In this document: positions 1 through 42,855 of the stretch, in pieces | Numbering within the stretch: the stretch's first letter is position 1 | How the letters are laid out: each line of letters starts with the position of its first letter | From: Nitrospiraceae bacterium | Lineage (GTDB): Bacteria > Nitrospirota > Thermodesulfovibrionia > Thermodesulfovibrionales > UBA6898 | DNA length: 42,855 nucleotides | Assembly (NCBI GenBank): GCA_003153275.1 | Contig: PLXX01000105.1 | Coordinates: forward strand, 1 to 42,855 | Direction: 5' to 3' | Position numbers and translations under genes: made by a program | The notes under the pieces: generated by a model | The model's input: only the letters and a program-made list of their open reading frames with translations | The model's database searches: none | What the model was told of the DNA's origin: nothing

Positions 1-1
1 A

Positions 2-499
2 TTAGAAGAAGCTTTGAAAAAGAACATACTTCAAGGAGTTCCGGAGAATTCTAAGATTCTTATAGTCGACGAGTACACCTATGACCCTTACCCACCGAGT
101 GTCGTATCTCCTCTCAAAGGCTGGGCCAGTGGTGGTTATAAATGGAAGACCAAGGCATTAGTATATCTTCATTCGCGCAGGAGAATGAAGGTCTACACTG
201 AGATAGCGAAACTCTTGGGGGATGCAAATCTGAAAGACAACAGGATTGATTATTGTAATGATAACGTATATATGCTGACCCTTTGCTCTTATCCAGAAGA
301 GCTTCATAAGAAAGAGGGATATGTAGTCCTCAGGAAAATAAAGAACATCACAAGAAATCAGGCGGATATAAACAAATCACAAGTCGAGTTTGAAGACGCA
401 AATTGGCGATATCAGGGAACGAGAAAATATAATTTTTTTGGCGGATACCCCTATATCTTTGCTACGGGTCCCCGTTGCCTTGCGAAGAAATGGTGTTGA
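2..499 (+). CDS. Unrecognised protein, C-terminal part (5' end outside window)
   Basis: The frame is open from the first bases of the window to a TGA at 497-499, so the true start probably lies upstream; a TTG at 14 is only an internal possibility. The visible 165 or so residues are soluble-looking, rich in Lys and Tyr, with no clear signal peptide, membrane segment or catalytic motif. The early segment ENSKILIVDEY resembles a beta-strand followed by a turn, and a Cys-rich tail (GPRCLAKKWC) closes the protein. I do not recognise the family. It is followed by a tRNA gene on the same strand with no obvious terminator between them. Confidence 0.55.
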   Translation, partial: LEEALKKNILQGVPENSKILIVDEYTYDPYPPSVVSPLKGWASGGYKWKTKALVYLHSRRRMKVYTEIAKLLGDANLKDNRIDYCNDNVYMLTLCSYPEELHKKEGYVVLRKIKNITRNQADINKSQVEFEDANWRYQGTRKYNFFGGYPYIFATGPRCLAKKWC

Positions 500-594
500 A
501 ATGATAAACGTTGCCTCATAGAGAAATGCTTCCTCTGTGTCCACCTCTCTCTTACCGATCTTCATCTGATAAAATAGGGAAAGTCATATTAATA

Positions 595-670
595 GGGCGG
601 TTAGCTCAGCTGGGAGAGCGCCACGTTCGCAACGTGGAGGCCGGGGGTTCGATCTCCCTACCGTCCACCA
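595..670 (+). tRNA. tRNA-Ala (anticodon CGC)
   Basis: A 76-nt cloverleaf. The acceptor arm GGGCGGT (595-601) pairs with ACCGTCC (660-666), followed by discriminator A and an encoded CCA (668-670). The D-arm begins TAGCTCAGCTGG. The anticodon stem CCACG/CGTGG encloses the loop TTCGCAA, giving anticodon CGC, which reads GCG (Ala). The T-arm carries GGTTCGATC. The third acceptor pair is G-U, the well-known alanine identity element, which independently supports the Ala assignment. Confidence 0.95.
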
Positions 671-726
671 TTTTCTTTCTGTTGGTTTTCCAGGCGGCAG
701 GAGTTAGAACATAGAGACAGGAGAAT

Positions 727-751
727 AAAAAAAGCAGGTCCTGCGACCTGC
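727..751 (-). terminator. Rho-independent terminator for minus-strand transcription
   Basis: Read on the minus strand, GCAGGT and ACCTGC form a 6-bp GC-rich stem (734-739 with 746-751) followed at once by a run of seven T residues (727-733 on the plus strand is all A). It lies just downstream of the small minus-strand coding remnant at 797-931 and would end transcripts coming from the broken sensor gene region. Confidence 0.7.
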
Positions 752-796
752 CTCCTTACCGTTATCCCGGCATGACTGGAATCGTTACTTAAAATA

Positions 797-931
797 TTAA
801 TTATAGGCCTTGACCTCTTCGCCTTCCTTGACCTTGCTCAGGGAACCGACGGCATCAACGATATAGGCAAGGGCGGTACCGAATACCGAGCCAAGAACGA
901 TGCCGACTGCCCCGGCGCAGAAGATACCTCC
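797..931 (-). pseudogene. C-terminal remnant of a small glycine-rich membrane-like protein
   Basis: On the minus strand a 44-codon frame ends at TAA (797-799) and encodes a Gly/Ala/Val-rich hydrophobic stretch (core AVGIVLGSVFGTALAYIV) followed by a charged tail ending KEGEEVKAYN. The stretch looks like one glycine-zipper-type membrane helix. There is no start codon: a TGA sits directly upstream (932-934) in the same frame and no ATG, GTG or TTG lies in a sensible place, so the 5' part is lost or frameshifted. A good terminator follows it, suggesting it was once a real gene. The family is not recognised. Confidence 0.4.
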
Positions 932-958
932 TCATCCTCCGCGGTAACATAGCGCATA

Positions 959-1862
959 TTATATCGAATTCGGAGTTGTGGTCCTTAATCGGCCGACCAT
1001 GTCAAGAATAGTGGACGGGATACCGGTACCGTGATCGCAGAATTCAATCCGTATATACGGCATATCTTTAATAATCACTTTTCTTCCCTTAAGCCTGAAT
1101 ATTTTCGATTCATTCGGCAGTGGGTATTTCTGGTTCATGGCATAATGCGCATTGCTGATGATATTTAAAAACACCTGTTGTAACTGCTGAGTATTAGCGA
1201 CTATGTGCGGTAGACCTGCGGGAATGTCTTTTTCCAGTAAGATGCCATCTTTACGAAGTTGACTCTCTGTCAAGGCAAAGGACTCGAACAATGGTTTTTC
1301 AATAGGGATTGGTTTTTTCTTCTTTTTTTTCACGGGCAAACAAGAGAAGGCTCCTGACTATGTGGGCGATACGATCGCCTTCTTCCAGAATTTTTTCCGC
1401 AATCTACTCTCCCTAACTCTCCTTGTCCAGCTTGTTAACCAGCAACTGAGCATAATTGATAATGCCATTTATAGGATTATTGATCTCATGAGCAACGCCT
1501 GCAGCAAGTTCACCAATAGAGGATAGGCGAGCCATATGTATTTTCTCTGCCTGGGCCAATTTGAGTTGTGCCTCGCTTTTCTTTAACTCACGGCGAACCA
1601 CTGCCTCGCGAAGTTCACGTTCAACAGCCGCGACAAGCGTTGCCAGTCTGTCTTTCATTATATAGTCATGTGCGCCTGCCTTCATCGCCCCGACAGCGAT
1701 CTCTTCCCCGATATTTCCGGACAGGATAATAAAAGGAAGGTCAAGCCCGCTTTTCCTGGAAATGTTCAAGGCGTCAAGGCCGCTGAGAACTCGTCTAAAA
1801 GTACATCTTTCTTTTGGTAAGCAAGGCCGATACTCTTAAGAAATTGACTTACAACATTCATC
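959..1862 (-). pseudogene. Broken response regulator-histidine kinase (REC-HisKA-HATPase)
   Basis: Minus-strand fragments in different frames line up as one signalling protein. The first part starts near 1862 (reading VVSQFLKSIGLAYQKKDVLL) and runs into the receiver-domain segment LDLPFIILSGNIGEE and the typical HDYIMKD ending. A linker helix and a HisKA domain follow, with the phospho-acceptor motif LAAGVAHEINNPING. After a frameshift between about 1340 and 1413 comes the N-box (QQVFLNIISNAHYAMN) and a G1-like CDHGTGIP of the ATPase domain, which is then cut off without the G2 box. At least two frameshifts and a missing C-terminus make a functional kinase unlikely. By family knowledge it would have been a cytoplasmic two-component sensor with a fused N-terminal receiver. 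Confidence 0.75.
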
Positions 1863-2095
1863 CGACCTAACTCAAATATGGATACTGGCCTCAAATGGCA
1901 CTGGCCTCAAATCAAATTGACAAGCATAGCTTTTAGTGATAAGAAGAAGTGTAGACGATTTCCCAACTTGATTAATTACTTCATAAGAATGACCAGAGAG
2001 TTCACAGGTCGATCCTCGAAGGGGGTGATCCGCAAGATCTGATGGGACCTAATTTATCGGAGAGTAAATAGAGATTCATCATGAAGGAGGAGAAA

Positions 2096-4366
2096 ATGTC
2101 GAAAAAGCTAAAGTTATTAGAAGTGGTCATCATGTCAGCAATTTTTTGCTTAGCAGGTATCTTCGGGCAAGCCTACGCAAGTACGCTCATCCCGCAGACC
2201 TGGATGCCCGGGGAGTGCATCCCGCAGTTTCAGGTTAAGTTACCAGTGTTTGGGCCTGGCTATAATGCAGACCTACCCAGGGTAGATGCCGTCAGCCACC
2301 CGGCGCTTACAGTGAAGATGAAGGAAACCTCGCGTTCAGTTTTTCCGGACCCTTCCAAGGTTCAGTACCCCGCAGTGAATGGGAATGGCAATAGCTGCCC
2401 GAGTCTCAACTTTCAAAATACCACTGTATGGGCTTACGAGACATCTGACTGGTTCACCGGTCAGGTCCTCGGCCCTGCCTTCTGGCCCGCAGTGACTATG
2501 GAAAACAGAAGGTTCGAGTCAACGATGGTAGAATACGTGAACGAACTCCCGAGCTTTTCCAATAGTGGAAAGATTCAGGGGCTGATCACGATAGACCAGT
2601 CCATTCATTGGGCTGATCCGACGGGAACGACTATGCAGAATGACTGCGTGGATGGTCCTCCTCTGGCCGTTCCATGCACATCGCCCTTTATAGGGTCTCC
2701 TCCGGCAGTGGCGCACTTGCACGGCGCCGAAGTTCCATCTACATTCGATGGTGGGCCGAACGCCTGGTTCACAGCTGACGGCAGGAAAGGGCCGGGATAT
2801 AATACTCTTTTTGACGCTGGTCCGGGCAAAGCTATATATCTGTATCCTAACTCCCAGGAGCCTGGAACACTCTGGTTCCATGACCATGCCCTCGGCTCAA
2901 CGCGCACCAATGTATACAGCGGACTGGCGGCTTTCTATTTCCTCAGAGACCCGGGCAATGAGCCGGCAAACCTCCCGAGTGGACCGTACGAAATAGAACT
3001 TGCATTGCAGGACCGTCAGTTCGACACAAAGAGCCAGCTGTATTTTCCAGATGGCAGCGATCCATTATGCGGGAGTGGGCTGACGGGCGACCCATGCCTG
3101 AATGGTCCACCCACCAACCCAAGTGTGCACCCGTTCTGGATCCCTGAGTTCATCGGAGATGTTGCAGTAGTTAACGGATCTCCATGGCCATTCCTTAATG
3201 TTGAGGCGCGGCGCTACCGTTTACGTATTTTAGACGGTTCCAATTCACGAATGTATAATTTGAGTGCCGATCACCCGTTGCCCGCCTATCAGATCGGCGC
3301 GGACGATGCTTACGTTGACAAGCCCGTGTCGCTCGGATCATTGTTCATTGCCCCCGGAGAGCGCGCAGATATCATTGTGGACTTCAGCGGTCTGGCGGGG
3401 CAGACCGTTACGATCACGAATGATGCAGCTGTCCCCTTCCCTGACGGCCTGTTTCCGGTGCCGCATCCTGTTACCAATCCTGACGGTACTATTTCCATGG
3501 CTCCTGCGGACCAGCCTCTCATGGCCAGCATCATGCAGTTCAGGGTCATTTCTCCGCTTAGCGGAGCTGATACGAGCTGCAACCCTGCAAACGGAGAATG
3601 CCAACGGCCGGTTCCGACTGCCCGGCTGTCGAATGGTCAGGGACTCGTTGCGGCAGGTGTGAAGATTGACAAGGTCAGGCAGCTTGTTCTGAAGGAGTTC
3701 GAGGGGGCAGGGGGTCCGCTCGAGGTCCTGGTCAACAACACCAAGTGGGACGGGCTGAGGTCGCCCTCCATCGCTGCCGATTTTCCTGTTGATGGTATAA
3801 GCGAGCTGCCGCGTATGGGATCGATCGAGCTTTGGGAGATAATTAACCTGACGGAAGATGCCCATCCTATGCACACGCACCTAGCGCAGTTTCAGATCTT
3901 AAACCGGCAGAATTATGATGATGCCGCATATGCCGGAGAGGAAGCACCAATTCCGTCGGTCGGCGCATGGGGAGCTGCATTCCCGATTAATACCGGATTC
4001 AATCCAATCTGCACAGGTGGCGTATTCTGCCCTGGATACGGACCTCCCAATGACTACAATATCCCTAACGGAGATGGGGCTATCGGCGGAAACCCGGCCA
4101 TCAGTCCCTACCTGCTGGGGGAGCCGATCCCACCTGATCCAGGAGAGTCCGGCTGGAAGGATACTGCTAAAGCTTTCCCCGGGCAGGTGATGAGGATTCT
4201 GGTGCGATGGACCCCTACGAGTATGCCGGTCATACCGGACACGTCTCTTGCAGGCATTAATATCTATCCCTTCGATCCGACCGAGGGGCCTGGCTATGTC
4301 TGGCACTGCCATATCATTGACCATGAGGACAACGAAATGATGAGGCCTTACAAGGTCACAAAGTAA
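2096..4366 (+). CDS. Secreted multicopper oxidase (CotA/bilirubin oxidase-like)
   Basis: A periplasmic or exported oxidase that couples one-electron oxidation of a substrate (phenolics, metal ions such as Mn or Cu, or bilirubin-like compounds in the family) to reduction of O2 to water. All four copper-binding motifs are visible: HLHG and WFHDH in the N-terminal half, and HPMHTH and HCHIIDHEDNEMM at the C-terminus. The last includes the type-1 Cys, its His ligands and an axial Met, so all copper sites appear intact. A signal peptide (hydrophobic core VVIMSAIFCLAGIFG, then AYAS) directs export. Translation most likely starts at 2096, because AAGGAGG at 2084-2090 is well placed for it; the upstream in-frame ATG at 2081 overlaps this ribosome site. 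The protein is about 756 residues, longer than typical 500-residue laccases, with inserted loops. It is a single gene with its own terminator. The substrate cannot be read from sequence. Confidence 0.93.
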   Translation: MSKKLKLLEVVIMSAIFCLAGIFGQAYASTLIPQTWMPGECIPQFQVKLPVFGPGYNADLPRVDAVSHPALTVKMKETSRSVFPDPSKVQYPAVNGNGNSCPSLNFQNTTVWAYETSDWFTGQVLGPAFWPAVTMENRRFESTMVEYVNELPSFSNSGKIQGLITIDQSIHWADPTGTTMQNDCVDGPPLAVPCTSPFIGSPPAVAHLHGAEVPSTFDGGPNAWFTADGRKGPGYNTLFDAGPGKAIYLYPNSQEPGTLWFHDHALGSTRTNVYSGLAAFYFLRDPGNEPANLPSGPYEIELALQDRQFDTKSQLYFPDGSDPLCGSGLTGDPCLNGPPTNPSVHPFWIPEFIGDVAVVNGSPWPFLNVEARRYRLRILDGSNSRMYNLSADHPLPAYQIGADDAYVDKPVSLGSLFIAPGERADIIVDFSGLAGQTVTITNDAAVPFPDGLFPVPHPVTNPDGTISMAPADQPLMASIMQFRVISPLSGADTSCNPANGECQRPVPTARLSNGQGLVAAGVKIDKVRQLVLKEFEGAGGPLEVLVNNTKWDGLRSPSIAADFPVDGISELPRMGSIELWEIINLTEDAHPMHTHLAQFQILNRQNYDDAAYAGEEAPIPSVGAWGAAFPINTGFNPICTGGVFCPGYGPPNDYNIPNGDGAIGGNPAISPYLLGEPIPPDPGESGWKDTAKAFPGQVMRILVRWTPTSMPVIPDTSLAGINIYPFDPTEGPGYVWHCHIIDHEDNEMMRPYKVTK

Positions 4367-4391
4367 CACCTATTATTTGAAGTACTTTCTG

Positions 4392-4420
4392 GAGGGCCGC
4401 TTTGCGCGGCCCTCTTCTAT
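4392..4420 (+). terminator. Rho-independent terminator of the multicopper oxidase gene
   Basis: A perfect 9-bp stem GAGGGCCGC (4392-4400) / GCGGCCCTC (4406-4414) with loop TTTGC, followed by a T-rich tail (TTCTATT). It lies 25 bases after the oxidase stop codon. Confidence 0.85.
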
Positions 4421-4752
4421 TGATGCCATACAAGACATCAGGATGGAGGCTAACTCATCTGTTTTACGATAATCGCGAGTGAGTCAATATCTTCATTAGA
4501 TTGTTAAAAGACCAGTGCGAGTTCCTCAATGGTATTTCACATTGTTGCAGCTTAATGAAATGTGTTGCCAGATGCCCGACACGGGGTCCCCCGACACTTC
4601 GAGAAATACTTCTTTCCGTGAGAAATCTTGAATTATTCTTCATGCATAGAAATCTCACTTAGTGGCTGCTATACGTAACAAAAAGGAGTGAACCTCAAGA
4701 CCATTGAAGGTCATGATAAGTCCTGCTTTTTCAAAGAGAAAGAGGAGGAGCA

Positions 4753-5316
4753 ATGACCATGGAAGGTTCAAGTCTCAGAACAAGCAGCAGTGACATCAAA
4801 GCAGTAAATCAGCATACCGCAGTAGGATCTCTTATTGATCGCATTCTTCAGAATATCTCCAAGATGGAACTCCCGGGCACAGAGCACTTCGAGAACTACA
4901 TGCGCCACAAGTGGAGAATGAATCACAAGCCACATACTCTTATGGGCAGTTTTCAGGCGGTAAGGGGCTTTCTCGGTTTCTATTGCAGCTTAGGGAAGAG
5001 TCAGCTCCAAGAGATTGTCAGTGACGATCTGGAAGCATTTGTCGAACACGAGCAGGACCGAGGACTCAAAGTCACCTCGGTCAGAACACGGCTTAATTAT
5101 ATCTGGGCGTTCCTGAGGTTTCTGAGTGAACAGGACATCATTGGTGAAAGCATTCTCAGACGCAAGATTAAACTCCGGGTGCCCGATTTTCTGCCGAGGG
5201 CCATCGCTCCTGGCGATGTCAGAAAGATACTCGCTGCCATTAAGGAAACTCGCGACCGAAACCTTCATCAAGAAGGGGTTCAAAAGGTGTGCCTAGGTAT
5301 TGTCAACATAAGATGA
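4753..5316 (+). pseudogene. Truncated tyrosine recombinase (core-binding domain only)
   Basis: A good ribosome site (AGAGGAGGAG) precedes ATG at 4753. The 187-residue product has the SAM-like core-binding domain of tyrosine recombinases (HFENYMRHKWRMN, VRTRLNYIWAFLRFL) and then the start of the catalytic domain (AIAPGDVRKILAAI, ETRDRN). It ends before any of the catalytic Arg-Lys-His-x-x-Arg-His-Tyr residues. Full proteins of the family are about 300 residues or more, so the C-terminal half is missing and this fragment could at best bind DNA. It shows earlier integration activity in the region and is unrelated in position to the recombinases at 36411-42692. Confidence 0.75.
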
Positions 5317-5683
5317 CAAGTGAACCTACTTCATACCGGCACTGTTTTGACAGGGGAACAGTTTTTGGTTGAACTCCAAAGTTCTTACGGTGACGGAGAT
5401 TCGCAATATTCATCCAGAAAGAAGCATTAAAGGGTCCGATTTCAACTGGTGGGGACTTACATGACTCAAGATTATGGGTTGAAAAAACGCATCTAAAATA
5501 TCAGTTCTTTACCTCCTATTGCGCAGACCCCGCAGAGATTACATATTTTGGGTCTTTCTTTACATTATCTGAAAATAAGGTACACTTTAGCTAGTGTCTG
5601 TTCATAAACTGTGGTGACAGGAAGAAGTCGTCATTCTCTTTTCTGATCATTAATATTTAATGGACGGAAAGAAAGGAGACGTC
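5317..5683 (+). other. Intergenic region upstream of the DUF3943 gene
   Basis: No coding frame or RNA gene is seen. The 3' part is AT-rich and presumably holds the promoter of the following gene, but I cannot single out a convincing -35/-10 pair. The break in the truncated recombinase falls at the left edge of this stretch. Confidence 0.4.
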
Positions 5684-7417
5684 ATGCAACACGCAAGAAA
5701 AACATTCAGGGCGATTCTTATAGTGTTCAACGTGGGTATCGTAATCGCTATTAGTAGCTTGGCCTTTGCCCAGGGAGGGGGCATTTCAGGTTCAGTAAAG
5801 GATCGCTTAACCAATCAGGGGATTCAAGGGGTAATCATTACGGTAAAAGATGTAAGCACCGGTATGTTGGCAGGAACAGGGACTACTGATGTGTATGGTA
5901 TCTATACAGTGGGTATTCCAACCCTGGGGAATTACACCCTCGAAGCATCAAAACCTGGATATAACAATGTGTTTGCACAGGATGTGGTTGAGCTTTCCGA
6001 TATGACACCGAACCGGACCGTAAATATCTCTATGAGTGGGGAAGCGTGGTTGAAGGACAAGCCCGGGCAGACGACACAAGCTCTGTCTTGGGAGAGGGGA
6101 GCCGGGAAGAGCTACCTCATCCCAGCCCTCGAAATTCCGGGCTTCATCCTTCTCCTCAACGGGTACGACCGACTTGCCTACCCCAACTCTGTAGAGGACG
6201 GGAAAAAAGTCTATGACACAAACCTGTCAACCTTCCGGGACCACGTCTTCCACGGGCACTGGGGAGTCGACCAGGACTCCTTCGCCATGAACCAGTTCGG
6301 GCATCCATATCAGGGATCTGTGTACTATGGATTCGCGAGATCGGCCGGCCTCAACTACTGGGAATCGCTCCTCTACACCAACGTAGGCAGCTTTCTCTGG
6401 GAAACGGGCGGAGAGACCACACATCCATCCATCAACGACCAAATAGCCAGCGGTATTGGCGGGAGCTTCTTCGGGGAGGCGCTCTTCCGTATGGCCAGCC
6501 TGTTGCTCGAGGGCGATGGCGGCGAACCCGGGTTCTGGCGCGAGCTGGGTGCAGGGGCGCTCTCACCTCCCATGGGTTTTAATCGTCTCGCCTTTGGAGA
6601 CAGGTTCAAGTCCGTGTTTCCGAGCCATAATCCGGCCACCTTCTGGCGCCTGCAGCTCGGTGTAAGTCTGAATACTCACCTGAACAATCTGGGAGGCTTC
6701 GGCACCGGGGAAAAGTCCGAGGCGACAGCGGACTTCTCCATGGCCTACGGGCTCCCCGGAAAGCCCGGATATAGCTACAAGCGTCCTTTCGATTACTTCA
6801 ATTTTGAATTCACCAGCCTCGGCAACATACATAACCCTTTTGATAACGTCATGATTCGGGGACTCCTCCTCGGAAAGGACTACGAGGCGGGTAATTCCTA
6901 TCGCGGGATATGGGGCCTCTATGGCGGCTATGACTATATATCGCCGCACATCTTCCGCGTCTCAAGCACCTCTGCCTCTCTCGGGACTACCTTTCAATGG
7001 TGGCTATCGCAAAAGGTAGCGCTCCAGGGCTCGGCCCTCGGCGGCATCGGCTATGCCGCGGCCGGTAATGTCACCCAGGTAGGTGAACGCGACTACCACT
7101 ACGGCGTCGCTCCGCAGGGGCTTCTCGGGCTCCGCCTCATCCTTGGCGACAGGGCCATGTTTGACTTAACGGGACGTGCATATTATTTGACCGGCGTAGG
7201 TGGCGCGGACCCGGGGGGAAGGGAGACCATCGAACGTCTCAACACGGGATTCACCGTTCGCATATACGGCCGTCACGCCCTTGGGATTCAATACATTGCA
7301 TCAGTCAGGGATGCGCGGTATCCCGACCGGGCGTCCAGTCACCAGACGACGGGAACCGTCAGCCTGGTTTACACTTTGCTTGGCGACACCCGGCTCGGGG
7401 CTGTTGAGTGGCGCTGA
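5684..7417 (+). CDS. Exported DUF3943 protein with N-terminal carboxypeptidase-like regulatory domain
   Basis: An exported protein of about 577 residues with unknown biochemical role. AAAGGAG at 5673-5679 sets the start at ATG 5684 rather than the in-frame ATG at 5660. A signal peptide (ILIVFNVGIVIAISSLAFAQ) is followed by a beta-sandwich of the carboxypeptidase regulatory type (GSVKDRLTNQGIQGVIITV, GIYTVGIPTLGNYTLEA), a fold used for protein-protein or carbohydrate contacts at the cell surface. The rest carries hallmarks of DUF3943: the FGHPYQGSVYYGFARSAG segment, the WE..YTNVGSFLWE and NDQIASGIGG segments, then alternating beta-rich sequence ending in a strand like an outer-membrane barrel (TVSLVYTLL). 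I infer an outer-membrane barrel-like location. No operon partner is visible on either side. Confidence 0.8.
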   Translation: MQHARKTFRAILIVFNVGIVIAISSLAFAQGGGISGSVKDRLTNQGIQGVIITVKDVSTGMLAGTGTTDVYGIYTVGIPTLGNYTLEASKPGYNNVFAQDVVELSDMTPNRTVNISMSGEAWLKDKPGQTTQALSWERGAGKSYLIPALEIPGFILLLNGYDRLAYPNSVEDGKKVYDTNLSTFRDHVFHGHWGVDQDSFAMNQFGHPYQGSVYYGFARSAGLNYWESLLYTNVGSFLWETGGETTHPSINDQIASGIGGSFFGEALFRMASLLLEGDGGEPGFWRELGAGALSPPMGFNRLAFGDRFKSVFPSHNPATFWRLQLGVSLNTHLNNLGGFGTGEKSEATADFSMAYGLPGKPGYSYKRPFDYFNFEFTSLGNIHNPFDNVMIRGLLLGKDYEAGNSYRGIWGLYGGYDYISPHIFRVSSTSASLGTTFQWWLSQKVALQGSALGGIGYAAAGNVTQVGERDYHYGVAPQGLLGLRLILGDRAMFDLTGRAYYLTGVGGADPGGRETIERLNTGFTVRIYGRHALGIQYIASVRDARYPDRASSHQTTGTVSLVYTLLGDTRLGAVEWR

Positions 7418-7566
7418 CCGACGATGCTCAGGACAGATGACTCGCCACCTGGAGCAGGAACGAAACATCGTATTCAACGGGGTTTCGCGCAATTTATATG
7501 GTTCTTAGACCAGTCCTGCGATGGCTCCCGGCCCGGGCAGTAAAGATACCGGTAACTCTTATGTTG

Positions 7567-7639
7567 CTGGGTGAGACAGTGTTCCAATCAATTCGTTGGT
7601 TTAGTCCCAGTCCGGTTATAGGTTCGCTGTCTCACCCAG
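7567..7639. repeat. 13-bp perfect inverted repeat beside the IS110 remnant
   Basis: CTGGGTGAGACAG (7567-7579) and its exact reverse complement CTGTCTCACCCAG (7627-7639) are separated by 47 bases. The right arm ends a few bases from the stop codon of the IS110-family transposase remnant. The arms could fold in RNA as a long-looped hairpin, or be part of the element's non-coding end. Confidence 0.6.
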
Positions 7640-7643
7640 TCCT

Positions 7644-8170
7644 TTATCCAAACGTTTTCTCAGACATAAACGGTACTCCATCCCTCATAACATAATACGC
7701 TGCCCTCGCCAGCTTGTTTGACAGTGCGCTGTGAGCAATCGGTGCGTTTGTCTTTTTTTGCTTCCGGTCATAATAAGCTCTCGTTTCAGGGTCAAACCGC
7801 CGTGCAAGTTCTCCCGCCTCGGCAAAGGCCCAGGACAGATATTTGTTGCCGTTCTTCCTGTTATTTGTCCCCTTCTTTTTGTCATTGCTAAATCTCCCTG
7901 CAGGTACCTTTCTGCAGTACGACACATAGTTACCTACATCTGCAAAGCGATTAATAGGACCTGTTTCCATCATGATCGTCAACCCCAGAACCCTGCCGAC
8001 TCCCGGTAAACTTAAAAGATTATCATATGGCCGCTGTAGTTTTATCTTTTTTTCTACGGCCACCTCGATTGCTGTGATCTGCCTCGTCAGAGAGTCAATC
8101 GCATCCTTAACTCACGACGTAACCATCTTCCCTGCAACGACAATTTTCAACCCAAAAGGATCAGTCTGAC
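7644..8170 (-). pseudogene. IS110-family transposase remnant (C-terminal part)
   Basis: The minus-strand frame encodes the conserved C-terminal (Transposase_20) domain of IS110-family transposases: LLSLPGVGRVLGLTIMMETG, then NRFADVGNYVSYCRKVPA, NRKNGNKYLSWAFAEA and the closing AAYYVMRDGVPF. The first ATG in this frame gives 139 residues, but the frame continues upstream through DSLTRQITAIE to an in-frame TGA at 8112-8114, with a further 18 readable codons beyond it. The N-terminal DEDD catalytic domain expected in a protein of about 330-400 residues is absent. The element is therefore dead, by both a nonsense codon and a 5' deletion. Within the family the non-coding end encodes the bridge RNA that guides target choice, so the inverted repeat at 7567-7639 deserves attention. 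Confidence 0.85.
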
Positions 8171-8490
8171 AGTAATACGTTTACCCGGCAAGTAGCGCGC
8201 AAAAGTCATTAGCAGCAGGGAAAAGTCCTCACATAAATTGGCAGGTTGCAGCAACCTAATCTTTACTACTATGCAACCGATGACCTCTGCAGGGCAGGCA
8301 TATGCACTCGCTCCACCGGATGCTTGTCCTTTCCGTCTCGGCTGATAACCTGCTCTACCAGATGAGACGGAGGCTCCTTATTTACGCCTGCGACATCGAT
8401 GCCTTCCTGATTGAGAAAGAAGTCACCACATAGGCTTGAGCATCTGATCATTTCTTAATCGGACATAAAAGCTAATAATTTTAATTAGGG
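8171..8490. other. Gap without a recognisable gene
   Basis: Between the IS110 remnant and the riboswitch promoter no supported coding frame, RNA gene or strong repeat is seen. The 60-codon minus-strand frame here has no ribosome site or family similarity I can recognise. Confidence 0.4.
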
Positions 8491-8491
8491 C

Positions 8492-8521
8492 TTGACACAG
8501 TGTATTCTTCTGCGGTATAAA
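8492..8521 (+). promoter_or_regulatory. Sigma-70 type promoter of the cobalamin riboswitch leader
   Basis: TTGACA (8492-8497) and TATAAA (8516-8521) are separated by 18 bases and lie about ten bases upstream of the first riboswitch helix, exactly where a leader promoter is expected. Both hexamers are close to consensus. Confidence 0.75.
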
Positions 8522-8530
8522 AAAAGAGTT

Positions 8531-8690
8531 CAGGTGCCGTGAGGCATAATAGGGAATCCCGTGAGGTGTAAAAACCGATTCGGGAGCGGGCCCGCCGCTG
8601 TAATCGGGGACGAAAGCCGACTAAGCCACTGGGGTGAGAACCTTGGGAAGGCCGGCAAGTAGGATGAGCCGAGAGCCAGAAGACCTGCCT
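8531..8690 (+). promoter_or_regulatory. Cobalamin (adenosylcobalamin) riboswitch
   Basis: The conserved blocks occur in the right order: GGGAATCCCGTG, CGCCGCTGTAATCGGGGACG, AGCC then GCCACTGGGGTGAGAACC, TTGGGAAGG, and the B12 box around AGCCAGAAGACCTGCC. The closing helix P1 pairs CAGGT (8531-8535) with ACCTG (8683-8687). By family knowledge, bound cobalamin represses the downstream gene, usually for B12 synthesis or uptake or for a B12-independent isozyme. A strong terminator lies about 150 bases downstream (8835-8869), consistent with transcriptional control. The gene it controlled (from 8902) is broken, so the switch is intact but orphaned. Confidence 0.93.
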
Positions 8691-8834
8691 GTAAACACAG
8701 TGGTATGTTAGTGGTGACAGGAGATCATTTAGGCAATACCAAAATGAATCCTCTTTCACCCCTCACCATATCACTTCTCTACGGAACCTTACCGTGGCTG
8801 GAAGGAAAGAGGATGAAGTAAAGCAGGGTGCAAT

Positions 8835-8869
8835 CCTCAAGGCAAATATATGCCTTGAGGTTTTTTTTT
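8835..8869 (+). terminator. Terminator between the cobalamin riboswitch and its gene
   Basis: A perfect 10-bp stem CCTCAAGGCA (8835-8844) / TGCCTTGAGG (8851-8860) with a 6-base loop is followed by nine T residues. It lies upstream of the ribosome site at 8891-8897, so it is best read as the regulated terminator of the riboswitch expression platform rather than a gene-end terminator. Confidence 0.85.
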
Positions 8870-8901
8870 GCCTCAAGACTGACTTTACAAGAGGAGGCAA
8901 A

Positions 8902-9200
8902 ATGCCAAGCTTGAATGGACTGCAAGAATCGACATTAAGGGTTTACGAAACAACTTTTTACAGAAGTCCCTGTTACTTGTGGCGGAAGAAATATTCCGTA
9001 TGGATGTCGGGTGCTCGACTGCTATTTCCCTCTGACGTACTCTTTCTTCAACCGACGGGTTTATTAATGCGCAGGCAGCCATTAATCTTGCGGCACATCC
9101 GAAACTTTGGATGTAGATGCATGAGAAGATGCAGATGAGGGACGAATTTGGGTACCCAAAAATCAACTTGACACACAGCACGTCCCCGTGTTTCAATTGA
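8902..9200 (+). pseudogene. Decayed gene downstream of the cobalamin riboswitch
   Basis: A strong ribosome site GAGGAGG (8891-8897) precedes ATG 8902, but that frame gives an unconvincing product. A neighbouring frame entered within a few codons of the ATG reads like real protein: KLEWTARIDIKGLRNNF, then LLLVAEEIFRMDVG, a TGA, INAQAAINLAAHPKLWM, a TAG, and MHEKMQMRDEFGYPK before a final TGA at 9198-9200. So the gene seems to carry an early frameshift plus two nonsense codons. I do not recognise the family. From its position it should have been B12-related (synthesis, uptake or a B12-dependent or B12-replacing enzyme), but that is context only. Confidence 0.5.
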
Positions 9201-9217
9201 GAATGAATCTCATTATC
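9199..9217. promoter_or_regulatory. Candidate Fur box
   Basis: The 19 bases match the classic Fur consensus at 15 of 19 positions by eye and keep its inverted-repeat character (GAGAATGA and TCATTATC arms). It sits at the end of the decayed riboswitch-controlled gene, about 330 bases upstream of the metal-efflux operon. Which gene it would regulate is unclear, and no promoter is evident right beside it. Confidence 0.4.
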
Positions 9218-9547
9218 ATTATGGACACAGAACAGGCCAAAAAAATATTTTCGTGCCGGCCCGCTCACGATATGCGGAGAATTTACAGAGGTCCATGACA
9301 AGAAAATAGCAATACTCCAGGCTAAGTTCGCTTAGTCGAATTGATTAATTCCTGGGAGGCATAAGTTTTGAATTATAAGGGCTGTGCAAGAAGTGTAAGT
9401 AAATAATTTTATGTTTATTTTGATTATGAAAAGCAATATGAACTGGAGGTGGGATTATGTGTGGTGTGGTGATTGGAGGCATTTTATTTCCATACTCTCG
9501 AGCTCATGGGACGAAAGAGGATTCAGTTTTCTTTTAGGAGGCATTGC
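9218..9547. other. Leader region of the efflux operon
   Basis: No supported gene. A short plus-strand frame from ATG 9221 (about 25 codons, beginning MDTEQAKKIF) lacks a ribosome site; a shift of frame would extend it through EVHDKKIAILQAKF to a TAG, so it may be a coding remnant. The stretch must hold the promoter of the CzcB-like gene, but I see no convincing hexamer pair. Confidence 0.3.
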
Positions 9548-10711
9548 ATGTCTATTTTAAATCAGTATCCGAAGCCAAAGCGCTTCGCCCTAATCGGCGT
9601 CGCGATAATCATTGTCGTGCTGGGCGGTGGGCTGGGCATACGCTTGCTAAACTCGCCAGGTCACGCGGCCGTGCAGGAGACTACACAGCCCGCTCTTGTC
9701 CATCAAGACGACAAATTTATAGTACCCGAGGGTTCTGCATTGCGTTTGCGGCTTGTCGTGCAACCGGTCGTCGTAAAGAAGAGCCCCCACACTCTCACGT
9801 TGCCGGCCGCTGTGGAGGCGGACCCCGCGCGCACGATCAACATTCTATCGCCGGTTGCCGGCAAAATGCTCAAGCTTAGCGTCAGTCTGGGCGACCGTGT
9901 TGTAAAAGGCCAGCCGCTCGCCGTTATCGACTCGGGCGATCTCGCACAAGCGTATGCTGATGACGACAAGGGACGAGATGCGTTGCAACACGCCGAGAGT
10001 ACCTTGGAGCGAGTCCGTGGTCTGCATAAATCCGGTGCTGGCTCCCTCAAGGATCTGGAGCAGGCCGAGAGTGATTATGCCCAGGTCAAGGCCGAGTTCA
10101 GAAGGGCCGAAGCGCGGCTCAAAGAAATCGGTGTTCCGTCCCAGCCCAAAGACGGGTCACGCCTCTTGACGCTTACTGCGCCAACGACCGGAAGCATCAC
10201 CGTGCTGGCGACCGCGCCAGGGGCATTCGTCAACGATCTAAACGCATCGCTCATGACGATTGCAAATCTCGATTCTGTTTGGGTTACGGCGAACGTGCCG
10301 GAGATTGATATCGCTCACATTGCCAAAGGGCAGTCCGTAGACGTGTCCTTTGCAGCCTACACGGGACAGGTCTTTCATGGTACTGTCGCATTCGTAAGCG
10401 ATGTGGTGGAACCAGACACTCATCGCAACAAGGTACGGATAGCTTTCTCCAATCAGGGCGGCAAGTTCAAACCCAATATGTTTGCCAACGCGAGCTTCAA
10501 TATACCGCAGGAATCCGCGGTGTTCGTACCGAATTCGGCCCTGCTTATGGATAACGACAGCACCGTCGTGTTTGTTGAGGTTGCGCCCTGGACTTTCATC
10601 AAGCGCCCAGTTCTGCCTGGCTACGGAGAGGGCGATGGCGCCCGCATCGACGAGGGGCTGAGTCCCGGCGACCGCATCGTCGTAAAAGGGGGAGTACTGC
10701 TCAGTGATTAA
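9548..10711 (+). CDS. czcB: RND efflux periplasmic adaptor (CzcB/CusB family)
   Basis: Membrane-fusion protein that links the inner-membrane RND pump to the outer-membrane channel and, in heavy-metal systems, may pass metal to the pump. A ribosome site AGGAGG at 9536-9541 sets the start at ATG 9548; an in-frame TTG at 9473 is far less likely. A short cytoplasmic N-terminus is followed by one membrane anchor (ALIGVAIIIVVLGGGLGIRL). Then come the split lipoyl/barrel-sandwich domain (TINILSPVAGKMLKLSVSLG and LTAPTTGSITVLATAPG) flanking an alpha-hairpin, the beta-barrel (VWVTANVPEIDIAHIAKG) and a membrane-proximal domain. Length, about 387 residues, is typical. It overlaps the next gene by eight bases, showing translational coupling. 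The gene's GC-rich codon use contrasts with AT-richer neighbours, suggesting transfer of the whole operon. The exact metal is not readable, so the symbol is by family. Confidence 0.88.
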   Translation: MSILNQYPKPKRFALIGVAIIIVVLGGGLGIRLLNSPGHAAVQETTQPALVHQDDKFIVPEGSALRLRLVVQPVVVKKSPHTLTLPAAVEADPARTINILSPVAGKMLKLSVSLGDRVVKGQPLAVIDSGDLAQAYADDDKGRDALQHAESTLERVRGLHKSGAGSLKDLEQAESDYAQVKAEFRRAEARLKEIGVPSQPKDGSRLLTLTAPTTGSITVLATAPGAFVNDLNASLMTIANLDSVWVTANVPEIDIAHIAKGQSVDVSFAAYTGQVFHGTVAFVSDVVEPDTHRNKVRIAFSNQGGKFKPNMFANASFNIPQESAVFVPNSALLMDNDSTVVFVEVAPWTFIKRPVLPGYGEGDGARIDEGLSPGDRIVVKGGVLLSD

Positions 10712-13700
10712 TCGTATCATCAGTATCTGCCTTCACAAGCGGCTCGTCGTATTGATGGTGGCAATCCTGCTGGCCGTTTTCGGCTATTACTCCTGGACAA
10801 AAATGGCGGTCGAGGCGTATCCGGACATCGGCGACGTCACTGCGCAGGTCACCACCCAGGCACCGGGACTGGCCTCCGAGGAAGTCGAACAACAGATAAC
10901 TATCCCGTTAGAGAGGGAGTTGGCCGGCACACCAGGATTGTCGAACATACGTTCGAGCAGCACTTTCGGTCTTTCGCTTATTACACTAACATTCCACGAC
11001 GGCGCCGAGGACTATTGGTCGCGCCAGCGGATCACGGAGCGCATTAATCAGGTCAACCTCCCTGCGGGCATCCAAGCGGGTCTTGATGCGGTATCAGGCC
11101 CTGTTGGCGAAATTTACCGCTATACGCTGGAGTCAGACACCAAGAATCTGATGGAGCTTTCGGAGATTCAGCGGTGGATGGTCATCCCGGCACTGCAGCA
11201 GGTCGCCGGTGTGGCCACCGTCAATAACTTCGGTGGTTTCACCATGCAGTATCAGCTAGAGCTTGATCCGGCCCAACTCCAACGTTACGGCATCGCCCTC
11301 AACGACGTGGTCACGGCGATCAACAACAATAGCTCGAATGCCGGTGGCAGCCGCATCTCGCGCGGCGAGCAGAGCTATGTTATCCGCGGTATCGGCATGG
11401 TGCGCACGCTTGGCGACCTTGGCAATATCGTCGTCACCCAACGCACCGGCGTGCCGATCCTGGTGCACGACCTCGGTAAGACTACATACAGCCATAAGGA
11501 GCGCGAGGGCATTCTCGGCAAGGACGCCAACCCCGACACGATAGAAGGCATCGTGGACATGCTCAAGTATCAGAATCCGTCGGAAGTACTGAAAGGCGTC
11601 CACGCCAAGGTTGCGGAACTGAGCAAACAACTGGGGCCCATGGGGGTGCGCATCGTTCCCTATATCGACCGGGACGAGCTGGTCCAGAATACTGTTGACA
11701 AGGTCTCCCATACCGTACTTGAGGGGATCGGCCTGGTGTGTATCGTGCTGATACTGTTTCTCGGCAGCCCGCGCAGCGCCTTGATCGCTGCGGTAACTAT
11801 TCCGCTGGCCCTGGTCGTAGTATTCATCGTCATGCACTTCACGAAGATGCCGGCAAACTTGTTTTCGCTTGGTGCGCTCGATTTCGGCATCATCGTGGAT
11901 GGCGCGATCGTGATAACTGAGGCCATACTGCGAAAACGCGAGGCGGATCCTGCGGCCACCTTGAGTGAGTCTGATGTATTTGCAGCAACGACACAGGTGG
12001 CGAGGCCGATTTTCTTTGCCACACTCATCATCATCACCGCCTACCTCCCGCTGTTTGCGTTTGAGCGGGCCGAAGCAAAGCTGTTTACGCCGATGGCTTA
12101 CACCGTTAGCTATGCCCTGTTTGGCGCGCTCCTGTGCGGCTTTACCCTGATTCCTGGCCTCGCCTATATGGCCTTGCGCAAACCACGACCGGTCTTCCAT
12201 AACCGACCGCTTGAATGGCTGCAAAATGCCTTTCGGCAGAACCTGGAGCGGATGCTGGCCACGCCTAAAATCGCCTACCTAATCGGTGTCGTGGCGTTCA
12301 TAGCTGTGATCGGTTTTGGTATAACCGCTGGCCGGGAATTCCTGCCCGAACTGGACGAGGGCGCCCTGTGGCTGCAAGTGCAATTGCCAACCGGACTAGC
12401 GCTCGACAAGGCCAGCGAGATGGCCGGGGAACTGCGTCGCACGTTGCGCGAATTCCCCGAAATATCTTATGCCGTCACCCAGCTGGGCCGTAACGATGAT
12501 GGCACTGACCCCTGGACGCCTTCCCACATCGAAGCACCTGTCGGCCTGAAACCCTACAATACCTGGCCCAAGGGGGAGACCAAAGAGGAGTTCATGCTCC
12601 GGCTCAACGCCCGCTTGCAGCAGTTGCCAGGGTTCTCCATCGGCATCAGCCAGCCGATCATCGACATGGTCGACGATGCAATCGGGGGCGCACATAGCCC
12701 GCTGGTCATCCGCATTGTCGGCGACGATTTCAACGAACTACGCCGTATCGGCAGCGGGATTGTCAACGTGCTGCACGGCATCCGTGGCACGGCAGACGCG
12801 TCCATATTTCAGGAACCTCCGATTCCACAGATAGCTATAAACATCGACCGCGCGGCAGCTGCCCGTTACGGCATCAACGTATTGGATATTACCAACCTGA
12901 TCCAGATCGGGATCGGTGGTGCATCGGTCAGTAAGGTCTATGTGGCCGACCGGACGTATGACGTTTCCGTGCGGTTTCCGCAAAATACCCGCAACAATCC
13001 AGAGGCGCTTGGGAATCTGGTACTGACTACCTCCAGCGGGGCGCAGATCCCGCTTTCCGAGGTTGCCCATATCAAGCAGCAGACCGGCGAAAGCACCATC
13101 TCGCACGAGATGGGCCACCGCGACTTGCTCGTCCGGATTGACAATCGAGACCGCGCCCTGTCCGATTACCTGGCAGAGGCTCAGCGCAAGATTGGCCAGT
13201 CAGTTAACTTCGATCACAGTAAATATCGCCTCGAATGGAGCGGGCAATTCGAAAACCAGCAGCGCGCACAGGCCCGCTTGACGCTGATCATGGTAATCGT
13301 ATTAGCACTTATGGCCATGTTCCTGTTTGCCGAGTTCGGTAAGATGCGTCAGGCGGTGCTGATCCTGGGTGCGGTTCCGCTGGCAGCCTTGGGCGGATTG
13401 ATCGCGTTGCACCTCACCGGCGAGACGCTGAATGTCGCCAGCGCTGTCGGCTTCATTGCGTTATTCGGCGTAGCTGTGCAAAACGGCATCATCATGATCT
13501 CCAATATCAACCGGGTGCGCGAGCAAGGCGTGCCGCTGCACGAGGCCGTTCTGTCCGGAGCGGTCGAGCGTTTCAGGCCAGTACTCATGACCGCTACCGT
13601 GGCGACCGTGGGTATGTTGCCCGCGGCCTTGGCCACCGGCATCGGCACCGATGTGCAGCGCGCGCTTGCCACCGTTGTAGTGGGCGGCTTAATGGTTGCT

Positions 13701-13793
13701 ACCCTGCTGACGTTGTTTATTCTGCCGACCTACTACTTCGCGCTGGAAAGATGGGTGGAACGTCGCCAAACCACAAAGAGAGAGGAAAAATGA
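10704..13793 (+). CDS. czcA: Heavy-metal efflux RND pump (CzcA/HelA family)
   Basis: Inner-membrane proton-driven pump exporting metal cations. The 1029-residue protein starts at GTG 10704 (MINRIISICLHKR), inside the end of the adaptor gene. It has the RND layout of two 6-TM halves with large periplasmic loops: TM1 (LVVLMVAILLAVFGYY), PLERELAGTPGLSNIRS, and the TM4 signature GALDFGIIVDGAIVITEAI. That signature carries the two Asp and the Glu typical of the CzcA branch of heavy-metal pumps rather than the drug-pump branch. The second half shows GREFLPELDEGALWLQ, and the C-terminal TM block has FIALFGVAVQNGIIM and VLMTATVATVGMLPAALATG. The protein looks complete. CzcA-type pumps handle Co, Zn, Cd or Ni; which of these cannot be told here. 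It overlaps the outer-membrane factor gene by four bases. Confidence 0.93.
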   Translation: MINRIISICLHKRLVVLMVAILLAVFGYYSWTKMAVEAYPDIGDVTAQVTTQAPGLASEEVEQQITIPLERELAGTPGLSNIRSSSTFGLSLITLTFHDGAEDYWSRQRITERINQVNLPAGIQAGLDAVSGPVGEIYRYTLESDTKNLMELSEIQRWMVIPALQQVAGVATVNNFGGFTMQYQLELDPAQLQRYGIALNDVVTAINNNSSNAGGSRISRGEQSYVIRGIGMVRTLGDLGNIVVTQRTGVPILVHDLGKTTYSHKEREGILGKDANPDTIEGIVDMLKYQNPSEVLKGVHAKVAELSKQLGPMGVRIVPYIDRDELVQNTVDKVSHTVLEGIGLVCIVLILFLGSPRSALIAAVTIPLALVVVFIVMHFTKMPANLFSLGALDFGIIVDGAIVITEAILRKREADPAATLSESDVFAATTQVARPIFFATLIIITAYLPLFAFERAEAKLFTPMAYTVSYALFGALLCGFTLIPGLAYMALRKPRPVFHNRPLEWLQNAFRQNLERMLATPKIAYLIGVVAFIAVIGFGITAGREFLPELDEGALWLQVQLPTGLALDKASEMAGELRRTLREFPEISYAVTQLGRNDDGTDPWTPSHIEAPVGLKPYNTWPKGETKEEFMLRLNARLQQLPGFSIGISQPIIDMVDDAIGGAHSPLVIRIVGDDFNELRRIGSGIVNVLHGIRGTADASIFQEPPIPQIAINIDRAAAARYGINVLDITNLIQIGIGGASVSKVYVADRTYDVSVRFPQNTRNNPEALGNLVLTTSSGAQIPLSEVAHIKQQTGESTISHEMGHRDLLVRIDNRDRALSDYLAEAQRKIGQSVNFDHSKYRLEWSGQFENQQRAQARLTLIMVIVLALMAMFLFAEFGKMRQAVLILGAVPLAALGGLIALHLTGETLNVASAVGFIALFGVAVQNGIIMISNINRVREQGVPLHEAVLSGAVERFRPVLMTATVATVGMLPAALATGIGTDVQRALATVVVGGLMVATLLTLFILPTYYFALERWVERRQTTKREEK

Positions 13794-15262
13794 CCATGCA
13801 TAGGCCCATAATCATCTTATGTATTATCTTGGCTGGATGTGCAGTCGGCCCTGATTTCCAACGCCCGACCACGCCCAATGTCGAGCGTTATACGCCCCAA
13901 CCCCTGCCTGCACAGACGGCAGCGGTTGAGATCAAGGGCGGCGAAGCGCAGCGCTTCGTGCAAGATATGGACATACCCGGTCAATGGTGGACGCTGTTTC
14001 ATTCGAAGCCGCTCAATGACCTGATCGAGCAAGCGCTCAAGGCCAACCCCGACTTGGAAGCCGCGCAAGCCGCACTGCGCGGTGCCTGGGAAAACGTCTA
14101 TGCACAGCAGGGTGCATTCTTTCCCAGCATCGAAGCCAACTTCAATCCAACGCGCCAAAAGATTGCCGGCACTCTGTCAAGTCCGACAGCCAGCGGCAGT
14201 TATATTTATAGCCTTCATACCGCACAGGTTGCGGTGGCCTATACACCGGATGTTTTCGGCGGCACGCGACGGCAGGTGGAGTCGCTGAAAGCGCAAGCCG
14301 ATTCGCAACGCTTCCAACTCGAAGCGACTTATCTTACGCTGACCTCGAATATAGTTGCAGCAGCAGTACAAGAGGCTGCTTTTCGAGGTCAAATCGCAGC
14401 GACCAAGCGGATCATAGACATCCAGAGGCAATCGCTCGAATTGCTGCAACGCCAATACTCGCTGGGGCAGGTAGCTACTTTGGACGTAGCAGCACAGGAA
14501 GCAGCGCTGGCACAAGTGCAGACCACGCTGCCGCCCTTGGAAAAACAATTGGCGCAACAACGCGACTTAATGACTCGTCTTGTCGGTCGTTTCCCCAGCG
14601 AGTCGCTCCTCGAAGAGTTCGAACTGTCATCTTTGCAATTGCCGCAAGAACTACCCGTGAGTCTTCCCTCCAAGCTCGTGGCGCAGCGGCCGGACGTTAG
14701 ATCTGCCGAAGAGCAATTGCACGCTGCCAGTGCAGAGATCGGCGTGAGTATTGCCAATAGGCTGCCGAATATCACCCTCAGCGCCAATGCAGGTTCCAGT
14801 GCCACAGCGATCAATCAGTTGTTCACCTCCGGCACCGGATTTTGGACATTGGCCGGCAATCTGGCTCAACCAATCTTTCAAGGAGGGACATTGCTGCACC
14901 GGCAACGTGCCGCTGAAGCGGCATACGACCTAGCGGCAGCGCAGTACCGCAGCACCGTGCTCACTGCTTTCCAGAACGTGGCGGACACGCTTCACGCCAT
15001 CCAATGCGACGCCGATACCCTGAAAGCGGCTGTTGCTGCCGAGCGTGCTGCCGGCAAAAGCCTTGCTATTGTGCGTTCTCAGATGGAATTGGGCGATGTC
15101 AGCTATTTGGCGCTGCTTACTGCCGAACAGATATATCAGCAGGCGGTGATCAATCTTGTGCAGGCCCTTGCCAACCGCCACACCGATACCGCGGCACTGT
15201 TTCAAGCGCTGGGCGGCAGCTGGTGGAACCGGTCCGATGTACCGGCAGGGGTTGTCCAATAA
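13790..15262 (+). CDS. Outer-membrane efflux factor lipoprotein (NodT/OprM family)
   Basis: The third part of the tripartite metal pump: a trimeric channel through the outer membrane. The ATG at 13790 overlaps the pump stop codon (ATGA); a second ATG at 13796 is possible. The N-terminus is a lipoprotein signal with lipobox LAGC just before AVGPDFQRP, the standard opening of NodT-type factors. The WWTLFHSKPLNDLIEQAL motif follows, then two repeated coiled-coil/beta-barrel halves (ANPDLEAAQAALRGA; RPDVRSAEEQLHAASAEIG). Length, 490 residues, is normal. No terminator stronger than a loose CCGGGC/GCCCGG pairing (15265-15293) follows. Confidence 0.92.
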   Translation: MTMHRPIIILCIILAGCAVGPDFQRPTTPNVERYTPQPLPAQTAAVEIKGGEAQRFVQDMDIPGQWWTLFHSKPLNDLIEQALKANPDLEAAQAALRGAWENVYAQQGAFFPSIEANFNPTRQKIAGTLSSPTASGSYIYSLHTAQVAVAYTPDVFGGTRRQVESLKAQADSQRFQLEATYLTLTSNIVAAAVQEAAFRGQIAATKRIIDIQRQSLELLQRQYSLGQVATLDVAAQEAALAQVQTTLPPLEKQLAQQRDLMTRLVGRFPSESLLEEFELSSLQLPQELPVSLPSKLVAQRPDVRSAEEQLHAASAEIGVSIANRLPNITLSANAGSSATAINQLFTSGTGFWTLAGNLAQPIFQGGTLLHRQRAAEAAYDLAAAQYRSTVLTAFQNVADTLHAIQCDADTLKAAVAAERAAGKSLAIVRSQMELGDVSYLALLTAEQIYQQAVINLVQALANRHTDTAALFQALGGSWWNRSDVPAGVVQ

Positions 15263-15568
15263 CGCCGGGCTGGGAGCATATAAACCTGCCCGGAGATTGT
15301 GTTTGGAAACAAAAAGATCGGAAAATTCAGGCAGTTACGATTCCCTGAGGGCTCTTAGCGTACGAAATCTGGATGCGTGGATGAAGGAGATTAGTAAGGC
15401 CTGGATGCAAACGATCCCGATGCTGCGGGATATCTTTATGTTGACGGGCATGTTGCCTGTATCATGGGGATAAGGCCATACTTCCTTCATTTTCGATATC
15501 GGCGAGACCCCCTAATCTCCTCTCCTTTAGTCCTAACCCAAGGTAATTCAACAAAATTCATAAGAAAA
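15263..15568. other. Gap after the efflux operon
   Basis: No supported gene. One plus-strand frame reads sensibly for about 40 codons (LDAWMKEISKAWMQTIPMLR, ending near 15473) but has no start or ribosome site of its own; it could be a coding remnant. I recognise nothing else here. Confidence 0.3.
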
Positions 15569-15589
15569 CCGGACTTCAATGAAGTCCGG
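15569..15589. terminator. Short perfect hairpin, possibly a minus-strand terminator
   Basis: CCGGACTTC (15569-15577) and GAAGTCCGG (15581-15589) form a 9-bp stem with a 3-base loop. On the minus strand it is followed by TTTTCTTATG, as in a Rho-independent terminator. No gene on that strand obviously needs it, so it may instead insulate the efflux operon from the elements to its right. Confidence 0.45.
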
Positions 15590-15602
15590 AGTCTCAGAAA
15601 AC

Positions 15603-15682
15603 TGCACTTTATGCGCAAAGAAATTGCATCTTATGCGCAGAAATCCTGCAATATATGCGCAATGAATTGCAGGTTATGTGCA
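15603..15682 (+). repeat. Four iteron-like direct repeats (15-bp core, 21-22-bp period)
   Basis: The core TGCAnnnTATGCGCA begins at 15603, 15625, 15647 and 15668 (the last has TGTGCA). Spacing is 22, 22 and 21 bases, about two helical turns, so all copies lie on one face of the DNA. Each core contains the palindrome TGCGCA. The 6-7-base gaps are not conserved. This looks like a multi-site protein-binding array of the kind seen in replication origins, partition sites or transposon ends. Confidence 0.7.
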
Positions 15683-15689
15683 ACCCAAC

Positions 15690-15817
15690 AGCACGGCGCT
15701 TCTCTTGCGCAGTGCTCGCCTTCACAGCGGGTGGCTTCAGACCACCACCTTAACCAAAGGGCTGCTTTGCGCCCCTTCCCTGGAAACCCGGCATAAGGTA
15801 CCCCACTTCAAGTGGGG
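15690..15817 (+). ncRNA. Structured RNA-like element (HEARO/omega-RNA-like?)
   Basis: Consecutive hairpins fit this stretch: AGCAC-G-GCGC / GCGC-A-GTGCT (15690-15716), GGTGG/CCACC around CTTCAGA (15730-15746), GGGC/GCCC around TGCTTTGC (about 15759-15775), and CCCCACT/AGTGGGG with loop TCA (15801-15817). Single-stranded segments such as CCCTGGAAACCCGGCATAAGG lie between them. The order and the wording of the unpaired segments remind me of HEARO RNAs, the guide scaffolds (omega-RNAs) of IscB nucleases, but this is recollection rather than a model search. No IscB or TnpB gene follows; the next gene is an antitoxin. If correct, this is a solo remnant. Confidence 0.45.
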
Positions 15818-15920
15818 GCTATGATGAGTGAATATTACTGACACGTTAGACGAATATAGAGCGTTTTTGGTGGGCACTCTCGACGCCGGCGCTGCGATAT
15901 ATACCTAAGGAGCCTTGGCT

Positions 15921-15950
15921 TGTATTGCACTTTTCTATACAAAAGTGTAT
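15921..15950. promoter_or_regulatory. Candidate autoregulatory operator of the TacA-TacT operon
   Basis: CACTTTT (15928-15934) and AAAAGTG (15941-15947) form an inverted repeat, and TGTATTG occurs on both sides (15921 and 15946). It lies 30-50 bases upstream of the antitoxin start, where ribbon-helix-helix antitoxins usually bind to repress their own operon. Confidence 0.5.
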
Positions 15951-15976
15951 TGTAAATGTGTACAAGGAGGTGTCCC

Positions 15977-16258
15977 ATGCCACAGGCACAAAGGAAGGAA
16001 GCCGTGTCCATCAACATACGCGCTAGAGTGCAACAACGCGATCTCATCGACCAGGCCGCCGAACGACTTGGCCGCAGCCGATCAGATTTTATGCTTGCCG
16101 CTGCCTGCCGTGAAGCGGAAGACGTACTGCTTGACCAGGCGTTTTTCACGGTCAATGCTGGAACCTTTGCCAAGTTTCAGGCGATGCTTGACCGGCCATT
16201 ACCGCCGACCGACAAGCTACGCCGGTTGCTCAAGACGAAAGCTCCCTGGGACAAATGA
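15977..16258 (+). CDS. tacA: TacA-like ribbon-helix-helix antitoxin (DUF1778)
   Basis: A 93-residue antitoxin that, in the family, binds DNA with an N-terminal ribbon-helix-helix and neutralises a GNAT toxin with its C-terminus. The sequence fits DUF1778: the strand VSINIRARVQQRDLIDQAAE, then LGRSRSDFMLAAACREAEDVLLDQ, and a C-terminal toxin-binding tail with DRPLPPTDKLRRLL. AAGGAGG at 15964-15970 supports ATG 15977 over the in-frame upstream start at 15956. The stop codon overlaps the toxin start (ATGA). Confidence 0.9.
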   Translation: MPQAQRKEAVSINIRARVQQRDLIDQAAERLGRSRSDFMLAAACREAEDVLLDQAFFTVNAGTFAKFQAMLDRPLPPTDKLRRLLKTKAPWDK

Positions 16259-16767
16259 CAGCCTTTGTTCCAACATCCCCGTCACCAATTTCAGCCGATC
16301 ATGTCCTTGACGGTTTTGAATGCGGAGAGCCGTCACTGGATGAATGGCTGAAAAAGCGGGCGATCAAGAACCAAGTTCCAGGAGCCTCGCGTTGTTTTGT
16401 CATTTGCCACGGTGCGGATGTTATCGGCTATTACAGTTTGTCGGCAGGGGCAATCAGGCATGAATTGGTCACTAAAGCAATGCGGCGTAATATGCCCGAT
16501 CCACTGCCTGTGCTTTTGCTTGGCCGGTTAGCGATTGATAGGCGTTATCACAACCAAGGCCTTGGCCGTGCGCTGCTACGCGATGCCATGATTCGCGCCG
16601 TCAATGTCTCTGGCGATGCGGGTATATTCGCACTTATGGTCCATGCGTTGTCGGAACAGGCCAGGCGTTTCTATCTATCGCGAGGGTTCGTAGAGTCACC
16701 GCTGCAACCGATGACGCTTATGATGACTTTGGCAACAGTGCGCTCCATTCTGGCCGAACCGAATTGA
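16255..16767 (+). CDS. tacT: TacT-like GNAT toxin (aminoacyl-tRNA acetyltransferase)
   Basis: A 170-residue GNAT-fold acetyltransferase. Characterised relatives acetylate the amino group of charged elongator tRNAs and stop translation. Visible features are the N-terminal FECGEPSLDEWLKKRA with KNQ shortly after, the acetyl-CoA loop (LLLGRLAIDRRYHNQGLGRALL), and the C-terminal ALSEQARRFYLSRGFVESPL holding the conserved Tyr. The sequence looks complete and intact. It is coupled to the antitoxin by a four-base overlap. The symbol is assigned by family, not by proven activity. Confidence 0.9.
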   Translation: MTAFVPTSPSPISADHVLDGFECGEPSLDEWLKKRAIKNQVPGASRCFVICHGADVIGYYSLSAGAIRHELVTKAMRRNMPDPLPVLLLGRLAIDRRYHNQGLGRALLRDAMIRAVNVSGDAGIFALMVHALSEQARRFYLSRGFVESPLQPMTLMMTLATVRSILAEPN

Positions 16768-17409
16768 CGGATATTTGAAGTAAACCCGAGTTATTTTAGG
16801 GGACACGGAATTGTAGGATCAGACTATGGGGGTTTTTGCACAAAAGGACAAAAAGGTATATTGCCCTACAAAAAGCGCTTATTCGCGCGTGGGTTCACCG
16901 CAATCTTAAGAGCAGTGGAAGCCATTTGAGGTCTTTGGCAAATTTTCTTGCATCTCTGCAAGCAAATGCCGCTTTTCTTGCAAAGCACGCCATTGAGTTA
17001 TGATTGGGGTCGTTTGACGAAAGGGGAATTAAAGTACGCTAAGAAAATTTGTTTTAAATAATGCCGCCTTAGTTCACCCTGAAGGAAATACCCCTTTTGC
17101 GGAATATGCCTTCAACTAAACGGCAAAGATCGGTCTCGTGGGATACAAAGCGCCCCAAAGGGGGTTTTTCAAGTACTGCCTCCATCACAGTGGGCGCCCT
17201 TGTAGTAATTGTGTGAAGTACAATCAAAAATTTAGTCCGCTCGGTGTTAAATACGTCCCGTACAAAACAGATTAGAGACTTTGTGATGCGCATTATGTAC
17301 TCCCTATAACACGCACAGAGAACATTCTCGCTCAAAATGAAGCATTCAACCCGAAATGTAGAGCCCCTTCTTCAGGAGTTTATTTACTACATCTTCCTAC
17401 ACTCAGGCC
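16768..17409. other. Gap without a supported gene
   Basis: About 640 bases of moderately AT-rich DNA. An 88-codon minus-strand frame (17069-17335) has no ribosome site, family motif or supportive context. A small CTTGCA/TGCAAG hairpin occurs near 16950. I see no RNA gene. Confidence 0.4.
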
Positions 17410-18264
17410 TCAATACTCCTTCATGATCTTATACACCGCCGACAGATCGAGGTCGGCGATCCCCTTTGCAAACGTCATCCCGAAAAGTTCCTTTGTTACG
17501 CTGCAGGTAAAGAGCGGGACTTTCATAGTTTTTGCAAGGTCCTGAATGTAGTGCAGGTCCTTGTATATGAGGGCCGACGAGAAATGTCTCGAGAAGTCTT
17601 CCTTGACAAGCTTCTCTTTTTTGGCATTCAGGACCGCCGAGTTGCCGGCACCCGCCGAGAGGATGTCTATCACCATCGCTTTATCGATGCCAGCCTTTTC
17701 TCCAAAAGCAGCTGCTTCTGCCAGTGCGGTCATGAATGCACCGAGGACGAGGTTGTTGATGAGCTTCATCTTAATTGCAAGGGCCGGCTTTTCGAGATAG
17801 AAGATATTCTTCCCGATCTTCTGCAGAAGAGGCGTAGCTTTTTCATAGATGTTTTTGGCTCCGCTGACCAAGACAGTCAGGTTTCCCAGTGAGGCAGGCA
17901 CCACGCTTCCAAGCACAGGGGATTCGAGGTAATGTCCTCCCCGCTCCTCAAGCAACCTGTGAAAATGCAGGACGTCTTCGAAGTGGTTCGTCGTAGTATC
18001 GATTATGATCTTTCCCCCGCAGTTCCCTTCTAAAAGCCCTGACTTCCCCGTCAGTACCGACTCGACGGCGTCGCTGTCGAAAAGGTTGAGAAATATTATG
18101 TCGGCCTTCGTGATAAGCGAGGCAGGTGTGTCGGCCATCTCCGCTCCAATATCGGCAGCTTTTTCCTTCGTCCTGTTCCAAACGATCAGGTCAACGCCCT
18201 GAGACACCAATCGTTTCGCCATCGCCTTGCCCAAATGTCCCAGTCCAATGAATCCCGTCTTCAT
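17410..18264 (-). CDS. NAD(P)-dependent 3-hydroxyisobutyrate dehydrogenase-family oxidoreductase
   Basis: A 284-residue cytoplasmic beta-hydroxyacid dehydrogenase. The Rossmann motif GFIGLGHLGKAMA opens the protein, and NRT at residues 30-32 suggests preference for NADP(H). The conserved block around SPVLGSVVPASLGNL is the substrate loop, and the catalytic Lys is in K-L-I-N-N at about residue 167. Relatives act on 3-hydroxyisobutyrate, tartronate semialdehyde, glyoxylate or succinic semialdehyde, or are imine reductases; the sequence does not decide between them. AAAGGAGG lies correctly before the start. A small minus-strand reading frame sits immediately upstream and may have been co-transcribed. 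Confidence 0.88.
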   Translation of the reverse strand: MKTGFIGLGHLGKAMAKRLVSQGVDLIVWNRTKEKAADIGAEMADTPASLITKADIIFLNLFDSDAVESVLTGKSGLLEGNCGGKIIIDTTTNHFEDVLHFHRLLEERGGHYLESPVLGSVVPASLGNLTVLVSGAKNIYEKATPLLQKIGKNIFYLEKPALAIKMKLINNLVLGAFMTALAEAAAFGEKAGIDKAMVIDILSAGAGNSAVLNAKKEKLVKEDFSRHFSSALIYKDLHYIQDLAKTMKVPLFTCSVTKELFGMTFAKGIADLDLSAVYKIMKEY

Positions 18265-18335
18265 GATTCCTCCTTTAACTTTTTCAGTAGAAATTCAAGA
18301 TATGAGCATCGGAGATGCCCTGCTCCAATTCTCTT

Positions 18336-18431
18336 TCAAAAAGCGCGGCTTGAAAAGCTAAAGCCCTCATGCATCTTTTCCGAAGCCATCATCAACTTTG
18401 CTCGGGGACACATTGCAGTCAGTTTGCTCAT
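18336..18431 (-). CDS. Possible small ORF upstream of the dehydrogenase
   Basis: On the minus strand a ribosome site AAAGGAGACG precedes ATG (18431), giving 31 codons: MSKLTAMCPRAK onward, ending SRAF at TGA. One base change of frame in the TTTTT run would continue it through FERELEQGISDAHILNFY to a TGA, about 49 residues in total, just before the dehydrogenase ribosome site. It is either a small frameshifted gene or chance; the good ribosome site is the main support. Confidence 0.3.
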   Translation of the reverse strand: MSKLTAMCPRAKLMMASEKMHEGFSFSSRAF

Positions 18432-18439
18432 GGGTCGTC

Positions 18440-19468
18440 TCCTTTCCTTTCAGGTGAGATGTTTCTGAACAAATATTCCTTAATCAAAACATATCAGATA
18501 ATGATGCGTTGTCAAGTGACTCTGTTTAGCTTTGAATTTACCTCAAGGCCGGTCACCTATTCCGCCGCAAACTGCCCCCATGGCAGGGGCAGTATTGGCT
18601 TCACCTCGAAACGTGCCCTGATCTGTTCTTTCTGAAGAACCATCATGGTTTGAAAGCAAAGTAACAAGTGCAAAATTCTCAGTGCTAAATGTGGAAGAAC
18701 TGGCTTGACACTGGCTATATACACTGAAAATCATTTTTTTCTGATATACTGCAATCATACACAGAAACTTTTCAAACGGCGCGTTCTTAATCCGTGTGAG
18801 GTATGCGCGGATCAATCCGCTCGATTACAAACTCCTGGAACAGCTGACCGCCTCCTCAGTCTATCCTTTTGTCATGGGTATGGACATCTTTAAGCTCAGT
18901 AAATGTTTTTTTAAGGGATTTAAGAACTTCGCTTCCAGTGTAGGGTGCGCGGTTTTCTGTCATAACTTGGTTATGCTGGCACGAACGTAAAAATATAACT
19001 CATAAATTGAAGGATTTACTGGACTCCGTGGAGAGGTGTTTTCAAAATCGGGGTAAAAGCTCTGTTACAGGTGAAATTTATTAATAGAATGACTCGATCG
19101 CAGCAAATAGGGATATCATGAAAAGCTTAGGACAAGAATTTCAACTGCAAAATAGCCTTTCACAACAGAAACTAACTAGCGGTTGAGAATGTATGATATT
19201 TTTTGCCAGTGAGGCGCAGCGATAGTTGTTTCCCGCAATAAAATATCAGGGTTTTCCCCTATTGTTTTTACCCACACAAATAGCCACAATTACATTATCG
19301 ACCGCAAGAATCAGGAAATGGAGAAGAGGAGAAGATTAGAAGGGGGCCTTTGACTTTATTTAAAATCATGCGGGCACTGCCTAACCACTTTTTCTCTACA
19401 ACTCTACACAGAGTGACTAGCAACAACATAAGTCATTATTTCCCGATAGTTAGGGGGATTGCACCCTA
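18440..19468. other. Long gap upstream of the chemosensory operon
   Basis: About 1 kb with no convincing gene. A 64-codon plus-strand frame (18796-18990, containing RINPLDYKLLEQLTASSVYP) lacks a ribosome site and family signature; it could be a fragment of a lost gene. The promoter of the chemosensory operon should lie in the right part, but I cannot assign it with confidence. Confidence 0.4.
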
Positions 19469-20968
19469 ATGAAATATATTGACGATAAACTACTCGAACG
19501 CTTTAAAAGGCTTGTATCTGACCACATTGGGTTCTGCATTCGAGAGGGGGATAATGAAACATTCCGCAAGGCACTGATAGCGGAGATGAAGAGATTGAAC
19601 ATTGTAGAGCCTGCAGGATATTTGTGCTTCCTTGAATCAGATACCGTAGAAAGCAAGCAGCAATGGAAAACGCTCATAATATCAATTACAACGGGGGAAT
19701 CCTATTTTTTCCGTGATAAGGGGCATTTCTTTCTGCTTCAAAGTAGCATCCTGCCGGAGTTGATAAAAAATAAGGAAATCGAGCGCTCTCTCCGAATATG
19801 GTGCGCAGGCTGCTCAACCGGGGAAGAACCTTATTCTGTTGCAATTCTTCTTGACATGCTTTTGGAGGACAAAAGAGGATGGAACATATTCATTACCGGT
19901 ACCGACATAAATGACGAATCCGTGAAAAAGGCGAAACGCGGCAGATATTCCCCATGGTCATTCCGACTGGTGGATAAAGCCATAAAAGAAAAATATTTTA
20001 AAAGGCGTCAGGATGAATGGGAGATTAATGAGAATATAAAAAAGATGGTGAACTTCCAATACGGCAACTTGATCGAGGATGGTTTCTTTTCCCAAAAACC
20101 CGAACTCTGCAACATGGACATCATCATCTGCCGTAATGTTTTTATTTATTTCAATAAGGAAGCTGTTGCCTCGGTATTAGATAAATTCATAAATGCATTG
20201 AATGATGGAGGATATCTTATAACAGGACATGGCGAACTTCGTGGACATGACCTTATGAACCTGAGCCAGATTATGTACCCGGAGGCTGTGATATATAAAA
20301 AGACGTTAGAGTCGAAGAGACGAACTCCTGAAATAGCCCTATCCCCGGAAGTAAGAAAAGAGAAAAAAGACCTGGAATTCAAGATAAAGCCCGTTTTGAA
20401 ATCTCCCTTGGCGGTATCAGTGTCAAGCAATAAAAAGCCCATGGACCCTAAACCTGATATAGGAGAACTCATTAAGAAAGGACGATGTACCGAGGCCATT
20501 AATAAGGCGGAAGGCCTCTTGAATAAATGTAAAGATGACATTGACATGCTTTGTCTTATGGCTCAAGCTTATGCCAACTCAGGAGACTATGATAAGGCAG
20601 AAAGCGTTTGCAGAGGGGCCATGAATATCAATGCGAACGCCGCAGATCCGTATTTTCTTCTTGCTAATATTGCAGAGGCCAGAGGCAACGACGAAGAGGC
20701 AAAAGATTTATTCAGGAAAGCAATCTATCTCAATCCTTCCTTTATTGCAGCCTATTGTGAACTCGCCGGAATTTATGAGAAGGGAAATGATATCCCGCGC
20801 GCCAAAAAAGCCCGTTCTACGGCAATTGAACTTCTTAAATATTTACCTTCCAGCTCGTCTGTAAAACCATATGATATTACCGCTGGAGAATTGCTTGCAT
20901 ATGTTCTGGCGCTCATTAGACCAGGAAAGGAGACATTAGTGCTGTCAGGGGAGAAAAGCAGACGATGA
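19469..20968 (+). CDS. cheR: CheR methyltransferase with C-terminal TPR repeats
   Basis: S-adenosylmethionine-dependent methyltransferase that methylates glutamates on the chemoreceptor to set adaptation. The N-terminal helical domain (residues 1-75) leads into the SAM domain, with TGESYFFRD, the SAM loop IWCAGCSTGEEPYS, GTDINDESVKKAKRG, and the IIICRNVFIYFN motif. After a variable linker (residues about 275-320) come two or three TPR repeats (CLMAQAYANSGDYDKAESVC; ANIAEARGNDEEAKDLFRKA), typical of CheR proteins in non-flagellar or alternative chemosensory systems, where the TPRs mediate protein contacts. The 499-residue gene opens the operon and overlaps cheW by four bases. Confidence 0.93.
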   Translation: MKYIDDKLLERFKRLVSDHIGFCIREGDNETFRKALIAEMKRLNIVEPAGYLCFLESDTVESKQQWKTLIISITTGESYFFRDKGHFFLLQSSILPELIKNKEIERSLRIWCAGCSTGEEPYSVAILLDMLLEDKRGWNIFITGTDINDESVKKAKRGRYSPWSFRLVDKAIKEKYFKRRQDEWEINENIKKMVNFQYGNLIEDGFFSQKPELCNMDIIICRNVFIYFNKEAVASVLDKFINALNDGGYLITGHGELRGHDLMNLSQIMYPEAVIYKKTLESKRRTPEIALSPEVRKEKKDLEFKIKPVLKSPLAVSVSSNKKPMDPKPDIGELIKKGRCTEAINKAEGLLNKCKDDIDMLCLMAQAYANSGDYDKAESVCRGAMNINANAADPYFLLANIAEARGNDEEAKDLFRKAIYLNPSFIAAYCELAGIYEKGNDIPRAKKARSTAIELLKYLPSSSSVKPYDITAGELLAYVLALIRPGKETLVLSGEKSRR

Positions 20969-22050
20969 CAGATCAATCATTTGTTATATTCAGCCTGCGC
21001 GGATTAATTCTCGCTGTTGATGCGAAAGTAGTCAGAGAGATAATCTGGCTTCCTGAGCTTACCCTGATCGAAGAATGCCCTTTCTACATTGCAGGCGTTG
21101 TTAATATGCGCGGCAGGATCTTACCAGTAATGGATTTAAACGTCCGCTTCGGGCATGCCCCTCAGAGATACAGTTGTTTAGACAGGGTTATTATCCTTGA
21201 CGTTTCAGAATTCATTTCTGAAACGTCAAGTCAGCAATCTCTGCTCCCAAGCCTCAACTCTCATTTTGATCTGATGGGAATAATTGTCAATGAAGTGCTG
21301 GACCTCATTGATATTCCTGAGGACAACATTGAACCGGCGCCTTTTGAAGGTAGCGGATTAAACCCTCATCCTCAGTTTGTACGAGGTGAAGCTACGGCCG
21401 GAGAAGATATTATCATGATTTTAAACAACCGGGCCATCCTGGAACCTGAACTGCACATTAATGAAGCTGAACTTGAAAATACCGTGTCCACCGTACAATC
21501 CGCAATAGGCTATTTCTGTCCTGAAGCAGACCCAAAAGAATGGGAGATTTTTCATAATAGGGCAATAAATCTCCAACATTTATTCGGCAGTGAAGATTCT
21601 GCCAAATCAATGGCTGTGGCTGTAATCCGCCTAAACAATGAATACCTTTGCGTTGAGCTTGAGTCGGTACTTCAGTTTTCAAATTTACACAATTTAACCC
21701 CAATGCCATGCTGTCCCGAGCATATTGCAGGCAATATGAACCTTCGTGGCAATGTCCTGACTGTGCTTGATATCAGGGGCTTGTTGAATATGCAGGCTGG
21801 CAAGATCAATGAATCAACAAAGGTTATTGTTGCTGATTCAGGAGAATTTCCCGTCGGAGTGGTAATTGATGAGATACTCGATGTTATATATTTAAAAGCG
21901 GTGGATATTGTTCCGGTCCCATCCTCTATAAGGATTATCAATGATAAATTTGTTAAAGGCGCTGCTCCTTATGGCAGTAGAATGATGGCCATTCTGGATT
22001 TCAAGGCGATACTGTCCTGGGATGGGTTAACAGTGAACGAAGAAGTGTAG
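20965..22050 (+). CDS. cheW: Double-domain CheW coupling protein
   Basis: Scaffold protein bridging chemoreceptor and CheA. It contains two complete CheW domains in tandem, residues about 5-160 and 210-350. Each shows the NMRGRILPVMDL or NLRGNVLTVLDI hallmark and a following VIDEILDV-type strand (IIVNEVLDLI in domain 1). Tandem CheW proteins are less common than the usual 150-residue form and may occupy two positions in the receptor array. In domain 1 the loop around residues 76-97 (SEFISETSSQQ onward) is longer than in domain 2 and is encoded partly by a perfect inverted repeat at 21196-21230. It starts within the end of cheR (ATGA overlap). Confidence 0.9.
   Translation: MTDQSFVIFSLRGLILAVDAKVVREIIWLPELTLIEECPFYIAGVVNMRGRILPVMDLNVRFGHAPQRYSCLDRVIILDVSEFISETSSQQSLLPSLNSHFDLMGIIVNEVLDLIDIPEDNIEPAPFEGSGLNPHPQFVRGEATAGEDIIMILNNRAILEPELHINEAELENTVSTVQSAIGYFCPEADPKEWEIFHNRAINLQHLFGSEDSAKSMAVAVIRLNNEYLCVELESVLQFSNLHNLTPMPCCPEHIAGNMNLRGNVLTVLDIRGLLNMQAGKINESTKVIVADSGEFPVGVVIDEILDVIYLKAVDIVPVPSSIRIINDKFVKGAAPYGSRMMAILDFKAILSWDGLTVNEEV
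21196..21230. repeat. 15-bp perfect inverted repeat inside cheW
   Basis: CTTGACGTTTCAGAA (21196-21210) and its exact reverse complement (21216-21230) flank the 5-base loop TTCAT. The hairpin lies in the coding region at residues 78-89, in the loop that is longer than in the second CheW domain of the same protein. Confidence 0.85.
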
Positions 22051-22101
22051 CAATTTTAATATTGGATTTAACACTCAAGTTCCGAACCGAGGAGGAAAAG
22101 A

Positions 22102-23553
22102 ATGAAAAGGATTTATAAGGTTAGGCACATTATGTACGGTTTCGGCTTCATCTTCTTGATTATGATTATAGTCGCCTTATTTTCTTGGCTTAATACCAAC
22201 AATTTTAAGCAGGCCATGTTTTGGGATGAACATACACATGAAGTCAAATTGACCGTGGCCGATATCAAAAAGGCTACGGTTGACGCAGAAACAGGACAGC
22301 GGGGGTATCTCTACACTGGCATGGAGACCTATCTGGAGCCATACAACAAGGCTAAAGATAGTATCGGAGAGAAAATCGATGGCCTTGCAAAAGAAATTAG
22401 AGACAACCCTGTTCAGGTTGAACGGGTTAACAAGATACGTAAGCTGACTGAGGATAAATTCAAGGAACTTGAGGAAACTATAGTTCTGAAAAGGGCTGGG
22501 AAGGAGCATGATGCCAGGAATATAGTCTTAACCAATAAAGGTAAGACAATCATGGATGAACTGCGTGTAAAGTTTGACGAAATGGAGAAGACGGAGGATG
22601 ACTTGCTCGTAGACCGCAAGAAGGCTGCTAATGAATCTATCAGCAGGGGGATAGTTATCACATTTGGAGGTACCCTGGTGACCCTTCTGGTCGGCATATT
22701 TGTAGCTAAGTTTATCTCCTTGAACATCATGAAGCCCATTAACGATGCAGTTCTGGGTATGTCCAGTACTGCTAACGAGATAGCGGCAACAGTAAATCAG
22801 CATGAACGTACGGCTTCACAACAGGCTTCAATGGTTAACGAGACGACGACCACCATTCAGGAATTGGGTACATCTTCGAGGCAGACCTCAGAACAGGCCT
22901 CAGCCGCTGCAGAGGTCGCCCAGAAGTCCTTAAACGCGACAGGGGAAGGGACGGTTATAGTCAAGCAGGCAATTGAAGGCATCAATAACGTTGGGGCCAA
23001 GGTAGGCATGATTGCAGACCAGATACTTAAATTGGGAGAGCAGACTGCCCAGTTGGGAAATCTTGCCAACATGGTCAAGGACCTCTCAGGCGAGATAAAT
23101 ATGCTTGCGCTTAATGCAGCGGTCGAGGCAGCACGTGCAGGCGAACATGGCAAGGGCTTTGCGGTTGTTGCAGGCGAAATAAGGAAGCTTGCCAATGAAA
23201 GCAAGAAATCTGCGGAGCAGTCAAATGCGGTCATATCAGATATACAGAAGGCGACCAACTCAACGATACTCAGGACGGAGGAAGGTACAAAGGTGGTTGA
23301 AGAGGTGACGGCATATACCCGGAATGTTGGGGAGTTATTCAATTCCCTGTCTGAGGCGGCGAATATATCTTACGAGAATGCACAACAGGTGTTATTGAAT
23401 GCAAAGCAGCAGGCAACGGCTATAGGTCAGGTTGTGGAAGCCATGAACGGCCTGAACACAGGAGCAAGAGAGACGGCGGCCGGGATAGTGCAGACTAAGG
23501 CAGGAATAGAACAACTGAACAATGCAGCGGCGAATCTAAAACAGATTCTGTGA
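22102..23553 (+). CDS. Methyl-accepting chemoreceptor with CHASE3 sensor domain
   Basis: Transmembrane receptor of the chemosensory array. AGGAGG precedes the ATG. TM1 ([16 protein letters not shown]) is followed by a periplasmic helical CHASE3 domain, residues about 35-170, with its typical [13 protein letters not shown] motif, then TM2 ([19 protein letters not shown]). The cytoplasmic part begins soon after with KPINDAV; a full HAMP domain is hard to see and may be short or absent. The highly conserved hairpin tip reads [20 protein letters not shown] and continues [17 protein letters not shown]. There is no C-terminal pentapeptide for CheR docking, in line with the TPR-type CheR. The ligand is unknown. 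Confidence 0.93.
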
Positions 23554-23580
23554 TTGTCTAATGCGAAATAGGCCACTGAG

Positions 23581-25812
23581 ATGATAGAAGATGATGAACT
23601 GAGAAATATTTTCAAGCTTGAAAGCGCAGAACATATCCAGCGGCTTGAGGACGATTTTCTGCGTCTTGAAAAGGATCCGGGCAACTCAGCAATACTTGAA
23701 GAGGCATTTCGTGAGGCGCACAGCCTTAAAGGGGCTGCCCGCATGCTTGGGCTGACTGGCATTGAGGCAATATCTCATCGTATTGAAGATATTCTCGGTT
23801 ACTCAAGAAAAGGTTCTGTCCCCTTGTCTTCAGAAGTTATTGACCGGTTATGTAAGGGGCTTGATGCGCTGCGAGATCTTGTTAAAGAAGTTGTCACGGG
23901 TGAGCAGTCAGGTGTTATTGTTTCTCACCTGCTTGAGCAACTTAAGATTAGTACAGAGATCAGAGATCGGAGTTCCATAGCACACGAAAATAACTCAAAT
24001 CGAGAAATGACAAAACACGAGACCAAAGAGACATCTTTGACCGATCAACAATCCTTAGTCACAGAGTCCGATAGATCTATCCGGAACATGGAGGAAAAGG
24101 GACCGGTCTTAGGTGTTTTTCGTATAGATACGATACGCGTGGAGACTCAAAAGCTTGATAAACTAATGTCACACACTGGCGAATTAAACGTAACTAAGCT
24201 CAGGATTGAACAGAGGCTGGAGGATATTAAGAATGTCATAGTGCTGTGGGAAGACATATCCAAGAAACTTCCGAAATCCGGGATAGAAAACAATTCAAAA
24301 ATGGAAATGTTCGACGCTTGGCTCAACACTCTAAAAAATGCATTTCACGAGGACAGTTCAAGGCTTGGCCGTATCACTTCTGAACTTGAGGACATCACTA
24401 ACCAGATTCGTCTTTTGCCTATATCCACAATATTCAATCTGTTTCAGAGGATGGTCAGGGACCTGTCAAAGGATAAGGGAAAGGAGGTCCAGCTTGTTAT
24501 TGTAGGTGGGGAGACAGGCGCAGACAAGCGCATTATAGAGGAAATGAAAGACCCTCTGATGCATATGCTGAGAAATGCCGTTGACCACGGGATTGAGACG
24601 CCCGATGATCGTGAAACAAAGAATAAGCCGCGCACAGGCACCATCACTTTAAAAGCACATCAGACCCCAGTTAATCTGATAATTGAGGTGAGCGATGACG
24701 GGCAGGGGCTTGATGAAGAGGCTATTAAACGAGCCGCACTGAAAAGAAAAACAATAAATGAAAGTGAACTTGATGCAATGTCTCCTTCACAGATTCAATC
24801 GCTGATATTTGTTTCAGGGGTTTCGACAAGCACTTTTGTATCTGATATCTCCGGCAGGGGGGTTGGGCTTGATGTAGTAAGAGCAAATGTGGAGCGTCTT
24901 AAAGGGACAATCCACATTGAATCTTTGCCTGAGAGGGGTTGTACTATCAGAATTCATCTTCCTTTAACCCTTGCAACCTCACGCGTAATGATTGTGGCGG
25001 TTAACAATCTGAAGTATGCTCTGCCAGTTGAGAATATTCAGACGACCTGTCTCATAGACTTCAAAAATATATTTACCATTGAAGGGCGTAAGACAATAAT
25101 AATCGACAAATTACCTGTCCCGGTAGCCGATCTATCCGACCTACTTGAAGTAAAAGGCGTAAATGCGGTTTGCAAAGGATATGTTTCCGTATCTAAAAGA
25201 ATTCCGTGCATTATTATCTCCACCGTAGATGGTACCCTTGGTCTTTTTGTGGATGAACTACTCGATGAACAGGCTGTAGTGCTTAAAAATTATAGCAGCA
25301 TAGTAAAACGGGCGAGGAATATCTCCGGCGCGACAATTCTTGGCACCGGAGATGTCTGTATGGTTTTAAACCCTTATGATCTTATTCGATCTGTAAAAAA
25401 GAAGGGAACTCCAATTCTGCAAGAGAAGCATGACGAAGCAACAGAAACCAGGCAAAGCATACTGGTGGCCGAGGATAGCATTACTGTACGAACACAAATG
25501 AAACGCATCCTTGAAGGCGCCGGATATGAGGTTACTGTCGCCGTGGATGGCGTGGATGCCTACAATAAACTTGGAGCCCGGTCTTTTGATGCGCTTATCT
25601 CTGATATCATGATGCCAAATATGACCGGATTAGCGCTTACAGAAAAAATACGTCAGAACAAAAAATACGGGGATTTGCCGGTTATTCTTGTTACATCACT
25701 CTCATCAGATGAGGACAAACAAAGAGGTCTGGAGGCAGGTGCAAACGCATATATAACAAAACCTTCTTTTGACCAGAAAGTTCTTCTGGAAACTCTAAGA
25801 AGATTAATATGA
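23581..25812 (+). CDS. cheA: Hybrid CheA histidine kinase with C-terminal receiver (CheA-REC)
   Basis: Central kinase of the chemosensory system. The Hpt domain (residues 1-105) carries the phospho-accepting His47 in EAHSLKGAARMLG. A linker is followed by the dimerisation/ATPase domains (MLRNAVDHGIETPDD N-box, EVSDDGQGLD, and ISGRGVGLDVVRANV), then the CheW-like P5 domain, and finally a receiver domain from about residue 625 (LVAEDSITVRTQMKRILEGA, SDIMMPNMTG, VTSLSS, KPSF). The fused receiver may act as phosphate sink or output, which fits with no separate intact CheY in the cluster. The CheY-binding P2 domain seems reduced to a polar linker. It overlaps cheB by four bases. Confidence 0.93.
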   Translation: MIEDDELRNIFKLESAEHIQRLEDDFLRLEKDPGNSAILEEAFREAHSLKGAARMLGLTGIEAISHRIEDILGYSRKGSVPLSSEVIDRLCKGLDALRDLVKEVVTGEQSGVIVSHLLEQLKISTEIRDRSSIAHENNSNREMTKHETKETSLTDQQSLVTESDRSIRNMEEKGPVLGVFRIDTIRVETQKLDKLMSHTGELNVTKLRIEQRLEDIKNVIVLWEDISKKLPKSGIENNSKMEMFDAWLNTLKNAFHEDSSRLGRITSELEDITNQIRLLPISTIFNLFQRMVRDLSKDKGKEVQLVIVGGETGADKRIIEEMKDPLMHMLRNAVDHGIETPDDRETKNKPRTGTITLKAHQTPVNLIIEVSDDGQGLDEEAIKRAALKRKTINESELDAMSPSQIQSLIFVSGVSTSTFVSDISGRGVGLDVVRANVERLKGTIHIESLPERGCTIRIHLPLTLATSRVMIVAVNNLKYALPVENIQTTCLIDFKNIFTIEGRKTIIIDKLPVPVADLSDLLEVKGVNAVCKGYVSVSKRIPCIIISTVDGTLGLFVDELLDEQAVVLKNYSSIVKRARNISGATILGTGDVCMVLNPYDLIRSVKKKGTPILQEKHDEATETRQSILVAEDSITVRTQMKRILEGAGYEVTVAVDGVDAYNKLGARSFDALISDIMMPNMTGLALTEKIRQNKKYGDLPVILVTSLSSDEDKQRGLEAGANAYITKPSFDQKVLLETLRRLI

Positions 25813-26876
25813 TTAAGACCCTGCTAGTTGACGATTCTCCTATTGCTATCACAATCCTTAAAAGAATGCTGGCTAAGTCACCGGAAATACAGGTTACCGG
25901 CACAGCCGCTAACGGCAGCGAGGCTTTATCCCTCATTCCTCGGATAAAGCCAGATGTAATCTGCACTGACCTTCATATGCCGGTGATGGACGGTCTCGAA
26001 TTTACTAAAGAGGTCATGGCAAGGCATCCTCTGCCGATACTTTTGGTAAGTGTATCTGCTTACAAAGATTCACTTAATGCCTTCAAAGTCATGGAAGCGG
26101 GCGCCATTGATGTTTTTATAAAGCCAAGGGCAAGCTTTGAGCTTGACTATGAGAGACTTGCCCCTGAGTTGATCAGGAAGATCAAGATACTTTCAGGGGT
26201 CCATGTATTCAGTAGGCATAGGTCCACCCCAACACCCGAGGTCGGCATTTCAGATATACGAGATTTAAAATCATTAATACGCCTTCCGAAATCTAAGGTC
26301 AGCATCATCGTTATTGGCGCATCAACGGGAGGTCCCCAGGCGCTCTACATAATATTGGCTAAATTGCCATCTGATTTTCCCTTGCCGATCGTCTGTATTC
26401 AACATATCAGTGAGGGCTTTTTGCAGGGGCTAGTTACCTGGCTCTCATCCCAATGCATGATGAAGGTCGAGATAGCAAAAGCTGGTGCGATTCCTCAGCC
26501 TGGTATTATTTATTTTCCCCAGGAAGACACCCATCTGAAGATTGATAATACAGGCAGGTTTGTCTTATCAACCGAGCCGCTCTTTGGCGGGCATCGCCCT
26601 TCTGTAACCATAACCATGAGGGCAGCAGCCGAATACTATGGGACTGAGGTCTTGGGTGTCCTTTTGACAGGGATGGGAAACGACGGGGCCGCGGGGTTGC
26701 AGGCTGTGCAAAATGCGGGCGGAATTACTATTGCGCAGGATGAAGCAAGCAGTATTGTCTTTGGCATGCCTAAAGCAGCTATTGAGCTTGGTGCCGCCGG
26801 ATATATTGTGTCACTTCATGAAATAGGGCCGTTGATCTTGAATCTTGTAGTGAGACTTCTGGAGCGAAAGGGGTAG
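25809..26876 (+). CDS. cheB: CheB receptor methylesterase/deamidase
   Basis: Removes methyl groups from the chemoreceptor, balancing CheR. The N-terminal receiver contains the acidic pair at residues 8-9 and the phospho-acceptor Asp54 in CTDLHMPVMDGLEF, with K in FIKPRA. The C-terminal esterase domain shows the catalytic triad: Ser in IGASTGGPQA, His in CIQHIS, and Asp in LLTGMGNDGAAG. Length, 355 residues, is typical. It begins in the stop codon of cheA (ATGA) and is separated by two bases from the next gene. Confidence 0.95.
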   Translation: MIKTLLVDDSPIAITILKRMLAKSPEIQVTGTAANGSEALSLIPRIKPDVICTDLHMPVMDGLEFTKEVMARHPLPILLVSVSAYKDSLNAFKVMEAGAIDVFIKPRASFELDYERLAPELIRKIKILSGVHVFSRHRSTPTPEVGISDIRDLKSLIRLPKSKVSIIVIGASTGGPQALYIILAKLPSDFPLPIVCIQHISEGFLQGLVTWLSSQCMMKVEIAKAGAIPQPGIIYFPQEDTHLKIDNTGRFVLSTEPLFGGHRPSVTITMRAAAEYYGTEVLGVLLTGMGNDGAAGLQAVQNAGGITIAQDEASSIVFGMPKAAIELGAAGYIVSLHEIGPLILNLVVRLLERKG

Positions 26877-26878
26877 AC

Positions 26879-29026
26879 ATGAATAATTTTGGGATTAGGA
26901 TATTAATTGCTGAAGACAGCGCCATACAGGCTGAATCTTTGAGGCGTTTGCTTGTTGCTGAAGGTTATTCCGTGTCTGTTGCAACGAACGGTGCGGAGGG
27001 GCTTTTAAAAGCTAAAGAACTAAAACCGCAAATAGTTATTAGCGATATCATGATGCCTGAGATGAACGGATTTGAGCTCTGCAGACATATAAAAAGTGAT
27101 ACAGAGATCAGTTCCACGCCTGTTATCCTTCTGACTTCTCTTAATGATCCAACTGATGTTATCAGCGGTCTTGAATGCGGAGCCGATAATTTTATTGTCA
27201 AACCCTATGACGAACGTCATCTGCTTACAAGGATCAAGCACATTCTCTTAAACCGTGAATTACAGGAAACCTCACGAACGCAAATGGGGGTCGAGGTACA
27301 TTTTGCCGGTCGGAAATATTTCATTACATCAGAGAAAAAACAGATACTCGACCTTCTCATATCGACCTATGAAAGCGCTGTCCAAAAAAATACTGAGCTT
27401 ATTAAGGTCCAGGAAGAATTGAAAATTCTCAATGAAGAGCTTGAGCAGAAAGTGAGGGAAAGGACCGCGACCCTTGCCCAAGAGATAGAGATGCGCAAAC
27501 GGGTTGAGAAAACACTGAAAGAAGAGAAAACATTCACTGAAAATGCACTAAACACCCTGAAGGACATATTTTTTGTTCTGGATTTAGAGGGCAGGATTGT
27601 CAGGTGGAATAAGACGGCTAATATGGTCCTGGGCTATAGTGATACGGAAATGATATCGATGAAGGATACAGATTTCTTCCGGGGAATAGACATCGATCGC
27701 GTGACAGCCGCTATTCAAACGGCAGTGAGAGATGGTAGCGTTGGTCTTGAGGCGCAATTTGTAGCCAAGGATGGACGACAAATCCCTTATGAAATTTTCG
27801 CCTCTTTACTCAGAGACCATCAGGAAAACTTCATAGGTGTTAGCGGCGTTGGCAGAGATATCACAGAGCGCAAAAAGCTTGAAAACCAACTCCGGCACGC
27901 CCAGAAAATGGAGGCTATCGGCACTCTGGCAGGGGGCATCGCGCACGATTTCAATAATATCCTTAATGTGATCATGGGGTATGGCACCATGGCGCGGGAC
28001 AGTAACGGAATCGATCAACTGGTGAGGGAGCAGATCAATGAGGTGCTTAATGCGGCCGATAAGGCCGCAAATCTCACAAAGAGACTGCTTCTGTTCAGCC
28101 GAGAACAGGTTTCTGACATGAAATCGGCAGATGTCAACGACATTGTCATCAGCATAGAGAAAATGCTCAGACGGATTATAGGTGAGGATATCGAGTTTTC
28201 GACGAACCTCACCGGCAAAAAAATGCTGATAATGGTCGATATTGGGCAGATAGAACTGGTATTAATGAACCTGGCCGTCAATGCGCGCGACGCGATGCCA
28301 GCAGGCGGCAGTTTGACTATTGCGACAGAACTGAGGGAATTAGATGCTGACTTTTTCGAGGCGTATGGATATGGTGAACCCGGAAAATACGCGCTTATTC
28401 AGGTATCGGATTCGGGGGTCGGTATAGATGCAGAAACGCAAAGTAAGATATTTGATCCTTTTTTCACAACCAAGGAGGTCGGGAAGGGAACGGGCCTCGG
28501 ACTTTCAATAGCTTATGGAATAATAAAGCAGCACAATGGATATATTAAGGTCTACAGTGAATCAGGAAAAGGCACTACTTTCAAAATATGGCTTCCAGTC
28601 ATTGATGATACCGCAGAGAAAAAACTGGGGGTGGAAGTATTGTCTTCTCCAAAAGGCGGAACTGAGACCATACTTGTCGCAGAGGACGACGCTTCCCTGA
28701 GAAAATTGAAAAGGATAGTCCTGGAGTCCGTCGGTTACAACGTTATCATTGCCGAGGACGGGGAAGACGCGATCACAAAATTTAAGGAAAATAGGGAAAG
28801 GATTAATCTCATTATTCTTGATATGATCATGCCCAAGAAAAGCGGCAGAGAGGCGTATGAGGAGATCAGAAAAATCAGTCCCGATATCAGAACGCTCTTT
28901 GCGAGCGGATATACACTGGATATAATCAACAGAAATGAATTGTTGGACGAGGCCATGGATTTCATCCTTAAACCTGTCTCTTCGAAAGACCTTTTGAGAA
29001 AGGTACGAGAGATCCTGGACAGATGA
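26879..29026 (+). CDS. Hybrid sensor kinase: REC-coiled coil-PAS-HisKA-HATPase-REC
   Basis: A 715-residue soluble hybrid kinase. An N-terminal receiver ([42 protein letters not shown]) leads into a coiled coil (residues about 165-215), then a PAS domain ([16 protein letters not shown] onward). HisKA carries the phospho-His in [20 protein letters not shown]. The ATPase has [38 protein letters not shown], and a second receiver ends the protein ([32 protein letters not shown]). Its place two bases after cheB suggests that it receives phosphoryl groups from CheA through its first receiver and passes them on, giving the array a non-flagellar output; this is inference. It overlaps the following receiver remnant by four bases. 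Confidence 0.92.
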
Positions 29027-29220
29027 AAAAAAGATACTTACAGTTGACGGTTAAGAGACCAATCTCAAGCTGCTCACCCAGTGGCTCGTTCCCAGAAGGC
29101 TATGCTATCGAACTTGCCTTAAATGGAAAAGAGGCGGTACAGAAGAGCAGGGACCATTCATCGGATCTTATTATCCTTAGATATCATTATGCCTCTCATG
29201 GATGGGTTTGAGGTTCAATC
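29023..29220 (+). pseudogene. Frameshifted receiver-domain protein at the end of the che operon
   Basis: ATG 29023 overlaps the stop of the hybrid kinase, so this was an operon member. Pieces of a receiver domain appear in different frames: KKILTVD, then NLKLLTQWLV, EGYAIELALNGKEAVQKSRD with SSDLIIL, and after a one-base shift (an extra A near 29180) DIIMPLMDGFEV. At least three frame changes are needed and nothing of the second half of the domain (the Thr/Ser strand or Lys) is found after about 29220. It could have been the CheY-like output or a second hybrid kinase. Confidence 0.75.
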
Positions 29221-29794
29221 GCGTTTGTTTGCTCCTTTCGAGCGGACATTGTAACTTCAGCCGTTCATCATTCGTCTCGCACGCGAGAGTCATTTGTTAA
29301 CGTGGAAAATGCGACTTAGCGGGATGAAACAAACGTTCTCACGTCGTTTGAAAGATCTCATATTCCATTCGTAATCTTCATCGAGTTTCGTCCGTCTGAA
29401 ACTGCGGAGTCGTCGGTGCATCCGAGATAGCAACCTTCTTTACGCACGGACTTGGCACTGCGCGTATTACGGGGCGAAACTAATTTTCTCCGTAGTGGTG
29501 CCTGTCCTCCATCAATTATCGGGAAGAAACTGACATCGACCTCTCTCTTGTCGTACTCCAAGCTCAAAAAAAATGACCGTCTACATTGGACAGATCTCTG
29601 CATACTACGGGACGAACTCTTGCGGAGTTGCGTAGCCTGATATGTGTTTGTTATCAGGGAAGAAAGTATCGAAGCCAACATGATCAGAGACGGAATGTCC
29701 TTGAATACGGGCTTCGGTCAGATTAGAATAACATTATGAAATCCCGGATGCTTTGGTTGCACTTGTGATCGAGAAGAAAGTGGAGGGAGGGCAT
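29221..29794. other. Gap between the che operon and the rhodanese gene
   Basis: No supported gene in about 570 bases. Frames on both strands (for example 29358-29681 minus) lack ribosome sites and family motifs, and short plausible peptides appear in shifted frames, so the stretch may be a heavily decayed gene. No terminator for the che operon is obvious. Confidence 0.35.
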
Positions 29795-30196
29795 ATGAAA
29801 AAAGTGTTGTCGTTCGCAATTTTTGGAATTCTTATTGTGCTGATAGCTTGCACGAACATGCGAGGCGCGAACGATGTGCCCCGCATCGCAATAGACGAAC
29901 TGAAGGCCAAACTTGGATCATCGGATATGGTTCTTCTCGATGTAAGGGCAAAGAACGATTGGGATAAGAGTAATGAAAAGATTACGGGCGCCGTACGAAT
30001 GGACCCAGAGACCGTTGATGCCTGGGCTGGCACATTGCCGAAAGACAAGGATATAGTCCTTTACTGCGCCTGACCAAATGAAGGCACGAGCGCCCGTGTG
30101 GCGAAAGAACTGATTGTGAAAGGCTTCAAAGCAAAGGCTCTCAAAGGTGGTTGGAGAGAATGGTCCAAGGCCAAATACCCCGTCGAAAAGAAGTAA
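29795..30196 (+). CDS. Rhodanese-like lipoprotein with in-frame UGA in the active-site loop (candidate selenoprotein)
   Basis: Rhodanese-fold sulfurtransferase-like lipoprotein. GGAGGGAGG precedes ATG 29795, which is preferred to the in-frame upstream start at 29753. A lipoprotein signal ends in LIAC (Cys19). The rhodanese domain has LLDVRAKNDW (residues 47-56), an ITGAVRMD strand, and the active-site loop after DIVLY: Cys91-Ala92-UGA93-Pro94-Asn95-Glu96, then GTSARVAKELIVKGF, LKGGWREW and a TAA at 30194-30196. Many rhodaneses of this subgroup have Cys-x-Cys-Pro-Asn-Glu at this point, so the UGA falls exactly where a second Cys is expected. Without recoding the protein ends at 30073, losing its C-terminal 40 residues including the conserved GGW. 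With selenocysteine it is 133 residues. I favour a selenoprotein; the alternative is a Cys-to-stop mutation. Confidence 0.72.
30071..30099 (+). promoter_or_regulatory. UGA codon with candidate bacterial SECIS hairpin
   Basis: The UGA at 30071-30073 is followed ten bases later by GCACG (30084-30088) pairing with CGTGT (30095-30099, including one G-U) around the hexaloop AGCGCC. Bacterial SECIS elements are short hairpins just 3' of the UGA, often with G in the first two loop positions, as here. The stem is short, so this is suggestive only. Confidence 0.4.
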
Positions 30197-30426
30197 TCGA
30201 TCTTAAGCCATCGCCAGCAGTGGCATGTTATTGATGTTGCGTCTCACGATAACTGTTTGGTATCAGGGTGTACATTTTTTAACCATGGCCTGACAGAGGC
30301 GTTCATTTCCGATCGTACTGGTGATAGAGTTTCAGCGGCCTGAAACTCTTGGCTTGTCGGTGCTCCTGTGTTGGGGCTAATTGATATTGTCTAACAGGGC
30401 ATAGGTAATCACGACATCTAAGGCGG
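30197..30426. other. Gap after the rhodanese gene, with one hairpin
   Basis: No gene seen. GAGTTTCA (30327-30334) and TGAAACTC (30341-30348) form an 8-bp stem with loop GCGGCC, followed only by TTGG; it may be a weak terminator for the rhodanese transcript. Confidence 0.4.
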
Positions 30427-30505
30427 TCTGGAATAGTGTCCGAACTACTTTAGAATAAGGTGTCTGAAGTACTCCGGAATCGATGTCCGAGCCGCTCCGG
30501 AATTT
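30427..30505. mobile_element. Tandem degenerate repeats resembling an IS21-family end
   Basis: Three imperfect units of about 23 bases follow each other, with GAAT at 30431, 30453, 30477 and 30500 and TGTC at 30437, 30461 and 30484. The pattern GGAAT-n-TGTCCGAA-n-CTCCGGAAT resembles the multiple repeats found at the ends of IS21-family elements. No istA or istB gene is present, so this would be a solo end left by deletion. The assignment rests on memory of the motif. Confidence 0.4.
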
Positions 30506-30630
30506 CCACTTCCTCTCGATTTGACATATCGGCTTATTTTCCCAATCGGAGCATGTAAAACTAGCAACCGGTAGGCTGTAACCCCTGCCAGTTATTATCG
30601 TCTAAATGGGTGAGAAAGGAGGTGAGGAAT

Positions 30631-31116
30631 ATGAAGAAATTGCTCAAGAATCTATCAGTCCTATCGCTCTTGTTTGGCGTGATAGTCGTAGGCGGAGTCT
30701 GTAAGGCAGATGCGGCCGGCTCCGGCCACAGGTTTGGTGAAAATATGGAGTTAATAGCCTCTCTCGATTTAAGTTTGGAGGAGCAAACAGCTCTGACGAC
30801 AGCTTTGTCGACCCACGGCCCCGCGGTTAAGACGGCGATGCAGGAATACCGTGCCGCAAAGAAACAGCTAAAAACGGATCTTCAGGCTACACCGCCTGCG
30901 GGATCCCTCCTCGCCGCTGATGCTGCAGCACTTGCATCCGCAAAAGCCCGGCTTAACGCTGCACGCGCCCCACTTGACAGTGCGCTTACTGCGGCACTCA
31001 CGCCGGCACACCTACAACAGCTCCAAGCGGCGCTCACCGCTCAGTTTCAGAGCAGGTTGGATAAAAAGACCGATCGTCTCCTGTTTGGATATGCCATGCA
31101 TCTGAAGAAACAGTAG
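30631..31116 (+). CDS. Spy/CpxP-like periplasmic protein
   Basis: A 161-residue exported, helical protein. AAAGGAGGTGA (30616-30626) supports ATG 30631. The signal peptide (LSVLSLLFGVIVVGGVCKADA) is followed by a domain with a short LDLSLEEQTAL motif and a C-terminal LTPAHLQQL segment, the LTxxQ-like pattern of the Spy/CpxP family, with a long Ala-rich helical pair between. Family members act as periplasmic chaperones or metal/stress sensors. The Ala-rich middle is unusual and similarity is moderate, so function is tentative. An inverted repeat (31161-31211) lies after the gene. Confidence 0.65.
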   Translation: MKKLLKNLSVLSLLFGVIVVGGVCKADAAGSGHRFGENMELIASLDLSLEEQTALTTALSTHGPAVKTAMQEYRAAKKQLKTDLQATPPAGSLLAADAAALASAKARLNAARAPLDSALTAALTPAHLQQLQAALTAQFQSRLDKKTDRLLFGYAMHLKKQ

Positions 31117-31160
31117 AGGTAGAATGGAGCGAAATAGTTGCATTCACACAGATACTGATT

Positions 31161-31211
31161 GGTGAACGCCTTGTCATGGGGAGTTCTTCATACAATGACA
31201 AGGCGTTCGCC
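31161..31211 (+). terminator. Long hairpin downstream of the Spy-like gene
   Basis: A 17-base arm (31161-31177, GGTGAACGCCTTGTCAT) pairs with 31195-31211 along its whole length, with a single G-T pair; the loop is 17 bases. There is no T-run after it, so it is a terminator-like or mRNA-stabilising hairpin, or a palindromic repeat element, rather than a textbook terminator. Confidence 0.6.
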
Positions 31212-31252
31212 AACCTGGATTTAAAACCCAGTCATTATATCTCCCCGGTTAG

Positions 31253-31402
31253 AGCTTGTTAACGGCGTCTATTTTCGACCTATCTTTTACGGCGGTGTAA
31301 CGCATGGTAGTGTTCATGTCTTATATCATATTCATCTGTTGAATACCTCTTTAGATAAGCCTACTTATTGGATATACCCTACACACACTCCAAAAATGTG
31401 TT
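31253..31402 (+). repeat. 150-bp direct repeat, left copy
   Basis: This segment and 32717-32866 align end to end without gaps, at roughly 87 percent identity by eye. The best-kept block reads CTTATATCATATTCATCTG and continues TTGAATACCTCT. The right end of this copy runs directly into the start of the coiled-coil fragment. Together the copies bracket about 1.3 kb containing that fragment and a toxin-antitoxin pair. Confidence 0.85.
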
Positions 31403-31793
31403 TAACATAATTATTAGGGAGGCAGAAGGCCGGGCAGAAGAACTGCAGCAAGCGGTCATAAAAGAAGGGGAGCAGGACAGGGGTATCCTTGAAAAGCAAC
31501 TCGCAGCGGCAGAAGAAAAGGCCGCTGCCGGAGAAAAGAGGATTGCAGAGCTTGAGAGAACCATTGGGAAGCTTCGGCAGGCGCATGTCGACGCTGAAAA
31601 AATGATCGCGGTTGCCGAAGCCAGGGCGGAAGACAGAGACAGGCAGATAACCGGGCTCCAGGGTCAGCTCAAGGAAGCAAAAGACGAGCAGGGAAAGATT
31701 GGCAAGGAAAAGACGGAAGCCGAAAAGCGGGCCGCAGTTGCCGAAGCAAAACTTGCCGACCTCGAAAAACGGTTGGGGGAGAAGAAGAAATAA
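31398..31793 (+). CDS. Coiled-coil protein fragment (KfrA-like?)
   Basis: Encodes about 130 residues of almost uninterrupted heptad-type coiled coil rich in Ala, Glu, Lys and Gln (LEKQLAAAEEKAAAGEKRIA; AEKRAAVAEAKLADLEKRLG). The frame continues left into the direct repeat, with no ribosome site at the GTG (31398) or TTG (31368) starts, so the gene looks cut at its 5' end by the repeat. The C-terminal repeat resembles the tail of KfrA-type plasmid/partition proteins, but low-complexity coiled coil makes this weak. Probably a truncated gene. Confidence 0.45.
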   Translation: MFNIIIREAEGRAEELQQAVIKEGEQDRGILEKQLAAAEEKAAAGEKRIAELERTIGKLRQAHVDAEKMIAVAEARAEDRDRQITGLQGQLKEAKDEQGKIGKEKTEAEKRAAVAEAKLADLEKRLGEKKK

Positions 31794-31842
31794 CTGCGAG
31801 CTTATAGCTTTTTAGGCCGTTAGCGGTATAGCGGTCTTTGGT

Positions 31843-32145
31843 TTAGCCTAGCACCGCCAGCCCCTTGCGATCGATCAGATCAAGAAGACGCTGGGCCGGG
31901 CCGCTCGGTTTCTTTTGTCCTTGTTCCCATTGCTGTACGGTCGTTTTGCCCGTGCCAAGAATCGTCGCGAACACGGCTTGACTCACATGATTAGCTGTGC
32001 GAATACGCCGAATATCCTCGGGTTTAAAGGGACGCTTTGGGGGCAAACAAAGCGTCTCAACCTTGCGCATGGTAATTTCATCCATGGCGCCGGCCTTAAG
32101 CAGGTCCTTTGCCATTTCATGGGCAATATCCAGAATCTCAGTCAT
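31843..32145 (-). CDS. HTH antitoxin of a RelE/HigB-type system (NadS-like)
   Basis: A 100-residue XRE-family DNA-binding antitoxin. The helix-turn-helix reads RRIRTANHVSQAVFATILGT and continues GKTTVQQWEQGQKKPSGPA, followed by RLLDLI. Its start (32145) lies inside the end of the toxin gene (8-base overlap), with ribosome site AAGGAGGTG before it. The order, toxin first and HTH antitoxin second, is that of HigBA/NadS-type modules. In the family it binds the toxin and represses the shared promoter. Confidence 0.88.
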   Translation of the reverse strand: MTEILDIAHEMAKDLLKAGAMDEITMRKVETLCLPPKRPFKPEDIRRIRTANHVSQAVFATILGTGKTTVQQWEQGQKKPSGPAQRLLDLIDRKGLAVLG

Positions 32146-32518
32146 GACACTGCACCTCCTTGATTGCATTTGATGTGAGAAGCTTTTGAAGCTGCTTATC
32201 AGTCGCCGAAACAAAAGATTCCGCGACAAGGCTAAGGGCTGTTTCTTCCTTCGCGGACATGTTAGCCTTGGTATTCTTGGCGAAGGCGTAGAGAAAAATA
32301 ATGCGTGCCGTGTTCGGTTTTTTGTATCCGACAACAACGCGGTATCCGCCGCTCTTACCAGCACCCGGACGTGGAAGGCGTTTTTTAAACAAACAGCCGC
32401 CAAGGTCGGCCTCCACCTTTCCCTCGGTTAAGTCCTTTGCAGCTCCACATAAAACAGAGTCCGGAATATCTTCATCCCGAGCCCATCGGTTGAACCATTT
32501 GTTTTTAAATACCAGCAC
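32138..32518 (-). CDS. RelE/HigB-family toxin
   Basis: A 126-residue toxin of the RelE superfamily (HigB-like group with the GKSGGYRVVVGYKK core and IIFLYAFAKNTKANMSAKEE end). The N-terminus FKNKWFNRWARDEDI with AKDLTEGKVEADLGGCLFKKRL is typical of the group. Members are ribosome-dependent or free mRNA endonucleases. Translation starts at GTG 32518. A promoter with TTGTAA and TATAGT (17-base spacer) lies just before it and would start the transcript at or next to the start codon. Confidence 0.87.
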   Translation of the reverse strand: MLVFKNKWFNRWARDEDIPDSVLCGAAKDLTEGKVEADLGGCLFKKRLPRPGAGKSGGYRVVVGYKKPNTARIIFLYAFAKNTKANMSAKEETALSLVAESFVSATDKQLQKLLTSNAIKEVQCHD

Positions 32519-32525
32519 TATTTAA

Positions 32526-32554
32526 ACTATACCACTATGTGAGACACTTTACAA
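32526..32554 (-). promoter_or_regulatory. Promoter of the RelE-type toxin-antitoxin operon, possibly leaderless
   Basis: On the minus strand TTGTAA (32549-32554) and TATAGT (32526-32531) are 17 bases apart. The -10 box ends 7 bases before the GTG start codon, leaving no room for a ribosome site. Confidence 0.55.
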
Positions 32555-32716
32555 GTCTCTTCTGGTCGCTTGTTTTGGGCAACTACGAAGACAGGCACGC
32601 GTTAAGCATCCGCGCTGGTTGTCTCCAAAACCCTTTCGTTTAGATAGTGTAATGGTCCCGAAAATGCACTTATTTCACCACATACTTTTTGCCTCACATC
32701 TCTCATTATGCCTTAA
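32555..32716. other. Gap between toxin promoter and right repeat copy
   Basis: No gene or notable structure is seen in this stretch. Confidence 0.4.
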
Positions 32717-32866
32717 AGCTTGTTGACCGCGGCTATCTTCGACCTGTCTTTTACAGTGGTGTAACGCAGGGTAGAAGAGAGGTCTTATATCATATTCATC
32801 TGTTGAATACCTCTGTAGATAAGCCTACCTATTGGCTATACCTTACATACACTCCATAAATGTGTT
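32717..32866 (+). repeat. 150-bp direct repeat, right copy
   Basis: Gap-free partner of 31253-31402, in the same orientation. It ends about 40 bases before the stop codon of the Vgb-like gene. The most diverged part is a six-base cluster near its middle; the rest differs at scattered positions. Confidence 0.85.
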
Positions 32867-32907
32867 GACTAGACCGCTATAGCGAGAGTAAGCAAAGCAT
32901 CAAAAGT

Positions 32908-34080
32908 TCAAAAAACTTTCCGATCCCGTAAGAAGTACGCAGCGCCAAATCCCGCCAGAACCATAAAAATAATCATGCCCCATTCCGTCATCGTTGGAAT
33001 GGACATCGGCTGGGCATCCGGTTGCTTAAGTACGACCTGCCCCAATTTATTGCCCCTCGCTTCAGTAAACCAGATATTGCCATCCGGGCCGACAGTTATG
33101 CCGGTTGGTTGGCTGTAGTCAGTCGGAACTGCGAATTCAGTGCTAATGCCAGACGGCGTGATCCGTCCGACCCAACTGGTGTGTTCCACGATAGCCGACC
33201 CTGCAAAAAATGCTGGCAATAGAACTATAACCTGTTCTGTAAACCACAGATTGCCGTCAGGTGCTGTGGTTATAGCCCCCAACTGTTTATAAATATAAGT
33301 GCCTGGCGGGCTAGGAATAATTGGCAACGCAAACTCCGTGGACTCACCTGCCGGCGTGATTCGGCCGATATTACCACTGCTTCCGATGAACCAAAGATTG
33401 CCATCCGGACCCGTGGTAATACTGTCGGGAAAACCACTCACATCAGAGACTGCGAACTCGGTAATTACACCTGCCGGTGTGATTCGTCCGACCCGGCTGG
33501 GAAAGGATACTGTAAACCAGACATTGCCGTCAGGTCCAGAAGTAATACCGCCGGGTAGAATACTGCCCGAAGGAAGATTAAATTCGGTGAGTATGCCCTG
33601 GGGCGTGATCCGTCCGATTTTGTTTTCAACGCGTTCAGTAAACCACAGGTTGCCGTCCGGGCCTAATGTAATATCATTGGGCCCGCTACCCGCTGTTGGC
33701 ACCAGAAACTCCACAATTATTCCTTCGGGCGTGATCCGGCCGATCTTATTTCCGATGGATTCTGTAAACCAGAGGTTGCCGTCCGGGCCTTTCGTAATCG
33801 CCGTGATTCCGTCAAGTGCAACGGACGTCTGGAAAGAACTCATAATTCCCGATGTTGTGATCCGTCCGATAGATCCTTTGTATAATGTCACCCACAAATT
33901 GCCATCGGGTCCCGATGTAATTCCGCCATCACCACCGGCATTCGGGAACTCGTTAATTGTGATAGCAGTGACAGTTGCCGCTGAAAAAAATACCAAGCCA
34001 AGAATTAATAAAACGCCACAGAATCGAATTAACCGACACAATGACGATATAAACTCCGAAGCATTTAATTTTTCATTCAT
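32908..34080 (-). CDS. Vgb-like seven-bladed propeller protein with IPTL-CTERM sorting tail
   Basis: An exported 390-residue protein. A signal segment (FCGVLLILGLVFFSAATVTA) is followed by seven repeats of about 40-50 residues with the pattern T.GPDGNLWFT...IGRITP.G..TEF, the blades of a streptogramin-lyase-like (Vgb) beta-propeller. The C-terminus has IPTMTEWGMIIF, a hydrophobic helix and a basic DRK end, the layout of IPTL-CTERM sorting signals, so the protein is probably processed by an exosortase-like enzyme and anchored or released at the cell surface. The His/Glu active-site residues of true virginiamycin B lyase are not evident, so antibiotic inactivation is not inferred. It lies 18 bases after the subtilase gene, in one operon. 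Confidence 0.87.
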   Translation of the reverse strand: MNEKLNASEFISSLCRLIRFCGVLLILGLVFFSAATVTAITINEFPNAGGDGGITSGPDGNLWVTLYKGSIGRITTSGIMSSFQTSVALDGITAITKGPDGNLWFTESIGNKIGRITPEGIIVEFLVPTAGSGPNDITLGPDGNLWFTERVENKIGRITPQGILTEFNLPSGSILPGGITSGPDGNVWFTVSFPSRVGRITPAGVITEFAVSDVSGFPDSITTGPDGNLWFIGSSGNIGRITPAGESTEFALPIIPSPPGTYIYKQLGAITTAPDGNLWFTEQVIVLLPAFFAGSAIVEHTSWVGRITPSGISTEFAVPTDYSQPTGITVGPDGNIWFTEARGNKLGQVVLKQPDAQPMSIPTMTEWGMIIFMVLAGFGAAYFLRDRKVF

Positions 34081-34098
34081 AACTTCACCTCATTTAAT

Positions 34099-35940
34099 TT
34101 AGAAGATTAGAATGCCTCCCAGAACAATTGTCCCCGCACTAATTGTCAATGATCCTTGGACCACCGTAAAATATGGAGTGCTGCTGTCGTAAATCGCATC
34201 GTAACCGCCTTCCAATGAAACTGATTTATTGAGATCAAATGTAAGGTTTTCAGGAAAACCGAACTGTTGACTTTGAATTATATCCCCGTCTCCTGCTGCA
34301 TCATAAGCGGACTGGATCTGGTTGTACCAGGGACTCTTTCCCAAAATTCTTATATAAGGAGTCAAAGTGGTCGGAATGGCCAACGTAAGATCCGGCAAAG
34401 GGCCAATATGGTTGATTCCTGTCTGGGGCGTGCCTGTTTGTATCAAGAGCTTACGCATGGAACTGGGAGATAGCCCTGTTGTAAAGCCTCTGCGTTTGAG
34501 ATATCCCTGAATAATCGCTGTAGCCCCGGCGACAATCGGCGAGGCGCTGGATGTCCCGGAAAAGGAATTTGTATAGAATTGATTGGGATCGCAGGTCGGA
34601 TAATCAACATAACAGTTATACCCCGTTGTCATTACGCTATCGCCCCGTCCCTGTACATCCACACGACTGCCGAAATTTGTCCAGCATTCCGGCGATCGAT
34701 CTGAAGAATAGCCCGCACCGACAACAATTGCTCCGGAATCTATAAAATCTCTATCAAAGAGATTTTCATATCTTAAATCATCAAGATTCATGGAGCCGTT
34801 TCCAGCAGCTTCTATAACGATTCTTCCGGATGAAGTGGCTGTTTTGATTGCTTCAAAAACTGCTGGTTCCCATTCAGCAGGTACGGATTGATATTCAGTA
34901 CAGTTGCAGATACATCCGCTATTGTCACCCGGTCCCGGAATTTGCCATTCAATCAAAATAATATCTCCCGCATTTGTATTTGCGGTAGCCAAACTCACTG
35001 CATTAGCGCCGCTAACGCCCATTATGGAAATCATGGCATAGTTTAAATTACTCGCGATGCCTGTTATGCCATAATTATTATCTACCCCAACTAATTCTCC
35101 GGCAACGGCTGTACCATGTTGTTTCCACACATCTGAATTAGTTCCGGCAATTAGGTTTGTGGGAGACAACGGTAAATCCTCATGATCAAAGTTCCAGCCA
35201 CCTTCGATATCAACTAATTTTATTCCTTCACCGCGAGTATTCAGATAATTAGCCCAGGCCCATTGAGCGCCGATTCCCTGCGGCGGATTGCCGAGATAAT
35301 ATTGATTCCATACATATGACGGTGTTGCGGGCGGAATGTCGTAGGGGTTGACCATAGCAGGTTGAGGGATCGGCTCAGGATATGCAATCTCGATAACGTC
35401 AAAGCTGTTCAGGGAATTAATGAGGCCTTCAGTGTCGATCTTATCAGAATCTGTTTTGATTAGATGGTATAGATTCAGATCGGCTAGCTCCTGACCGCTA
35501 AGCTCCTGACCCTTGATTCGTTCTTCGTCTAGCTCATAATCAGGCCTTGTAAAAAGCTTTCGTATTTCTGTTACTCCGCGACTTTCAAGAAGGCGATTGA
35601 TTTGTTTTAGATCACCGTCTAAAGTTCCCGAAGTGACTCCCTGGCAATACCGTGGATCACTTTCTTCAATGAATTTTAAAATTATGGAGTCTGGGTAATG
35701 ACCCTTCCGAATTTTTGTATCGATTGGCTTTTTGGGAACTGTCCGTTTTTTTAATTTAACATCTGATGAAACAGTAGTACACTCCACAACCGGGAAGTAA
35801 TTGACTTGATCTTGCGTGTTCAGGTATGCCGTTTCCAATTCGTCATTCCATCCGTAACTGCTAGCTGTCTCGGCATAAATAAGACCGAGGCAGAAGATCA
35901 AAATTGAAAGTCTGAAACCCAACCCCAATATTCTTCGCAT
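34099..35940 (-). CDS. Exported subtilisin-like serine protease (S8)
   Basis: A 613-residue secreted protease. GGAGGGG precedes the ATG. The signal peptide (LSILIFCLGLIYAETAS) is followed by a propeptide-like region of about 200 residues, then the catalytic domain with Asp244 (KLVDIEGGWNFDHED), His275 (KQHGTAVAGE), oxyanion Asn381 (EAAGNGS) and nucleophile Ser464 (SFSGTSSASPIVAG). A CICNC motif at 343-347 is unusual and might form disulfides. The C-terminal 90 residues (AYDAAGDGDIIQSQ, VVQGSLTISAGTIVLGGI) look like turns of a beta-helix and end abruptly at a hydrophobic strand. The adjacent sortable propeller protein suggests a shared surface role, by context only. Confidence 0.9.
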   Translation of the reverse strand: MRRILGLGFRLSILIFCLGLIYAETASSYGWNDELETAYLNTQDQVNYFPVVECTTVSSDVKLKKRTVPKKPIDTKIRKGHYPDSIILKFIEESDPRYCQGVTSGTLDGDLKQINRLLESRGVTEIRKLFTRPDYELDEERIKGQELSGQELADLNLYHLIKTDSDKIDTEGLINSLNSFDVIEIAYPEPIPQPAMVNPYDIPPATPSYVWNQYYLGNPPQGIGAQWAWANYLNTRGEGIKLVDIEGGWNFDHEDLPLSPTNLIAGTNSDVWKQHGTAVAGELVGVDNNYGITGIASNLNYAMISIMGVSGANAVSLATANTNAGDIILIEWQIPGPGDNSGCICNCTEYQSVPAEWEPAVFEAIKTATSSGRIVIEAAGNGSMNLDDLRYENLFDRDFIDSGAIVVGAGYSSDRSPECWTNFGSRVDVQGRGDSVMTTGYNCYVDYPTCDPNQFYTNSFSGTSSASPIVAGATAIIQGYLKRRGFTTGLSPSSMRKLLIQTGTPQTGINHIGPLPDLTLAIPTTLTPYIRILGKSPWYNQIQSAYDAAGDGDIIQSQQFGFPENLTFDLNKSVSLEGGYDAIYDSSTPYFTVVQGSLTISAGTIVLGGILIF

Positions 35941-36410
35941 TTCCCCTCCATGAATATTATCCCTCTTGAGATGAAGACCTGTAAAACCGAACGCCCGACA
36001 AGCGTGGCGTTAACGACGGAATCCAAAACTCATTATTTATTTTATGAGTTTTGGCAATGTGCGTAAAGTGATTCTCCCTAAAAATTCAAACATGAAACCC
36101 ATTTTCTTGTCAAGGCCTTTTTTCAGTCCGCAATGTCAGATAGCCTGCGAACGATTCCCCATACGGGTCTCGCCTCTGATAAGAAGCAAATCGAACTGTC
36201 GAGAGTAGACTGCCAGTAAGAAACAAAATATTCTAAATTTCGGATTGAAAGTCGACATTATTGAGGACAGTATCTCGGTGTTAATTATAGTAAAGAAGAT
36301 AAGGCGACTGAGGCGATGCTTACTTTGCGAACTTGGAACGGAATTAAACAGATTCAAGAAATCGGAATTGGGGCAGACTTCTGAGCAAACTGAAATACCG
36401 GGCTTTTCCT
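35941..36410. other. Gap with a perfect 11-bp hairpin
   Basis: No supported gene. CCAAAACTCAT (36023-36033) and ATGAGTTTTGG (36044-36054) form a perfect stem with a 10-base AT loop, without a T-run on either side. The 73-codon minus-strand frame at 36136-36357 has no ribosome site or family signature. Confidence 0.5.
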
Positions 36411-37298
36411 TTATTTGACTTCATCATCTTTTGCTACCGGAACCAGCTTATTCACAGCGTTTATCATGTCAGAGTCTACTATCTTGGTATATTTCTTTGT
36501 CGTATCCAGCGATTCATGCCCCATGATTTTTGCTATGGTAACAATGCTCTCCTTTTTTCTAAGTAAAGCTGTTGCAAAGCTATGCCTCAACATATGAGGA
36601 TGGACGCGAACTCCCGCTGCCTCACCGATACTCTTAATCTTACGCCACGCACTTGAATAAGAGTAAGGAAACAGCTTCACATATCCCTTCACATATTTGG
36701 TATCGAGAAATCGCATATACCTTTCCAGCACTTCAACTGCCTCGCTGTTTAGAGGGATGGTGCGTACCTTTCCGCCCTTTCCCAATACTCTAATCCATAC
36801 GTTCCTGGAGATCACGCCGTTCTCAGATAGTTCTCTCACCTGGATGTCTTCCTTTTTCAGCCCCAGCAACTCACTTATTCTAAGGCCGGCGTTAAAGAGA
36901 AGAACAAGTAAGGCCCTATCTTCAATCGATAAAGCATTCTCCAAAAGCAGGTCATAATCAAATGCATCGAGTGGATCGGGGTCGCCAGCTCTAACGACAG
37001 GCCTTAAATCCTTCACATCAAGGATATCAAGAGGCTTGAGATGAAATTGTTTATCCAAGAATTTCAGATAATTACACAAAGCCGATAGCTCGCCGGCAAT
37101 GTAAGAACTCTTTCTACCATCCCTGGCGAGCTGCATCTTGTATTGACTGAAGTCTCTCAATGTCAGCTCTTGAACAGCCTTGTCTCCCGTTTTGTTGATA
37201 AACCTGTTAAGGCTCCCTCCATATGAGGCAACTGTTCCGAAAGAGAGTTTGCCCATGATAAAATTGAGGAATTCTTCTTTACTCTCTGATAGCTTCAT
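36411..37298 (-). CDS. XerC/D-type tyrosine recombinase
   Basis: A 295-residue site-specific recombinase that looks complete. The core-binding domain (SYGGSLNRFINKTG; YIAGELSALCNYLKFL) is followed by the catalytic domain with Arg in NAGLRISELLGLKKEDI, Lys in LGKGGKVRTIPL, His-x-x-Arg in HPHMLRHSFATALL, and His and the Tyr nucleophile in MGHESLDTTKKYTKI. It lies 100 bases after the four-gene recombinase operon on the same strand but is not overlapped with it, and its start has only a weak ribosome site. It may be an independent integron-like or phage-type integrase, or an accessory of the island. Confidence 0.9.
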   Translation of the reverse strand: MKLSESKEEFLNFIMGKLSFGTVASYGGSLNRFINKTGDKAVQELTLRDFSQYKMQLARDGRKSSYIAGELSALCNYLKFLDKQFHLKPLDILDVKDLRPVVRAGDPDPLDAFDYDLLLENALSIEDRALLVLLFNAGLRISELLGLKKEDIQVRELSENGVISRNVWIRVLGKGGKVRTIPLNSEAVEVLERYMRFLDTKYVKGYVKLFPYSYSSAWRKIKSIGEAAGVRVHPHMLRHSFATALLRKKESIVTIAKIMGHESLDTTKKYTKIVDSDMINAVNKLVPVAKDDEVK

Positions 37299-37398
37299 AT
37301 CTCACCCACTGCACAACCAGATGTAGCTCGATTTATTCTCTGCCGCATATGCCTCCCAATGAATACAATTATCCGCTCATATTTCTTTAAGACACTTT

Positions 37399-37884
37399 TC
37401 AGTGAGAATCGTCAGCGGCCACCGCCTTCAGGGGTCTCACTTTTGCAAGCTGTCCTTTAAGCTCTTCCCTTTCATACTTTACCGTTTCCAAATCCTTTTG
37501 CAGATATCTCAGCTTGGAATCGAGAGAGGCAACAGAAGTTGCCAGCTTCGCCTTGTCATCCTGCAATTCCTTGATAACCTCCCGCAGTTCTGCAACCTTG
37601 TTCTCTGCATCAATAAGCAGGGGTTTGCGGCGCATCATCGGTATTTTGGTCTCATACTTCTCTGCCTTGACCATTTGGAGGATGTCTCGATGATTGTACA
37701 AGGTCCCTCTATCCACGCCAGCTTCTTTGCTTACACTTGCGGGGCTGATAGGGGTACCCTTCTTCACGCTTGTAGGCGCATTCTTTTTAAGTCGCTGGAG
37801 AGCCTCTATCAGGGCATTGCGGGAAGCGATCTTCTTTTGATCCGTACCTTTCCTGAGGGCCTTCGGATTACCCGAATTGGTCAT
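37399..37884 (-). CDS. ginD: GinD/TnpC-like HTH and coiled-coil protein (DUF6262-like)
   Basis: A 161-residue accessory protein. The N-terminal half has a helix-turn-helix (PASVSKEAGVDRGTLYNHRD) and the C-terminal half is a long coiled coil (ELREVIKELQDDKAKLATS; LRYLQKDLETVKYEREELKG). Such small proteins follow the recombinases in Tn554-like elements (TnpC) and GInt islands (GinD), where they are thought to help choose or orient insertion. Its ATG overlaps the preceding recombinase stop by four bases. The symbol is by architecture and position. Confidence 0.75.
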   Translation of the reverse strand: MTNSGNPKALRKGTDQKKIASRNALIEALQRLKKNAPTSVKKGTPISPASVSKEAGVDRGTLYNHRDILQMVKAEKYETKIPMMRRKPLLIDAENKVAELREVIKELQDDKAKLATSVASLDSKLRYLQKDLETVKYEREELKGQLAKVRPLKAVAADDSH

Positions 37885-39704
37885 ACGGCCTCCTTCATGT
37901 TTAGTATGCTTTCATACTCCCACCCCATTCTTTTGAAGACGGGTAAAATTCTCTCATCGACGATCTTCTGAGTAAAGGCCTTCTGCAATCTTTTCAACGG
38001 CAGATTTAGGAGTCTGACATTCTGCGTGAGATAAACCTCCCAATTTCCCCGGTGTTCCTCAGTTATTACGGCATTATCGCACTCCAGGGAATTGCATTGG
38101 CAATTGAGTCCCGCATCGCATTTTGCGTGTGTAGCATTGTAGAAACAGAGGTTATAAAATGCTGAACGCACATAAGTTTCATCACTCTCCACAACATACT
38201 GTTTAAGAGCTTCGACCCTGTCTTTAGCCGTCATGCCCGGATATATTTCTTCGCGCAACTGCTCAATACGTTCTCCTCCGGCGCCGCCAAGCCTCGCTCC
38301 GGAATCCAACACCTTTTCGAACTCAGTGTAATAAACTTCTTCACAAGCACCATTGACCTCATTCTTAAGATCCTCATCCGAAGTGAGTGCATACCAGAGA
38401 GTCATGTCCATACTTACATGCTTAAACTGGTATTGCAGGAATTTGAGGTTGCACTTATTCACCACAGCCATGAAATATGCAAAAGACTTTCTGAACTGGT
38501 GAGTAGAGAGTTTCCATTTTTTGCCCTCATACAAACCCAGGTCATCACTAGTCATAAACTTATTGAGGGAGCTATTTATAGCATGTACTGACAGTTGTCC
38601 TATGGGACCTTTTTCTCTGCTTAAAAATAACAGGTCCTTTCCAGAAGCAGTTCTCAACGGCTCAGAGAGTCTTTCCAGAGCTTTCACTGCGCTAACTACA
38701 CATTCTGGCACAAGCCATGTGTCATGAGGAGTTGGTATCTTGTGACAGAAGCTGTGTAATAGATAATAATCCTTGCCGTTACTGCCCATGCGTGTCTCTA
38801 TAGCGTCTTTCTTGATGCTCAATACCTCGCTGCCCCTCATGCCGCTAAAGTAGGCAATGACTATGTAGCATGCGGTACGGAGCATCTTTTTCATTTTATG
38901 GTGCTGTGTAAGAGTAATGCCGTATGCCTTGATACTCCTATTCACTAATGTGTTATAAGTGGTCTTACTCTTCCCAGGCATTTTAGCTTTCAATGCGGCT
39001 ATTTCGTCGCTTATAGAAAGAATCTGCTCAGCCTTCTCTTCAGTGAAGTCAAAAGCTGCACGCAAAAGCTCTTCGGATACCCTATCTGGTATGCGCAGGG
39101 TCTTTGCCTCTTCTTTATCTTTCCTGGTCGCTCCGGCGGCTGCATTAGCGGTCTGTCCCTTGAACGGTCGGACAGTAATAGCATCAGTTAGCTTATCCCT
39201 CTGAAGATGGATATCTGTTACAACCTGCAGAATCTTATTTAGTGTTGTCTTTTTCAGCCTGCCTTTTTCGTCACCCCGTCCATGCTTAGCCTTCCTATTT
39301 TTTTGGTAAATGTGGAACTTCGATGTGACGTGAGCATCGAGCTGCGAGAAGGCACAATAGCCGTTTGTTATCATCCACTGAATCAACAGTCGGAGATGCA
39401 TGAACACGTTAATAACAGTAATATACTTTGGAGCTTTTCTCCCTTCAATTGGATCCGCAATCAAGGAGAATATGAAGTCTTTTGCGCTTTCCATGAGCGG
39501 TGCATGCTTCGGATCGGAGAACAGTTCTCCATTATCCAACGTGAAGTCCCACTTGACGCGCTTATGAGATTCTTTCACCGGAGTATCGATAAACTTTTGA
39601 AAATTCCATTCCATATGCCGATACAAAGAGTCTGGAGAGACGGGCAAATCTGCCTTCTTGTCTTTTGGAATGTCACGTATAGGCTGTGCTGCATGAAGGA
39701 TCAT
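37881..39704 (-). CDS. ginC: Large tyrosine recombinase, third of a trio (GinC-like)
   Basis: About 607 residues from ATG 39704, which overlaps the stop of the preceding gene (ATGA) and has GGAGGAGGGG before it; a longer frame to 39761 is less likely. The catalytic domain has Arg in AYFSGMRGSEVLSIKKDAI, a candidate Lys in HKIPTPHDTWLVP, His-x-x-Arg in THQFRKSFAYFM, and a late HVSMDMTLWYAL with the Tyr. Towards the C-terminus five Cys (about 520, 529, 535, 537, 542) form a putative zinc-binding cluster. It is twice the size of XerC/D, as in TnpB-like proteins of Tn554-type elements. Confidence 0.83.
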   Translation of the reverse strand: MILHAAQPIRDIPKDKKADLPVSPDSLYRHMEWNFQKFIDTPVKESHKRVKWDFTLDNGELFSDPKHAPLMESAKDFIFSLIADPIEGRKAPKYITVINVFMHLRLLIQWMITNGYCAFSQLDAHVTSKFHIYQKNRKAKHGRGDEKGRLKKTTLNKILQVVTDIHLQRDKLTDAITVRPFKGQTANAAAGATRKDKEEAKTLRIPDRVSEELLRAAFDFTEEKAEQILSISDEIAALKAKMPGKSKTTYNTLVNRSIKAYGITLTQHHKMKKMLRTACYIVIAYFSGMRGSEVLSIKKDAIETRMGSNGKDYYLLHSFCHKIPTPHDTWLVPECVVSAVKALERLSEPLRTASGKDLLFLSREKGPIGQLSVHAINSSLNKFMTSDDLGLYEGKKWKLSTHQFRKSFAYFMAVVNKCNLKFLQYQFKHVSMDMTLWYALTSDEDLKNEVNGACEEVYYTEFEKVLDSGARLGGAGGERIEQLREEIYPGMTAKDRVEALKQYVVESDETYVRSAFYNLCFYNATHAKCDAGLNCQCNSLECDNAVITEEHRGNWEVYLTQNVRLLNLPLKRLQKAFTQKIVDERILPVFKRMGWEYESILNMKEAV

Positions 39705-41563
39705 AACCCCTCCTCCAAGAGATGCTGAGCGACGATAATCTTCGCATCCCACTGGGGGCAAGGGATTTTCAGGGCCTTTCTCCTGGCACCTTCAACAACC
39801 TCTGCTGGGAACCTTGAAGCGATATTATTTATCAGCCGAATATCACTGCCAAATGCCTTTTCGAACTGTTCAGTGGACATGAGATCACCTCCACCAATCT
39901 TGATAAGGCTGTTTTGATAAGAAAAGATTTTGGTCAGGTCTTCACTGGTTATAAGGCTATGTCCGCATCTCAGGCAGGCATGGAATCTGCTGCACATCTT
40001 CCCCTCCTGTTCGCCTTTCAAGGGCGAGTTCAAGGGGTTCATGCATTTGCTCAAAAAGGTGTCGAAATCACCGGAGAGAAGCCTGCCGGCCTCTTCTTTC
40101 GATATGTCTAGCTCAGAGGCCACATCACCAACCACTATCCTGGCCTTCATTTCGCTCTCATGCGCCGAAAGGTCAGCAGCGGCGTTTTCCAACATCTCAG
40201 GCATCATCGCTGCGGAGACATATTGCTGTGTCGTAGCAATAGACGAATGACCGAGAAGTTGCTTCAACTTCACTAAGTCACCCTTGGTCTTCAGAAATGC
40301 TTCCGTGGCGAACGTGGGACGTAATCGGGCAAGGTTAAGTTTGAGCGGCTTTCCGTCGTCATCCCGGATATCGTGTTTCTTAACGAAAACGCTTAGTGCA
40401 TGCAAAACAGCACTGCCTCCCAAATTCAGCCGTCTTATGTCTCCTTTCCGGCCCCGGTACAGCCACACAAAATCTTTCATGTGCTCACCGGCTTCCGCCG
40501 CCAGGACCCCGGTTAATTCCAAAACTCGCTCGACAATTGTAACGCAGCGCGGACTGTGCTTAATCTTCTGAACCGACTTGCCCCGAGCCTTACGCATTTC
40601 GACATGTCTTCTTTTAGTCAAAGGCTCATACTTAATACAATCCCTCTCCATGTCCTTTATCGCCCCTGGATTTCCGCCGGACAGGTAGGTATAGACCAAC
40701 ACAAAAGGAACCAGCATTTCTTGTCTTGTGCCGGCCCATGCACCCAATAACTCCCACACTTTGCGAAGACCGCCGTGATAAATGCCAGCAGCCTTCATGA
40801 AAGTTCCGTGCCCCAAGTTCCGAATTTCCTTGGGAACCCTGTATTGACAATCAAGGAGATTCTCAAAATACCATATCATATTGTCAAAATCCTTATATAG
40901 ACTTCGTCCGCTTCCTCTCAGCCCGCGCGGATCAACGCCTTTTCCCGTCTTGACGTAAGGTGTTTCAACCTTCCGATATATCTCTTCGAGGTCAACTACT
41001 ATTGCTTTGATAAGTTGACCAATTACCTTCGGAGAATACGCATCGCGGTGACGCTGTTGAGCATTGCTTCCCGGGAAAGGGTTCACAGGAAAAGCCAGAT
41101 CCGCAGAGACTTCTTCGGGGTAGTGACGCATAAGATATACCAGCAAAGCCTTAACAGTGACATATCCATTTATTTGAGAACCGACTACCCACTTCGTGTG
41201 ATCCTTTAGCCATCTTATATACATCTTTATGATGTAACGATCTATCTGCCTAAGTTCGTATATCGGCCGATCTGATTTTTGAATCTCATCCAAAAATCGC
41301 CAGAAAACCCTCATTCCTTGTCTATAACCCTCAATTGTGGCAAGGCGGCTTTTCCCTTTGAGCTTCCATATAGACTCAACAAACCACATGGCGAGCTGAG
41401 GCCTGGTATAAAATTCCGTGAAATTGAACTCCTTCGCGCCTTCCTTTCCCTTATCAATACAAATGCTCTTCTTGCTAATTGGCACAACATTGTCATCATT
41501 GTATTGCTGAAGCGGATTAGGCTTTTCTTCCTGGTAGACTACTCTCAGCCTCGTCTTATCCAT
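39701..41563 (-). CDS. ginB: Large tyrosine recombinase-like protein, second of a trio (GinB/TnpB-like)
   Basis: A 620-residue member of the tyrosine recombinase superfamily. The C-terminal half retains LRPTFATEAFLKTKGDL and LLGHSSIATTQQYVSA with the late His and the Tyr nucleophile, and a Lys-containing KARGKSVQKIKHSP. Two positions are off: the first catalytic Arg region reads YLSGGNPGAIKDM, with Asn where Arg is usual, and the His of His-x-x-Arg is Ala (LARLRPTF). Four Cys (about 507, 524, 530, 533) suggest a zinc site after the catalytic domain. The start at 41563 overlaps the first recombinase by eight bases. It may act only together with its partners. Confidence 0.8.
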   Translation of the reverse strand: MDKTRLRVVYQEEKPNPLQQYNDDNVVPISKKSICIDKGKEGAKEFNFTEFYTRPQLAMWFVESIWKLKGKSRLATIEGYRQGMRVFWRFLDEIQKSDRPIYELRQIDRYIIKMYIRWLKDHTKWVVGSQINGYVTVKALLVYLMRHYPEEVSADLAFPVNPFPGSNAQQRHRDAYSPKVIGQLIKAIVVDLEEIYRKVETPYVKTGKGVDPRGLRGSGRSLYKDFDNMIWYFENLLDCQYRVPKEIRNLGHGTFMKAAGIYHGGLRKVWELLGAWAGTRQEMLVPFVLVYTYLSGGNPGAIKDMERDCIKYEPLTKRRHVEMRKARGKSVQKIKHSPRCVTIVERVLELTGVLAAEAGEHMKDFVWLYRGRKGDIRRLNLGGSAVLHALSVFVKKHDIRDDDGKPLKLNLARLRPTFATEAFLKTKGDLVKLKQLLGHSSIATTQQYVSAAMMPEMLENAAADLSAHESEMKARIVVGDVASELDISKEEAGRLLSGDFDTFLSKCMNPLNSPLKGEQEGKMCSRFHACLRCGHSLITSEDLTKIFSYQNSLIKIGGGDLMSTEQFEKAFGSDIRLINNIASRFPAEVVEGARRKALKIPCPQWDAKIIVAQHLLEEGL

Positions 41564-42692
41564 CAGCCTCTCCGTACCCTGCTATTGTCTGAAAAAACAT
41601 TTTGTTGAAGTGGTCAAACAGCAGTTCTTCTCCCAGTTCCACATCTGCATCAACAGTGTGCACATATTTTGCCGTCGTTGTTGGACTGGAATGCCCGAGG
41701 AGCTTTTGCAGCCTCGCCAGGTCTTTTGTGCGGTGGTAATAGTTATAGGCGAAGGTGTGGCGGAAAATGTGCGGATTGGCCCTGATCCTGGTTACTTTGG
41801 AGACCGCTCTCATAATGTTGTTGAAAGTACCTTTCTTGAGCTCAGTCCCAGTGCGTGTCAACCATAGTTTGTCTGTTGTCGTTGCGTTTTTATGTTTATA
41901 CTTTTTAAGCAGCGCCGGTCGCTCCCATACTATGTACTTATGCAGCTCGTTAAGAGTTGTTTTACTTATAAATACGGTCCTTTGTTTCCGCCCTTTACCG
42001 ATAACGGTAATAGGCGCTTTTTTGTGTGACCTGTAAATTGATGGATCTGGTATTTGATTTACGGTTAGATCAATCATCTCCTCCCGGCGCATCCCAGACT
42101 CTAGCATTATGGCGACTTCCAGTTGTTCTCTCCTTTTGAGTATTTCCAATATCGCAACAACCTGGGGTTCCAGCAGGAAATCATAATCTCTCTTATACTG
42201 CCGCAAATGCATATCACTCACTTCCATCGTCCCACCAGAGGCGTCAACATGCTTGAGGAACGTATCCGACCTGTTCACCCGGACTGTACGCATGCTAAAG
42301 GGGATATGGTCAATCAGCCCTTCCGTAAATGTCCACTTGTAGAATTGCAAAATAATGGTCAGTCTACCGTTGATAGTGCTTATCTGATAATCTCTGCCAT
42401 GGACATTCGGGTTTTGCTGCATAGCGTTTCTGTAATTTGCGATATCCCTAACTGTTGCTTTCTCCCAGTCATACCCGAAAGTATCAAGCCACTGGACGAA
42501 ATGATAGAGACCGTAGGCATAAGTTTTCCATGTGTTCTGACTTCTTGTCCGGCCAGATTCTATGCATACATATTCGAGGTATCCATTGATGGGACTCAAA
42601 GGGATCATTTCCTTGTCGAGAAGAAAAGGAATCCCGGGTTGTGGCTGCCCGGCAACTACAAAATCGGCCGTCGTAAAGAATAACTCCGCCAT
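41556..42692 (-). CDS. ginA: Tyrosine recombinase, first of a trio (GinA/TnpA-like)
   Basis: A recombinase of about 378 residues from ATG 42692 (MAELFFTTADF); a longer frame to 42743 has a poor start and overlaps the promoter. The N-terminal domain (TWKTYAYGLYHFVQWLDTFG) is followed by a complete active site: Arg in MLESGMRREEMIDLTV, Lys in IGKGRKQRTVFIS, His-x-x-Arg in PHIFRHTFAYNYYH, and LLGHSSPTTTAKYVHTVD. It is the most canonical of the trio and opens the operon. A -10 box lies six bases before the ATG, so its mRNA may be leaderless. Confidence 0.87.
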   Translation of the reverse strand: MAELFFTTADFVVAGQPQPGIPFLLDKEMIPLSPINGYLEYVCIESGRTRSQNTWKTYAYGLYHFVQWLDTFGYDWEKATVRDIANYRNAMQQNPNVHGRDYQISTINGRLTIILQFYKWTFTEGLIDHIPFSMRTVRVNRSDTFLKHVDASGGTMEVSDMHLRQYKRDYDFLLEPQVVAILEILKRREQLEVAIMLESGMRREEMIDLTVNQIPDPSIYRSHKKAPITVIGKGRKQRTVFISKTTLNELHKYIVWERPALLKKYKHKNATTTDKLWLTRTGTELKKGTFNNIMRAVSKVTRIRANPHIFRHTFAYNYYHRTKDLARLQKLLGHSSPTTTAKYVHTVDADVELGEELLFDHFNKMFFQTIAGYGEADG

Positions 42693-42698
42693 ATCTAC

Positions 42699-42704
42699 AT
42701 TATA
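42699..42704 (-). promoter_or_regulatory. Candidate -10 box of the recombinase operon
   Basis: A perfect TATAAT on the minus strand ends six bases upstream of the ATG at 42692. No good -35 hexamer at 16-18 bases is seen, and no ribosome site separates box and start codon, which suggests a leaderless transcript. Confidence 0.45.
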
Positions 42705-42855
42705 CAACACTTTATGATTGATTATAGCTGTTATTATTAACAAATACTGATAATATCTAATATGAATATAATATATGCTCTTAAAGAACAGAGGTAGAAA
42801 CAGAGAGACTCAACTCCCTTTCTTCAACACTTATCCAATATGATATAACATGTCG

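Follow-up and report, generated by a model that had tools for sequence, protein, structure and literature searches.

The gene at positions 29,795 to 30,196 (+ strand) of the DNA analysed here, a stretch of 42,855 nucleotides referred to below as the window, is very probably a genuine selenoprotein gene of a known family, the CxU rhodaneses of NF041203. Its single in-frame UGA, at codon 93, almost certainly encodes selenocysteine (Sec), as judged by comparison with homologues. The gene is a well-supported, predicted membrane-anchored addition to this selenoprotein family, for which no functional test was found in the accessible literature. The window makes up contig C24 in a genome of 2.52 Mb and 82.5% completeness.

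The rhodanese gene, its UGA codon and the host machinery

The frame comprises 133 codons, from an ATG at 29,795 to a TAA at 30,194–30,196. Codon 93 (30,071–30,073, + strand) is its sole in-frame TGA, and 40 sense codons lie between it and the TAA; the translation reads ...IVLYCA up to the UGA and PNEGTSARVAKELIVKGFKAKALKGGWREWSKAKYPVEKK from there to the TAA. The UGA falls in the active-site loop, Cys91-Ala-UGA93-Pro-Asn-Glu, in which Cys91 (TGC, 30,065–30,067, + strand) occupies the canonical persulfide position of rhodaneses. The Pfam rhodanese domain PF00581 covers residues 34–125 and spans the UGA (E = 2.1e-13). Frame and domain thus confirm what the preliminary description had reported, a single UGA in the active-site loop at codon 93 and a continuation of 40 codons to the TAA; routine annotation would end the protein at 92 residues.

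Two further features on the + strand were read from the sequence only. A Shine-Dalgarno-like GGAGGGAGG lies just 5' of the ATG, at approximately 29,782–29,790, and the first codons (29,795–29,851) would specify a type II signal peptide with the lipobox LIAC (L16-I17-A18-C19), the residue to be lipidated being Cys19. Lipoboxes are present at the same place in the nearest homologues (FIGC, LISC, FVAC and VIAC).

An AlphaFold model of the window protein has the rhodanese fold, with a core pLDDT above 95. Cys91 follows the strand formed by residues 86–90, and the helix of residues 94–108 starts right after Sec93. Among solved folds in the PDB, the nearest are rhodanese domains, some of them from NADH- and CoA-dependent persulfide reductases, and structure comparison resolves the protein no finer than 'rhodanese'.

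All of the genes needed for Sec insertion that the preliminary description had named for checking (selA, selB, selC and selD) are present in the genome. Contig C79 has selA next to selB (610.8 and 374.3 bits), selD is on contig C49 and has its own in-frame UGA in SSCAGUAAKF (L008:830-1900), and tRNA-Sec is on contig C50 (67.9 bits against a gathering threshold of 47). UGA is the terminator of 11 of the 20 listed open reading frames in the window; the code is therefore standard, and the UGA in the rhodanese gene needs a specific recoding signal. Across the order, selA was also found in 39 of the 40 genomes that have a TGA homologue, a co-occurrence that is weak evidence because most of the order's genomes (153 of 176) have selA in any case.

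Homologues, selection and the downstream hairpin

Homologues at E ≤ 1e-10 were found in 45 of 176 genomes of the order; the majority have a single TGA and some have a pair. Further homologues were added from a search of 396 genomes of the phylum with the NF041203 model. The set used below consists of 88 oriented and de-duplicated sequences with the loop form CxU, UxU, CxC, UxR or CxR; more distant matches with an ordinary rhodanese loop (CxS, CxG and gapped forms) were omitted. It contains 52 CxU, 16 UxU and 18 CxC forms, together with one UxR and one CxR, so that codon 93 is TGA in 68, Cys in 18 and Arg in two. Neither TAA nor TAG occurs at position 91 or 93 in any of the 88, and none has Trp at codon 93; in the family alignment both columns are described as invariantly Cys or Sec. 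The alternation of TGA with Cys at residue 93 is the pattern that the preliminary description had proposed to look for in support of recoding.

The nearest homologue is L019, with 81% identity; it shares the TGA and belongs to a different family of the order. TGA occupies this codon in the closest homologues from other genomes, so UGA93 is not there by chance. In the order search, four genomes from the same genus as the window lacked the rhodanese gene, which, together with the placement of L019 in another family, suggests gain and loss or transfer. A search of the genus with 8 kb of DNA gave partial matches only (62–91% identity), mostly inside a signalling gene at about 27.8–29.2 kb, and a separate contig scan gave a single distant Cys homologue only. 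Elsewhere, CxU rhodanese genes occur as tandem pairs some 100–130 bases apart (G188:C67, G218:C25 and G424:C176).

Between the window gene and L019, dS is 0.44 and dN 0.08 over the 40 codons after the UGA (NG86), similar to the values before it (dS 0.52, dN 0.10), and further comparisons, among them the UxU pairs L065/L066 and L067/L068, give similar results. By this measure the frame 3' of the UGA is under purifying selection; a decaying tail would look different.

A SECIS-type hairpin, CGCC-[CGUGU]-GGCG, is predicted at 30,091–30,103 (+ strand), with its loop at 30,095–30,099 starting 21 nt after the UGA. When the loop was allowed to start anywhere from 12 to 24 nt past the UGA, most Sec forms were found to share one hairpin, with a 5-nt loop starting exactly 21 nt past it. 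Of six stem pairs, the CxU genes form 5.02, and synonymous shuffles that keep the protein fixed give 3.67 ± 0.14. CxC genes also exceed their shuffles (4.72 against 3.58 pairs, z 5.1), so pairing alone is not Sec-specific, and the protein motif A-R-V-A accounts for part of it. A cleaner signal comes from the loop codon. Loop position 2 is G in 52 of 52 CxU forms, and loop positions 1–3 are the eighth codon after Sec; among Arg, Ser and Gly codons there, this GU-bearing codon has T as its last base in 60 of 63 Sec forms and in one of 14 Cys forms (Fisher p = 4e-11, a value that is too small because related sequences are counted as independent; the pattern spans families). Only 18% of the other Arg, Ser and Gly codons of the CxU genes end in T.

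In the window copy, the conserved hairpin has a short stem of 4 bp (−4.2 kcal/mol), and a rival 5-bp hairpin at 30,084–30,099 is slightly stronger (−4.8). By single-sequence folding, the stretch after the UGA in the window folds no better than dinucleotide shuffles (z −0.01); the hairpin signal appears only in the family comparison. At that level, a bacterial SECIS-type hairpin with apparent selection on its loop sequence adds independent support for the Sec reading, which the preliminary description had put forward and which the sel genes and the TGA/Cys alternation likewise support.

Two other explanations of the UGA are each very improbable on this evidence. A broken or miscalled gene, with its TGA placed by nonsense mutation or sequencing error, might be expected if the gene were dispensable, as its absence from the four same-genus genomes would allow, and the hairpin of the window copy is short; but 68 of the 88 homologues, drawn from several families and classes, have this TGA and none has TAA or TAG there. 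This, the purifying selection downstream, and the selection of a synonymous GU loop codon only in TGA forms all speak against accident, and for the family as a whole this explanation is already refuted. Stop codons are read through at low level in bacteria, and the UGA could in principle yield Trp or some other ordinary residue, or the protein could function in its 92-residue form; against this, UGA alternates with Cys (18 cases) and never with Trp, it ends 11 of the 20 listed open reading frames in the window, and the short product would lose a conserved C-terminal part of the rhodanese fold, as seen in the model.

Relatives with two probable selenocysteines

Sixteen homologues have TGA at both position 91 and position 93 (L040, L044, L050, L062, L063, L065–L068, L075, L099, L108, L109 and L123–L125), and most of these have the same downstream hairpin. 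Several score above the NF041203 cut-off, namely L040 (166.5), L050 (159.5), L099 (142), L108 (138.4) and L044 (126). The UxU forms are scattered on the tree: the label needs 10 changes, of which well-supported branches force at least six, so the canonical persulfide position, too, has repeatedly switched between Cys and Sec. All of these genomes were examined as assemblies; that the form turns up independently in many of them argues against error. No selA was seen in G054, the genome that carries L040, which is only 90% complete.

We therefore consider it probable that the CxU family includes a recurrent double-Sec form in which Cys91 is replaced by Sec, with a possible vicinal diselenide site and one hairpin serving both UGAs. 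A full-text literature search for selenoprotein, rhodanese and UxU together returned no paper, Zhang & Gladyshev 2005 and Haft & Tolstoy 2025 being outside its reach, and a 2026 review (PMC13188914) gives only one Sec for the CxU rhodanese family. The UxU form thus seems less familiar than CxU, and no priority is claimed.

Two apparent losses of the second Sec were also observed. L061 is UxR (CGA), in a genome that also has a UxU paralogue, and L127 is CxR (AGA) beside a CxU sister; each of these Arg codons is one base away from TGA.

The UxU variant lies outside the window and is the part that deserves specialist attention. Together, the CxC, CxU and UxU forms and the CxR and UxR losses make up a compact natural series on the effect of selenium at two active-site positions, and the UxU genes offer a test case of one SECIS hairpin with two UGAs six bases apart.

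Possible function and relation to known systems

The rhodanese gene of the window stands by itself, with a chemosensory cluster on one side and a gene with a Metal_resist domain (30,610–31,116, downstream) on the other. No thioredoxin gene was found beside it among the genes scanned, and the flanks of the nearest homologues have nothing in common with the window, so that gene order is not conserved; the neighbours give nothing firm on rhodanese function. Near three homologues, TlpA/ResA-like thioredoxin genes, identified by reading their sequences, lie downstream of the rhodanese gene (L029:2756-3286, L033:2742-3266 and L083:1999-2502, in the orientation of that gene); two of these loci are from one lineage and the third is separate. 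The window has two other features of note. At the contig end, open reading frames at 36,411–42,743 (− strand) include three of the phage-integrase family (tyrosine recombinases) and resemble a recombinase-module mobile element, and a cobalamin riboswitch (RF00174, 111.6 bits) at 8,515–8,706 (+ strand) lies upstream of an RND efflux gene set (9,473–15,262).

A periplasmic cycle of persulfide or thiol redox chemistry is suggested by the placement of Sec next to the persulfide Cys, by the exchange of Cys and Sec at both positions, and by the TlpA-like neighbours. We put it forward tentatively, at somewhat less than even odds, with every chemical step inferred. Its starting point, the decoding of UGA93 as Sec by the host SelA, SelB, SelD and tRNA-Sec with the aid of the short downstream hairpin, is well supported by comparison, and the product is predicted to be exported and anchored through a lipidated N-terminal Cys. 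In the proposed cycle, a periplasmic donor would supply sulfane sulfur, another chalcogen or an oxidant to Cys91, and Sec93 would attack the persulfide or oxidised Cys91, freeing the reduced product and leaving a Cys91–Sec93 selenenylsulfide, which a periplasmic thioredoxin-like protein of the TlpA/ResA type might re-reduce.

Only a little less plausible is a classical sulfur or selenium transferase, rather than a thiol or persulfide reductase, with Cys91 as the persulfide or perselenide carrier and Sec93 as acceptor or relay. In rhodaneses the position of Cys91 is the one that canonically carries sulfur, and the nearest folds include sulfurtransferase as well as persulfide-reductase rhodanese domains. 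The replacement of Cys91 by Sec in 16 homologues and the TlpA-like thioredoxins near three of them fit redox cycling better, although both are still compatible with transfer. A role in acting on metal or metalloid oxyanions (chromate, selenite or arsenate) at the envelope is unlikely: the second NCBIfam match is to the ChrE chromate-resistance rhodanese, and a Metal_resist gene lies downstream, but that match is far under its cut-off (49.8 against 120) and that gene is not a conserved neighbour.

Among known systems, ExtH of Geobacter sulfurreducens (gsu2940) is a rhodanese-like protein of an ext cluster tied to selenite and tellurite reduction and to cytochromes (PMC5877670). Its description sets it apart from the window protein, as that paper gives a mass of 49 kDa and does not call it a selenoprotein, and no ext-type genes were found near the window rhodanese gene. 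TsoB (NF045694, rhodanese/DsbD fusion-like, UxxxxU) also has a rhodanese domain with Sec residues, but differs in motif and architecture, and the window protein scores 23.7 bits against its cut-off of 805. The CxC rhodaneses of the same phylum (e.g., L110–L120) share the loop, which in them reads YCACPNE with Cys at both positions, and are related to the window gene on the tree, but they are without the UGA and without the selected GU codon in the loop, and mostly have longer open frames, of 310–480 amino acids.

The closest system is NF041203 itself (an NCBIfam equivalog model, rhodanese_LYCAU, 'rhodanese-related (seleno)protein'), which the window protein matches over residues 13–133 with 166.6 bits against a cut-off of 115 (E = 1.8e-49), with the LYCAU motif at residues 89–93. 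A CxU rhodanese was first predicted in 2005 (Zhang & Gladyshev 2005, as cited in PMC13188914), and Table 1 of that review lists a 'Rhodanese-like domain-containing protein form 3' with CxU and one Sec (TKB26178.1). Given the model match and this entry, the window gene is an added member of a known predicted family. The suggestion in the preliminary description that a lipoprotein form may be new is not sustained, as the model and the review already name this rhodanese and the anchor is common to the nearest homologues; the word 'lipoprotein' is absent from the main text of the review. The predicted anchor is also present in L019–L023, and other members have a signal peptide without a lipobox or no signal peptide, so on these readings the anchor is one of several localisations within the family. 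The window gene shares with NF041203 and the form 3 rhodanese the domain, the LYCAU motif and the Sec position; nothing essential differs, and the window copy has a lipobox.
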